From NCBI RefSeq assembly GCF_016653465.1, contig NZ_NHSQ01000085.1, forward strand, positions 1 to 59,885: a stretch of DNA of 59,885 nucleotides, read 5' to 3'. This DNA comes from Thiocystis minor. Its GTDB lineage: Bacteria; Pseudomonadota; Gammaproteobacteria; Chromatiales; Chromatiaceae. The notes beneath the pieces are model-generated. The model made no database searches. It was not told the origin of the DNA and was given only the letters and a program-made list of their open reading frames with translations. Position 1 is the first letter of the stretch. Each line of letters opens with the position of its first letter. Position numbers and translations under genes: made by a program. This document shows positions 1 through 59,885 of the stretch, piece by piece.

Positions 1-2
1 AA

Positions 3-179
3 CCGCCACGTCTCAACGAGGTGATGCGCCTCATCGCCCGTCTCGGCGGGTTTCTCGGGCGCAAGGGCGATGGCGAGCCCGGTTTGAAGACGATCTGGCT
101 GGGCATGCAGCGCATCATGGACTTCGCGGCTGGAATCAAATATGCCAGGGAGATGCCGGACACGGAAAGTTGTGTGTAA
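3..179 (+). CDS. IS4-type transposase, C-terminal part (cut by window start)
   Basis: An open frame enters from the left edge and ends at TAA 177-179, giving 58 residues. It contains the stretch ARLGGFLGRKGDGEPG, followed by a conserved-looking KTIWLGMQRIMDF segment. This is the usual C-terminal end of many IS4-family (DDE) transposases. The catalytic residues would lie to the left of the window, so I cannot say whether the element is intact. It ends 164 bases upstream of dnaA, so an insertion-sequence end lies inside what would normally be the dnaA promoter or origin region. Family assignment is from memory of the motif, not from a search. Confidence 0.75.
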   Translation, partial: PPRLNEVMRLIARLGGFLGRKGDGEPGLKTIWLGMQRIMDFAAGIKYAREMPDTESCV

Positions 180-343
180 TGGGATGCCTCTAAGGGGGCT
201 GGATGCCCTGTACGCAGATGCTTGTCGACACTTAGGCGCTGCTGTACTGGATTTCGCGTACACAGTATTTAGGGCCTTTGGGGGCAGCGCGCGATGCGCC
301 TGTCAAAACTGAACGAATGATATGACAGAAGTCGGGAGTCGCC

Positions 344-1681
344 ATGGATGTATGGGAGCAGTGTGTCAGGCAATTGAAGAGCGAATTGACGCCGGCAGAA
401 TTTAACACATGGATTATGCCACTCCAGGCACTGGTTGACGGCATTCAGTTACAGTTGTTTGCACCCAATCGTTTCGTGTTGGATTGGGTCCAAAATCATT
501 ATGAAAAAAGGCTGCTCGAACTTTGTGGGCTGCTCAGTAAAGGAATTGTTCTTCGGATCACATTTGAAGTTGGCGGGCTTGAACATGCCGTCGATCAAAA
601 GCATGAACGCTCCCGATTCGTGGATCTTGCGGCCAATCCTGGGCTTGCAGAAAGGCGTTCAAATGCGCATTTAAATGCTGACTTTACCTTTGAGACATTT
701 GTCGAGGGAAAATCCAATCAGCTTGCTCGGGCAGCGTCGATGCAAATCGGTCAGAACCCAGGAACGGCGTACAATCCATTATTTATCTATGGTGGAGTTG
801 GTCTCGGCAAGACTCACTTAATGCACGCTGTTGGAAATATAATACTTACATCAAATCCCAGTGCACGTGTCGTTTATCTGCATTCCGAAAGATTTGTTGC
901 CGAGATGATCAAAGCTCTTCAACATAACAAAATTGACGACTTCAAAAAAAACTACCGCTCGGTCAATGCCCTTTTAATTGATGACGTTCAGTTTTTTGCG
1001 GGGAAGGAACGATCGCAAGAAGAGTTTTTTCACACTTTTAATGCGCTCTTTGATTCACGCCAACAAATCATCTTAACGAGCGATCGATTTCCAAAAGAAG
1101 TTGTCGGTCTTGAAGAACGCTTGAAATCACGCTTTGGATGGGGCTTGACGGTCTCGATCGAACCTCCGGATCTTGAGACAAGCGTTGCTATCCTGCATTG
1201 CAAGGCGACTCAGTGGGGCGTTGAGCTTCCCGAGGATGTTGCATTTTTTGTTGGTCGCCGGATCCGGTCAAATATTCGTGAACTAGAAGGTGCCTTGCGA
1301 CGCTTGATCGCAAATGCCCAATTCACCGGCAAGCCAATCAGCCTCGATTTCGCAAAACATGCTCTCCGAGATATGCTTGCCGCTCAAGACAAGCAAGTTA
1401 GTGTTGAAAATATTCAAAAAACTGTCGCAGAGTATTACAAACTTCGCACCTCTGACATGCTGTCGCCTAAACGAAGTCGTTCGCTTGCGAGACCAAGACA
1501 GATCGCAATGACGCTGGCAAAAGAACTTACGAAGCATAGCCTGCCAGAAATTGGCAACGCATTCGGGGGACGCGACCACACTACAGTGCTTCATGCCACT
1601 CGAAAAATTAAAAGCTTACGGGAAAGTGACGCAGGGCTAGACGAGGATTATAAGAATCTGTTAAGAATGCTTAACGCCTAA
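344..1681 (+). CDS. dnaA: Chromosomal replication initiator protein DnaA
   Basis: DnaA binds DnaA boxes at oriC, oligomerises with ATP and opens the origin. The 445 residues show all expected parts: an N-terminal domain I (about 1-75), a short linker, an AAA+ ATPase with Walker [10 protein letters not shown] (about 150-157) and Walker [10 protein letters not shown] (about 210-218), and a C-terminal HTH domain with the signature [17 protein letters not shown] ribosome site lies five bases before the ATG. Length is close to the E. coli protein. Codon use is much AT-richer than in later genes; for example bases 841-900 are 40% GC by my count. dnaN follows after 116 bases, but recF and gyrB do not follow dnaN. 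I saw no consensus DnaA box (TTATNCACA) on either flank. Confidence 0.97.
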
Positions 1682-1797
1682 TTTTGAATGCGATGTTCAG
1701 CTTTTTTGCTTTAAGTTGACTAGCTTCATGTAAGCAGATAGCGAATCGCAGTACTTTTTGAATTTACAATACTACTTACACATTTATGGAGAATGCG

Positions 1798-2898
1798 ATG
1801 GAATTTGTCGTTAACCGGGAGATCCTGTTGCCCGCACTTGGGAAGGTGACTGGAATTGTCGAACGGCGTCAAACATTGCCAATTCTTGGCAATTTACATT
1901 TGGCCGTGGAAAGTGATCGTGTCACGATGACCGGGACCGATTTAGAGGTCGAAGTGAAAACGGTTTTTAATGTCGAAACATGCCACGCTGGAGATGCTAC
2001 TGTACCAGCCCGAAAATTAATGGATATTTGCAAAAATCTCCCTGAAAGCGCCGATATTCGTCTGAAAATCAAGGATGATCGATGCGTTGTTACATCCGGT
2101 CGTGGGCGATTTTCGCTTGGCACATTACCGGCAGCTGATTTCCCGTTTATGGAGTCTGTACAAGATGGCGTTCAATTTTCGATTGGCGAATCTCTTTTAA
2201 AGCGATTACTGGAAAAGACTGCCTTCGCGATGGCACAACAGGATGTGCGATATTACTTGAATGGACTATTAATCGAGTTCGATACCGCAACACTGACTGC
2301 GGTCGCGACCGATGGTCATCGACTTGCAAAATTTCTCAGTAAAACTGCCGTTGGCATGAGCGAATCCCGGCAATTAATTGTTCCGAATAAAACCGTCCTT
2401 GAACTTCGCCGTCAACTGGGTAATTCTGAAGAATGCGCGATTATGAGCCTGGGGGAAAAGTGCTTTCAAATCTCAGTTGGCCATATGACGATGACATCGA
2501 AAATTGTTGATGGTCGATATCCAGAGTATGAACGCGTCATACCACGCGAACTTGGAAAAGTGGCTTTATTGAATAAAGAAGAGCTGAAACGTGCGCTTTC
2601 ACGTACTGCGATATTGTCTAATGAAAAATATCGTGGTGTCAGACTGACATTCGTTCAAGACACACTCAGACTTCTCGCGCATAATCCTGAGCAGGAAGAA
2701 GCCGAAGAAGAGATTGAACTGGAATACAGTGATGACCAGATATCCATTGGTTTTAATGTTTCTTACCTGATGGACGTTCTCGGGGCCATCGACGGAACCG
2801 ACGTGCAAGTTCAATTTCAGGATGGGAACAGCAGTTCTGTCTGGCGTGGCAAAGGTGCCGATGACGAAATATATGTTGTTATGCCCATGCGCCTCTGA
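1798..2898 (+). CDS. dnaN: DNA polymerase III beta sliding clamp
   Basis: This is the ring-shaped processivity clamp that tethers DNA polymerase III to DNA. An in-frame ATG at 1786 exists, but GGAG at 1788-1791 sits six bases before the ATG at 1798. That start gives 366 residues, the same length as E. coli DnaN, and begins MEFVVNREILLPALGKV. The RRQTLPILGNLHL segment and the C-terminal YVVMPMRL are typical of the family. Like dnaA it is AT-rich compared with the rest of the window. After it the usual recF-gyrB genes are missing; 216 bases with an IS3 remnant come next and then an unrelated gene on the other strand. Confidence 0.97.
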   Translation: MEFVVNREILLPALGKVTGIVERRQTLPILGNLHLAVESDRVTMTGTDLEVEVKTVFNVETCHAGDATVPARKLMDICKNLPESADIRLKIKDDRCVVTSGRGRFSLGTLPAADFPFMESVQDGVQFSIGESLLKRLLEKTAFAMAQQDVRYYLNGLLIEFDTATLTAVATDGHRLAKFLSKTAVGMSESRQLIVPNKTVLELRRQLGNSEECAIMSLGEKCFQISVGHMTMTSKIVDGRYPEYERVIPRELGKVALLNKEELKRALSRTAILSNEKYRGVRLTFVQDTLRLLAHNPEQEEAEEEIELEYSDDQISIGFNVSYLMDVLGAIDGTDVQVQFQDGNSSSVWRGKGADDEIYVVMPMRL

Positions 2899-3059
2899 TT
2901 GGCTCTCCCGGATTTCATGCGGCAAATAACATTTTATAAATCATGATTTTACGCGAGCCACTCTCAAAACGCCGTATTCGAGCGATGTGATTTATGTGAT
3001 CGACAAAGAGCCGCTTCTGAGCTTATTTAGGAATCGCCGAGATCGAACGCGTGGTCGAA

Positions 3060-3272
3060 AGTGGACCCCACGTCCAGGACAGTTATTCCCCGAATTCAAG
3101 TTGTGCTGCCGACCTCAATCGCAGCGGTTTGGCGCTGCCCCAGTGTTGTCTCGCCGACACGATCCACGATCTTCGCTCCCTCGCCTTCCCCCGAGCGGTA
3201 GACCTCCTCCGGCGTCGGGTACCCCAGGGATTGGTGCGGATGCTCGTGGTTGTAGAAGGCGAACGACGCGGT
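3060..3272 (-). mobile_element. IS3-family transposase (OrfB) 3' remnant
   Basis: On the minus strand, 3263-3096 reads FAFYNHEHPHQSLGYPTPEE followed by VYRSGEGEGAK, and stops at TGA (3098-3096). This is the usual C-terminal end of IS3-family OrfB integrases. No upstream part of the transposase is present; the right edge joins directly to the GGDEF gene at about 3265-3272. The left edge, near 3060-3080 (TGGACCCCACGTCCAGGAC), resembles an IS3-type terminal inverted repeat. The element is therefore a one-ended fragment. The same bases are also read in another frame as the tail of the upstream diguanylate cyclase. Confidence 0.75.
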
Positions 3273-4539
3273 TGCGTCCCTCTGCCTTGGCGCGATAAAC
3301 GGCGCGATCCGCCCGTCCGATCATCTGGAGTAACGAGTTTTCCAGCTCGGTGGTGAATCCAATGCTCACGGTCAGCGGGATCGGCGTTCCGCCATCCTCG
3401 AAATCCACCCGAGCGACGGCGGCGCGTACCCGCTCTAACACCAATTCTGCGTCATCGTCCTGTTTAAGCACGAGTAAACAGATGAACTCCTCGCCCCCGT
3501 AGCGCCCGACAATATCGGACACGCGCAACGATTGGCTCAGCGCGACGGCAATCCGCTTCAAGGCATCGTCGCCGACCAGATGGCCAAAGCGATCGTTGAC
3601 CTGCTTGAAGTGATCCACATCGATCATGCCGAGCGCGATCTGAAAATGACCGCGCCGGGCATTGGCGTAGAGTTTTTCGCCCACTTCCAGGACATGACGC
3701 CGGTTGGCCAGCCCGGTCAGCACGTCGCGGGTGGCCGCCTCGCGCAGACGGCGCACATACTCCATCATGTTGGTGTTCTGGGTGACGCGGCAGAAAAACT
3801 CCTCCGCCTGAAATGGCTTGGCGATGAAATCGTTGGCGCCGGTCTTGAGCAGGCGGGCCGAGAGTCCGGGCTTGGAGGTATCCGACATACCGATGACGGC
3901 CAGATCTTCGCGGCGATATTGCTGACGGATGGCTTCGATCAGCTCCAGTCCGTTCATCTCGGGCATGTTGACATCGGTGATCACAAGACTGGTCTCGGGA
4001 TGTTCAGCCAGCCGCTTCAACGCTTCCCTGCCGTTGTTCGCTGTCAATGTCTGATAGCGATAGCTCTCCAGCAGACTTTGCAGATACGCCCGAAAACTGG
4101 GCGAATCGTCAACCACCATCACCTTGATCTGACGGTTTTGCCACAGGCGTCCGAGCGTGTGCGCGACCTGTTCGATCTCGTTGCGATTGTGCTTGATGAA
4201 ATAATCCACGACCTGCTTACTCAGCATGGTCTCCCGCAGCAAGGGATCCATGGAGCCGGTCAGCACCACCACCGGAATCCCGTGCCGCTGCACCAGATCC
4301 ACGACCTGGCCCTCCGGCGCATCCGGTAGATTGAGATCCAGCACGGCGGCGAAGAACCGCGTGGGATCCAGGGCCAGCGCCGCCTGCGCCTCGGCCAGCG
4401 AACCCGCCTCCACCGTCTTCAATCCATGCGCATCGTCGAGATAGGCGCTCAGTAAACTGCGCAGGGAACGGCTGTCCTCGACCACCAGCACCGTGCCGGT
4501 CGCGCTGACGCTGGTCGCGTCATTAATCATCTGAATCAT
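3115..4539 (-). CDS. Two-receiver response regulator with GGDEF domain (diguanylate cyclase)
   Basis: This is a PleD-like regulator that should make cyclic di-GMP when its receivers are phosphorylated. It has receiver 1 (about 12-130, VLDLNLPD phospho-site region), receiver 2 (about 135-255, VITDVNMPEMNG) and a GGDEF domain (about 270-425). The active site is GGEEF and an RxxD inhibitory site (RVSD) lies five residues before it. I chose ATG 4539 (MIQMINDATS), which has AGAGG upstream; an in-frame ATG at 4743 would add an uncharacteristic N-terminus. After GRNRVV the frame runs into an IS3 remnant and adds about 45 residues that look like out-of-frame transposase, ending at 3115. The catalytic domain seems complete, so enzyme activity may survive. 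Confidence 0.9.
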   Translation of the reverse strand: MIQMINDATSVSATGTVLVVEDSRSLRSLLSAYLDDAHGLKTVEAGSLAEAQAALALDPTRFFAAVLDLNLPDAPEGQVVDLVQRHGIPVVVLTGSMDPLLRETMLSKQVVDYFIKHNRNEIEQVAHTLGRLWQNRQIKVMVVDDSPSFRAYLQSLLESYRYQTLTANNGREALKRLAEHPETSLVITDVNMPEMNGLELIEAIRQQYRREDLAVIGMSDTSKPGLSARLLKTGANDFIAKPFQAEEFFCRVTQNTNMMEYVRRLREAATRDVLTGLANRRHVLEVGEKLYANARRGHFQIALGMIDVDHFKQVNDRFGHLVGDDALKRIAVALSQSLRVSDIVGRYGGEEFICLLVLKQDDDAELVLERVRAAVARVDFEDGGTPIPLTVSIGFTTELENSLLQMIGRADRAVYRAKAEGRNRVVRLLQPRASAPIPGVPDAGGGLPLGGRRGSEDRGSCRRDNTGAAPNRCD

Positions 4540-4734
4540 GGGGGCTTGCCTCTGTCGAGGACCGCCGAAAGTCACTGTTCGACAGGCCATACTCGAAACG
4601 CTCGAACTCAAGCCATCCCAGCCGCGAGAAAGAGTTCGGATTCTAAAGCGATTTCCGGCAAACATCATCTTCGCGTCGAATGCTGGCCCGGCGGACGAAG
4701 ATTCGTGTGCAACGACGTTCGCCATCCCGGAGGG

Positions 4735-4803
4735 CACTGCCATTCAGTGAAGCCGTTCGTGGTGAGCGTGTCGAACCATGAACGGCTTCACTGAATGGCA
4801 GTG
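4735..4803. repeat. Perfect long inverted repeat between convergently read-through genes
   Basis: A 24-base left arm (4735-4758) is exactly complementary to the right arm (4780-4803), with a 21-base loop. The left arm begins CACTGCCATTCAG and the right arm ends CTGAATGGCAGTG. CATCCCG also occurs just outside both arms as a direct repeat. It lies between the RyR gene (stop at 4835) and the start region of the diguanylate cyclase, both on the minus strand. It could end transcription of the RyR gene, or it could be a small mobile palindrome. There is no T-run next to it, so I do not call it a simple intrinsic terminator. Confidence 0.8.
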
Positions 4804-4834
4804 CATCCCGAAAGGAGTCCGCGCGTGGCCGGGA

Positions 4835-6583
4835 TCAATACTCGAAGTTCCAGTCGAGTCCGGCCCAGCCAGTCGAAAGCGTCACTCGCCTGGCGGGTTC
4901 GGCCATGGGCGCGATCGCTCCCAGCGCAATGACGATCTCGGCCCGCGCGGCGAACCAGCGCGCCAGTTCGCCCTCGCCGTCCAGCGCGATCCGGCGCTCG
5001 GCGCGAGCGGCGAGTTCCAGCAAATCCAGCCGCGCGGCAGCGTCGGGCTGGGCGGCCAGCAGTTCGTCGACAGGCCGGGGCAGCAGCCAGAAGAGTCCGG
5101 CATCGGTCTGATCCAGCGCCTGTCGCATCACCTGTCGCGTCGCCGGGTCCGCCAGGGTGGCAGCGAGCACGAGGGCGCGATCCGGATAGCGGGCAACGAG
5201 CCGCTCCAAAACCAAACGGGTCAGGGTGCACAGCCGTCTCCCGCTAGCCGACCCCGCACCCGGCGCGGGGAGACCGACGATCAGCAGACGCACCACCCCC
5301 AGCCCGGAACGCGCCAGCAGGTTCGGCACGCCGCGCACGGCGAAACGGTCGAGATCCTTCATGGGCTCGGACAGTTCGGCATAGGGGATGAGCTGCGGAT
5401 GATGCTTGCGGGCATTGTCGCGCACCGGGGCATAACTCCAGCCATCCAGAAACCGGTCGGCGGCCCAGCGCCGGTGTTCGATCCGGGCCAGCCGTTCCAC
5501 CTCCAGCGGCGTGAAAGCGAAGGAGTCCACCATCTCCTCGACGACCGCCCGGCAGTCCGTGAGGGCCAGCTTGGCCCAAAGATGGTCCGCCTGATGGCGG
5601 TTGGCCTGCCGATAGGAGGTGGCCAGTCGCGGCCAGGGCTCGCCGGCCGGCTCGGTGCCCGGATCGCGTCCCTGCGCGGCGATGCTGTCGCAATACTGTT
5701 CATGGATGGTTCGGGCCGCCTCGTCGCCGAGACCATCGAGCAACACCTGAGGCCGGCAGGCTGCGTGGAGCGACGAGAAGGGGATGAGCTGTCCGTCCCA
5801 GTCCGCGATGTCGCCCCTGGCCGCGTCGTCGCCGATCTCCAGCAGAATCGGCGGCGAGGCGCGTTGCTCTCGGGCAATGGCCTGGATGAGCGCGCGCGCC
5901 ACCCGAAGACCCTCCGCGCCGGGAGCGTCCGGGCAGACCAGGGCGAGAGTGACGGCTGGCGCGTCCTTGAGTGACGGTGACGCGAGTGGCGCGAACCGGA
6001 TCTCCGCCACCTGACCAGCCTGGGGATACGCCGCCTGGAAACGCGCGGCCACGCGCTCCGTGTCATCGCAGAGAACGCTGACCCGTGGGCACGCATCGGC
6101 GTATTGGATCAGCCGCAGCGCCTGGACCAGAAAAGCGCCAGCAGAGGGCGTGAACCCCGCGATCAGCAGATGCGGCACCTGACCGAACGGCGGATCCATG
6201 CCGGAATGCAGCGGCCAGCGGGCGAGCAGCGCGCGCATGGCGCGGTTTTCGATGGCGAAGGTCTCCAGGCGCAGCCGTCCATCGAGGTTCAAGGTTGGAA
6301 GCGGGGGCGGCGGGTCGGCCGGGTGCATCAGGATCAGCCGGACGGGTTCGGCACCGAACCCTCGCCGGGCTTGATCTAGTCGGGCGGCGAACGGGGCGAT
6401 CAAGCCCGCCGGGTCGGGTGGATCGGCCAGGATCAGGGTACGGATTCGGGCAGGCTTCAGCGTCGTCAGTTGGTCGGGCGAGACCAAGCGCACCCGTCGC
6501 CCATCCGCGCGCAATCCCGCGACGACACGCGAGGCGAGCGGCTCAGAGCCGCAGACATGGATAGGCGATGGGCCAAATAACAT
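4835..6583 (-). CDS. RyR-domain protein with N-terminal Rossmann-like region
   Basis: This 582-residue protein has a RyR domain at about 395-440: EHRRWAADRFLDGWSYAP, then VRDNARKHHPQLIPYAEL and a closing KDLDR. RyR is the small domain repeated in animal ryanodine receptors and also found alone in bacteria. The N-terminus (IHVCGSEPLASRVVAGLRAD) looks like a nucleotide-binding Rossmann fold of TrkA-N/RCK type, and a second such region occurs around residues 130-180. The last 130 residues resemble a further alpha/beta nucleotide-binding module. No transmembrane segment is visible, so the protein is probably cytoplasmic. It starts 48 bases after an LSDAT/SLOG gene on the same strand. The likely role is nucleotide-dependent signalling or defence; the exact function is unknown. 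Confidence 0.75.
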   Translation of the reverse strand: MLFGPSPIHVCGSEPLASRVVAGLRADGRRVRLVSPDQLTTLKPARIRTLILADPPDPAGLIAPFAARLDQARRGFGAEPVRLILMHPADPPPPLPTLNLDGRLRLETFAIENRAMRALLARWPLHSGMDPPFGQVPHLLIAGFTPSAGAFLVQALRLIQYADACPRVSVLCDDTERVAARFQAAYPQAGQVAEIRFAPLASPSLKDAPAVTLALVCPDAPGAEGLRVARALIQAIAREQRASPPILLEIGDDAARGDIADWDGQLIPFSSLHAACRPQVLLDGLGDEAARTIHEQYCDSIAAQGRDPGTEPAGEPWPRLATSYRQANRHQADHLWAKLALTDCRAVVEEMVDSFAFTPLEVERLARIEHRRWAADRFLDGWSYAPVRDNARKHHPQLIPYAELSEPMKDLDRFAVRGVPNLLARSGLGVVRLLIVGLPAPGAGSASGRRLCTLTRLVLERLVARYPDRALVLAATLADPATRQVMRQALDQTDAGLFWLLPRPVDELLAAQPDAAARLDLLELAARAERRIALDGEGELARWFAARAEIVIALGAIAPMAEPARRVTLSTGWAGLDWNFEY

Positions 6584-6631
6584 GGAGAGGCACTCGGGTC
6601 ATTTCCAGGAAACGGCCCTGGGACCGCATCG

Positions 6632-7429
6632 TTATGACGCCTTCCCGTCTCCCGTCGACGCGAACGTCTGGGCCAGGATGTCGGCCACAGGTTCGACGGC
6701 ATCCGCCATCTCCACCACCTGCATCAAGGCGTGCTCCCGCGCTCCGAGCGGGAAATCCTTAATCTCCCGGCCGTCACGCCACCAGTTGGCCAGCAGATCG
6801 GCCGTACCGCCCGTACCGGCCAGTATGATCAGGCGCAGACCCGCCCGCAACGCCAACACCACATCCAGCCGGGTAACGAGCCCGCCGGCGGCGACCAGGG
6901 TCAGGACTGGACCGTCGCCAGCAAGGCAGGTCGCGGCGGCGACGATCCAGGCCGATTCGTCGCCCCAGCGATCCCCTGGCGTCAGGAGAAAATGCGAGTG
7001 GTTCGGGTCAAGCCGCGCGCCCTCGCCGAATGTCCGCCCTCCAAACCGATCGGTGTCCCCACAATGTCCCGCCCCGCTCAGAACGCGGACCGCGGCACGC
7101 GACGGCCGTGTCTCCAGCGCCACCGTGCCGCGGTCCGCGACCCCGAGCAGCGGAAAGCGGGCGGCGGTCCGATGGCGCGCCTGACCCATCAAGGCCATGA
7201 CTCCAAAGGCGGTGCCGCCATCGACGACCGTGACACCCAGCGCATCCAGCCGGGGCGCCAGTCGCTCGAACAGGCTGCGCAGGGCCGCCGCCACCGCCGG
7301 ATCGAGATTCGCGGCCCCGCCGATCAGCACCAGCACCGGACGGGGCACGGACAGCCCCAGCGCGTCGAGCGCGCCGGCGAGGGCGGTCACGGCTTCGGAT
7401 GGCGCGCGCCCGGCGCCTGCCGCCGTCAT
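6632..7429 (-). CDS. LSDAT/SLOG-family (TRPM N-domain-like) protein
   Basis: The 265 residues carry the marks of the prokaryotic LSDAT branch of the SLOG superfamily: VLVLIGGAANLD near the N-terminus, VVDGGTAFGVMALMGQAR, LDPNHSHFLLTPGDRWGDES and a late AGLRLIILAGTGGTADLLAN. In animals this fold forms the N-terminal domain of TRPM channels. SLOG domains are thought to bind or process nucleotide-derived ligands. A longer reading from ATG 7537 would take its N-terminus from a palindromic repeat (7477-7545), so ATG 7429 is preferred, although its ribosome site is weak. It lies directly upstream of the RyR gene and is probably co-transcribed with it. Function is inferred only from family and context. 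Confidence 0.72.
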   Translation of the reverse strand: MTAAGAGRAPSEAVTALAGALDALGLSVPRPVLVLIGGAANLDPAVAAALRSLFERLAPRLDALGVTVVDGGTAFGVMALMGQARHRTAARFPLLGVADRGTVALETRPSRAAVRVLSGAGHCGDTDRFGGRTFGEGARLDPNHSHFLLTPGDRWGDESAWIVAAATCLAGDGPVLTLVAAGGLVTRLDVVLALRAGLRLIILAGTGGTADLLANWWRDGREIKDFPLGAREHALMQVVEMADAVEPVADILAQTFASTGDGKAS

Positions 7430-7476
7430 CTCGCCGAGATCCAGCGACCCGCTCCCGTGAATGCGGCTCGGCGCGC

Positions 7477-7545
7477 GAGGTTCCGTTCGCCCTTCGACCG
7501 GCCTGTCCTGAGCGAAGTCGAAGGGCTCAGGACGCACGGAACCTC
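7477..7545. repeat. Palindromic intergenic repeat (SEVEG type)
   Basis: GAGGTTCCGT (7477-7486) is exactly complementary to ACGGAACCTC (7536-7545). Inside it CCCTTCGAC pairs with GTCGAAGGG and TCCTGAGC with GCTCAGGA. When translated it gives the familiar spurious peptide FDRPVLSEVEG, which I remember from unrelated genomes, so this is probably a widely dispersed palindromic element. It separates the OsmC gene from the LSDAT gene and may limit or adjust read-through between them. Confidence 0.7.
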
Positions 7546-7570
7546 GGCAAGGTCTTTCCCGGAAGTCGCC

Positions 7571-8032
7571 TTACTCGGACTCATGCAGGATCGTGCCCTG
7601 CTCGTCGAGCAGCGTGACGCGCATCGGAATGCCCTGGCGGATGCTCGCCGACACCACGCAGAAGTCCTCGAACAGGGTCTTGCAGCGGGCGAAACGGGGC
7701 GACTGCGTGACGACATCGGTCAGAATCAGCCGGACCTCCAGACCGCCGATGCGCTGACGTTTCTTCTCGTTGCGGACCATGATGCAGTCAACCTCGGTAC
7801 GCAGACAGTGCTCTGGCGGCTCCTCCTTGAAGACGCAATAGAGCAGGCTCGCGCTCAGACAGTTGGCGGCGGCGGCGGCCAGCAGGCGCGAGGCGTTCGG
7901 CCCCTGCTGCTCGCCGAGCGGCGGGGGTTCGTCCATCAGCAGATCGGGCGCGCGCTTCCAGTCGAACGCGACATTGATCTGAAAACCTTCGCGTTGCTCA
8001 AGATGGATGGTGAAACGGCCTTCTTCGGACAT
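7571..8032 (-). CDS. OsmC family protein
   Basis: This is a 153-residue protein of the OsmC/Ohr family, whose members often reduce organic hydroperoxides with a pair of cysteines. GAGGAAAG just upstream supports the ATG at 8032. Family-like features are the PPPLGEQQGPNASRLLAAAA segment, the cysteine in AAANCLSASLL, and a second cysteine in the FEDFCVVSASIRQGIP segment typical of the C-terminal part. It lies between the LSDAT gene and the gamma-glutamylcyclotransferase gene on the same strand, 22 bases after the latter. The substrate is unknown, and some OsmC proteins without Ohr-like context act on other thiol-reactive compounds. Confidence 0.85.
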   Translation of the reverse strand: MSEEGRFTIHLEQREGFQINVAFDWKRAPDLLMDEPPPLGEQQGPNASRLLAAAAANCLSASLLYCVFKEEPPEHCLRTEVDCIMVRNEKKRQRIGGLEVRLILTDVVTQSPRFARCKTLFEDFCVVSASIRQGIPMRVTLLDEQGTILHESE

Positions 8033-8054
8033 GTTCTTTCCTCGATCTCGGTGG

Positions 8055-8501
8055 TTATCGCGCTGAACCTGTGGATGATGACGACCGTCGGTGACGGGTC
8101 TTGGGATCCCTGAGAGAGCGCACGCCGGTGGCCCGTAAAGACTGCGGATCGGCAGCGAGGGCACGCCAATCGCCGCCGACGATGATCGGCCGGCCGCGCA
8201 GCCGGCCGCGATAGACATAGATCCAGGCGCGACCATAGGGCGTTGCGATCCAGTGTCGATCATAGAGGATCGGATAGTCCTCCAGCCGGTCGAGTTGGCG
8301 CAAACCGGCGCCATCCAGGGCATAGACCTCGCCGAGGATCGCGGTCGCCCCGCCACGGGCCGCGCCCGGATAGGCGCCGATGCGATACAGTGTAAAGCAG
8401 GGCGCGGTGCGATGCGGCCCCAGCCAATCCGCGCCGTTCAGCAAGCGATGGTTGACTTCCCCGCGCAACAGGGTGCCATAAACAAAGACACGATGACGCA
8501 T
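8055..8501 (-). CDS. Gamma-glutamylcyclotransferase family protein (AIG2/YtfP-like)
   Basis: The 148-residue protein begins MRHRVFVYGTLLRGEVNHRL, the characteristic YGTLxxG opening of the AIG2/GGCT fold. An acidic residue later in LDRLEDYP is in the expected place for the catalytic Glu region, and the C-terminal half contains AWIYVYRG. Such enzymes release 5-oxoproline from gamma-glutamyl compounds, although YtfP-like members often have no proven substrate. The start at 8501 is set by homology because no strong ribosome site is present. It is the first gene of the minus-strand run leading to OsmC and diverges from pyrD. Confidence 0.82.
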   Translation of the reverse strand: MRHRVFVYGTLLRGEVNHRLLNGADWLGPHRTAPCFTLYRIGAYPGAARGGATAILGEVYALDGAGLRQLDRLEDYPILYDRHWIATPYGRAWIYVYRGRLRGRPIIVGGDWRALAADPQSLRATGVRSLRDPKTRHRRSSSSTGSAR

Positions 8502-8572
8502 GGCGGCGGTCTCAGGATGCGAGCGGGGCGCCCGGCATGTCCGGCAACTGGGTTTGCGTGTCCATGGAAGTG

Positions 8573-8584
8573 TTCCCGCGGGAA
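8573..8584. promoter_or_regulatory. 12-bp perfect palindrome in the pyrD divergent intergenic region
   Basis: TTCCCGCGGGAA is a perfect 12-base palindrome. It lies between the divergent starts of the cyclotransferase gene (8501) and pyrD (8731), where an operator would be expected. I cannot link it to a known regulator, and a GC-rich palindrome of this size can occur by chance. Confidence 0.25.
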
Positions 8585-8730
8585 TCGGTTGAAAGACGCA
8601 AACTATACCATTCAGGTCAATCGCCTCTAAACCGCATCGACGCCGACGGCCCTGGGCGAATCCCATCTGGCCGATCCCGCGCGACGACACGCCGCGCGAT
8701 GGCCGCGACTTAACAGCCTTGGACGACACG

Positions 8731-9777
8731 ATGACAGAAGACAACCTTTGGCGTCTCCTCCGACCGCTGGCATTCCGGCTGGATCCGGAGCTGGCGCACA
8801 ATCTGACCCTCGACCTGCTGTCGCGCTGGTCGACGCTGTTCGCGGGCAAACTGGATGACGGCGACATCGCCCGCGCCCCGGACCTGGCGGTCGAGGCGAT
8901 GGGACTGCGCTTTCCCAACCCGATCGGGCTGGCCGCCGGACTGGACAAGAACGCGGAAGCGGTGTCGGCCTGGCAGGCGCTGGGCTTCGGTTTCGTCGAG
9001 GTGGGCACGGTCACGGCCCTGCCCCAGCCCGGCAACCCCCGGCCACGGCTGTTTCGCTTGCCGCGGGATAGCGCGATCGTGAACCGGATGGGGTTCAATA
9101 ACGAAGGCGCGGAAGCCATGGGACGGCGGCTGGAACGCCTGCGCGCGCGTGATCTGCTGCAGGTACCGCTCGGCGTCAATCTCGGCAAGTCCAAGGTGAC
9201 GCCACCGGAACAGGCCGCCGCCGATTATCGCCGCAGTTTCGAGCGGCTCGGCGAACTGGCCGATTATGTGGTGGTGAATATTTCGAGCCCGAACACGCCG
9301 GGTCTGCGCGATCTGCAACGGGTCGAGGAGGTCGAGCGAATCGTCGCGGCGATCCAGGGGCCGAATCAGCGCCTGTCCCGCCCGCGCCCGCTGCTGGTCA
9401 AGCTGGCGCCGGACCTGGCCGATACGGACGCCATCGACTGCGCCCGCGCCGCGCTCGGAGCGGGCTGCGCCGGCCTGATTCTGACCAATACCACCATCCG
9501 CTTCGTGGGGCTAGCCAGTGCGACCGATGGGCTCAGCGGCGGACTGTCCGGCCAGCCGCTGCTGGCGCGCAGTACCGAGTTGTTGGGCCGGGTCCGCGCG
9601 GCGCTCGGTCCGGAGCCGGTGCTGATCGGTGTCGGCGGCGTGATGGATCCGGCGGGGGCGGCGGCGAAGCTGGCCGCTGGCGCCAATCTGATTCAAGTAT
9701 ATACGGGGCTGATCTATCGGGGGCCGAGGTTCGCGCGGCAATTGCTGCGCGCATTGGCCGTCAGTCAATCGGGATGA
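8731..9777 (+). CDS. pyrD: Dihydroorotate dehydrogenase (quinone), class 2
   Basis: PyrD oxidises dihydroorotate to orotate in pyrimidine synthesis, uses FMN and passes electrons to the quinone pool at the inner membrane. The 348 residues show the class 2 pattern: an N-terminal helical region ending in LDPELAHNLTLDLLS, then NPIGLAAGLDKNAEA, GFVEVGTVTALPQPGNP, NRMGFNNEGAE, VNISSPNTPGL with the catalytic-serine loop, and a late LIGVGGVMDPAGA. A TTG at 8719 is in frame, but ATG 8731 gives the expected N-terminus. pyrC is elsewhere in this window (48137-49213), so the two genes do not form an operon. A hairpin at 9786-9810 follows. Confidence 0.96.
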   Translation: MTEDNLWRLLRPLAFRLDPELAHNLTLDLLSRWSTLFAGKLDDGDIARAPDLAVEAMGLRFPNPIGLAAGLDKNAEAVSAWQALGFGFVEVGTVTALPQPGNPRPRLFRLPRDSAIVNRMGFNNEGAEAMGRRLERLRARDLLQVPLGVNLGKSKVTPPEQAAADYRRSFERLGELADYVVVNISSPNTPGLRDLQRVEEVERIVAAIQGPNQRLSRPRPLLVKLAPDLADTDAIDCARAALGAGCAGLILTNTTIRFVGLASATDGLSGGLSGQPLLARSTELLGRVRAALGPEPVLIGVGGVMDPAGAAAKLAAGANLIQVYTGLIYRGPRFARQLLRALAVSQSG

Positions 9778-9785
9778 TGGCGATG

Positions 9786-9810
9786 CGTGACGCCGCAAAG
9801 CGGCGTCACG
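9786..9810. terminator. Hairpin between convergent pyrD and GGDEF-EAL genes
   Basis: CGTGACGCCGC and GCGGCGTCACG form an 11-bp perfect stem with an AAA loop, nine bases after the pyrD stop. There is no T-run on either side, so a bidirectional factor-assisted terminator is more likely than a classical intrinsic one. Confidence 0.6.
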
Positions 9811-9877
9811 AGATCTAATCCTGTTCATCCTGTCCATTGACGGCCTCTCGGTGTGGACGAGTTTTTCAGGAAATCGC

Positions 9878-12800
9878 CTAAGACAACGCGGCCGCGAGAT
9901 CCGCGGCCGGCATGGGCCGGCTGAACAGATATCCCTGACCCTCGATGCAACCCTCTTGCAGCAGGAAGTCCACTTGAGCCTGAGTCTCGACTCCCTCGGC
10001 GAGCGTCTCCAGACCGAGGCTGCGGCCGAGCGCAAGGATCGCCCGCACGATGGCGTCGTCGTTGGAATCCTGCGTGAGCTTCTCGACAAAGGAGCGGTCG
10101 ATTTTCAGACGATGCAGCGGCAAACGCTTCAGATAGGCGAGCGACGAGTAGCCCGTGCCGAAGTCGTCCACCGCCAGGGTGACGCCCAGCCCGCGCAAAG
10201 CCGCCAGGGTTTTGATGGCAAGCTCGGCGTTGCGCATGATCATGGACTCGGTGACCTCCAGTTCGAGGCGCTCTGGCGCGACCCCGGTCCGATGCAGGAT
10301 CTCCCGAATCTCGTCCACCAGATCGGCGCGCTCCAGTTCCCGCACCGAGAGATTCACGGCCAGCCGCGGCACATGAAAACCGGCTTGATCCCACACGATC
10401 ATCTGCCGGCAGCTTTCTTCAAGCACCCAGGCGCCCAGCCGGTCGATGAGTCCGATGTCCTCGGCGACCGGAATGAACTGGTTGGGCGGAATCAGACCCA
10501 GCGTGGGATGTTGCCAGCGGCACAGCGCCTCGACCCCGCAGAGTTGCCCATCGGCGAGCGCCAGTTGCGGGTGATAATGCAGAATGAATTCATTACGCAG
10601 CAGCGCGCCGTGCAGATCGTGCTCCAGACGCAACCGCTCGGCGGCGCCCTCGGTCATAACGGACTCGAAGAAACTGAACCCGTTGCGCCCGCCATTCTTG
10701 GCCTGATACATGGCGATATCGGCATGGCGCACCAGGACATCGATCTCCACCCCATCCTGCGGATAGAGACTGATCCCCATGCTGGCGGTCACGAAAAGTT
10801 CATGGCCCTCCACGTTGAACGGCTGGCTGAAGGCCGTCATCAGCCGTTCCGCGAAATTGGCGGCGAAACGCGCGGCGGGAATGTCTTCCAGGATGATGAC
10901 GAATTCATCGCCCCCCAGACGGGCGATGGTGTCGGCCGCCCGCACCTGTTTGGACAGGGTCTCGGCCACCTGTTGCAGGAGTCCATCGCCGATCGAGTGG
11001 CCGAGCGTGTCGTTGACGATCTTGAACCGATCCAGATCCAGAAACAGCAGCCCAACCAGACGCTGATGGCGCGCGGCGCGCTGCAGACACTGTTCCAGAC
11101 GGGCCTGAAACAGACTGCGATTGGGCAGGCCGGTCAGCGGATCGTGGTGGGCCAAATACTCCAGCTTCTCCTCGGAGCGCTTGAGGTGGCTGATATCGCG
11201 GAACACGCCGACGTAATGGGTCAGTTCGCCATTCCCGTCCACCACGGCGCTGATGGTCATGAGTTCCGGATAGATCTGGCCATTTTTGTGACGATTCCAA
11301 AGCTCGCCGCGCCACTGACCGGAGCGGTTCAGTTCGGCCCACATCGCCTGATAGAACTCGGCATCGTGCCGCCCCGAGTTGAGGATGCGCGGCGTGGCGC
11401 CCAGCACCTCCTCCTCGGCGTAGCCGGTGATCTCGGCAAAGGCCCGATTGACGGCCAGGATGCGCTCATCGGGGTCGGTGATGACGACGCCCTCGGCGGT
11501 ATTCTCGAACACCCGCGCCGCCTGACGCAGCGATTTATCGGCGTCCATGCGGGCGGTGATGTCCTGGATCGTCCCCAGGAGCTTGGTGGCCACGCCGTGG
11601 AGCATCACCGGCTCGCAGGCCACCTGCACCCAGAGCGGCCGGTCGCTAGCCGTGACGAGCCGGGCCTGGATATCGAATGGCTGACCCAGCGAGACCGCCA
11701 GGTCCATGACCTTCTGCAGCTTGACGCGATCGCTGGGATGGAAAAATGTCATCCCGCTCTCGAAGGAGGGTGCCCCGTCCGGCTCGACCTCGAAGATTTC
11801 ATAGGTGACGCTGGTCCAGCGCATGGCGTTCGTCACCGGGTCCAATTCCCAGCCGCCGACCTTGGCCATGCGGCCGGTGGCGTTGAGGAAATCCTCGCTG
11901 CGGCGCAGCGCCTCCTCGAAACGTTTGCGCTGGGTGATGTCACGGTTCACCCCGCGTCGCCCCAGATAGCGTCCGTCGTCCGTGACCACCGGATTACAGA
12001 TGTGCTCGATCCAGCGTTCCTGGCCGTCGCGGGCGAAAATGCGGAATTCCACGCTGCCCACATGCTCGACCGTGCTCGACGCCAGCTCCCGACAATGGTT
12101 GACCCAGAGTTCCCGATCCGCCGGATGAATCAGGTGGGTGAAGAGGTCGGGGTCGTCGACAAAGCCTTCGGGAGGATAGCCGGTCAGCTTGAGACAGGCC
12201 GGCGAGACATAGCGATACTGACCGTCCGGACCCAGCCAATACTCCCAGTCCGGACTGTATTGGGCCAGCACCCGATAGCGCTCGCGGCTGTCGCGCAGAC
12301 GTTCCTCGTCGTCATGCCGGTCGAGAAAGACGGCGACATGGGTCGCGACGGCGTTGAGTAACGACCGTTCCTCGGGCAGGAAAATCTCATGCTCCTCGTC
12401 ATCGTCATCGTCGTGCGGTTGCGCGCGATAGACGACCGTGAGATCCCCCTGCCGGCCGCCGGCCAGGGGGATGGGCGCGGTCAGGGACCAGTCGGTCATC
12501 CCGAACCCCTGGGTCTCGAAGCTGGCATGGGGCAGACAAATCCGGGCCTCGGCAAGATCCGAGAACCGCCAGGCGGCAGGCAGGCGCTCGACCACTTGCC
12601 GGATGACCTGCTCCACGGGGGCCTCGACCCGGCTGGTCGCGGCCAGCACGTCATGGAGACAGGCGAGTTCCTTGAGCCGCTCCTTCAAGTCGGCTTCGCT
12701 GCGAAACAGACGTTCGCCGGTCTCGAACAGATCCCGGCGTTGCTGAACCGCCTCGGTGCGGTCGATCACCGCGCAGACGAACTGCGGCGCCTCGTCATCG

Positions 12801-13348
12801 GTCTTGGGCAAGGGGGCGAAATGGAGGTCGCCGATGAACTCGCCCGCGTCGCCGCCGCGAAACCGGACCTCCGGGATGACCACGGTCTGATTCCCTGAGA
12901 GCTTGGACCAGGCGCCGATGACCGCGCCCCGGTCCGCCTCGGCGATCAGCCGCGCGAAAAAATGCTGATGAAAATGGATGTCTCGCAGATTGAACAGCCG
13001 TTGCGCCGCCAGGTTGCTCTCCTTGACCAGACCCGTGCGATCGATCACCAGCTCGGCCACGGGCAGGCCGTTGAAAAACGCCGTGAAGCGATCGAGCGAC
13101 TCCTGGCTGTGACGCTGGCTGTGCAGCAGTTCCTCGTTCTGGATTTCGAGTTCAGCCTGATAGATCCGCAGGTTTTCCACCAGGGCGGCAACCTTGAGGT
13201 CGCTCCCCGCCAGCACCTCGTCGGCGAGGTCGAAGCGCCCCTGTTGCAGCGCGGCCAGCGCGCGCTCGCGCAGTTCCTCGGGGGAGATGTCGATCAGATC
13301 ATGGATGCTGCCCTGCCCCTCCCGCACCCCGGTCTTCTGTCTAATCAT
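9878..13348 (-). CDS. Multi-PAS sensor with GGDEF and EAL domains
   Basis: A 1156-residue cyclic di-GMP signalling protein. Approximate order: N-terminal helical region, PAS (85-210), GAF-like part (235-345), three further PAS domains (355-480, 485-600, 610-725) with typical GYAEEEVLGATPRILNSG and HYVGVFRDIS motifs, GGDEF (735-895, intact GGDEF) and EAL (905-1150, GVEALCRWQHP and DDFGTGYSSLAYLKRLP). Both catalytic motifs look intact, so it could both make and break cyclic di-GMP. No transmembrane segment is seen. Its ATG overlaps the stop of the upstream CheB-CheR gene by eight bases, which suggests translational coupling and one shared pathway. An aspartate-rich run, HDDDDDEEHE, lies in the GAF-like part. 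Confidence 0.95.
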   Translation of the reverse strand: MIRQKTGVREGQGSIHDLIDISPEELRERALAALQQGRFDLADEVLAGSDLKVAALVENLRIYQAELEIQNEELLHSQRHSQESLDRFTAFFNGLPVAELVIDRTGLVKESNLAAQRLFNLRDIHFHQHFFARLIAEADRGAVIGAWSKLSGNQTVVIPEVRFRGGDAGEFIGDLHFAPLPKTDDEAPQFVCAVIDRTEAVQQRRDLFETGERLFRSEADLKERLKELACLHDVLAATSRVEAPVEQVIRQVVERLPAAWRFSDLAEARICLPHASFETQGFGMTDWSLTAPIPLAGGRQGDLTVVYRAQPHDDDDDEEHEIFLPEERSLLNAVATHVAVFLDRHDDEERLRDSRERYRVLAQYSPDWEYWLGPDGQYRYVSPACLKLTGYPPEGFVDDPDLFTHLIHPADRELWVNHCRELASSTVEHVGSVEFRIFARDGQERWIEHICNPVVTDDGRYLGRRGVNRDITQRKRFEEALRRSEDFLNATGRMAKVGGWELDPVTNAMRWTSVTYEIFEVEPDGAPSFESGMTFFHPSDRVKLQKVMDLAVSLGQPFDIQARLVTASDRPLWVQVACEPVMLHGVATKLLGTIQDITARMDADKSLRQAARVFENTAEGVVITDPDERILAVNRAFAEITGYAEEEVLGATPRILNSGRHDAEFYQAMWAELNRSGQWRGELWNRHKNGQIYPELMTISAVVDGNGELTHYVGVFRDISHLKRSEEKLEYLAHHDPLTGLPNRSLFQARLEQCLQRAARHQRLVGLLFLDLDRFKIVNDTLGHSIGDGLLQQVAETLSKQVRAADTIARLGGDEFVIILEDIPAARFAANFAERLMTAFSQPFNVEGHELFVTASMGISLYPQDGVEIDVLVRHADIAMYQAKNGGRNGFSFFESVMTEGAAERLRLEHDLHGALLRNEFILHYHPQLALADGQLCGVEALCRWQHPTLGLIPPNQFIPVAEDIGLIDRLGAWVLEESCRQMIVWDQAGFHVPRLAVNLSVRELERADLVDEIREILHRTGVAPERLELEVTESMIMRNAELAIKTLAALRGLGVTLAVDDFGTGYSSLAYLKRLPLHRLKIDRSFVEKLTQDSNDDAIVRAILALGRSLGLETLAEGVETQAQVDFLLQEGCIEGQGYLFSRPMPAADLAAALS

Positions 13349-16300
13349 GGTTGCCCGTCGACCACTTGCTGATATTGATGTGACTCACGATGACTCCCCC
13401 GCCCGGATGATCGATCGGCGCGACATGCATAATGTACCAACGCTGCTCATCCGGCGAGTGGCAGGGATATTCCAGGGAGAATGCCGTGGTCTTGCCTTCG
13501 AGCACCTGCCGGATGCCGTTCATCGCGTTGCCGGCGGTCGGCTCGTCCACGATTTGGCGCATGTCGCAGACTTCCAGATAGTTTGTCCCAAGTCCCGAGT
13601 ATTGCAGCGTCGGATTGCCGTTGTCCTCCGCAAAAGCGCGCCAGGCACGGTTGACCATGGTGATGACACCCTTGGAATCGAGCACGGCGACATGCTCGGG
13701 CAGCGAGTCCAACACCGCCTGGAGACGTTCCACGTCCCGCAGCGTGGTGATATCCACGAAGGTGGCGACCGCACCGCGCGCCTCGCCGGCGCGCACCGCG
13801 TAGGGATGCACGCGCGCCAGATAGTGCCGTCCGTTGGCGGCGTCGATCTCGCGCTGGAGCATCTCGCCGCTGGCGATGGTGCGATGCAGCTCGGGGAGAA
13901 ATTCCGGATACTGGAGCAGATTGGCGAAGTCGTCGATAGGGCGTCCTAGATCGCCGTCGCGAATCTTGAACAAGGCGGTCGCCTCGGGCGTGAAACGGGT
14001 CAGACGCAGTTGCGAATCCACGAAGACGGTCGCGATCGAGGCGGCCTTGGCCATGCCGTCGAGATCGGCGTTGAGCCGGTTGAGAATCTCGATCTTTTCC
14101 TGATTCTCGGCGTTGACGGTATAGAGTTCCTCGTTGACCGATTGCAGCTCCTCGTTAGAGCTTTGCAGCTCCTCGTTGGAGGCCATGAGTTCCTCGTTGG
14201 TGGCCTGCAACTCTTCGTTGGCGGTTTCCAGTTCCTCGATGGTCGCCTGGAGGCTTTCGCGGGTCGCCGCCAGTTCGCGTTCCAGGGTCTCCAAACGCTG
14301 GGCCGTCTCGCGGTCGAGACTGAGCGTCTCCATCTCGGTCAGGGAGGGCGTGGCGGAACGCCTGCCGCCCGCGGCATCGATCTCGACGGCGACACTCGGC
14401 GCGGTTTCTGTCTCGAAGGACAGCAGCAGGTTGAGCTCGCCGTGCGGCGGGTCGATGGGTCTGGCGACCAGGTGCAGACGCTCGGTGCGGCCCTCATCCA
14501 GCGAGAGTCCGAGCAGGTCGGAGCGCAGCGGCGAGCGATCGCGCGCGGCTTTATAGAGCAGCGCCTTGGCGATGGCCACCAGCGAGCTGGGCAGCAGCTT
14601 CGCCAGATCCAGAGTGGCCGCGCCCTCGCCGATGCGCAGGTAATGCGTCACATCGCCAAACACATGCAGCAGATCGTGACGTTGATTCAGGAGCAGGCTG
14701 GTCGGCGCGTAGCTACGCAGCAGCAGATTCTGCGCGGCATCGATGGCGGCGGCATCGCTGGACACGCCATGGGTGCGGATCCCTGGACGCGGCCGGGCGC
14801 CTGTCACCGAGCTGCGCGAGAGCGACGCGATGGCGGTATCCAGTGGCAGCGCGACATGGCGCAGGATGCGATAGATCTTGTGCTTGGAGCTGACGGCGGT
14901 GAAGTCGGTCTGGAGATTGGCGAGCGTCTCGCTGGGTCCGAGAAAGAGGAAGCCGCCCGGCGCCATGGCGTACTGGAGCCGGCGCAGCGCGCGCTCCTGG
15001 GCCTCGGAGCGGAAATAGATCAGCAGATTGCGGCAGGACACCAGATCCATCCGGGTAAAGGGCGGATCCTCCAGGAGATTGTGCCGGGCAAAGATGATGC
15101 TCTGACGGATCTCGGTCTTGACCACGAAATGGTTGCCGCGCCGCAGAAAGAATTTTTCCAGCCGCTCGGGCGAGATTTCCGCCGTGATCGCCTCGGAAAA
15201 GACGCCAGCACCGCCCGTCTCGACGTTCTGGGGCTCCACGTCGGTCGCGAACAGCTTGAAATTCGGCCAGCGGCGCGCCCGATCGAACGCCTCGGCAAAG
15301 AGGATCGCCAGCGAATAGGCCTCCTCGCCGGTCGCGACCCCCGCCGCCCAGACTCGCAGCGGCTGATTGTCGGCGCGTTCGGCCACGATGGTCTTGACGG
15401 CGGTGTCGGCCAGGATCTCGAACGCCTCGGGGTCGCGGAAGAAGCTCGTGACCGGGATCAGCAGCTCGCGGCGCAGGGTCGCCAGTTCACCCCGATCCGT
15501 GCCCAGCAGTCGCACATAGTTCAGCAGATCCGGCGTCTGGCGCACTTGCATGCGCCGCTCCATCCGGCGCATCACGGTGGCCGGCTTGTATTCGCGGAAA
15601 TTGATCCCGCCGGAATGCTGCAACAGGTGCATGACCTCTTCGTGGGCACCGTCCTGATCGATCTCGGCGGCCAGCACCGGCACCCGGATCTTGACGTGAG
15701 GCAGTTGGTGGATGTGTTCGAGCAGACGGGGTCCGAGTTCTTCCGGCGGGAGGATCGCATCCACCAGACCGGTGGCGATGACGCTGCGCGGCATGCCGTC
15801 GAATTTGGAGGACTCGGGATCCTGAGCAAGCAGGAAGCCGCCGGCATCGTTGATCGCCACCGAGCCGCGGGTGCCGTCGGAGCCGGTTCCGGAGAGGATC
15901 ACGCCGATTCCGCGATTGCCGAACTCCTTGGCCAGCGAGCTGAAGAAATGATCGACGGGCAGGGTCAGGCCGCGCGGATTCTTGGGGCTTAGGCGCAACG
16001 CATTGCCCGAGGCGCTCATCATGCTGGCGGGCGGGATCAGATGCACCCGGTCCGCCTCGATCTTCATGTCATGCTCGACGGTCACCACCGGCATAGCGGT
16101 ATGACGCGACAACAGATTCGCCATCATGCTCTTGTGATCGGGCGAGAGATGCTGGATCACGACATAGGCGGCACCGCTGTTGGCGGGCAGACCTTGAAAA
16201 AAACGCTCCAGTGCGTCCAGTCCGCCCGCCGAGGCTCCGATCGCAACGACATAGCCTTTGAATCGATTCGGGGAGGCGCTCGCCTCCATGCTCTCGGCAA

Positions 16301-16355
16301 CATTCGGGACATTGGACATAGTAATGATCTTTTCGCCTGCTTCGTCATGAGTCAT
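13341..16355 (-). CDS. CheB-CheR-PAS chemosensory fusion protein
   Basis: A 1004-residue fusion. Residues about 33-215 form a CheB methylesterase with catalytic Ser in [13 protein letters not shown], His in VIQHLSPDH and Asp in GTGSDG. Residues about 225-490 form a CheR methyltransferase with SRNLLIYF-like [16 protein letters not shown]-like region follows, then a coiled coil (about 665-755) built from repeated NEELQ-type heptads, and two C-terminal PAS domains. Such fusions are common in multi-PAS signalling proteins and usually have no receptor-adaptation partner nearby. ATAAGG upstream supports ATG 16355. No receiver domain precedes CheB, so control probably comes from the PAS part. The gene overlaps the downstream GGDEF-EAL gene. 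Confidence 0.93.
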
Positions 16356-16705
16356 GAATGACTGCCTTATGTCGGTTCCGCGCTGGTTTATCCCGTCACC
16401 CGGCCGTCATCGGTCGATCCGACCTGGAGCCAGGCGCTCGTGAAACCGCGGAGGAGTATTCTAACGCCCTCCCTGCCTGTCTTTCAGGTGCGACCGTCGC
16501 CACAGCATTGTGCTGCCGCCAGTTTACCCGTACCACCCCGATCCTGCCGATCGATCTGAAGCAAATTCAACCGCGTTCGGCCTGATCGACGCCCTGTCGA
16601 GCGATCCCCGCCACCCGGGATCAGCCAAGGTCTTACCGCATTCGGCATCCTGCCGAATCAGCTCGCCGCCTTTCTCGCAGGCTCCCGAAACGTCTTGCGA
16701 ATGCC
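16356..16705. other. Gene-free stretch before the CheB-CheR gene
   Basis: About 350 bases without a convincing gene. It should hold the promoter of the CheB-CheR gene (minus strand) and the 3' end region of the CorC-like gene. I see no clear -35/-10, sigma-54 site, RNA or repeat in it. Confidence 0.5.
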
Positions 16706-18040
16706 TCAAAGAGACTCGGCCGAGCGGGGGGCTGACCGATCCAGGGTCACAACCGCTTGCCGCACCCCGCGTCCATACAGACTGCTGACCTTAAAGCTCA
16801 GATCATTCCAGTGGATGCGATCGCCCACCAAGGGCGGCCGGCCGAGTTCGCTCAGGATCAAGCCAGACACGCTGTCGACCTCCGGGTGTTCCAACTCCCG
16901 CCCGATGAGGGTGCCCAGCGTATCCAAACGAACCGTTCCCTGTACCTGATAGCTGTCCGCCCCGACCGGGAGGGCATCGGGGACATCGTCCTCCCCCTCC
17001 TCGATATCCCCGACCGCCTCGGCGCAGATATCCTCCACGGTCAGGATGCCCGCCGTGCCGCCGTGCTCGTCCATCACCACGATCATTTGACTGTGCACTC
17101 GGTCCATCGCGGCGAGCACATCGTCCAGGGTGGCGGTTTCCGGCAGATAGGCGGTTTCCCGAACCATGGTCGGGGCGAGACCCGAACCCTCGCGTAGCGG
17201 TCCGAGCAGATCCTTGATATGAACCGTGCCAATGATGTGATCGAGATCGCCCACGTAGACCGGATAGCGGGTGTGGCGATGCAGGTTCAGGATCTCGCAC
17301 AGCAGGGCGTCGTTCGCGCTGACCGGGATCCCATGCGTGCGCACCCGCGGCACCATCGCCTGCGCGGCCGAAATCTCGCTGAAATCGGCGAGTTCCCGAA
17401 AGATCCGACCGCTTTCCTCGCTGATCAGACCGCTCTGCTGACTCTCGCGCGCGACCGATTCCAGTTCTTCCGGGGCAAGATAATGCGCGGCGTCGCGACC
17501 GCGCTCGAAACCCACCAGACGCAGCAGCAGGTTACCCGTCAGATTGAGCCCCTTCACCAGCGGATACAGCAGCAGCCCGATCCACAGCATGGGCGGAGTC
17601 ACCCACAGGGCGACCCGCATCGCGTGGTTCAGCGCCAGCGCCTTCGGGATCATCTCGCCAAAGACAATATGCAGATAGGTGATGGCCGCGATCGCGAGGA
17701 CGGCGGACAGACCGTGCGCCGTGATCTGCGCGCCAGGGCCGGCGAAACCCGCCAGGATCAGCCCCTGTTCGATAAAGGCGGCGAGTGTGTGTTCGCCATA
17801 CATGCCCAAGCCGAGGCTTGCGAAGGTGATGCCGATCTGCGCGGTCGCGACATAGCGATCGAGGCGGGTCGGGTCGTCGAGGACGGCGACGATGCGTTGC
17901 GCGCGCGGGTCGCCAGACTCCGCGCGCGCCGCCATCGCCGCGCGCGGGGTGCCGATGATGGCGAATTCGGCCGCGACGAACAGCCCGTTGAGCGCGACCA
18001 GAACCAGGATGACCAACAGGACAATCGTGAACTCAATCAT
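16706..18040 (-). CDS. CNNM/CBS/CorC-HlyC membrane protein (second of pair)
   Basis: A 444-residue protein of the CNNM family, linked to magnesium and other cation transport, often annotated as hemolysin. The start at 18040 (MIEFTIVLLVILVLVALNGL) has GGGAG upstream. Residues 1-190 form the DUF21/CNNM transmembrane part with QIGITFASLGLGMYGE and FGEMIPKALAL. Two CBS domains follow (about 215-330, with MVPRVRTHGI and DEHGGTAGILTVEDI), then a C-terminal CorC/HlyC domain (about 350-430). It overlaps the upstream paralogue by eight bases. Tandem CNNM genes may form a heteromeric membrane protein. Confidence 0.92.
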   Translation of the reverse strand: MIEFTIVLLVILVLVALNGLFVAAEFAIIGTPRAAMAARAESGDPRAQRIVAVLDDPTRLDRYVATAQIGITFASLGLGMYGEHTLAAFIEQGLILAGFAGPGAQITAHGLSAVLAIAAITYLHIVFGEMIPKALALNHAMRVALWVTPPMLWIGLLLYPLVKGLNLTGNLLLRLVGFERGRDAAHYLAPEELESVARESQQSGLISEESGRIFRELADFSEISAAQAMVPRVRTHGIPVSANDALLCEILNLHRHTRYPVYVGDLDHIIGTVHIKDLLGPLREGSGLAPTMVRETAYLPETATLDDVLAAMDRVHSQMIVVMDEHGGTAGILTVEDICAEAVGDIEEGEDDVPDALPVGADSYQVQGTVRLDTLGTLIGRELEHPEVDSVSGLILSELGRPPLVGDRIHWNDLSFKVSSLYGRGVRQAVVTLDRSAPRSAESL

Positions 18041-19370
18041 GCGCGTCTCCCGGCGTCCGCGCGGGTCGCGCCAATACTGAGCGAATCGCCGCGCCGTCCA
18101 TGCACTCGATCTCGAAGTCGATGCCGGCCGCGGTGCATTGATCGCCGACCTCCGGGATCGCCTCAAGCTGTTCCAGCAGCCAGCCAGCCAGGGTCTCCGC
18201 CTCGCCGGCATCCCAGGCGGGGGTGCCGAGGCTTTGCGCCCACTCGATCGACTCGTCAATCGGCAACCGACCTGGCAGCCGCCAGCGGCCATCGGGCAGC
18301 GACTCCGGCGCCAGATCGAACGCGGACTTGAACTCGTCGGAGAGTTCGCCAAGCAGTTCGCGGATGATGTCTTCGAGACTGATGAGCCCCTCGATATCCC
18401 CAAACTCGCTGACCGCCAGCGCGATGCGCGCGCGCCGGTCGCGTAACTGCCCGAGCGCGCGGTCGATCGTCAGCCCGCTCGGCAGCGCCAGCAGCGGGCG
18501 CACCAGCGCTGGCAGCGTCGCCGGGTCGCCCCCGCTGGCAATCGTCACCGCCAGATCCTTGACGTGCAGAAAACCGCGCATGTTGTCGAAGTCGCCCTGA
18601 TACACCAGGAGCCGGGTGTAGGGCGAGGCGTCGATCTCCGCCAGCAAGTTCGCCAGCGGCGCGTTCAGGTCCAGGCTGGCAATCTGGCGCCGTGGCACCA
18701 TCAACTGGCGCACCGTATGACGACAGAGTCGCAGCGCCTCGCGCAGACGGGTGCTGTCCTTGGCCTCCAGGAGCCCGCCGTCGCGGCTCTCGCGGATCAG
18801 CAGATCGATTTCATCGGGCGCATGAACATGCCGGTGGCTGGTCTCGGGGTTGACGCCGAACCGCCGCAGCACCAGGTTGCCGCTCCCGTTGAGCAGGCTG
18901 ATGAAGGGTGCATAGAGGATCAGCGACCAGCGCATCGGCAGATAGGTAAAGAGCGCCGTGCCGACCGGATATTGAAGCGCCACCGTCTTGGGGATCAATT
19001 CGCCGAAGATCACCTGGGTCGACGACAGCACCACCAACACGACGGTGGCCGAGAGCGCGTAGGCGCCAAGTGGTTCGAGTCCCCCGTGCGACACCAGGAT
19101 TGCGCCGAGGGCCAGGCCGATGGTCGCCTGTCCGAAGGCGCCGAGCACCAGGCTGGACAGCGTGATGCCGATCTGACAGCCGGCGATATACCGGTCCAGG
19201 CGACCGGAATCGCGCATGATCGGCAGCAGGGACGCAGCTAGGCGGTGACCCTGCGCGGCGAATTGTTCGACGCGGGTCGCCCGCGCGCCGACGATGGCGA
19301 ATTCGGCGGCCACGTAGAGTGCATTGATGAGAATGAGGACGACGACGATCAGAAAGGGCCAGAGGCTCAT
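18033..19370 (-). CDS. CNNM/CBS/CorC-HlyC membrane protein (first of pair)
   Basis: A 445-residue paralogue of the next gene, with the same order: CNNM transmembrane domain (QIGITLSSLVLGAFGQ, FGELIPKTVAL), CBS pair (MVPRRQIASLDL; EFGDIEGLISLEDIIRELLG) and CorC/HlyC C-terminus. It differs in having a less conserved second CBS stretch (SEFGDIEG in place of DEHGGTAG). Its ATG overlaps the TGA of a 52-codon acidic ORF, so it may be translated by coupling. Ion specificity cannot be read from the sequence. Confidence 0.92.
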   Translation of the reverse strand: MSLWPFLIVVVLILINALYVAAEFAIVGARATRVEQFAAQGHRLAASLLPIMRDSGRLDRYIAGCQIGITLSSLVLGAFGQATIGLALGAILVSHGGLEPLGAYALSATVVLVVLSSTQVIFGELIPKTVALQYPVGTALFTYLPMRWSLILYAPFISLLNGSGNLVLRRFGVNPETSHRHVHAPDEIDLLIRESRDGGLLEAKDSTRLREALRLCRHTVRQLMVPRRQIASLDLNAPLANLLAEIDASPYTRLLVYQGDFDNMRGFLHVKDLAVTIASGGDPATLPALVRPLLALPSGLTIDRALGQLRDRRARIALAVSEFGDIEGLISLEDIIRELLGELSDEFKSAFDLAPESLPDGRWRLPGRLPIDESIEWAQSLGTPAWDAGEAETLAGWLLEQLEAIPEVGDQCTAAGIDFEIECMDGAAIRSVLARPARTPGDAHD

Positions 19371-19525
19371 CCGGGCGATCTCGCATCGTGCTGGCGACCG
19401 CGAGCCGGGGAGAACCGCGTGGCAGGCGTGTCGATAAACGCGCTGTCAGGATCCGGAGAGTCCGGATCCTCGCCGGAATCGTCCGCGGATTCCGCCATTG
19501 CCGGCGGGGTGTCTGTGCTGTTCAT
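19367..19525 (-). CDS. Small acidic ORF, 52 residues, coupled to CNNM gene
   Basis: The frame runs from ATG 19525 to TGA at 19367-19369 and overlaps the start of the CNNM gene in an ATGA junction. The product begins MNSTDTPPAMAESADDSGED and is rich in Asp, Ser and Pro. It has no hydrophobic segment or known motif. The junction suggests it is translated and feeds ribosomes to the next gene, but no strong ribosome site precedes it. I do not recognise it. Confidence 0.45.
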   Translation of the reverse strand: MNSTDTPPAMAESADDSGEDPDSPDPDSAFIDTPATRFSPARGRQHDARSPG

Positions 19526-19557
19526 AGGATTTCAGTCAGGGTGTCTATGCTGTTCAT
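19522..19557 (-). CDS. Possible 11-residue leader ORF from a duplicated start site
   Basis: The bases around the start of the 52-residue ORF are duplicated in tandem. ATGAACAGCATAGACACCC and ATGAACAGCACAGACACCC start 32 bases apart. The first copy opens a frame reading MNSIDTLTEIL that ends in a TGA overlapping the second ATG. The layout could work as a leader that re-initiates, or it could be a recent small duplication with no function. Confidence 0.3.
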   Translation of the reverse strand: MNSIDTLTEIL

Positions 19558-19649
19558 AAGATTGGGATTATGCCAGATCGTGTTCGCGGTTGCCGCACGC
19601 CCAGCGAGGGATGCCGACAACCGCGCGCGTTTCAGCGAAGGGCGGTTTG

Positions 19650-21104
19650 TCAATGCTGCGGATCGGCCTGCTTGACCAGCGCGAATCCATCCAGCATCTG
19701 CATCGTCCCCACCCCGAGCAGACCGCTAATGACCATGGCCAGATAGATCGCCGCGATGGGCTGCTCCAGCAGGACGAAACCAAGCAGTCCGAGTCCGGCG
19801 CTCAACTCGATCAGGCCATAGCTCCAGCGGGCCGCGCGTGGCCCCGTCTGCGCGCGCGCCTTGGGCGTGCGCACGAACTCGGTGCGATAGCCAATCAGCG
19901 CCTCCAGCCCGCCGCGCGCATTCGAGAGCAGGAGTCCGCTCGTCAGGGCCAGCGCGCCAAGCACCTCCAGCGTCGTCTCCCGGGCACCGCCGCGGATTCC
20001 GGCCAGGGTGAGGAAACCGATCGGCGCGGCGAAACCCAGGATCGAGGTGACGATCGCGACGCGGCTCAGGGTTTCGCCCGCCACTGCCGCACCCGAGATG
20101 AACGGCAGTCCAAGAAGGACACAAACCGTGCCGAGCAGGAAGGCGAGGGGTTGAGCAATCTGGAGACTGATGATCGGCTTCTGCCAAAGCGGAAGCGCCG
20201 GACTCGCCCAAATCAGGGGGATCAGTTTGACGAAGCATTGCACGAAGCCCTTGGTCCAGCGAAATTGCTGGACCCGCCAGGCACGCGCGGAGACGGGCAG
20301 AACGCCGGGCACGGCGAGATCCTTGAGATAGCCGGAGCGCCAGCCACGCAGACGCGCGCGCAAGCTCAGATCCAGATCCTCGGTCAGGGTGTCGCCCTCC
20401 CAGCCGCCGGCATCCTCGATCGCCGCGCGCCGCCAGACGCCGCAGGTGCCATTGAAGGGAATTGGAAGACCCAAACGCCAGCGCGCCTCCTGCTCGACCC
20501 CGAAGTGCGAGTCCAGCAGCCGTGCCTGGATGCGCGTCAGCAGACTCTCATCGCGGTTGAGATGTGCCCAGCGCGCCTGGACGTAGGCCAGGTTGGGCTC
20601 GGCGATCAACGTGCCGATAGTCTTGCGCAGAAAATCCGGTGGCGGGATGAAATCGGCGTCGAAGATGGCCACGTAGGGCGCATCGGAGCGTTCCAGTCCG
20701 GCCGCCAGCGCGCCGGCCTTGAAGGCGGTGCGTTGGACCCGATGCAGCAGCTCGATCTCGACGCCGCCTTGGCGCAGAGCGGCCACGGCCTGCCGGCTCA
20801 GAACGAGCGAGCCGTCGATGCTGTCATCGAGAACCTGGATCTGGAGCCGGTCGCGGGGCCAGTCCAGGGCAATGACGGCGGTCAGGATCCGTTCGACCAG
20901 TTCGCCTTCATTGAAGAGCGGAAGCTGCACCAACACTCTGGGCAGAGCGGCCTCTTCGGGCGTCGCGATGGCAAGGCGACGCTTGGGAGTCAAGATCCTC
21001 GCCAGGATCAACAAGGCCAGATTGAATGAAAAGATCGCCAGAATGACGAGACAGAGTGTGAGTAAAAGCTCGACCGTGAGTTCAGTCGCGAGCATGGGTT
21101 GCAT
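19650..21104 (-). CDS. Membrane glycosyltransferase, family 2 (cellulose synthase-like)
   Basis: This protein has a processive GT2 layout. A transmembrane helix near the N-terminus is followed by a cytoplasmic GT-A domain with VLVQLPLFNEGELV, QVLDDSID, the DAD motif (VAIFDADFIPP), a TEDLDL motif and the Q-x-x-RW motif in QQFRWTKGF. Several C-terminal transmembrane helices follow. Such enzymes transfer sugars, often glucose or mannose, to lipids or glucans. A longer reading starts at ATG 21206, but its first 34 residues come from an inverted-repeat element. I therefore prefer ATG 21104 (MQPMLATEL) or 21095; neither has a good ribosome site. No BcsB-type partner is nearby. Confidence 0.87.
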   Translation of the reverse strand: MQPMLATELTVELLLTLCLVILAIFSFNLALLILARILTPKRRLAIATPEEAALPRVLVQLPLFNEGELVERILTAVIALDWPRDRLQIQVLDDSIDGSLVLSRQAVAALRQGGVEIELLHRVQRTAFKAGALAAGLERSDAPYVAIFDADFIPPPDFLRKTIGTLIAEPNLAYVQARWAHLNRDESLLTRIQARLLDSHFGVEQEARWRLGLPIPFNGTCGVWRRAAIEDAGGWEGDTLTEDLDLSLRARLRGWRSGYLKDLAVPGVLPVSARAWRVQQFRWTKGFVQCFVKLIPLIWASPALPLWQKPIISLQIAQPLAFLLGTVCVLLGLPFISGAAVAGETLSRVAIVTSILGFAAPIGFLTLAGIRGGARETTLEVLGALALTSGLLLSNARGGLEALIGYRTEFVRTPKARAQTGPRAARWSYGLIELSAGLGLLGFVLLEQPIAAIYLAMVISGLLGVGTMQMLDGFALVKQADPQH

Positions 21105-21118
21105 GTCCGTAAGGTGAT

Positions 21119-21281
21119 AAAACCTAAATCCGGCGAGCTGAACCGCAAAGAGCGCAAAGGACGCAAAGAACTTCAGGAGTTTGTTCCGGCTGTCTGTCTC
21201 GCTCATGAGGTGAATTTCAGCGGCTCGGCAGCATTTTGTCGTTCTTTGCGCTCTTTGCGGTTCAACTGCTCTTTTTAGGTT
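21119..21281. repeat. Long inverted-repeat element upstream of the GT2 gene
   Basis: GAACCGCAAAGAGCGCAAAG (21140-21159) is the exact complement of the bases at 21244-21263. Outer arms AAACCTAAA and TTTAGGTTT extend the symmetry. The phrase AACCGCAAAGAGCGCAAAG is familiar as a dispersed non-coding repeat in many proteobacteria. The element spans about 160 bases and lies between the GT2 gene and a plus-strand gene. It may act as a transcription barrier or be a small mobile palindrome. Confidence 0.65.
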
Positions 21282-21545
21282 TATATAGGGTTGATGGGGG
21301 AACGATGACCGGTTAGGAACGAGTCAGTTCATCGTCCAAGGACAGAATAGGACCGCCTGAAAGCGACAGCAAGTCCCGCCGGAGCGATATGCGGGAAAGC
21401 AGTCGGTCGTTCGCTGTATTATGAAGCGACTTGATCGCTTGAAGGCAATCGCCCGACGGATAAGTCGTCGGCTGGCGGCAGGATCGGCTAAACTTTTTCG
21501 ATTCAAACGCTGTCGTCCGACCGCTCCATCGAGATCTCCACTGCC
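21207..21545. other. Intergenic region between divergent genes
   Basis: Apart from the right half of the inverted repeat (to about 21281), I find no gene in this stretch. It should hold the promoter of the small membrane protein at 21546. No clear regulatory site could be named. Confidence 0.45.
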
Positions 21546-21917
21546 ATGCTGGATCGTCTACAACGGATCGCGAGACATCTTCTGCCCGTTCGCCAGATAC
21601 TGATCGGTCTTGCCGCGCTCGGCTCGCTCGTCGCCGGTATCGGACTCTTCGCCTTTGCGGGCAAGGAAGGTGACTCGCTGCTGATGCCGGGTCTTCTCGT
21701 CCTGCTGTGGGCCGCTACAGGGCTGATTTTCGTCGATGTTTTCGCCCATGTTCCGCATCCGCCGGAGCCGAGCTGGAATCCCATGCGCAGACGGATTCAG
21801 ATACTGTGGCGCGGTCTGCATTGGCTGTTCGCGGCTGGATTCGTGCTGCTAAGCCTAATGGCTGCGGATGTCAGTCTGCATATCGCCGAAGTCTGGCTGG
21901 AAGATCGCTCGCAATAA
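21546..21917 (+). CDS. Small membrane protein of unknown function
   Basis: A 123-residue protein with three likely membrane segments: about 17-38 (ILIGLAALGSLVAGIGLFAF), 45-66 (LLMPGLLVLLWAATGLIFVDVF) and 90-112 (LHWLFAAGFVLLSLMAADVSL). A short loop with VPHPPEPSWNPMRRR lies between helices 2 and 3. GAGAT about nine bases upstream is a weak ribosome site. It is convergent with ggt. I do not recognise the family. Confidence 0.65.
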   Translation: MLDRLQRIARHLLPVRQILIGLAALGSLVAGIGLFAFAGKEGDSLLMPGLLVLLWAATGLIFVDVFAHVPHPPEPSWNPMRRRIQILWRGLHWLFAAGFVLLSLMAADVSLHIAEVWLEDRSQ

Positions 21918-21935
21918 ACGCTTGCCGCGATCGCC

Positions 21936-23630
21936 TCAGCGCGCCAGCGCGCGACCGGAACCGCGCGGATCGCTTGCGGCCTCGACCGCTTGACTGGATC
22001 GATCCCAGAAAATCGCCTGCAGGTCGCCATAGGGCCGGTCGAGCGACTCAAGCCGATGGCCCATTGACATCAACCCCTGTTGCTCGGCTTCCGTGAGCGC
22101 GCCGGGCTCGAACTGGATCGCGTCGGGCAGAGACTGATGATGAATCCGGGGGCGGGACACCCAATCGGTCACCGGGGCGCCCTCGACAGCGGCCAGGATG
22201 CCCTGCAGGACCATGGTAATGATGCGGCTCCCGCCCGGCGTGCCCAGAATCGCAATCCCCTTCGACGATTCCAGAAAGGTCGGCGACATGCTCGACAGCA
22301 TGCGTTTGCCCGACGCGATGGCGTTGGCCTCGCCACCGATCAGGCCATAGACATTGGCCACGCCGGGTTGGGCCGAGAAGTCGTCCATTTCGTCGTTCAG
22401 CAGGACGCCGGTGCCCGGCGGCACGAAACCTGATCCGAAGGGATAATTGATGCTGAGCGTGGCGGCCACCCGGTTGCCCTCGCGGTCGAGCACCGAGAAA
22501 TGGGTGGTGTCCTGTCCCTCCGCGAAGGTCGATGTCTCCGCGCATTCCGCCAGACGGCTCGGGGTGGCGTGCGCGGGATCGAAATCGCGAATCAGACCCG
22601 CGGCATAGTCCGGGTCGGTCAGACGCGCGAGGGGCATCGACACCTGATCCGGATCGCCGAGATAGGCGGCGCGATCCCGATAGGCGCGGCGCATGACCTC
22701 GACCAGGGTATGGGCGCGCGCGTCGCCCTCCAGTTGGTTCGCCGGCAGCGCGGACAGCATGTTGAGCATCTGGACCAGCAGCACGCCGCCCGAGGACGGC
22801 GGCGCGGCGCTGACCACCCGCCAGCCGCGAAAGGCGCCGACAATGGGCGCGCGCTCGACGATGGCGTATTGCTCCAGATCCTCGCGGGTCCAGATGCCGC
22901 CGCCCGCGCGCACCCCCGCGACCAGCCGGTCGGCCACGGGGCCGGCATAGAATCCCGCGCAGCCCTGCCGCGCCAGCGTCTCCAGCGTCTCCGCCAGATC
23001 GGGTTGACGCAGACGGAAGCCCACGGGAGGAATCTCGGCATCCGCCAGAAACTGGCTCGCCGCGCCGGGCGAGGCCCGTAGCGCCTCCAGCCGCCAGCCG
23101 GCCAGGCGCCGATAGGTCTCGCCGATCACGAAGCCTTCGCGGGCATGGCGGATGGCCGGGGCCAGGGTCCGCGCGAGCGGCAGGCGGCCATAGCGTTCGG
23201 CCAGATGACAGAGGGCGGCGGGCATCCCAGGAATACCGGCCGCCAGCGGTCCATCGAGCGCGCGTTCGCGGACGAAGCGACCCTCGGCATCGAGATAGAG
23301 ATCGCGATGGGCGGCGAGTGGCGCGCGCTCGCGCCCATCCACCATGGTTTGAAAACCGTCGCTGGCGCGATGCAGCAACCAGAAGCCGCCGCCGCCAAGA
23401 CCGGAACTGTAGGGCTCGACCACGGCAAGCGTGGCGCCGATGGCCACGGCCGCGTCGAAGGCCTGTCCGCCCGCATCGAGGATGGCGAAACCCGCCTCGG
23501 TCGCGAGGGGATGGGCGGTGGCGATCGCGGCCTTCGGCGGCCGGCTTTCCCCGGCAACGCACGCGCATGCCGCGAAAAACGAGAAGAAAATGAGAAGCCC
23601 CGTGGTGGGGCCCCTCAAGCGTCGGCTCAT
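21936..23630 (-). CDS. ggt: Gamma-glutamyltranspeptidase
   Basis: GGT cleaves and transfers the gamma-glutamyl group of glutathione in the periplasm and matures by self-cleavage before a catalytic Thr. Here that site is GQDTTHFSVLDREGN. A signal peptide is visible at the chosen start: MSRRLRGPTTGLLIFFSFFA followed by ACACVAGES, possibly a lipobox-like or signal peptidase I site. Other family motifs are SSGLGGGGFWLLH, DGRERAP, GVPG-like GIPGMPAAL, NDEMDDFS and ILGTPGGSRIITMV. A longer in-frame start at 23705 adds residues without meaning and would overlap ferredoxin. The order ggt-fdx-coaD matches what I remember from Pseudomonas. Confidence 0.95.
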   Translation of the reverse strand: MSRRLRGPTTGLLIFFSFFAACACVAGESRPPKAAIATAHPLATEAGFAILDAGGQAFDAAVAIGATLAVVEPYSSGLGGGGFWLLHRASDGFQTMVDGRERAPLAAHRDLYLDAEGRFVRERALDGPLAAGIPGMPAALCHLAERYGRLPLARTLAPAIRHAREGFVIGETYRRLAGWRLEALRASPGAASQFLADAEIPPVGFRLRQPDLAETLETLARQGCAGFYAGPVADRLVAGVRAGGGIWTREDLEQYAIVERAPIVGAFRGWRVVSAAPPSSGGVLLVQMLNMLSALPANQLEGDARAHTLVEVMRRAYRDRAAYLGDPDQVSMPLARLTDPDYAAGLIRDFDPAHATPSRLAECAETSTFAEGQDTTHFSVLDREGNRVAATLSINYPFGSGFVPPGTGVLLNDEMDDFSAQPGVANVYGLIGGEANAIASGKRMLSSMSPTFLESSKGIAILGTPGGSRIITMVLQGILAAVEGAPVTDWVSRPRIHHQSLPDAIQFEPGALTEAEQQGLMSMGHRLESLDRPYGDLQAIFWDRSSQAVEAASDPRGSGRALAR

Positions 23631-23661
23631 GTGGCCGACGATGTGGTCTGGATCAACAGCC

Positions 23662-24730
<1,069 letters not shown>

Positions 24731-25318
24731 CTACAAGCCGGCGCTCCCAGGGGCGGCGCTCCCAGGGCTAACCAACCCGTAGCGGACCTGGCCCGCCGTC
24801 TTGTCGCGCAGTAGCTCCCAGCCTTGCGGCAACGCCGGAAAACCCGTCCGACGGGCGGCTTCCAGATAGATCCGCGCGCCTGGCGCCAGCCAGCCCTGGT
24901 CCGCCAGACGCGCGATGGCCGGGGCGAGCAGGTCGTCGTCATAGGGCGGATCCAGAAACACCACGTCGAAAGGACGCGGCGAACCTGCGAGCCATTGCAG
25001 CGTGTCGGCGTGTAGGATCTCGATGCCGGTGGCGTCCAGGGTCCGCGCATTGGTCCGCAATTGCTGCGCGACGGCTGCGGCGCGCTCGATCAGAACCACC
25101 TCGCCCGCGCCCCGCGAGGCGGCCTCGAAACCGAGCGCGCCGCTGCCAGCAAAGGCGTCGAGACAGCGGGCGCCAGGGATGATGGGTGCCAGCCAGTTGA
25201 ACAGGGTCTCGCGCACCCGATCCGGCGTGGGACGCAGACCGGGTTGATCGGGAAAGGGCAAACGGCGGCCGCGAAAACGGCCGCCGACGATGCGCAGTTG
25301 GTTACTCGCCCGCGTCAC
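24731..25318 (-). CDS. rsmD: 16S rRNA (guanine-966 N2)-methyltransferase
   Basis: RsmD methylates G966 of 16S rRNA with SAM during small-subunit assembly. The 195 residues start with LRIVGGRFRGRRL and RPTPDRVRETLFNWL, contain the SAM site LDAFAGSGALGFEAASRGA and the catalytic VFLDPPYDD (DPPY) motif. The last 14 residues (LVSPGSAAPGSAGL) are rich in Gly, Ala and Pro, are coded by a REP-like repeat and probably replace or extend the original end. It overlaps the upstream M16 gene by 17 bases. Confidence 0.95.
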   Translation of the reverse strand: MTRASNQLRIVGGRFRGRRLPFPDQPGLRPTPDRVRETLFNWLAPIIPGARCLDAFAGSGALGFEAASRGAGEVVLIERAAAVAQQLRTNARTLDATGIEILHADTLQWLAGSPRPFDVVFLDPPYDDDLLAPAIARLADQGWLAPGARIYLEAARRTGFPALPQGWELLRDKTAGQVRYGLVSPGSAAPGSAGL

Positions 25319-26669
25319 TGACCGCGGACGCCTGAGCGGAGTTGTCGCCGACCGTGACGATGGCGAGCCGGTCGGGATGGACGCGCCGCGCGAAGGCGTC
25401 GTGGATCTGCTCGACGGTGATGGCCTCGATGCGCGACGTGAAGCGGTCCAGATAATCCAGCGGCAGTCCGTAGAAGCCGATCACGGCCAGATATTGCACG
25501 ATGTCGCCATTACTCGCGATGCGCAACGGAAAGCCGCCGGTGATGTTCTTCTTGGCCGCGATCAGTTCCTGCTCGCTCGGCCCCTGGTCGATGAAACGTT
25601 TCAGCGTCTCCAGCAAGACGGCGCGGGCCTGGTCCGCCTGCGCGTTTTTGGTCTGAAGCCCCATCAGGAAGGGGCCGGGCTGGGCCAGCGGCAGGAAATA
25701 ACTGTAGGTGCTGTAGGACAGACCGCGTTTCTCGCGGATCTCGTTCATCAGGATGGAGACCAGACCGCTACCGCCCAGGATATGGTTGCCGACATAGAGC
25801 GGGAAATAATCGGGATCGCCCCGACGCATCCCCGGCTGGCCGGCCAGCACCGTGGTCTGACTGGAGGTGAAGGAGATGGCTTCCAGGCTGCCGTCGGTCA
25901 GCTCCGCGACCGCGGGCAACTGGGGCGGGCGTTCGCCGGCGGAGAGCCCAGCGGTGACGCGCGCGGCCAGCGCCTCGGCGCCGGCACGGTCGAGCGCGCC
26001 GACAATGGCGACCACGGCATTCGCGCCGCGATAGTAGCGGGCGTGAAAGTCCGTCAGATCCTCGCGGGTCATGGCCGTGATGGTCGCGGCGGTCCCGGCG
26101 GGATCGGCGGCATAGGGATGGTCGCCGAAGATCGCCCGATAGAGCGCCTTCTGGCCCACGGTCTTGGGCGATTCCTGATCCTGCCGGAGCGCGACCAGCC
26201 GGTTCTCGCGGATACGCTCCAGATCGGACGGGGCGAAGGTCGGCGCGGCCAGCACGGTCGCGAACGTCTCGACCGCCGTGCTCAGTGCCGGTTCGCGGGT
26301 CAGCGAGCGCATGACCACCGAGGTCATGTCACGATCCGCGCCGGCATCGAGTGTCGCACCGACAGTCTCCAGCCGATCGGCCAGCACATCGGCATTCCAG
26401 TCGCCCGCGCCCTGCGTGAGCATGGTCGCCGTCATAGAGGCCAGGCCGGAGCGCTCGCCGTCGCGGGCGCTCCCGGCGTCGAAGGCCACCCGCACATCGA
26501 CCATGGGCAGGTCCGGGGCGGCGACGAAGAGCACCCGCGCGCCGCTGGGCGCCTGCCAGGTCTGAATCTCGGGTGTCGCGCGCGCGGCGCCGGGTGCGAG
26601 GCCAACGGCCAGGAATAGGGCCGCGACAAGCCAGGGTTGATGGGATATGTGGAAGCGATCAGCGAACAT
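25302..26669 (-). CDS. M16 peptidase-like protein, non-catalytic partner
   Basis: A 455-residue periplasmic protein of the M16 (pitrilysin/processing peptidase) family. ATG 26669 is preceded by GGGAGGA. A signal peptide follows (PWLVAALFLAVGLAPGAARA, cut near ATPEIQ). The HxxEH zinc motif is absent at the expected N-terminal site (GLASMTATMLTQGA), so it is probably the inactive subunit. The C-terminal substrate-binding half has GGSGLVSILMNEIREKRGLSYS, a conserved M16_C motif. It overlaps the upstream catalytic partner by 11 bases. Such pairs usually form a heterodimer that degrades peptides. Confidence 0.93.
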   Translation of the reverse strand: MFADRFHISHQPWLVAALFLAVGLAPGAARATPEIQTWQAPSGARVLFVAAPDLPMVDVRVAFDAGSARDGERSGLASMTATMLTQGAGDWNADVLADRLETVGATLDAGADRDMTSVVMRSLTREPALSTAVETFATVLAAPTFAPSDLERIRENRLVALRQDQESPKTVGQKALYRAIFGDHPYAADPAGTAATITAMTREDLTDFHARYYRGANAVVAIVGALDRAGAEALAARVTAGLSAGERPPQLPAVAELTDGSLEAISFTSSQTTVLAGQPGMRRGDPDYFPLYVGNHILGGSGLVSILMNEIREKRGLSYSTYSYFLPLAQPGPFLMGLQTKNAQADQARAVLLETLKRFIDQGPSEQELIAAKKNITGGFPLRIASNGDIVQYLAVIGFYGLPLDYLDRFTSRIEAITVEQIHDAFARRVHPDRLAIVTVGDNSAQASAVSDAGE

Positions 26670-28047
26670 GAGTGAGTCCTCCCAGACCCTGCGGGGCGCG
26701 TGCCGGTTGGTCGTCAGCGAGCGGTTGCGGATCGAGCACCGCCACGGTGAGTCGATCGGGATTGAGATATTTGCGGGCGACCGCCTGGATCTGCGCGGGC
26801 GTGACTGCGGCCAGATTGTCCACATAGGCATCGGCGAGCCGCCAGTCGAGACCGAGCGCTTCGAGCTGGCCGAGCTGCATGCCTTGGTAGAAGAGCGCAT
26901 CCTGTTCATAGACCTTGCCGGCAATCACCTGGGTACGGACCCGATCCAGTTCGCTCGCGTCGACCGGCTCGTTCTGAAGGCGCGCGATCTGGTCACGCAG
27001 CGCCTGTTCGAGATCCGCGATGTCATGCCCCTTGGCCGGAACACCATCGAACAGAAACAGCCCCGGCAGGCGCGCGAAGGCGCTGTAACTGGCCCCTGTG
27101 GAGGACGCGATCTGACGGCCCCGCACCAGTTCGCGCGCGAGCCGGGCGCTGTCGCCGCCGTCCAGGATCGAGGCCAGGATCTCCAGCGCATAGGGCTCCC
27201 AGGGCTCGTCGGCGTCCGCGATGGCGGGCGCCTTGTAGCCCATCAGCAGATAGGGTTCCTTGGCCGGCGCCTTGACCCGCAGCCGCTTTTCGCCCAGTTG
27301 CTCGGGTTCCGCCAGGGTTTTGGGCGGGGTCACGGTCTCGGCCTTGAGCGGACCGAAATGCTTTTCGGCCAGTGCGAAGACCTGTTCCGGGTCCACGTCG
27401 CCCGCCACCACCAGGGTCGCGTTGTTCGGGGCATACCAGAGACGGTACCAGTCGCGCAGATCCTCGACGCGCAGTTGTTCCAGATCGCCCGGCCAGCCGA
27501 TCACCGGGTTGCGGTAGGGCGAGGCGTCATAGGCAACGGCGGTAAAGCGTTCGTAGGTCAGCGACTGCGGGTCGTCGTCGGTACGCATCCGGCGTTCTTC
27601 CTTGACCACTTCGAGTTCCTTGGCGAATTCCTTCTCGCCCAGGGTCAGATGGCGCATGCGCTCAGACTCCAGCTCGAAGGCGATTTCCAACCGGTCGCTC
27701 GCCAGATTCTCATAGTAGGCGGTGTAATCGCGCCCAGTGAAGGCGTTCTCCTCGCCGCCATTCTCGGCGACGATGCGCGAGAATTCGTTGGGGGCGAAGC
27801 GCTCGGTCCCCTGAAACATCATATGTTCAAGGACATGAGAGATCCCGGTGATGCCGCCATGCTCGTAGCTCGATCCGATGCGATACCAGATCTGCGAGGT
27901 CAGGATCGGCGCGCGACGGTCCGGTTTGACCAGGATCTTGAGTCCGTTAGCGAGGCGTCGTTCGTGTACGTCCGGCGCGGCGAGCGTTGTCAGCGGCAAC
28001 AGGAAAAGCAGCACGGCGAGCAAGCGTCGTTTCATGAGTCGTTGCAT
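26659..28047 (-). CDS. M16 zinc peptidase, catalytic partner
   Basis: A 462-residue periplasmic metallopeptidase. The zinc motif HxxEH is present in SHVLEHMMFQGTERF, and the distal Glu lies in NGGEENAFTGRDYTAYY. A signal peptide covers MKRRLLAVLLFLLPLTTLAA. AGGAA upstream supports 28047, although ATG 28035 is also possible. The M16_C half contains SILDGGDSARLARELV. The pair with the following inactive member and then rsmD-coaD-fdx-ggt matches the order I recall in Pseudomonas. It is probably the first gene of that run. Confidence 0.94.
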   Translation of the reverse strand: MQRLMKRRLLAVLLFLLPLTTLAAPDVHERRLANGLKILVKPDRRAPILTSQIWYRIGSSYEHGGITGISHVLEHMMFQGTERFAPNEFSRIVAENGGEENAFTGRDYTAYYENLASDRLEIAFELESERMRHLTLGEKEFAKELEVVKEERRMRTDDDPQSLTYERFTAVAYDASPYRNPVIGWPGDLEQLRVEDLRDWYRLWYAPNNATLVVAGDVDPEQVFALAEKHFGPLKAETVTPPKTLAEPEQLGEKRLRVKAPAKEPYLLMGYKAPAIADADEPWEPYALEILASILDGGDSARLARELVRGRQIASSTGASYSAFARLPGLFLFDGVPAKGHDIADLEQALRDQIARLQNEPVDASELDRVRTQVIAGKVYEQDALFYQGMQLGQLEALGLDWRLADAYVDNLAAVTPAQIQAVARKYLNPDRLTVAVLDPQPLADDQPARAPQGLGGLTHVR

Positions 28048-28612
28048 GAACAGGGGTTCCTAAATCGGTTATCGGGTCAGACAGGCAATCTATGGGCAAG
28101 CATGACCCGATGATAGTTCCGGAGAGAAAACGATTCGAAGCCACCGTCCCCTGGGGCGCCGGCTTGCAGCCGGCCCTGGGGAGGTCGACATGTTGCCGAT
28201 TTATAAGTACTTCAACAGAATGACGAATGATGAATAGAAACGATATCCAGGTTCGGAGCACTACCCGCCAAAAATTGCCGGCTTTCCAGGATTTCAAGCG
28301 GCACATGATATGTTATAAATCATGCTATCTGTCCTTCGAAAACGGGGACGCGTTGATGGGTTTGAGGCTCAAGAGCTTCGAGCCCGAGCCGCCCCCGACG
28401 CCTAACGCTGGGTAACGTGGCCAAACTGAGAATTGCTGTTGACGCTGCGCCCTTCGTACGAGCAGTGCGGAAGCCCGCCTTGCCCATCGCCGGTATCGCG
28501 ACTACCATCGCGATCCATCCTGTGCAAGACACCTCGCCCATGCTCTCCAGTGCTCATCGGATGTCGTGTCCGCTCGAAAACGCGGCATTTCGAACCGAAC
28601 AGAAGATACACA
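28048..28612. other. Gene-free stretch upstream of M16 and binding-protein genes
   Basis: This 565-base divergent region holds one REP-like unit (28148-28195) and no convincing gene. An open frame that continues upstream of 28613 has no signal-peptide logic and is not taken as coding. Promoters of both flanking genes should be here, but I could not identify them. Confidence 0.5.
28148..28195. repeat. REP-like palindromic repeat, unit 3
   Basis: CCCCTGGGGCGCCGGCTTGC and AGCCGGCCCTGGGG, then GTCGACATGTTG. It shares the GCCGGCTTGCAGCCGGC core and the GTCGACATGTTG tail with the copies near rsmD. Confidence 0.8.
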
Positions 28613-29404
28613 ATGATCGTTTCATTTTCGCGCCGGATCGCCCTTCTGACACTCGTCGTCCTGAGCGCTGGGAGCGCCTTCGCGCAAGGCGACCGGCCAG
28701 AACTTCTGCTCTACTGCGGCATCACCATGGTGCGGCCCATGACCGAAATTGCCCAGCGCTTCGAGCAGCGCGATAACGTCAAGATCACCATCGCGCAGGG
28801 CGGCTCGGAAGACCTCTATCAATCCGCGAAGAAAAGCGGCGTTGGCGAATGGTATCTACCCGGCGAACCCAGCTATCGCGACAAACACCAGCCGGAGGGA
28901 CTACTGGGCGATTTTGTCAACGTCGGCTATAACCAGATGGCCTTGATGGTGCAAAAGGGCAATCCGAAACAGGTCAAACCCGATCCGCGAGAACTCCTGC
29001 GCAAGGATCTGACCGCCATCGTCGGCAATGCCGAATCGGGCAGCGTCGGCCAGGAGTCAAAGTCGATTCTGGATGCGCTGGGCATCTATCAACAGGTTCT
29101 GAAATCGGCCGCTTTCCTCGCCCCCGACTCACGCAGCCTGATGAACGCCATGAAAAAACAGGAAGCCGATGTCACCCTGACCTGGCGCGCCACGGGGTTC
29201 TTCCCGGACAACGCCGCCTTCCTTGAGGTCATCGACCTCGATCCGCACATCGCCAAGCCTCAGGCACTGCTACTGATCCAGTTGAAGAGCGCGAAGTATC
29301 CCGAACGGGCGAACGGCTTCATGAACTTTGCTGCCGGGGATGAGGGTCAGGCGATCTTCCGCAAGCACGGATTCCTCGACAACCAAACCGCGATCGACCA
29401 CTAA
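28613..29404 (+). CDS. Periplasmic substrate-binding protein (ModA-like)
   Basis: A 263-residue exported binding protein. The signal peptide MIVSFSRRIALLTLVVLSAG ends near SAFA|QGD. The mature part begins PELLLYCGITMVRPMTEIAQ and has QGGSEDLYQSAKKSGVGEWY and a late ADVTLTWRAT, in the order seen in molybdate/oxyanion-type (ModA-like) binding proteins. No permease or ATPase gene is nearby. The next gene, 24 bases on, is a membrane hybrid histidine kinase, so this protein may deliver a signal to that kinase rather than feed a transporter. The ligand is unknown. Confidence 0.8.
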   Translation: MIVSFSRRIALLTLVVLSAGSAFAQGDRPELLLYCGITMVRPMTEIAQRFEQRDNVKITIAQGGSEDLYQSAKKSGVGEWYLPGEPSYRDKHQPEGLLGDFVNVGYNQMALMVQKGNPKQVKPDPRELLRKDLTAIVGNAESGSVGQESKSILDALGIYQQVLKSAAFLAPDSRSLMNAMKKQEADVTLTWRATGFFPDNAAFLEVIDLDPHIAKPQALLLIQLKSAKYPERANGFMNFAAGDEGQAIFRKHGFLDNQTAIDH

Positions 29405-29428
29405 CCCGGTCCCTCCGACACACTGGCG

Positions 29429-31462
29429 ATGGATCATCCCCGCCGCGTTCCCGCCGGCCTGGCAACCGACACCGACCAGACGGCGCGTCCGGTCGTTCAG
29501 GATGTCGCCGTCACTTCCATCCGCTGGTTGTTCGGCGTCTTCATCCTCTGTCTGGCCCTGCTGCTGGGGTTACGGGTGATCTTTTCCGACCTGCAGGCGG
29601 AGTTGAATGCGCGCAGCACCAATGAGCGGGCGCGACTCTTCATCGGCGAGGAAATCGTTCGTGGTGTCCACGGCATCGAAAAAGACATTTACCGGATGGC
29701 GTCCACCCCCAATCTCGCCGGGCTTCGGCGGGTGAATCTGTCCATCGAACACCGGTTGGCAAAGCTGCGGCACGACCTGAACGTCCTGAAGCAGGGAGGG
29801 ATCGTCAAACGTCAGGTACTGCTGAATCTCGAAGGGCGCGACGAAATGGTAAGCGAGGTTGCCTATCGCCCCGATCAGGACAATAAGCGCCATGTCATGG
29901 AACTGATCGAGATCGCCCCGCTCCTGGACACGCTGGGCGAAAAAACCCAGGAATTGGAAGAGATTCTTGTCAGAAGCTGGGAGTTCCAGGAGCGGGAAGA
30001 TCTGCAAGGCTTTTTCGATCTGCACGTCGATATCGATATCTTCATCAAGCACATTCCGCCCTATTTCGAGCGCATCGCCGAAAACGCCAACCGTCTGTTC
30101 TTCGAGAGCAGCGAGCAACTGCGGGATTTGGAAACCGCCCTACACCTGCAAAGCGATCGTCTTAAAGCGGTCGAATTCTCGCTGGTGGTGCTCGTGATCC
30201 TGCTCGGCAGTCTGGCTGGCTGGCTCTTCCTCAAGCGCATCGGCCAGGCCAACCGACAGCTTGCCAACAGCGCCCAGGAAATGCGGGTCGCCAAGGACGC
30301 GGCGGAACGCGCAAGCCGCGCCAAATCCGAGTTCGTGTCGCGCATGAGCCACGAACTGCGCACGCCTCTGAACGCCATCATCGGTTTCGCTGAATTGCTG
30401 GAGGCCGAACCGCTCGCGCCCTCGCATCAGAATTACGTCAACCTCATCGGCAACTCGGGCAAACACCTGATGGAGCTGATCAACGCGGTGCTCGATCACG
30501 CCAAGATCGAGGCCGGAAGTATGACGCTGGAACGGATCGCCTTCGATCTTCACGCCGCTATCGAGGCGGTCAGAACCATCGTCGGCGATCGCGCCACCGC
30601 CAAGGGTCTGGAGTTTGCAGCCAACATCGATTCCAAGCTGCCCCGTTTCGTCGTCGGCGACCCGACCCGGCTGCGGCAGATCCTCATCAACCTCTTGGTG
30701 AATGCGATCAAATTCACCGCGCATGGCGACATCAAACTGTGCATCGCGCGCGAGGATCGGCGCATCCTCTTCAGTGTCCGCGACAGCGGCATCGGCATGG
30801 ACGCGGCAGGGGTCGCCCGCCTGTTTCAACCCTTCAGCCAGGCCGATGACTCGATCACGCGCAAATTTGGCGGCACCGGTCTCGGCCTGATGATCTCGAA
30901 GGAATTGATCGAGGCGATGGGCGGCGAGATCGAGGTCGAGAGCGCGCCCAATGTGGGAAGCGTTTTCCGGTTCTGGCTCCCGTTGCGGGAAGCCGAGTCG
31001 ACTCCGGAGCACGCGGCCGAGGTCGCGCCATCCAGCCCTCAGGAGACGCTCGCCAGCCTCGTGGCCGGGCGGGTGCTGCTGGTCGACGACAACCGCGTCA
31101 ATCAACAATTGGCCGGCGCGATGCTGAACCGATTGGGCCTGAGCCATGACTTCGCCAACAATGGGGCTGAAGCGCTCCGACAACTGGCCAGCGCCGACTA
31201 TGCCCTGGTGCTGATGGACATGGAGATGCCGGAAATGGACGGCATCACCGCCACCACCCATATCCGCGCGCATGAGGCCGCTCGGGGCGCTGCCCGCCTG
31301 CCGATCATCGCCATGACCGCCAACGCCATGCAGGAAGACCGCGACCGCTGCTTCGCCGCCGGCATGGACGGCTACCTCTCCAAGCCGGTCAGGCTGGCCA
31401 CCCTGAACACCGAAGTGCGTCGGCTGTTCGCCGCGACGACCGCCGCCGCTCCCGCTTCCTGA
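29429..31462 (+). CDS. Membrane hybrid histidine kinase with receiver
   Basis: A 677-residue sensor kinase. It has TM1 (about 30-52), a long helical periplasmic region (about 53-245), TM2 (about 248-270, [18 protein letters not shown]), a coiled coil, then HisKA with [15 protein letters not shown], HATPase with [17 protein letters not shown] and [10 protein letters not shown], and a C-terminal receiver (about 555-670) with the Asp in [13 protein letters not shown] and Lys in LSKPV. No HAMP domain is obvious. The helical sensor region plus the neighbouring binding protein suggests indirect periplasmic sensing. The start ATG 29429 has no strong ribosome site, and no separate response regulator follows. 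Confidence 0.93.
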
Positions 31463-31583
31463 GCGATCGCCCGCCATCGCTGGCATCATCGGCCAACTGG
31501 ATTCGCCCGCCGCAAACCCCGACCTCCAGGGAAACGCGCGCTCGACCGCCACACGAGAGAAGCACCACGCTGGAGAGATTGGA

Positions 31584-32846
31584 ATGTCACGGATCAAACT
31601 CGAATTCCCGAATACCGCCGGTCAGACCCTGGCGGGTCTCCTGGAAACGCCGCCCGATCGGGTGCCGACCGCCCGCTACGCCCTGTTCGCGCACTGCTTT
31701 ACCTGTAGCAAGGATGTCGCTGCCGCCAGCCGCATCAGTCGCGCGCTGGCCGCGCGCGGGATTGCCGTGCTGCGGTTCGACTTCACCGGGCTCGGCAACA
31801 GCGATGGCGACTTCGCCAACACCAACTTTTCGTCCAACGTCCAGGATCTGCTTGCCGCCGCGCGCAAACTGGAGACCGATTTCCAGGCGCCCGCGCTGCT
31901 GATCGGCCACAGCCTGGGCGGAGCGGCGGTGCTGGCCGCCGCGCACCAACTGCCGTCGGTGGAGGCGGTGGTGACGATCGGCGCCCCGGCGACGCCGGAC
32001 CATGTACAGCACCTGTTCAGTGGCGCGCGCGGGCAATTGGAAGCCACCGGTGAGGCCGAGGTCCAGATCGGCCTGCGCCGCTTTCGGATCCGCAAACAAC
32101 TGCTCGACGATCTGGCGCAATACGGCTCCGCCGATCATATCCGCCACCTGAACCGAGCGCTCCTGGTCTTTCACTCGCCGCTCGACGAGATCGTCTCCAT
32201 TGACGAGGCGGCCAAGATCTATCGGGCCGCCCGTCATCCCAAGAGCTTCATCTCGCTCGACAAGGCCGATCACATGCTCGGCAACCGCGAGGATGCCGAA
32301 TATGTCGCCGAAACCCTGGTCGCCTGGGCCAGCCGTTATCTGGGGCTCGGGCGTCACGGCTTCGAGCCCAGCACCGGAACCGCGCCCAGGGTCGCCCCCG
32401 GCGAGGTGCTGGTCACCGAAATCGACACCCGTTTTCTGCGCGGACTCTATACCGACCGCCATCAATGCCTGGCCGACGAACCCAAGTCGTTCGGCGGCTC
32501 CGATTTGGGTCCCTCGCCCTATAAACTGCTGCTGATGGCCCTGGGGGCCTGTACCTCAATGACTCTGAGGATGTACGCCAACCGCAAGGGCCTGAGTCTC
32601 GACGACGTGGAGGTGCGATTGACGCATGAGCGGGACGTGGTCCTGGAGGGCGCGGAGAGAGGACAAACGGCAGGCAGGGGCGAACGCATCATTCAGCGGC
32701 TGAACATCCACGGCGATCTCAGCGCGGCGGAACGCGCGCGGCTGCTGGAGATCGCCGATCGTTGCCCGGTGCACCGCACGCTGGACTCAAGCCCTTTGAT
32801 TCAGACCCAGTATGAGGAGGACGAATCCCCTCCAAGTAACGAATAA
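31584..32846 (+). CDS. Alpha/beta hydrolase-OsmC fusion protein
   Basis: A 420-residue two-domain protein. Residues about 1-255 form an alpha/beta hydrolase with the nucleophile elbow GHSLGG, an acid in [10 protein letters not shown] and a His in LDKADHML. Residues about 270-415 form an OsmC domain with the cysteine in [20 protein letters not shown] and a second in [11 protein letters not shown], fitting an Ohr/OsmC redox pair. GAGAGATTGGA just before the ATG gives a ribosome site. The fusion is known in Proteobacteria and may protect against organic peroxides or handle esters. It follows the kinase by 121 bases. Confidence 0.92.
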
Positions 32847-32926
32847 AAATAATTTAAACAACGACTAACGACAACGATTCCACAGGTATTCGCTCATGGA
32901 TTTGTTTAACTTGTTCATGAATCGTT

Positions 32927-33007
32927 CCTAAACCGCGTCCGGCGGGGACAAGCCTTGCCGGTGCCGTCGCTGCGACCTCGCGCGCCAGCATCGGTACTGA
33001 CGCGGTT
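32927..33007. repeat. Inverted copies of an AACCGCGTC motif
   Basis: AACCGCGTC (32931-32939) is complementary to GACGCGGTT (32999-33007). The longer form CCTAAACCGCGTCC (32927-32940) recurs exactly, inverted, at 57610-57623, and part of it is used at the pyrC stop (49203-49212). This may be the mark of a dispersed short repeat between convergent genes. No T-run follows, so a terminator role is uncertain. Confidence 0.35.
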
Positions 33008-33041
33008 GGGAGTGAAACGCATCAAAGATGCGCGCGCACTC

Positions 33042-34622
33042 TCAGCGAACAGGTGTGTAACGATACAGATGCCAGCGATGCAGCGGATGCCGACAGGGTG
33101 GGACCGGGGTTTCGCGCAAGGGCGCGGCCGGACAGTCGAACAGTGTCCGCTGGGCCTCGACGCGAAAGCCCGCGATGGCCGGCGGCGCGCCGAAGCGGGT
33201 CACCAGCCAGAAGGGACCAGCCACCGTCTCGGGATCCACGCGCGGGGCAATCCGGCCCCGCAGATACTCGGATGGACGGGTCAGACCGGGCCATTGACTG
33301 GTGTCCAGATCCGGTTGATGGAAACGCAGCATGGCCGCGGTCTGATAGCGATCCGCATAAACGGGAGCGTCCAGTTCAGTGCCGATCCGCGCCAGTTCCG
33401 CGAAGCCATGGGTCTCGCGCAAGATGCGATTCTGACTGTCGGGTAGCGGGAGCGCGCCGGTCGCGGCATGCACGGCATAGAGACTGACCAGCAGTAGATT
33501 GACCGCCGCCGCCGCCAACACCCAGCGTCGCACCCGTCGCAACCAGACCGCCGCCAGCGGCGCGGCCGTGAGCAGATACATGATCGGCCAATTGGCCTCC
33601 ACGTCGCTCATGGTCGCGACCAGGGCAAAAAAGCCCAGCGGGAAGACGGTCGCCGCGCTCAGCAGCACGCGCGCATGCGGCTGGAACGCTGGAGATTGAG
33701 CCAGTCGTTCCGAGGGAGTGGATTGAGGATCGCCATCTCGCCGGGCGGACTTGCCCCAGCGCGTCAGCCAGGGCGCCAGCAGCAGCGGTAGGCCAAGCAG
33801 CCCCCAGAACGCCAGTTGCGTCGCAAGATAGCCGAACAGGCTCCCGAGTCGCTCGCCGGGAGACTCGGGGCCGGCATGATCGATGGCGCCAGCGGGCGCC
33901 GAGGCGAGCGGCCCCATCTCAGTCGAGAAACCATGCCCGAACTGGAAACGCATCGTCAGCCAGTCATGGTTCGCGTTCCAGAGGATATTCGGCGCGAACA
34001 CCAAGAGCGCCATCAATGCGCCCAGATAGGGCCAGGGCGTGCGCAGCGCCCGCCAGTCCGCGCGCAGGATCGCCCAGAGCAGGATCGGGCCGATTAGGAC
34101 CATGGTGTATTTACCGAGCAGCCCAAGCCCGACCGCCACGCCGGCCGTCAGCCAGCGTCGGCGCTCTCCGGCCAGCGCGCGCTCGCCCTCGTGCAAGGCC
34201 AGCGCCCAACCCAGCGCCAGCGCGGTATCCGGCGTGGTCAGCACGCCGCCGGCCAGTCCGGGCAGGGTCGCGAATGCCAGGATCAGCGCGAGCGTCAGAT
34301 CCCGGTTGTCCGTCAGCCCGCAGTTGCGATAGAAACGGGCGAGCACCAGCAGGGTCAGCGTCCCGGCGATCAAACCGCCAAGTCGGGCCATGAACGCCGA
34401 GCCCGGTGCGAGCAGCGTTCCGAGTCCAAGGAACGCGACACCCGGCGGATGATCGAAATAGCCCCAGGCCAGGCTGCGCGCCCAGTCGAAGTAATAGGCT
34501 TCGTCCTGCGTGACCGGCAGCAGGGCGGCAATCGCGATTCGCCAGACGATCAGGATGGCGATCAGGATCAGCGGGAGTCGCCACATCCGAGTACGCGATG
34601 GGTCCGTCATGGTGCGATACAT
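33042..34622 (-). CDS. GT39-type integral membrane glycosyltransferase (ArnT/PMT-like)
   Basis: A 526-residue protein with about ten predicted membrane segments. Near the N-terminus LPVTQDEAYYFDWARS has the DE pair typical of the GT-C first loop, followed by WGYFDHPPGVAFL, which matches the WxxYFDHPP motif of GT39/ArnT-like enzymes. Members use polyprenyl-phosphate sugars and modify lipids or proteins on the outer face of the inner membrane. GAGG lies five bases before ATG 34622. There is a soluble C-terminal part. No lipid A or glycan gene lies next to it, so the substrate is unknown. Confidence 0.87.
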   Translation of the reverse strand: MYRTMTDPSRTRMWRLPLILIAILIVWRIAIAALLPVTQDEAYYFDWARSLAWGYFDHPPGVAFLGLGTLLAPGSAFMARLGGLIAGTLTLLVLARFYRNCGLTDNRDLTLALILAFATLPGLAGGVLTTPDTALALGWALALHEGERALAGERRRWLTAGVAVGLGLLGKYTMVLIGPILLWAILRADWRALRTPWPYLGALMALLVFAPNILWNANHDWLTMRFQFGHGFSTEMGPLASAPAGAIDHAGPESPGERLGSLFGYLATQLAFWGLLGLPLLLAPWLTRWGKSARRDGDPQSTPSERLAQSPAFQPHARVLLSAATVFPLGFFALVATMSDVEANWPIMYLLTAAPLAAVWLRRVRRWVLAAAAVNLLLVSLYAVHAATGALPLPDSQNRILRETHGFAELARIGTELDAPVYADRYQTAAMLRFHQPDLDTSQWPGLTRPSEYLRGRIAPRVDPETVAGPFWLVTRFGAPPAIAGFRVEAQRTLFDCPAAPLRETPVPPCRHPLHRWHLYRYTPVR

Positions 34623-34855
34623 GATGCCTCGTTAAAGCGCGTCTCGGCACAGACCGCTGACGATTCGAAAAGGCGGCGACATGCAAAAAAGCGCCGTTGA
34701 CGACGGGCGCGATTTTAGAGTGCGCGCACCAACGCAGCCGGCGCCAGCGCTGGCCGATCCAGTCGACGGGCCGAATCACGTTCCACAAATAGGCCGCCCG
34801 CTCGGGCACGAACCGCGTTAAGATCCAGACCAACCACAGCAATCAAGGTGCCGCG

Positions 34856-36721
34856 ATGGACATCGAACTGATCGAGATCCAGGAGTTCCTGGCCAACCAT
34901 CCACCTTTTGATCAGCTCCCGGAGGAGACACTCGCACGCCTGCCCAAACGTCTGTCGGTGCGCTATTTCCGTCGCGGCTCGCCGTTCCCTCCCGAAGACG
35001 CCGACCAGCCTTATCTCTACATTCTGCGCAAGGGTGCGGTGGAACTGCGCGATCCGCAAAACGAACTGGTTGGCAAGCTGGCCGAGGGCGATCTGTGCGA
35101 AATGCAGTGCCGTCAGCCATCCCAAGGTTCCGACGACCAAGGGAGTACCGCCGAGGACACGCTGGTCTATGCGCTACCCTGCGCGGATCTGGCGCAACTA
35201 TGCCACGATCATCCCGCCTTTGCCGAGCACTTCGAGCAATCGGTCTCGAACCGTCTGCGCAAGGCGCTGGATGTCATGGTCGATGCGCCTGCCACCGGCA
35301 CCGGACTGATGACCGTGCGGGTGCGGGATATGGTCAATCGCGCCCCGATCGTCACCGCGCCCGATACCAGCATCCGCGAGGCGGCCCGGATCATGTCCGA
35401 GCATCAGGTCTCCTCGCTGATCGTCATGGACGGGGAGCGTCTGGCCGGCATGATCACCGACCGCGATCTGCGCGGGCGCTGTATCGCCGCCGGTCTGCCG
35501 ACGGATCGGCCGGTGCGCGAAATCATGACCGAGAAGTTGCAGACCGTGGACATGGATACCCTGGGCTTCCAGGCGCTCATCGCCATGACCCGACTGAACG
35601 TACACCATCTGCCGGTGCTCGACGAGGGACGCGTCGCGGGGCTGCTCTCCTCCACCGATCTGACGCGCTTCCAGAGCAGCAATTCGGTCTATCTGGTCGC
35701 GGACATCCACCGCGCCAAATCGGTCGAGGTGCTGGCACGGATCGGCGACAAGATCTCGGAATTACAAGTTCACCTGATCACCGGGGGGGCGACCGCCAAC
35801 CATGTCGGGCAGGCGGTGAGCGCGATTACGGACGCCATCACGCTGCGTCTGATCGAGCTGGCGGAGGCCGAGCTCGGCGCGCCGCCCGTGCCTTATGCCT
35901 GGCTGGTGGGCGGCTCTCAGGCGCGGCGCGAGCAATCGTCCCATTCGGATCAGGATAACGCGCTGCTGATCGCGGACCATGCGCGGCCCGAGGACGACCC
36001 CTGGTTCGCGGCGCTCGCCAAGTTCGTCAACGATGGTCTCGACGCCTGCGGTTTCATCTATTGCCCCGGCGACGTGATGGCGTCCAATCCCAAATGGCGT
36101 CAGCCGCTGCGCATCTGGCACAAATATTTCGCGAATTGGATCGTCAAGCCGGAGCCCATGGCCCTGATGCTCTCCAGCGTCTTTTTCGATCTGCGCCCGC
36201 TGCACGATCCGGAAAATCTCTATGCCGAATTGCAGGAGCGCATGCTGGAAAAAACCAGGTCAAACCGGATCTTTATCGCCTACCTCACCGCGAACGCGGT
36301 GAAAAACCGTCCGCCGCTGGGCTTTTTTCGCAATATCGTACTGATCCATGGCGGCGACCATAACCATACCTTCGACATCAAGCACCGCGGCACGGTCCCC
36401 ATCATCGACCTGGCGCGGGTCTATGCGCTGTCCGCCGGCATTCCCGAGATCAATACCATCGAGCGCCTGCAGGCCGCCGCCGAGTGCGGCGCGCTGAGCA
36501 AGGATGGGTCGGCGAACCTGATCGATGCGCTCGAATTCATCGGTACCCTGCGCATGCGCCATCAGGCGCGTCAACTGCGCAACGGGCAGAAGGCCGACAA
36601 TTTCGTGTCGCCGGACGATCTGTCGCCGCTGGAACGGGGGCACCTCAAGGAGGCGTTTCTGTTGATCAACACCATGCAGGAATCGCTGGGGCAGCGTCAT
36701 CAGGCCGGCCGCTTCGCCTGA
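34856..36721 (+). CDS. cNMP-binding/CBS/DUF294 nucleotidyltransferase-like protein
   Basis: A 621-residue cytoplasmic protein. The order is a cyclic-nucleotide-binding-like domain (about 10-140), two CBS domains (about 155-275, with SSLIVMDGERLAGMITDRDL and VHHLPVLDEGRVAGLLSSTDL), a DUF294 nucleotidyltransferase-like domain (about 340-460, WLVGGSQARREQSSHSDQDN) and DUF294_C (to about 605). The GGS-RxE-SDxD pattern resembles GlnD/MNT-type nucleotidyltransferases. AAGGTG stands before the ATG. It is followed by a DnaQ-like exonuclease (21-base gap) and acs. This trio is common near acs and may regulate acetate use. Confidence 0.9.
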   Translation: MDIELIEIQEFLANHPPFDQLPEETLARLPKRLSVRYFRRGSPFPPEDADQPYLYILRKGAVELRDPQNELVGKLAEGDLCEMQCRQPSQGSDDQGSTAEDTLVYALPCADLAQLCHDHPAFAEHFEQSVSNRLRKALDVMVDAPATGTGLMTVRVRDMVNRAPIVTAPDTSIREAARIMSEHQVSSLIVMDGERLAGMITDRDLRGRCIAAGLPTDRPVREIMTEKLQTVDMDTLGFQALIAMTRLNVHHLPVLDEGRVAGLLSSTDLTRFQSSNSVYLVADIHRAKSVEVLARIGDKISELQVHLITGGATANHVGQAVSAITDAITLRLIELAEAELGAPPVPYAWLVGGSQARREQSSHSDQDNALLIADHARPEDDPWFAALAKFVNDGLDACGFIYCPGDVMASNPKWRQPLRIWHKYFANWIVKPEPMALMLSSVFFDLRPLHDPENLYAELQERMLEKTRSNRIFIAYLTANAVKNRPPLGFFRNIVLIHGGDHNHTFDIKHRGTVPIIDLARVYALSAGIPEINTIERLQAAAECGALSKDGSANLIDALEFIGTLRMRHQARQLRNGQKADNFVSPDDLSPLERGHLKEAFLLINTMQESLGQRHQAGRFA

Positions 36722-36742
36722 ACGCCGCCGCGGGAATCCGAC

Positions 36743-37420
36743 ATGCTTTCATTGCTCGACTGGCAGCGCCGCTGGCGCCTGCGCCGCGCGCCGCCAGGCC
36801 CCTTGCGCGACTATCTGCAACAGCCCTTCGCGCATCCGCGAACGGATTATCGCGAACTGGAATATCTGGCCATTGATCTTGAGACGACCGGACTCGACAG
36901 TCGCCGCGACCTGATCCTGAGCGTCGGCTATGTGGTCTTGCGCGGGGTCCGGATCGACCTGTCCACCGCCCGGCACCAGGTGGTGCGCATCGACCGTTCC
37001 ATTCCGGAGGCGAGCGCGGTCATCCATCAGATCACCGACGACCAGTCGGCCGAGGGCTGCGAACTCGTCGACGCGATCGCGGAACTGCTGCCGGCGCTGG
37101 CGGGCAGGATCATGATCGCCCATCATGCCAGCATCGAGCAGAGCTTCATCTCCAATGCCTGCAAACACTTTTGGGGACAAGGTCTGCCGATGCGGATCGT
37201 CGACACCCAGGCGCTGGCCCTGCGCACCTTCGAGCGGCGGCAGATCCCCTTCAAGGTCTCCGATCTCCGTCTGCATGCGCTCGGCAATCGCTACAATCTT
37301 CCCCGGTACGGTGCCCACAATGCGCTCAGTGACGCGCTCGCCGCTGCCGAACTCTTTCTGGCCCAAGCGGCCTATCGGGACGATGGCCGGGGCCTGCCTC
37401 TCGCCGATTTCCTGTGTTGA
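36743..37420 (+). CDS. DnaQ-like 3'-5' exonuclease (DEDDh)
   Basis: A 225-residue exonuclease-like protein. ExoI is AIDLETTGLD and ExoIII is HNALSDALAAAEL, with the catalytic His. In the ExoII site the usual HNAxFD reads HHASIEQSF, with Glu in the Asp position. I believe this is a family trait of DUF294-linked exonucleases, but it could lower activity. A polymerase-type C-terminal domain is absent. It lies between the DUF294 gene and acs and shares their strand. Role is unknown; these proteins are usually called DNA polymerase III epsilon-like. Confidence 0.87.
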   Translation: MLSLLDWQRRWRLRRAPPGPLRDYLQQPFAHPRTDYRELEYLAIDLETTGLDSRRDLILSVGYVVLRGVRIDLSTARHQVVRIDRSIPEASAVIHQITDDQSAEGCELVDAIAELLPALAGRIMIAHHASIEQSFISNACKHFWGQGLPMRIVDTQALALRTFERRQIPFKVSDLRLHALGNRYNLPRYGAHNALSDALAAAELFLAQAAYRDDGRGLPLADFLC

Positions 37421-37542
37421 ACTCCTAGATACTGATAGTGCGACGGTTTAGTATTGTCGGCCAACGCGAGTACAGCGGCGCCTGCTTGTGGGCAAGCGTC
37501 CTGCGTCGTCAGGGTTTCCAGACCTGACAGGGCAGGCCAGGA

Positions 37543-37558
37543 TGGCAGCTCTTATGCA
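37543..37558 (+). promoter_or_regulatory. Weak sigma-54-like element upstream of acs
   Basis: TGGCAGCTCTTATGCA keeps the GG and GC of a -24/-12 element at the right spacing but differs from TGGCAC-N5-TTGCA at two core bases. It lies about 127 bases before the acs ATG. It is weaker than the prkA and pckG matches and may be chance. Confidence 0.25.
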
Positions 37559-37684
37559 AAGAGCAAGCTTCGTCAGCAAGAGTTAAGCGCAACGGTACTC
37601 GCCGGTCATCGGCTTCGAGGATGCCTGGCATGGTATCCACTGACCCCGATTAACACGCAACCCAGAACCGAGGAGACGACACCT

Positions 37685-39631
<1,947 letters not shown>

Positions 39632-39645
39632 GACCGTCCATGCGT

Positions 39646-39685
39646 CAGCGATGCACTCCCCAAAACCTTGGAGAGCGCATCGCTG
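39646..39685 (+). terminator. Hairpin after acs
   Basis: CAGCGATGC and GCATCGCTG form a 9-bp stem, extended by ACTCC/GGAG, 15 bases after the acs stop. A short TCTTG follows, which is a poor T-run. It probably ends the acs transcript. Confidence 0.5.
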
Positions 39686-39893
39686 TCTTGAGTGTAATCA
39701 TCAACGAATGCAAAACTTGAAGAACCATCAGCGCAGGTGCACGACTCCACCATTCATATCGATTTATCGTCATTTTCTGTCTTTATGCCAGAATCGGAAA
39801 GCATGGATGCCGCACAGGATGTCGCGACCACCCCGGCATTCGTAAAACGAGCGCAAAGGGTCTTCCTTTTTATTTAAATAACCGAGGTTCAGT

Positions 39894-40727
39894 TTGAGTT
39901 CTCATTTTAGAGTTGGGGTCTTCGTCGATGCCGAAAACGTCCGTTACAATGGCGGCTATCAGATGCGCTATGACGTGCTGCGCCGCTTCGCGGCCCGCGA
40001 GGGCGGCATTCTGCAGCGACTGAACACCTACATGGCCTTCGACGCCGAACGGGCGCGCGAGGACATCGAATATCGCAAAAAGGCTCAGACCTACCAGCAG
40101 ATGGTCCGCGACTTCGGCTGGAAGATCACCGTCAAGCTGGTGCGTCGCTATACCGATGAAGCCGGCAATGTCACCACCAAGGCGAACGCCGATCTGGATA
40201 TGGCCGTGGATGCCATGCTGCAGGCGCAAAAACTCGATCAGGTGCTGCTGGTGACAGGCGACGGCGACTTTCTGCAGGTCGTGGAGGCGCTCCAGAATAC
40301 CGGCTGCCGGGTCGAGTTGATGGGCTTCAAGAATGTCTCGCGCCAGCTCCAGCAGCAGGTGGACGCCTTTTACTCCGGTTTCCTGATCCCCGACCTGCTC
40401 CCAGTCTCCTACGAACCCCGCAACGAATGGGGCAAGCCGGGATCCTGCGTGCGTGGGGTCTGCACCAAATGGTTCGCCGACAAGGGCTATGGATTTCTGC
40501 GCATCATGACGGTCATTTCGCCAAATCTATGGATCACTGACCCGCGCGAACCGGACTCTCCTTACGCCAGCGTCTTCTGCCATGCCAACGAGCTTGCCGA
40601 GGATGTCAATGAGGATCTGCTGGCGAACCGGGAAACTGTGCTCGAATTCTATGTCAACGAGAGCGACCAGAAAGATAATGGACTGGTCGCGAATAACGTT
40701 AGGCTCGCGTTTACGGTGAATCGATAA
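39894..40727 (+). CDS. NYN-domain protein with C-terminal cold-shock-like domain
   Basis: A 277-residue protein. Residues 1-165 form a NYN (LabA/DUF88-like PIN-fold) domain: FVDAENVRYNGG, the acidic KANADLDMAVDAM and LLVTGDGDFLQVVEAL. Residues about 185-275 look like a cold-shock nucleic-acid-binding domain (VCTKWFADKGYGFLRIM and SVFCHANEL). This suggests an RNA-binding ribonuclease. The start is TTG 39894 with GAGG six bases before it; an ATG is not available nearby. It lies 16 bases before pilB, which may make it part of the pilus operon. Substrate unknown. Confidence 0.82.
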   Translation: MSSHFRVGVFVDAENVRYNGGYQMRYDVLRRFAAREGGILQRLNTYMAFDAERAREDIEYRKKAQTYQQMVRDFGWKITVKLVRRYTDEAGNVTTKANADLDMAVDAMLQAQKLDQVLLVTGDGDFLQVVEALQNTGCRVELMGFKNVSRQLQQQVDAFYSGFLIPDLLPVSYEPRNEWGKPGSCVRGVCTKWFADKGYGFLRIMTVISPNLWITDPREPDSPYASVFCHANELAEDVNEDLLANRETVLEFYVNESDQKDNGLVANNVRLAFTVNR

Positions 40728-40743
40728 TCAGGAATGACACACC

Positions 40744-42459
40744 ATGTCAATGGATCAAGCCACGATCAAACCCTCGGGACTGGCATGGCGATTGGTTAAG
40801 GATCACTTGCTCACCGAGCAACAGATGAGGGCCGCCTATGAGGATTCGTCCCGGCAGGGACGTGCCTTCGTGCGTCATCTCATCGAACAGAAACTGCTCG
40901 ACAGTCGGCGCATCGCGGTGGCCGCCTCGCATGAGTTCGGTGTCCCGCTGCTGGATCTCAGCGCCTTTGATCTCAGCAATCTGCCCCTGAATCTGGTCGA
41001 CGAACGCTTGATCCGCAAGCATCGCGCCCTGCCGCTGCTGCGCCGGGGCAACCGTCTGTTCCTCGCGCTGTCCGATCCCACCAACGACCAGGCGCTGGAG
41101 GAGATTCGCTTCAATACCGGCCTCTCCACCGACGCCATCTTGGTGGAAGAAGACCGGCTGAACGCAGCGATCGAGACCGCGATCGACGCGCAAGACACCA
41201 CGACCATCAGCGAATTTGTCGATGGGGATCTGGAAAAGCTCGACATCGCGCCAGAGGATGACGAACAGCGCGACGAATCCGAAGCCAACATCGATGACGC
41301 GCCCATCGTGCGCTATATCAACAAGATCCTCGTGGACGCCATCACGGCCGGCGCCTCCGATATCCATTTCGAGCCCTTCGAGAAGTTTTTCCGGATCCGC
41401 TTCCGCCAGGATGGCATGCTGCGCGAGGTTGCCAGCCCTCCGCTCAATACCGCCGGACGGCTGACCGCTCGCCTCAAGGTCATGTCGCGCATGAACATCG
41501 CCGAGCGGCGCGTGCCCCAGGATGGCCGCATCCGGCTGAAGTTGAGCCGCTCGCGCGACATCGATTTCCGTGTCAATACGCTGCCGACCCTCTATGGCGA
41601 AAAGGTCGTGCTGCGGATCCTGGATTCGTCCTCGGCACAGGTCGGTATCGAGGCGCTCGGCTTCGAACCCGAACAACGTGAGTCATTTCTCAACGCGATC
41701 AAGAAACCCTATGGCATGATCCTGGTGACCGGCCCCACCGGGTCCGGCAAGACGGTCTCGCTCTATACGGCGCTCAATCTCTTGAATCAGCCCGAAATCA
41801 ACATCTCCACCGTCGAGGATCCGGTCGAAATCCAGGTGGCCGGTATCAATCAGGTCAACCTGAACCCCAAGACCGGGCTCACCTTCGCGTCCGTCCTGCG
41901 CGCCTTTCTGCGCCAGGATCCGGACATCCTCATGGTCGGCGAGATCCGCGACCTGGAAACCGCCGAGATTGCCGTGAAGGCCGCCCAGACCGGACATCTG
42001 GTGCTCTCCACCCTGCATACCAACGACGCGCCGCAAACCCTGACCCGCCTTGCCAACATGGGGGTCCCGCCCTTCAACATCGCCTCCTCGGTCCTGTTAA
42101 TCATGGCCCAGCGGCTCGCCCGGCGGCTCTGCGTCCATTGCCGGAAGAAACTCGATCTACCGCGCGAGGCGCTGCGCGAAGAGGGGTTCTCCAATGAAGA
42201 AATCGACGCCGGCCTGACCATTTACGGACCGGTCGGCTGCGAGCAATGCAATAAAGGTTACAAAGGGCGGGTCGGGATCTTTCAGGTCATGAAGGTAACG
42301 GACGCCATCACCCGCCTGATCCTGCAAGGCGGCGACGCCATGCAACTGGCCGATCAGGCACAGCGCGAGGGGGTCTCGGATCTGCGCCAGTCCGGTCTGC
42401 GCAAGGTCAAGGCCGGACTCATCGGCCTGGAAGAGCTCAATCGGGTCACCAAGGATTAA
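40744..42459 (+). CDS. pilB: Type IV pilus assembly ATPase PilB
   Basis: The cytoplasmic hexameric ATPase that powers type IV pilus extension. The 571 residues have a MshE-N-type N-terminus, then the GspE core with ASDIHFEPFEKFFRIRFR, Walker A GPTGSGKT, an Asp box, Walker B ILMVGEIRDLETAEIA and a C-terminal zinc site CVHC...CEQC. AGGAA precedes the ATG. pilC and pilD follow in the same order as in other gammaproteobacteria. No pilA gene is seen upstream; a NYN protein takes that place. Confidence 0.97.
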   Translation: MSMDQATIKPSGLAWRLVKDHLLTEQQMRAAYEDSSRQGRAFVRHLIEQKLLDSRRIAVAASHEFGVPLLDLSAFDLSNLPLNLVDERLIRKHRALPLLRRGNRLFLALSDPTNDQALEEIRFNTGLSTDAILVEEDRLNAAIETAIDAQDTTTISEFVDGDLEKLDIAPEDDEQRDESEANIDDAPIVRYINKILVDAITAGASDIHFEPFEKFFRIRFRQDGMLREVASPPLNTAGRLTARLKVMSRMNIAERRVPQDGRIRLKLSRSRDIDFRVNTLPTLYGEKVVLRILDSSSAQVGIEALGFEPEQRESFLNAIKKPYGMILVTGPTGSGKTVSLYTALNLLNQPEINISTVEDPVEIQVAGINQVNLNPKTGLTFASVLRAFLRQDPDILMVGEIRDLETAEIAVKAAQTGHLVLSTLHTNDAPQTLTRLANMGVPPFNIASSVLLIMAQRLARRLCVHCRKKLDLPREALREEGFSNEEIDAGLTIYGPVGCEQCNKGYKGRVGIFQVMKVTDAITRLILQGGDAMQLADQAQREGVSDLRQSGLRKVKAGLIGLEELNRVTKD

Positions 42460-42479
42460 TTTACTGCGGAGTTAGCACG

Positions 42480-43736
42480 ATGGCACTGGCAGTCGCAAGC
42501 AAGGTCAAGCCGAAACCCAAGGTCGAGGCCGAAAAAGCCCGCGTCTTTGCCTGGGAGGGCATGGATCGGCGCGGAGCAAAGGTCAAGGGCGAGACCCGCG
42601 CGGCCAATATCAACCTGGTGCGGGCCGATCTGCGCCGCCAGGGCGTAAACGCGACCAAGGTCAAGATGAAGCCTAAGCCGCTGTTCGGCGGCGGCAAGAA
42701 AAAGATCACCAGCGCGGATCTTTCGATCTTCACCCGCCAGTTGGCCACCATGATGGGCGCGGGTGTCCCACTGGTCCAGGCGTTCGATATCGTGGCACGC
42801 GGTCACGAAAATCCTTCGATGCAGGATTTGCTTTTATCCATCAAGGCGGACATCGAGAGCGGGACATCGATGGCGCTGTCCTTGGGCAAGCACCCGCTCT
42901 ACTTCGACGATCTGGTCTGCAACCTGGTCGCCGCCGGCGAACAGGCCGGTATCCTCGATAATCTACTCGACAAGATCGCGGTCTATAAGGAAAAGACCGA
43001 GTCCATCAAGGGCAAGATCAAAAAGGCCATGTTCTATCCGGTGGCGGTTATCGCGGTGGCCGTGATCGTAACCGTGGTCATCCTGCTGTTCGTCATCCCG
43101 CAGTTCAAAGAGCTTTTTACCAGTTTCGGCGCCGATCTGCCGGCCTTCACCCTCATGGTCATCGGACTCTCCGATCTCCTCAAGGAATGGTGGTGGGCCT
43201 TCTTCATGGGCATCGGCGGCGTCATCTATAGCTTCGGCTATGCCTACAAGCGCTCGCGGGGGATGCGCGAGGCGATCGATCGCATCGTCCTGAAGATCCC
43301 GATCATCGGCACCATCCTGAACAAGGCCGCCATCGCCCGCTTCGCGCGCACGCTCTCCACCATGTTCGCCGCTGGCGTGCCGCTGGTGGAGGCGCTCCAG
43401 TCGGTCTCGGGCGCAACCGGCAACATCGTCTATCAGGACGCCGTGCTGAAGATGCGCGAGGAGGTCGCCACCGGTCAATCGCTGCAATTGGCCATGCGCC
43501 AGCGCGACCTCTTCCCCCACATGGTGATCCAGATGACGGCCATCGGCGAGGAATCGGGCTCGCTCGACGCCATGCTGGGCAAGGTGGCCGATTTCTACGA
43601 GGAACAGGTGGATAACGCGGTGGACAGCCTGAGCAGCCTGCTCGAACCCATGATTATGGTTATCATCGGTGGTCTGGTCGGCAGTCTGGTGGTCGCCATG
43701 TATCTGCCGATCTTCAAACTCGCGTCGGTGGTTTGA
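42480..43736 (+). CDS. pilC: Type IV pilus inner-membrane platform protein PilC
   Basis: A 418-residue inner-membrane protein of the GspF/PilC family with two T2SSF domains (about 85-210 and 285-405), each with the family pattern FTRQLATMMGAGVPLVQAF and FARTLSTMFAAGVPLVEAL. Three membrane helices are visible (about 185-215, 235-255, 390-415). GGAG lies before the ATG, 20 bases after pilB. It links PilB to the growing pilus. Confidence 0.97.
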   Translation: MALAVASKVKPKPKVEAEKARVFAWEGMDRRGAKVKGETRAANINLVRADLRRQGVNATKVKMKPKPLFGGGKKKITSADLSIFTRQLATMMGAGVPLVQAFDIVARGHENPSMQDLLLSIKADIESGTSMALSLGKHPLYFDDLVCNLVAAGEQAGILDNLLDKIAVYKEKTESIKGKIKKAMFYPVAVIAVAVIVTVVILLFVIPQFKELFTSFGADLPAFTLMVIGLSDLLKEWWWAFFMGIGGVIYSFGYAYKRSRGMREAIDRIVLKIPIIGTILNKAAIARFARTLSTMFAAGVPLVEALQSVSGATGNIVYQDAVLKMREEVATGQSLQLAMRQRDLFPHMVIQMTAIGEESGSLDAMLGKVADFYEEQVDNAVDSLSSLLEPMIMVIIGGLVGSLVVAMYLPIFKLASVV

Positions 43737-43741
43737 TCGTC

Positions 43742-44644
43742 ATGCCGGAATTCGCCTGGATCGAAGTGCTCGAACAGAACCCGGCGCTGCTCGCCGTCGT
43801 GGCCATCCTGTTCGGCCTGATTGTCGGCAGTTTCCTGAACGTCGTGATCCTGCGTCTGCCCAGGATGATGGAAGCGGAATGGGCGCGCGACTGCGCCGAA
43901 CTCGCCGGAGATCGCGCCGCTGCCGACGCGACAGCGCCGGAACCGTCCGCTCCCCGGCTGTCACTGTCCTCACCGCCCTCCACCTGCCCGGCCTGCGGCC
44001 ATCGCATCCGCGCCCACGAGAATATCCCGATCCTGAGCTATCTGCTCCTGCGCGGGCGATGCTCGGCCTGCAGCGTCGGCATCAGTCCGCGCTATCCCAT
44101 CATCGAGGGATTCACCGCTCTGCTGACGCTGGCGGTCGTGATGCAGTTCGGTCTGACCTGGCAAACGCCGCCGGCCCTGCTGTTGACCTGGGCGCTGGTC
44201 GCCTTGGCGCTCATCGACTACGACACCCAGCTCCTGCCCGACAGCATCGTCCTACCTCTGGTCTGGCTGGGCCTGATCCTGAGCCTGTTCGGACTCTTCG
44301 CCGACAGTCAGGCGGCCATCGTGGGCGCGGTGGCCGGTTATTTGAGCCTCTGGACCGTCTTTCAACTCTTCCGGCTCGCCACCGGCAAGGAAGGCATGGG
44401 TTACGGCGACTTCAAGCTGCTGGCGCTCTTTGGCGCCTGGCTCGGCTGGCAGTTCCTGCCCCAGGTCATCCTGCTCTCCGCCCTGACCGGCGCACTCTTC
44501 GGTCTGATCCTGATCGCCGTCGGACGCCATCAGAGGGATAACCCCATGCCCTTTGGTCCCTTTCTGGCGGCGGCGGGTTGGATCAGCCTGATCTGGGGTG
44601 ACGCAATCAATCAGGCGTATCTGCAGATCAGCGGACTTGGATAG
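43742..44644 (+). CDS. pilD: Prepilin leader peptidase/N-methyltransferase PilD
   Basis: PilD cuts and N-methylates prepilins and pseudopilins. The 300 residues include the cytoplasmic CxxC pairs (CPACGHR and CSACS), the helix-borne catalytic aspartates in LIDYDTQLLPD and GYGDFKLLALFG, and about seven to eight membrane segments. The start is taken at ATG 43742, five bases after the pilC stop; a TTG nine bases earlier overlaps it. It also serves type II secretion in many bacteria. Confidence 0.96.
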   Translation: MPEFAWIEVLEQNPALLAVVAILFGLIVGSFLNVVILRLPRMMEAEWARDCAELAGDRAAADATAPEPSAPRLSLSSPPSTCPACGHRIRAHENIPILSYLLLRGRCSACSVGISPRYPIIEGFTALLTLAVVMQFGLTWQTPPALLLTWALVALALIDYDTQLLPDSIVLPLVWLGLILSLFGLFADSQAAIVGAVAGYLSLWTVFQLFRLATGKEGMGYGDFKLLALFGAWLGWQFLPQVILLSALTGALFGLILIAVGRHQRDNPMPFGPFLAAAGWISLIWGDAINQAYLQISGLG

Positions 44645-44730
44645 CGAACCGTGTCCGTTCACACGATGATTGGTTCATACGCCCCCGCGCCGATACACGA
44701 ACGACACGGAGCACGCCGGAGGCGGTTTCG

Positions 44731-45330
44731 ATGTTCACCGTCGCACTGACCGGCGGCATTGGCAGCGGAAAATCCACCGTGGCCGATCAACTCGGCGCGC
44801 TCGGCGCGGGCGTCATCGACACCGATCTCCTGGCGCGCGAGCTGACCGCCGCCGGCCATCCGGTGCTGGAACGCATCGCGGCCGTTTTCGGGGAATCGAT
44901 CCTGCAATCCGACGGTTCGCTCGACCGCGCCGCCTTGCGCGAACGGGTCTTTCGCTCGCCCGCCGAGCGCGCCCGACTGGAGTCCATCCTGCATCCGGCC
45001 ATCAAGTACCTGATGCTGGAGCGGCTCGCGACACTCGACACACCTTACGCGGTGCTCGTCATCCCGCTGCTGTTCGAGACCGGCCAGGAGACCCTCGCCG
45101 ACCGCGTCCTGGTCGTCGACATCCCCGAACACGTTCAGATCGAGCGAGTCAAACGCCGCAGCGGTCTGACCGAGGACGAGATCCTTCGGATCGTCGCCAG
45201 CCAGTGTCCCCGTCAGGAACGCAACGCCCGCGCCGACGACATCCTCGACAACCGCGGCGATCCAGCAGCGCTGTCCTCCCAAGTCAGGCATCTCCATCGC
45301 CGCTATCTCCAACTCGCCAAATCAAAATAA
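44731..45330 (+). CDS. coaE: Dephospho-CoA kinase
   Basis: CoaE phosphorylates dephospho-CoA in the last step of CoA synthesis. The 199 residues start with the P-loop MFTVALTGGIGSGKSTVAD and contain DTDLLARELT, HPAIKYLM and VVDIPEHVQIERVKRR. GGAGG precedes ATG 44731. The pilBCD-coaE order is classical. coaD is in another cluster of this window. Confidence 0.97.
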   Translation: MFTVALTGGIGSGKSTVADQLGALGAGVIDTDLLARELTAAGHPVLERIAAVFGESILQSDGSLDRAALRERVFRSPAERARLESILHPAIKYLMLERLATLDTPYAVLVIPLLFETGQETLADRVLVVDIPEHVQIERVKRRSGLTEDEILRIVASQCPRQERNARADDILDNRGDPAALSSQVRHLHRRYLQLAKSK

Positions 45331-45423
45331 TTGCTTTATTGGCGCTTCCGTTTTATGGTCCCAAACACGCGACAGAATCAACGTCGCGTGGCATCCACAG
45401 GGATTATTAGAGAGGAAAAACCA

Positions 45424-45693
45424 ATGAAAAAAACCATTTTGCTCGACTCCGCACGGATTACGCTGTTCTCTTCCTTACTCATCGCCCCCCTGGCCTGGCA
45501 ACCGGCCAACGCGGCATCCGCCTGCAAGGGCATGGAGCAGGCCGCCTGCGAAACGAACGCGGAATGCCGCTGGCAGGCCGGCTACACGCGCAAGGACAAC
45601 GTCCAGGTCGCAAGCCACTGCCGAGCATTACCGAAGAAAAAAGAGGCCGTCACCGAACCGGCGAAGACCCTCGATAAACCGAGCACACCTTAG
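45424..45693 (+). CDS. Small secreted cysteine-containing protein
   Basis: An 89-residue protein with a strong AGAGGAA ribosome site. Residues 1-31 form a signal peptide (LLIAPLAWQPANA|ASA). The mature part has four cysteines within 40 residues: CKGMEQAAC, ECRW and SHCR, enough for two disulfides. A Lys/Pro-rich tail follows. I do not recognise a family by name. It is alone between coaE and pckG and is followed by a palindromic hairpin. Confidence 0.72.
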   Translation: MKKTILLDSARITLFSSLLIAPLAWQPANAASACKGMEQAACETNAECRWQAGYTRKDNVQVASHCRALPKKKEAVTEPAKTLDKPSTP

Positions 45694-45706
45694 CGGCCTG
45701 CTGTCT

Positions 45707-45728
45707 GGCCGATCCCGCGGGATCGGCC
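45707..45728. terminator. Palindromic hairpin between convergent genes
   Basis: A perfect 22-base palindrome made of GGCCGATCCCG and CGGGATCGGCC. It lies 14 bases after the small secreted protein gene and before the 3' end of pckG. No clear T-run is seen, but the position fits a shared terminator. Confidence 0.6.
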
Positions 45729-45817
45729 GCCGTTTGCCCCTCGTCCCCCACGCATCGCTAGGTCGCTTTGCACATCAGGCGACACGGAATGTCCGGATAC
45801 CACTTACGCCATTCGTG

Positions 45818-47698
45818 TCATTTCGGCGTTTCTGTCTCAGGCGGACCGGAAGTCGCCGACAGGTCCCAGATGGATGGCGAGTGGAAGAGCCGCGAGAGCT
45901 GGAGTTCGCGCTCGATCTCGATCTCGCGGGGCAGATGATCGCCGAACCGCGTGAAGAGTTCCTCCTGATCGTTGGTCTCCTGACGCGCGACCTCGCGATC
46001 GATGTTCATGATCGCGTAAAAATCGTCACGACTGAAATCCAGACCCTCCCAATTGAAGGCGTCATAGTTCGGAATCCAGCCCAGCGGACTCTCCACCCCC
46101 GCGCCCTGATGATTGCAACGCTTCACGATCCACTCCAAGACCCGCATGTTCTCGCCGAATCCCGGCCACATGAAACGCGAGTGGCTGTCCTTGCGGAACC
46201 AGTTGACGCGGAAGATGCGTGGCGGCGTGGCGACATGACGGCGCCCCATCCGCAGCCAATGGCGCCAGTAGTCGGCCATGTTGTAGCCACAGAAGGGCAA
46301 CATCGCCATGGGGTCGCGTCGCATGGCGGCCTGGCCGATGGCGGCGGCGGTCGCTTCCGAGCCCATGGTCGCGGCCATGTAGACGCCGTGCTCCCAGTTG
46401 TAGCTCTGGAACACCAGCGGGAAGTGCTTGCTGACCCGACCGCCGAAGAGGAAGGCGCTGATCGGCACGCCCTTGGGATTCTCCCACTCCGGATCGATCG
46501 AGGGACAGGCCGAGGCCAGCGCGGTGAAGCGGGCGTTCGGATGGGCGGCCGGGCGGCCGCAGCCGGGGGTCCAGTCATTGCCCTGCCAATCGATCAGGTG
46601 CTCGGGCGGCTCCTCGGTCAGACCCTCCCACCAGACATCGCCGTCGTCGGTCAGGGCGCAGTTGGTGAAGATGGCGTCATGGCTGGTGGCGGCGAGCGCG
46701 TTGGGGTTGGAGCTTGCATTGGTGCCGGGCGCGACGCCGAAGAGGCCATATTCCGGATTGATCGCGTAGAAGCGACCGTCAGCGTTCGGCTTGATCCAAG
46801 CGATGTCGTCGCCGATGGTGGTCACCTTCCAGCCCTCGTAGCCGGCGGGCGGGATCAGCATCGCAAAGTTGGTCTTGCCGCAGGCGCTCGGGAAGGCCGC
46901 CGCCACATAGAGCTTCTCGTGCTCGGGTGACTCGACACCCATGATCAGCATGTGCTCGGCCAGCCAGCCCTCGTCGCGCGCCATGACCGAGGCGATGCGC
47001 AGCGCCAGACACTTCTTGCCGAGCAGCGCGTTGCCGCCATACCCGCTGCCGTAGGACCAAATCTCGCGGGTCTCCGGAAAATGGGTGATGTACTTGTCCT
47101 CGATGCGCGCGGCGCAAGGCCAGGGCACGTCCTCCTCGCCGGGGTGCAGCGGAGCGCCCACCGAATGGATACAGGGCACGAATTCGCCGTCCGGACCGAG
47201 CACGTCGAGCACGGGCTGACCCATGCGCGTCATGATGCGCTGGTTCACGACCACGTAGGGCGAGTCAGTGATTTCGACACCGATATGGGCAATCGGCGAG
47301 CCCAGCGGCCCCATGCTGAAGGGGATCACGTAGAGGGTGCGGCCCTGCATGCAGTCCTTGAAGATCTCCTTGAGCAGCGGCTTGGCCTTGCGCGGATCCA
47401 TCCAGTTATTGGTTGGGCCGGCGTCCTCCTCGCGCGTCGAACAGATGAAGGTGCGATCCTCGACCCGCGCGACATCGCTGGGGTGCGAGCAAGCCAGATA
47501 GGAGTTGGGACGCTTGTCGGGATTCAGTCGGACGAAGGAGCCGGTCGTGACCATCTCCTCGCAGAGCCGGTTGTACTCTTCCTGGCTGCCATCGCACCAG
47601 TAGATGCGGTCGGGGCGACAGAGCGCGGCGATCTCATCGACCCAGTCGAGCAATTTTCGATTACTGGTGCGCGTGGCGCCGTCGTGGGAACTGGTCAT
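45818..47698 (-). CDS. pckG: Phosphoenolpyruvate carboxykinase (GTP)
   Basis: It converts oxaloacetate and GTP to phosphoenolpyruvate and CO2, the first gluconeogenic step, or runs in reverse. The 626 residues have the GTP-class signature [13 protein letters not shown] (P-loop), IGDDIAWI, and a late FLWPGFGEN-like [16 protein letters not shown]. The class is GTP-dependent, not the ATP enzyme usual in many gammaproteobacteria. AGGAA lies about ten bases before ATG 47698. A good sigma-54-like element is about 170 bases upstream. Together with acs this would link acetate use to sugar synthesis. Confidence 0.97.
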
Positions 47699-47784
47699 AA
47701 GTCATGGATTCCTGAAAAGCGGTTGGAAGGATCGGGCGATCGGTCGAATCGGGGCGTTCGTGGAATGGCGAGGTTGTAATAATG

Positions 47785-47861
47785 GGGTCTGACTCCACGA
47801 GGCTGTCGAGTCGACGCGGGCCATGCGGGTTCGCTTAAATCTGACACCAGGAGTTAGACCC
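47785..47861. repeat. Inverted repeat GGGTCTGACTCC / GGAGTTAGACCC
   Basis: The two 12-base arms (47785-47796 and 47850-47861) are complementary with one mismatch. The phrase GGGGTCTGACTCC is familiar at the ends of small mobile or palindromic elements in many proteobacteria. It lies within the pckG leader, so it may have been inserted between promoter and gene. Confidence 0.4.
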
Positions 47862-47869
47862 TGGATTCA

Positions 47870-47885
47870 AGCAAAACTGGCGCCA
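47870..47885 (-). promoter_or_regulatory. Sigma-54 type -24/-12 promoter candidate for pckG
   Basis: On the minus strand TGGCGCCAGTTTTGCT matches TGGCAC-N5-TTGC-W with a single change (G for A at the fifth base) and exact spacing. Transcription would start near 47858, giving a leader of about 160 bases before pckG. No activator site was identified. Confidence 0.5.
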
Positions 47886-48136
47886 AAGAGCAAAAGGCCC
47901 GTTGATGACGGTATTCGTTAAGGACTGGCGCGGTTCTTGAGTCGTGATCGCGCATCGTGATGAGGCATCAGGATACCCGACACGCACCAAAAATGCCCGC
48001 GCCAACCATTGGGGTTTGAGTAAAATCATGCGATGTCAGCGCGTCGGAAGGAAGGGCACGAAGCTCGATGATGGGTAGAGTCGCTGCATTTCTGTCAAAA
48101 TAACAACACGAAAGGCCCAACAACCCACAGATCGAA

Positions 48137-49213
48137 ATGAACCGACCCGACGAGATCGTCATCGCCCGTCCCGACGACTGGCATCTGCATCTCCGCGACG
48201 GCGCGGCGATGGCGGATGTCGTTCGTCACACTGCCCGCCAGTTCGCGCGGGCCATCGTCATGCCGAACCTCAAACCGCCGGTGGTCGGCACGGCTCAAGC
48301 GCTCGACTATCGCGCGCGGATTCTGGCCGCGCTGCCCGCGGGTAGCGAATTCCAGCCGCTGATGACGCTCTATCTCACCGACCAAACGGCGCCCGAGGAG
48401 ATCGCTACCGCCAAGGCGAGCGGCGCGGTGGCGGCCTGCAAGCTGTATCCGGCGGGGGCGACCACCAACTCGGAGAGTGGCGTGACCGACCTGGCGCGTC
48501 TCTCTCCGGTCATGGAGGCGATGCAGCGCGCAGGTTTGCCACTGCTGGTGCATGGCGAGGTGACGGATCCCGAGGTAGATATCTTCGACCGCGAACAACG
48601 CTTCATCGCGGAACGTCTCGACTGGATCGTGACGAATTTCCCCGCGCTCAAGGTGGTGTTCGAGCATGTCACGACGGCGGACGCGGTGGATTTCGTCCGC
48701 GCGGGGCCGGACACGCTGGCGGCGACCATCACGCCACACCATCTGCTTTACAACCGCAACGCCATCCTGGCGGGCGGCATCCGCCCGCATTTTTATTGCC
48801 TGCCGGTGCTCAAGCGCGAGCGCCATCGTCTCGCCTTGCTGGAGGCGGCCGTTAGCGGACATCCGCGCTTTTTCCTGGGGACCGACAGCGCTCCTCACGC
48901 CCTTGGGGATAAGGAAAACGCCTGCGGCTGCGCGGGCGTTTACAGCGCTCATGCCGCGCTCGAATTCTACGCCGAGGCATTCGAGCAGGCCGGCGCGCTA
49001 GATCGGCTGGAAGGGTTCGCCAGCCATTATGGAGCGGATTTTTATGGACTCGCCCGCAATCCGGGGACCATTCGGCTGTGCCGCGAATCTTGGCGGGTAC
49101 CGGAGCAGTATCCCTTCGGCGCAAGCCGCGTCGTCCCGCTGGCCGCCGGGGAAAGTCTGAACTGGCGGTTGGTCGATGAAGCCGCGTTCACCGCCAAAAC
49201 CGACGCGGTTTAA
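48137..49213 (+). CDS. pyrC: Dihydroorotase
   Basis: PyrC closes carbamoyl-aspartate to dihydroorotate. The 358 residues show the E. coli-type (class II) pattern: zinc ligands in [16 protein letters not shown] with the carboxylated Lys, [19 protein letters not shown] and [13 protein letters not shown] with the catalytic Asp. It acts one step before PyrD. Its last four bases overlap the stop of the convergent L,D-transpeptidase gene. Confidence 0.97.
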
Positions 49214-50925
49214 GGCGCCGGGCTTTCGGTCTGGGTCAACCGCACGGCATTCGATGCTGGCGGGGCATCGAGATCCGGATCGGTCGGCGCTGGCGGCAAG
49301 GCTGGCGCGGACTCGGAATCCGGCACGGCTGGGGGTTCCGGGAAGGCGATCCGAGTACGGAGCACCGGACCAGCAAACATGTCCAGCAGGCTTTGATCAC
49401 GTTCATAAATATCCGGACGAAAACGAACCGCGCCATGCTCGTCGGCGCGGGCGGTCAGATAATAGAGCAGCACCGGCAAGGTTTTCTCAAGGTTGACGTA
49501 CCGAGTACGACTGCTGCCGAGCACCTGGTCGATCCTGCCACGATCCCAGTTCGACTCCTGAAGCAGGATCTCCGCGAGCCTGACCGGATCCTGAACCCTC
49601 ACGCAACCATGACTGAGCGCCCGATGATCGCGCGCAAACAGCCCCTTGTTGGGCGTGTCGTGCAGATAGACCGAATGTCGGTTCGGAAACATGAATTTGA
49701 CACGACCCAGGGCATTGCGCGGTCCCGGTTGCTGGACGACCTGGTAACGTTTGTAGTTGCTCGCGTCGCCGCCACTGGACTTGCGGCCCGTTCGACGGTC
49801 GACCAGCGTGTAGCTTGAGGAGACCCGCCCCATCGTCTTCTGGATCGAGATCGGCACCGTCCAGGTCGGATTGAAGACCAGGTGGTCCATGGTGTCCCGG
49901 AACATCGGCGTCTGGGCGTCCTTTTCGCCGACGATCACGCGCGTACTCCAGACGATCCCGCCGTCGCGCACCACATGCGCCTTGTAGTTGGCGACATCGA
50001 CGAACACGTAATCGGTGTCCAGATCATTGTAGAGCCAGCGCATACGCTCCAGATTGATGCGAATGCGCTCGACCTTCCCCGCATCGAACGGCTGGTTCAG
50101 GGCGGCGATCGTCGCCGGCCCCACCGCGCCATCCGCGGACAAGCCGAACCGCCGCTGAAAGGCGACCACCGCAGCGTGGAGCGACTCATCGAATCGCGTT
50201 GCATCCGACGGCACCGGGATCTCGTGATCGTCGATCAAACGGAGTCGCTCCCGCACCAAGGCCACCCGAGGATCACGGTTGCCCTGCATCAAAATGGCCC
50301 CCGCCGGCAGGGGCGCGAGCCCCTCCAGATTCGCCTTGCCCAAATACCTCGCAAGTCCGCGCTTGAGATCCTCGTACCAGAAGGGATACTGAAACCGGGA
50401 TGACAGAAAGGCGTCAGGATCGTCAGCTTCCAGCGCACCCATCATGTCGGCGAGCAGTTGCTCGGCGGGAACCGGCTTGCGATCGTTGCGTTTCGGATCG
50501 ACCGCAACGGGATCGAGCTTGCCAAAACGGGTGTGATGAACATAACGCAGCAGCGCGTCGCTGAGTTTGATGTCCGCGCCGATACGCTCCGCCTCGGAGA
50601 GCGCATCGAAGGCATGTGGAAGACTCAGCTCGCGCAGGGTTTCCACATGGAAATCCTGGGGCGCGAAGCCTTCCAGGCGACTTTCCTCGACTAGGAGCAG
50701 AAGGGCGTCGATCCGTGCTGGCTCGGTCCAGACGGGCTGATGGTCGCGCCGCGCGTAAAACTCGGCGAGCAGACGACCTGACAGCAGGTGAACGCCGTCC
50801 ACGGCGGCGGTCTCGGACTCGCGCAACGACTCCAGGGTGCGGCCTAACAGCGAGGACGGATGCGCCAACGCGGGTAGGAAGGCGAGCAGGAGTGAGAAAA
50901 TACTCGGATAAACATGGAACTTCAT
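49210..50925 (-). CDS. L,D-transpeptidase, YcbB/LdtD-like
   Basis: A 571-residue periplasmic enzyme that should cross-link peptidoglycan stems (3-3 links). It has a signal peptide ([20 protein letters not shown]), an N-terminal scaffold domain, a peptidoglycan-binding domain (about 230-285, [20 protein letters not shown]) and the YkuD catalytic domain (about 320-490) with [11 protein letters not shown] and [12 protein letters not shown], containing the catalytic Cys. A Pro/Ala-rich tail follows. GAGG precedes ATG 50925. Confidence 0.94.
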
Positions 50926-51022
50926 CGCCCGTCCTCAAGGACCATTGCAGAGATGGCCACTATACCGTTTCTGGGAAACCTGTAGGTGTCTTCAAAATAC
51001 GACAGAGGCCGCAAGCGCTCGG

Positions 51023-53731
51023 TCAGACTTCGCCAACCAATTGTGCCCGCCCATCCTCGTGAACCGTCTCCAGACGCACGGCAAACCCCCACAGACGTCG
51101 AATATGGCGCAGCATCTCATTGATTGAGTCGCCCAAGGGTCGACGATGATGCGAAAAATGACGCAGGGTCAGCGAGCGATCTCCCTGTCGATCCACCTTG
51201 AAGACCTGAATATTCGGCTCGCGGCTACCGAGATTATATTGCTCCGCGAGCCTTAGACGCAGCGCCCGATAGCCCTGTTCCTCGTGGATATCCGTCACTT
51301 CCAGGTGCTCTTCGCGATCGTCGTCACGAATCGCGAAAAAATGGAAATCCCGCATCAGGGTTGGCGATAAATACTGGGCAATGAAGCTTTCGTCCTTGAA
51401 GTTGCGCATGGCGAAATCCAGCACCCGGCGCCAATCGCCGCCAGCGATGTCCGGAAACCATTCGCGATCTTCAGCGGTCGGCCGTTCGCAGATGCGGCGG
51501 ATGTCGCGCATCATCGCAAACCCCAGCGCATAGGGATTGATGCCATTGTAATACGGCACATCGAATGACGGTTGAAACACGACTCCGGTATGGGATTGCA
51601 GAAACTCCATCATGAAACCGTCGGTGACAAAACCATCGTCATAGAGATGGTTCATGAGGGTGTAATGCCAGAAGCAGTTGTGATTGATGAAACAGGAGGC
51701 CTTGTAGGCATGCGAGCGTTCCACACTGAAATCGAAGACTGGCCCCTCGTCGTCTTCGATGGATTCGATCGTTGTCAGATCATCCTTGTCGAGGAACCAT
51801 TGGACGGATTCCAGCGTCTCCCGCAGGCGTTGACGCTTGTACGTCAGGCGAAAACCGATCTGCTCCGCGAAGCGTCTGACATCCTCGCCAGTGATGACGA
51901 GCCGGAAGATCCCATCCCGCTGTGGCCGCAAGGAGCTGACGATGCCCAGATTCAGGATCAGTAGTTGCTCGATCAGCAACAACTCGCGACTCTTGCTGAC
52001 CAGGATGACCTGACGATCCTGTTTCGAGACACAGCCGTCGGTATCGAAATGCCCGCGAAGAAAGGCTTGGACCACGGGGCATGGCGATTTGAGGATGATC
52101 TCGGGCACCTGTTTGCGCGCCGCGGCGCCCCGACCGGTCGCCATCTGGAACGTCTGTTGGAACAGGCGTGCCAGGGTGGTGCTATGAATCGTCGAGTTGA
52201 AATGGTTACGATCCGCTCGGCGTGAGGCCTCGACACCGAAGTTGTCGAACAGCGTTTGCTCAAAGAAATCCAGCAACTCTGGATCCTGCGAGGTGAGATT
52301 CACGCGGCGGGCATCGACGAATCCATCTCCGATCACCTGACCAAGCACTTCGGCCAGATCAGGGTTCAGGGTCCGCGGGCGTCGGGGTAGATCCTCGGGA
52401 CTCTGCAAGGAGAGCGGCAGTTTCGGGTCGACCAGAATGGCCTCCCACTCGTCACGACAGGCCTGCAAGCGGGTGACCGTCTCGGCGCGAACCGACAGAC
52501 CTGGAGCGGCGCGATGCCATTTGTAATAGGTGCTGGTCGACACCTCATGCTGATGACAGACCTCAGCGATGCGGGGTCGGGCCAACAGATTGTAGTCGAT
52601 GACGACCTCGGTCTCGGCGAACAGACCTTGGCCGCGCCGGATCTCCACGCGATCCCCAACCTTCAGATCCTGGAGTTCGATCCAGTCCCCGGCCACCAGG
52701 ATTCGGTGATCCGCGCCGCCATGCAATTCATAGCCGTGACGAGTACGGATGCGGACACGCCGCTTGGCCGGGTGCGCAAACCAGTTGATAACCCGATTGC
52801 CATCCTCGACGCACCCCGAAAACTGCGATTCCACGAGTTCCTGGGCGCGTATCAGCCCCCGATCCGTGACGATCAAGGTCTCGCCCGTCACGCAGGCCCA
52901 ACCCTCGTTCATCACCTGGGTCTGACGCTGCGGATAAAAATACTGGCCGATCTTGCGCACGATCCGCACGATTTCGCGCTGCCAGGGTTCGAGCAGCGGC
53001 GCGTTTTTCTCGATGAAATACAGCAGATTTTCCTGCGGTTCCTCGGGCCAGCGCGATTCCTGCCGGGCACCCTCAACACCGCCCACCGTGGGAATGGTCC
53101 GCCAGAGATCGTTGATCTGCGACTGAAGATAGGTCTCGCGCTCGCGCTGACGGCGCTGCTCCTCCGCCATGCTGAGCGGAGCCGGGCGTTTGTAGCGGTC
53201 GACGCCATGATTCATCAGCGCATGGCAGGAATCGAGCAGCAGCTCGACCTCCTCCTGACCATAACGCTCCTCGCATTGAGCGATGTACCGGCGGGCAAAG
53301 ACCAGATAATCGATGATGGCGTCGGCGCTGGTCCAGGTGCGAAAGAGATAATTCCCCTTGAAGAAGCTGTTATGACCATAGCAGGCATGGGCAATGACCA
53401 GCGCCTGCATCGGCAGCGTATTCTCTTCCATCAGATAGGCGATACAGGGATCGGAATTGATCACGATCTCATAGGCCAAACCCATCTGGCCGCGCCGATA
53501 GGTCTGTTCGGTCGCGACGAATTGCTTGCCGAACGACCAGTGCGGATAATTGATCGGCAGACCCACGGAGGAATAGGCGTCGATCATCTGCTCGGAGCTG
53601 ATCACCTCGATCTGATTGCGATAGGTCTCCAGCCCATAGACATTGTGGGCGAGATTCCCGATTTCCTGATCGAAACGCTCCAACAGAGGGAAAGACCACT
53701 CCACGGATTCGGAAATGATGTTCTGGCTCAT
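51023..53731 (-). CDS. SpoVR family protein interrupted by an in-frame intein
   Basis: The 902-residue reading frame is a SpoVR/YcgB protein (about 496 residues after splicing) with a 406-residue intein in the middle. The N-extein (1-279) runs to QVMNEGWA and the C-extein (686-902) resumes at [17 protein letters not shown]. In usual SpoVR proteins this is NEGWATFWHYT, so the intein sits inside the most conserved motif. The gene overlaps yeaH by four bases (ATGA) with AGGAGG upstream, in the order prkA-yeaH-spoVR. In E. coli, SpoVR-like YcgB is linked to stationary-phase functions with YeaG and YeaH. Splicing would be needed for function. Confidence 0.95.
51677..52894 (-). other. Intein with LAGLIDADG endonuclease, inside spoVR
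   Basis: Residues 280-685 of the SpoVR frame. Block A: Cys1 in [20 protein letters not shown]. Block B: GADHRIL with the conserved His. LAGLIDADG motifs at intein residues 183-192 ([10 protein letters not shown]) and 278-287 ([10 protein letters not shown]), both with the acidic residue. Block [16 protein letters not shown] with the His. Block G: CFINHN followed by +1 Cys, giving the penultimate His and terminal Asn. An extra helix-turn-helix-like stretch (103-135) lies between block B and the endonuclease. All splicing residues of a class 1 intein are present, so it should be active. Confidence 0.95.
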
Positions 53732-54996
53732 GCCTCCTGCCTCTTGAAGAGTTCCCGGAACACGGGAAAGATGTCATCCGCGCCGTCGATTTCCTGCATG
53801 GCGAAATGAGAATAAGCGGCCATGACTTCCTGATAGGCATACCAGAGACTTTGATGCTGACGCGGCGTGATCTCGACATAGGCGTAATAGCGCATCAATG
53901 GCATGAGTCGATCGATCAGGAGATCCCGGCAGACGCCCGAATCCGAATCCCAGTTATCGCCATCCGACGCCTGGGCGGCATAGATGTTCCAGACGCTCGG
54001 ATCGTAACGCGCGCGCAGAATCTCATCCGCCAGATTCAAGGCGCTGGACACCACCGTGCCGCCGGTCTCGCGGGAATAGAAAAACTCCTGCTCATCGACC
54101 TCCTGGGCAATGGTGTGATGACGGATAAAGACCACCTCGATCTTGTCGTAATTACGCTTCAGAAACAGATACAGCAGGATAAAAAACCGCTTTGCCAGGT
54201 TCTTGCGTGCCTGATCCATGGAACCTGAAACATCCATGATACAGACCATCACCGCCTTGCTGGTCGGCTCCGGCTGTTTCACGAAACTCTGGTAGCGCAG
54301 ATCGAAGGTATCGATAAAGGGCAGCGCGGCAATGCGGGTCTTGAGCCGGTCGATCTCCTCGCGCAAGGCGCACAGTTGCGGGTCATCCTCGGCGACTCCG
54401 GCGGCCAGCAGGGTCGCGATCTCGGATTCCAGTTCACGAATGCGCGCACGCAGGGGCGCCCCGATGGCGGTCCGGCGTGCGATGGCGCCTTTCAGCGAAC
54501 GGACCACATCGATATTCGAGGGCGGGCCGACGGTCGCATAGCCGGCACGGATCGATTTGAATTCGGTCGTGCCAATCAGTTGATTACGCACCAGATGCGG
54601 CAATTCAAGATCCTCGAACAGCAGATCCATGAACTCCTCGCGCGACAACTCGAAGACGAAATCGTCGTCTCCCTGTCCATCTTTGCTGGCCTTCCCCTGT
54701 CCCGAACCCTCGCCGCCGCTCTCCGGACGACGCAGGCGATCACCCTTCTGAAAATCCTTGTTGCCGGGGTGCACCAGGTCACGGACCCCGCCCTTTCCAT
54801 GGTGGAACACCGGCTCCGAAATATCCCGCGACGGAATCCCGACCTTCTCGCCGGAATCGATGTCGGTAATGCTGCGCCGGTTGACCGCATCCGCCACGGA
54901 ACGCTTGAGCTGGGTCTTATAGCGTTTGAGAAAACGCTGGCGATTGACCGCGCTCTTGTTCCTGCCATTCAGACGCCGGTCGATGAAGTTTGACAT
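53728..54996 (-). CDS. yeaH: YeaH/YhbH family (DUF444) protein
   Basis: A 422-residue protein always found with PrkA. It begins [20 protein letters not shown] and has the VWA-like metal site [14 protein letters not shown] (DxSxS). A Gly/Ser/Lys-rich stretch (about 85-115) precedes the folded core. It lies 43 bases after prkA and overlaps spoVR. The exact role is unknown; in E. coli the partners YeaG and YeaH support survival of nitrogen starvation. Confidence 0.95.
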
Positions 54997-55039
54997 AGGT
55001 GCTCGCTTGGAACTGCCGCTTATCGTTCGAACTCGGAAA

Positions 55040-56962
55040 TCAACTCGACTTCCTGACCCGCAGATACCACTCCGACAACAGCCGCACCTGTTTTGGCGTA
55101 TAGCCCTTATCGGTCATGCGATCGACAAACTGATCGTGCTTCTTTTGTTCGTCCACCGATGACTTGGCATTGAACGAGATGACTGGCAGCAGATCCTCGG
55201 TATTGGAAAACATCTTCTTCTCGATCACCACGCGCAGCTTCTCGTAACTGGTCCACTTCGGATTCGCCCCGCCATTCTTGGCCCGTGCCCGCAGCACGAA
55301 GTTCACGATCTCGTTGCGGAAGTCCTTGGGATTAGAGATGCCCGCCGGCTTTTCGATCTTCTCCAGCTCCTCGTTCAGCGCCACGCGATTCATCATCTCG
55401 CCGGTATCCGGATCGCGGTATTCCTGATCCTGAATCCAGTAATCCGCATAGACGACATAGCGATCAAAGATGTTCTGTCCGTACTCCGCATAAGACTCCA
55501 GATAAGCCGTCTGCAATTCCTTGCCGATGAACTCGGCATAGCGTGGCGCGAGATATTGCTTGAGATAACTCAGATAGCGTTCCTGGGTCTCCGGCGGCAA
55601 TTGCTCGCGGGCGATCTGGCGCTCCAGGACATAGAGCAGATGGACCGGATTGGCCGCCACCTCGGTATGATCGAAATTGAAGACCTGAGACAGGATCTTG
55701 AAAGCGAAGCGGGTCGAAATTCCGGACATGCCCTCGTCGACCCCGGCATAGTCGCGGTATTCCTGCACCGACTTAGCCTTGGGATCGGTGTCCTTCAGAT
55801 TCTCGCCGTTGTAGACGCGCATCTTGGAAAAGATGCTGGAGTTCTCCGGCTCCTTGATGCGTGTCAGGGTCGAGAACTGAGCCATCATCTCCAGGGTGCC
55901 GGGCGCGCAGGGCGATTCGGCGAGCGAGCTGCCGCGTAGGAGTTTGTCGTAGATCTTGACCTCTTCGTTGACCCGCAGACAGTAGGGCACCTTGACGATA
56001 AAGACCCTGTCCAGAAAGGCTTCGTTATTCTTGTTGTTGCGGAAGGTCTGCCATTCCGACTCGTTTGAGTGAGCCAGAATGATCCCCTGGAAGGGCAACG
56101 CCGAGAGCCCCTCGGTGCCGTTATAGTTGCCTTCCTGGGTCGCGGTCAGCAGCGGATGCAGCACCTTGATCGGCGCCTTGAACATCTCGACGAATTCCAT
56201 GATGCCCTGATTGGCGCGGCACAGCGCGCCGGAATAGCTGTAGGCATCCGCGTCGTTCTGCGCAAACCGCTCCAACTGACGGATATCGACCTTGCCCACC
56301 AGCGAGGAAATGTCCTGATTGTTCTCGTCCCCCGGCTCGGTCTTGGCGATCGCAACCTGCTCCAGCATTGATGGATACAGCTTCACCACCTTGAACCGGG
56401 TGATATCGCCACGGTACTCCTGCAACCGCTTCACCGCCCAGGGCGACATGATGGTGCGCAGATAGCGCGACGGAATCCCATAATCCTCTTCCAGAATGGG
56501 GCCGTCCTCCTCCGGCGAAAAAAGCCCGAGCGGTGACTCGAACACCGGCGAACCATGAATGGCGTAGAAAGGCCGCTCCTGCATCAGTTCCTTGAGTTTT
56601 TCGGCCAAAGATGACTTGCCTCCGCCCACCGGCCCGAGCAGATAGAGGATCTGTTTTTTCTCCTCCAGACCCTGGGAGGCGTGCTTCAGATAGGACACCA
56701 GATGCTCGATCGGTTCCTCCATCCCGTAAAACTCGGAGAAGGCCGGATAGCGCCGCAGCATCTTGTTTTGAAAGACCCGGCTCAAGCGCGGATCGTCGCG
56801 GGTGTTGACCATCTCCGTCTCGCCGATCGCCATCAGCAGACGCTCCGCGGCGCCCGCATAGGCGCTCGGGTCCGACTTGCAGAGTTGCAGATACTCGTCC
56901 AGGCTCAACACCTCCTCGCGGGAGGCTTCATACCGTGCCTGGTAGCGTTCGAAGATCGACAT
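55040..56962 (-). CDS. prkA: PrkA serine protein kinase (YeaG-like)
   Basis: A 640-residue protein with an AAA+-like N-terminal domain ([16 protein letters not shown], about 105-120) and a C-terminal kinase-like PrkA domain, close to the 644 residues of E. coli YeaG. It starts [20 protein letters not shown], and the C-terminus ends in the family pattern [11 protein letters not shown]...[20 protein letters not shown] strong sigma-54 type element lies about 115 bases upstream. It is the first gene of prkA-yeaH-spoVR. Confidence 0.96.
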
Positions 56963-57634
56963 AGAGGTTACCTCGCTCGGAAACTGATGGTGCCCACCCG
57001 GCCCGGCGTTGACAGCGCCAATTGCAATAAACGCTCGGGGCGAGGAAGGTAAAAGACAAGGTTTGGTCTAACTAAAAGCAAAAATTGCGCCATTGCGAGT
57101 CAAGCCGAGTCAGCGACGATACCCAACTTCAGGCACAGTGCGACCGACGCATAAACGACACATCGGATGCCCGAAGCGGTTTAACCCCGCACAGCAACCT
57201 GTCGGCGACGTAAAGGGGCTGAAACCAGAGAAGCGATGCCGGATGAGCAAACCTAATCCGCACTAAACAAGTGCGTCAAGTGCCAATAGTCGGTTGGTCT
57301 TTCGATTACCTGCCCGCCCTGAATCGAGAGTGTCTTCACAACGACTATAGAGCGCGTGCGATGCAACAGGTTCAGTGTCCGCACATCATGAGCGCATTCC
57401 GATTCGCCACTCCTGCGGCGAGTCCGGTCGAGTCTCGGTATCGTGTCCCAGATGATCCCCTAGTCAAGCGACACCAGGAACTGACGGCAATTCTCATTTT
57501 GACCATGGTGCCTTACAGTTCCTGACCGACAGCCACTGGACTCCGAATCTTGAATTTCAGGCGTGATGTACTAGGCATAAGTGCCCGACACCCCCATCTT
57601 TCGTGCTCTGGACGCGGTTTAGGGGGATGACTCG
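56963..57634. other. Divergent intergenic region prkA-ald
   Basis: This 672-base stretch has the sigma-54 element for prkA (57077-57092) and the GGACGCGGTTTAGG repeat (57610-57623) next to ald. A possible open frame at 57271-57525 looks random in composition and has no ribosome site, so I do not call it. I find no riboswitch or tRNA. Confidence 0.5.
57077..57092 (-). promoter_or_regulatory. Sigma-54 type -24/-12 promoter for prkA-yeaH-spoVR
   Basis: On the minus strand TGGCGCAATTTTTGCT matches TGGCAC-N5-TTGC-W with one change and exact spacing of GG and GC. Transcription would start near 57066, about 100 bases before prkA. In E. coli, yeaGH is known to depend on NtrC and sigma-54, so the match makes sense. 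The upstream activator site was not identified. Confidence 0.72.
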
Positions 57635-58756
57635 ATGAACGTGGGTGTGCCGAAAGAAATCAAGAACCACGAGTACCGCGTCGGCCTGACACCGGCATCG
57701 GTCCATGAACTGACGGCAAGAGGCCACCGGGTGCTCATGGAATCGCAGGCCGGCGCGGCGATCGGCATGAGCGACGAGGATTATCGGGCCGCCGGCGCGG
57801 TCATTCTGCCAGTGGCCACCGAGGTCTTCGACCGGGCCGAACTGATCGTTAAGGTCAAGGATCCGCAGGCCGCCGAGCGCCGGCTGCTCAAGCCGCATCA
57901 CACGCTCTTTACTTTTTTGCACCTGGCCCCGGACATCGCTCAGACCCGCGATCTGATGGCGAGCGGGGCGCTCTGTATCGCCTATGAAACCGTCACCGAC
58001 GTGGCGGGCCATCTGCCGCTGCTCGCGCCCATGTCCGAAGTGGCGGGGCGCATGTCGATCCAGGCCGGCGCGCATTGTCTGGAAAAAGCGCAGGGCGGAC
58101 GTGGCGTGCTGCTGGGCGGCGTTCCTGGAGTCGAGCCGGCGCGCGTGACCGTGCTCGGCGCGGGCGTGGTCGGACGCAACGCCATCGCCATGGCCGTCGG
58201 CCTCGGGGCGGAGGTGACCGTCCTGGACCGGGATCTCGGCGCCTTGCGCCAACTGGACGAGCGCTTCGGGAATCGGATCAAGACGCTCATGTCCACGGCT
58301 CGCCACCTGGAGGTGGCCGTGCTGGAAGCGGACTTGGTGATTGGCGCCGTGCTGATTCCCGGCGCGACCACGCCCCGGCTGGTCAGCCGCGAGCTGGTCG
58401 CCCGGATGAAACCGGGCGCGGTGCTGGTGGATGTCGCCATTGATCAGGGCGGGTGCTTCGAGACCTCGCATCCGACCACGCATCAGGATCCGACGTTTGA
58501 AGTCGAGGGTGTCGTTCACTATTGCGTGGCGAATATGCCGGGTGCCGTGGCCCGCACTGCGACGCTGGCGCTCAATAATGCCACTCTGCCCTTTGTCCTG
58601 GCACTGGCGGACAAGGGCGCCCGGCAGGCGCTGCTCGATGACCCGCATCTGCTGAATGGTCTGAACGTGGCCAATGGGTTGCTCTGTCGCCGAGAGGTGG
58701 CACAGGCCCAGCGGGTGGATTTTGTCCCCGCGCTGGACGCGCTTGTTCAGCGATGA
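57635..58756 (+). CDS. ald: Alanine dehydrogenase
   Basis: It interconverts L-alanine and pyruvate plus ammonia with NAD. The 373 residues start [20 protein letters not shown], with the catalytic Lys in IVKVKDPQ, His in TFLHLAPD, and the Rossmann motif [21 protein letters not shown]. Further family motifs are [12 protein letters not shown] and [21 protein letters not shown]. The length is typical. GGGGGATG lies upstream. It diverges from the prkA operon, and an IS607-type element follows. Confidence 0.96.
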
Positions 58757-58907
58757 GGTACGCGTGTATCCGGACAGATGGCCGGATGCCGCGGCTCGCC
58801 AGCGATCTTCCGCCAAGAATTCGTCATTCCAGAGGTGGCGTTGGGATCCAGGCTGGAGAGCTGCCTTGCACTTGCAATCTTTTCGAATCTACTTAATACT
58901 TTTCGAT

Positions 58908-59531
58908 ATGGAAAGATTTGTCGGCATTGGTGAAGCGGCGAAGACGCTGGGTGTGTCAATCACGACGCTCCGGCGCTGGGAAGCGTCCGGCAAGTTGATC
59001 GCCGAACATACGGCGGGCGGCCATCGCCGTTATGACTTGGCGAAGCTGCGGCCCGAGCTGTTCCGCGCCGAGGAAGCGGCCAGCCGGCGCACCGTCGCCT
59101 ATGCCCGCGTGTCCAGCCACGATCAGGAGGCCGACCTGGAACGGCAGAAGCAGGTTTTAGAGCTGTACTGCGCGCGTCAAGGTTGGACGTTCGAGGTGAT
59201 CGCCGACCTTGGCTCTGGCCTGAACGATCGCAAGACGGGCCTGAAGCGGCTACTGAATACCGTCATCGATGGACAGGTTGGGCGGTTGGTTATTACCCAC
59301 AAAGATCGCCTGCTGCGCTTCGGCGCGGAACTGGTGTTCGCCATTTGCGAGGCGAAGCAGGTTGAGGTGGTGATTCTTAACCAGGGCGAGGATACGACGT
59401 TTGAAGAGGATCTGGCGAACGATCTCCAGGAGATCATCGCCGTGTTCTCGGCGCGGCTGTACGGCAGTCGCTCGCGCAAGAACCAAAAACGGCTGGATGA
59501 CGTGAAAAAGGCCGTGGACGCGTCATGCTGA
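58908..59531 (+). CDS. tnpA: IS607-family transposase TnpA (serine recombinase)
   Basis: A 207-residue protein. The N-terminal MerR-like HTH is GIGEAAKTLGVSITTLRRWE, followed by HTAGGHRRYDLAKL. The serine recombinase domain has the catalytic Ser in TVAYARVSSHDQEADLERQ, and DLGSGLNDRKTGLKRLL and ITHKDRLLRFG, which is typical of IS607 TnpA. ATG 58908 fixes the start; the longer reading through 58674 belongs to the end of ald. The overlap with a downstream ATGCTGATC is the usual link to tnpB. Confidence 0.92.
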   Translation: MERFVGIGEAAKTLGVSITTLRRWEASGKLIAEHTAGGHRRYDLAKLRPELFRAEEAASRRTVAYARVSSHDQEADLERQKQVLELYCARQGWTFEVIADLGSGLNDRKTGLKRLLNTVIDGQVGRLVITHKDRLLRFGAELVFAICEAKQVEVVILNQGEDTTFEEDLANDLQEIIAVFSARLYGSRSRKNQKRLDDVKKAVDASC

Positions 59532-59665
59532 TCGCCCACCGAATTGAACCGCGCCCCCGCCCGGACAGGCTGCCGATCTGGATCGCGTCGGTGGCTCTCG
59601 GCGGCATTGCGACACCAGTTGCCGGCTCTTGGAGGCGTGTCTTCAATTCTCGTTGCGTGGTATGA
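59525..59665 (+). pseudogene. Possible remnant of tnpB start
   Basis: ATG 59525 overlaps the end of tnpA and begins MLIAHRIEPRP, close to the MLIAHRI start of many TnpB proteins. After about eight codons the similarity ends, and the frame stops at 59665. No other frame continues TnpB. It looks like a truncated tnpB, so this element may lack a guide-dependent nuclease. The evidence is only the first residues. Confidence 0.35.
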
Positions 59666-59759
59666 GCACGAAGATCAAGAGCGTCTCCATCCCTTGAGCG
59701 GATGGCCGGAAGGTAGGGGCGAATTCATTCGCCGCGCCTGTTGCGCGGTGGCCGGGAGG

Positions 59760-59885
59760 ATCGGGTCGGGCTGACGGGATTGCGCCCGTCAGCCCTCCCA
59801 CACCACCGGACATGCGGTTTTCCGCATCCGGCGGTTGGACCCAGCCACCATTAAGCGGCGGCGAGGTCTGATGGAACCCACAATC
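59760..59885 (-). mobile_element. Group II intron 3' end (domains V and VI), cut by window end
   Basis: Read on the minus strand, 59836-59802 is a domain V hairpin: lower stem ACCGCCGG with CCGGTGGT (including the G-U of a CGC catalytic triad), a 2-base GT bulge, and upper stem ATGCGG with CCGCAT closed by AAAA. Domain VI follows with GGGCTGACGGG and CCCGTCAGCCC and then a GA bulge, whose A is seven bases from the end. The intron would end in CCCGAT at 59760. The rest, with any reverse transcriptase, lies beyond the window. Confidence 0.82.

Follow-up and report, generated by a model that had tools for sequence, protein, structure and literature searches.

We present evidence that the spoVR gene of Thiocystis minor carries a full-length intein of the class 1 type, which is very probably spliced out of the SpoVR protein and persists as a homing mobile element. 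The gene is located in a window of 59,885 nucleotides, which is the whole stretch of DNA that was analyzed. The anatomy of the insert, the existence of intein-free sister genes, the patchy distribution, and the purifying selection are read from sequence; from these, we infer splicing, cutting, and homing. An intein in SpoVR had been proposed in the initial annotation of the window, and the proposal is upheld by profile matches, by nine bacterial copies at one codon, and by the intein-free sister genes. The annotation had also suggested that no such intein is known from earlier work, and none was found for SpoVR, YcgB, or stage V sporulation protein in the open-licence literature, preprints excluded. 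As far as the open literature shows, SpoVR is new as an intein host protein, as are the insertion sites and the unusual residue in block B; inteins as such are known.

An intein-like insert interrupts a conserved motif of SpoVR

The in-frame insert of 406 residues was originally placed at residues 280-685 of the precursor, which is exact to the codon (Table 1). Its ends are as first described, with CVTGETLI directly after NEGWA and INHN directly before CFWHYT, and two LAGLIDADG-like motifs can be seen in the sequence between them. Without the insert, SpoVR has a computed length of 496 aa, in line with the size that had been predicted. The computed masses are 105 kDa for the precursor, 58.7 kDa for SpoVR without the insert, and 46.3 kDa for the intein. 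The extein is readily recognized: PF04293 matches both of its halves (E 2.3e-170), PF24755 and NCBIfam NF008737 also score over their cut-offs, and the SpoVR profile match falls into two pieces at the insert point. The site had been described as one of the most conserved in the protein; across 60 aligned SpoVR rows, NEGxA never varies at N, E, G, or A. An intein that interrupts an almost invariant motif would have to splice to be tolerated. The default reading of the sequence is a mobile element that is obliged to splice, and its splicing is predicted. The annotated placement of spoVR in the PrkA operon is confirmed: prkA, the DUF444/yeaH gene, and spoVR are consecutive on the minus strand.

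Known intein chemistry provides a scheme for this process. C1 would attack the A279-C280 bond, the +1 Cys would receive the N-extein, and N406 would cyclise, thereby setting free the 496-residue SpoVR and the 406-residue intein. The LAGLIDADG domain, perhaps together with the helix-turn-helix, would cut intein-free spoVR at the NEGWA-C/T-FWHY codons, and the cut allele would gain a copy of the intein.

Table 1. Features of the spoVR precursor gene, its predicted intein, and the neighboring genes. Positions refer to the window.
Feature	Position	Strand	Basis
spoVR (ycgB-type) precursor gene, 902 aa, intein-bearing	51023..53731	-	open frame and profiles
SpoVR N-extein, 279 residues, ending MNEGWA	52895..53731	-	translation
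SpoVR C-extein, 217 residues, CFWHYT first	51026..51676	-	translation
C-extein +1 Cys codon	51674..51676	-	sequence
Predicted intein, 406 residues, C1 to N406	51677..52894	-	profiles and alignment
N-terminal splicing (Hint) part, blocks A and B, residues 1-95, approximate limits	52610..52894	-	NCBIfam intein_Nterm, alignment
Block B, G60-A-D-H63, Gly where TxxH usually has Thr	52706..52717	-	alignment
Helix-turn-helix segment, residues 107-143, HTH_Tnp_1-like, slightly below Pfam cut-off	52466..52576	-	
LAGLIDADG homing endonuclease part, residues 166-369, approximate limits	51788..52399	-	Pfam LAGLIDADG_3; Foldseek I-DmoI, TliVMA
LAGLIDADG motif 1	52313..52348	-	alignment
LAGLIDADG motif 2	52028..52063	-	alignment
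C-terminal splicing part, block F (D388, H395) and block G (H405-N406)	51677..51787	-	alignment
DUF444 (yeaH-type) gene, directly upstream of spoVR, 4-base overlap	53728..54996	-	
prkA kinase gene, first of three (prkA, yeaH, spoVR)	55040..56962	-	

Profile and structure matches of the intein

Profiles for splicing and endonuclease domains, which the initial annotation had named as a check, all match over their cut-offs. Pfam Intein_splicing (PF14890) scores 37.9 bits (E 1.9e-9, cut-off 35.8), NCBIfam intein_Nterm (TIGR01445) scores 26 bits (cut-off 24.5), and Pfam LAGLIDADG_3 covers two stretches with 85.4 bits (E 3.3e-24). The segment related to HTH_Tnp_1, which sits between the splicing and endonuclease parts, scores 22.7 bits within the precursor and 23.8 bits when the intein is taken alone (cut-off 24.1). 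The best matches in a sequence search of the PDB are the TliVMA intein and PI-PkoII. As in TliVMA (7qss/7qsu), PI-PkoII (2cw7), and PI-PfuI (1dq3), the splicing blocks of the window's intein flank a double-motif LAGLIDADG endonuclease; it differs from all three in its SpoVR host, in a block B Gly instead of Thr, and in the HTH_Tnp_1-like segment between its splicing and endonuclease parts.

The intein is poorly modeled in both AlphaFold2 structures (mean pLDDT 63.5 and 52.4). For each of them, Foldseek ranks the TliVMA intein (7qsu) first, with E 2.9e-9 and 1.6e-14, and the TM-scores of the matches are low. These matches agree with those from sequence, yet prove little; among the 50 Foldseek matches listed, no SpoVR-like fold is recognizable. 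A search of the plasmid collection gave a single match, 25.7% identical, in Streptomyces.

Other intein-like frames were encountered in the window's genome and family. In the window's own genome, contig C51 (L033) has an apparent small intein in GyrA that passes the Pfam cut-off, and contig C77 (L035) an apparent larger one in GuaB that falls short of it and was recognized by eye. In MutS of G002 and G003 of the same genus (L005, L006), the Walker A motif seems to be interrupted by an intein (GGK^C...HN^STYM). Visual inspection of other frames in the family points to inteins in Dcd, ribonucleotide reductase, and gyrase B; the Dcd frame L025 of G002 apparently contains two.

Intein-free relatives and patchy distribution

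Comparison with close relatives had been recommended at the outset and favors a mobile element. Six other genomes of the window's genus were searched, of which two have SpoVR, and both genes are intein-free and uninterrupted. Their exteins are 98.2% identical (L080, NEGWACFWHY unbroken) and 95.0% identical (L079, NEGWATFWHY unbroken) to that of the window. Such near-identical sister genes without the insert indicate that it is a real mobile element.

The insert is patchily distributed in the families that carry it. It is present in four (G000, the window's own genome; G078; G184; G193) of the 93 Chromatiaceae genomes in which SpoVR was matched. These 93 were drawn from 210 genomes, and their matches include fragments as well as a SpoVR type that is more distant. 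Five of 29 Competibacteraceae genomes with a SpoVR match, from 39 searched, also carry it; one of the 24 insert-free matches is a short fragment. The insert occupies the identical codon in nine genomes, one of which is that of the isolate Allochromatium palmeri DSM 15591 (G184), presumably a member of the Chromatiaceae. Six of the nine genes are seen whole. The C-exteins of G265 and G268 contain two N and a frame break beside them, which most likely represents an assembly gap, and the gene of G269 ends off its contig.

Intein-free loci confirmed at the motif itself number 73 in the Chromatiaceae, where the +1 residue is Thr in 61, Cys in 11, and Ser in one, and 23 in the Competibacteraceae, where it is Thr in all. 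The Cys of the intein-bearing genes is thus a minority residue that is also found at empty sites. Seven full-length SpoVR genes of genus g4 (L114-L118, L121, L122) are intein-free with a +1 Cys, for which a scar or a ready site is alike possible. Two further interrupted genes were rejected as intein-bearing: SpoVR of G187 (L081) is split into two frames at profile position 208 and has no insert, and that of G028 lies in pieces on two contigs.

A pattern for the C-terminal junction was used to scan 84,980 species genomes, which may omit the window's own. All seven matches are in insert-bearing SpoVR, namely those of five Competibacteraceae MAGs, A. palmeri, and G193 (a MAG). The extein half of the pattern fits 63 of 72 Chromatiaceae, 23 of 23 Competibacteraceae, and 19 of 80 viral SpoVR loci; as a result, nine of the 72 Chromatiaceae-type genes would escape the genome scan, and the pattern is insensitive for viruses.

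Phylogeny and possible movement of the intein

The extein tree comprises 97 SpoVR rows; the other three of the initial 100, among them one with the intein, were too short and were left out. On this tree, the eight intein rows need six changes, five of which are forced by starred branches, and 9 of 500 label shuffles were equal or better. Between the window's intein and the Competibacteraceae copies, identity is 75-77%, as compared to 67-74% for the extein; the lowest extein value (G268) is reduced by its broken C-extein frame. Intein and extein identities are 75% and 84% with G078 and G184, and 63% and 84% with the decayed G193. These ratios hint that the intein moved between the Chromatiaceae and Competibacteraceae after the two families split. 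Recent horizontal transfer between the families was rejected, since the clash it should produce between the intein and extein trees is absent. The intein tree separates the copies of the two families on opposite sides with a support of 100/100, and recent traffic between them is therefore unsupported. Apart from the identity ratios and the patchy distribution, nothing speaks for movement. Around the insertion site, identity to the other intein-bearing alleles is not clearly raised over any stretch, as it would be in a co-conversion tract.

Inteins in viral SpoVR

Inteins are also found in the SpoVR of viruses. The megaphage record LR756504.1 (636 kb) has a mini-intein of 129 residues (L037, 5817-6203) at NEG^CATF, a site that lies upstream of the window's by two residues; NEGCATF is unbroken in a further two megaphage records (LR745206 and LR756502). 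The mini-intein shares GGxxHkIL and FINHN with the nine bacterial copies. Its N part is 37.5-42% identical to theirs over 88 residues, and its C part is 58-61% identical over 31 residues to six copies and 41-46% over 37-49 residues to three. Unlike the window's intein, it is without an endonuclease and is inserted at NEG^C rather than NEGWA^C. The mini-intein-bearing sequence also occurs in a 288-kb viral contig, in which homologues of PrkA and YeaH and spoVR are located close together; these are related to the window's PrkA (64% over 551 residues) and YeaH (38% over 429). A megaphage (loci L037 of LR756504.1 and L164) is therefore one that encodes PrkA, YeaH, and SpoVR homologues near each other, with a spoVR that bears a mini-intein related to the window's.

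A different intein, of 253 residues, is present at LDAY^SSVG in two near-identical viral genes (L207 and L208, 4139-4897). It resembles the window's intein in its host gene, in its insertion into a conserved motif, and in ending with HN followed by Ser, but its site is another and its similarity to the window's intein family is limited to a weak match of 23 residues. Among the best 80 of 164 further viral SpoVR loci, two have the DAY^S intein, 78 are of ordinary match length, and none has an insert at the NEG motif. The scan of viral contigs found no full-length intein of the window's type, and the junction pattern, insensitive as it is for viruses, had no match there.

Both viral sites also fall in conserved motifs. 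There are at least three intein sites in SpoVR (NEGWA^C, NEG^C, and DAY^S), and others may exist; on the basis of these three, SpoVR is a recurrent intein host. A comparable case is found in passages of PMC5050341, in which mycobacteriophage proteins have inteins in conserved motifs. Those inteins are likewise inserted at several points in active centres, are patchily present, and have phages as their proposed carriers; they reside in other host proteins, and SpoVR is absent from the main text of that source.

Splicing residues and the block B variant

C1, the block B His, the block F Asp and His, the terminal HN, and the +1 Cys are aligned in all nine bacterial copies, and C1 is also present in the phage mini-intein. 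D388 and H395 are invariant both in the nine bacterial copies and in the seven rows of an alignment that includes the phage. The unusual residue is in block B, which reads GGADH in the nine bacterial copies and GGENH in the phage: the His is kept, and Gly replaces Thr in 10 of 10. Thr is found at this position in 30 of 30 other intein_Nterm matches read at class level. These 30 loci were among the listed matches of a profile that hit 47 of 274 genomes of the class; their intein status is by profile match, and because they are mostly the better-scoring matches, the sample leans to canonical inteins. The block B Thr is named as assisting the first splicing step in part of PMC10663303. With Gly in its place in all copies, this step may be slow, and we hypothesize that the substitution tunes splicing.

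A stronger version of this idea is that the intein still homes and also serves as a conditional switch, in which the block B variant and cysteines near the junctions keep SpoVR inactive until stress, and so regulate the PrkA-YeaH-SpoVR system. We consider this unlikely. The split of a nearly invariant motif and the block B substitution fit such a role, as does Cys401, which is close to the C-terminal junction in all nine bacterial copies; conditional splicing of other inteins is reported in PMC6195587. Against it, 89 of 93 and 24 of 29 SpoVR-matching genomes, fragments included, have no insert, with the empty site confirmed at the loci described above; the endonuclease, which a pure regulator would not need, is under purifying selection; and the phage copy is without Cys401. 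Also unlikely is the combined proposal that SpoVR is an intein hot spot, with at least three sites in bacteria and phages, whose NEG/NEGWA lineage fixed the Thr-to-Gly change that slows or gates splicing and thereby makes SpoVR maturation state-dependent.

Selection on the splicing and endonuclease parts

To judge from sequence, the window's copy is similar to class 1 inteins, and its homing endonuclease looks intact. Its LAGLIDADG motifs carry VIGDG and DTDG, with the acidic catalytic residues present, and both catalytic Asp are kept in seven of the nine copies. In G078, Gly in motif 1 replaces the first. In G193, both are replaced, by Gly in motif 1 and by Glu in motif 2; its helix-turn-helix is partly deleted, and its intein measures 389 residues (406 in the other eight). 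Compared with G184 and G267, the window's copy has dN/dS values of 0.13 and 0.11 for the N splicing part, 0.00 (with dS saturated) and 0.03 for the C part, 0.15 and 0.19 for the endonuclease, and 0.30 and 0.24 for the helix-turn-helix. Eight pairs were compared in all. Their dN/dS ranges from about 0 to 0.17 in the splicing parts and lies at 0.09-0.14 in the extein. For the endonuclease and the helix-turn-helix, the values are 0.07-0.19 and 0.06-0.30 in the six pairs that do not involve G193, and 0.26-0.36 and 0.52-0.89 in the two that do. The N splicing part of G193 is at 0.08-0.16, and this copy combines a decayed endonuclease with splicing blocks that are still under purifying selection. 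Homing inteins typically retain splicing and occasionally lose the endonuclease. Conserved splicing parts combined with endonuclease decay in G193 are the usual picture for such an element.

The same data make it very unlikely that the insert is a decayed one that no longer splices and leaves the host with a SpoVR that is dead or that has a long loop. No copy retains the block B Thr, endonuclease residues are lost in two copies, and the C-extein frame is broken in G265 and G268, where an assembly gap is the probable cause. However, none of the nine bacterial copies has lost C1, the block B His, D388, H395, H405, N406, or the +1 Cys, the reading frame is open through both junctions in each, and the low dN/dS of the splicing parts and extein holds for all eight pairs.

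An assembly chimera is barely credible: the window is from a 198-contig assembly and most of the named copies are MAGs, but the identical codon is used in nine genomes including an isolate, and the composition of insert and extein is similar (GC 0.60 and 0.56). Chance or artefact is ruled out by the same insert at one codon in nine genomes. A homing intein that splices is the reading we retain.

Implications for SpoVR and its host operon

The biochemistry of SpoVR is not settled. Parts of PMC12456014 describe RNA binding by SpoVR in B. subtilis and cite a role in the spore cortex and heat resistance, and spoVR expression is given as reduced in a prkA mutant in a portion of PMC13001217. The initial annotation had raised splicing as a control step in this stress pathway, which is possible but unsupported; a mobile parasite would account at least equally well for the patchy presence and for the purifying selection on the endonuclease.

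With this finding, a poorly understood stress and sporulation protein joins the intein hosts, with three sites in conserved motifs. Inteins tend toward the functional centres of their host proteins. The insertion sites thus mark SpoVR residues that are worth testing. The fixed Thr-to-Gly change in block B provides a concrete case for how much that residue matters in splicing. In addition, a single host gene is seen without the intein, with the full intein and its endonuclease, with an endonuclease in decay, and, in phage, with a mini-intein. If the proposal of a hot spot with gated splicing were true, a giant phage with prkA, yeaH, and an intein-bearing spoVR would move a stress module together with its switch.
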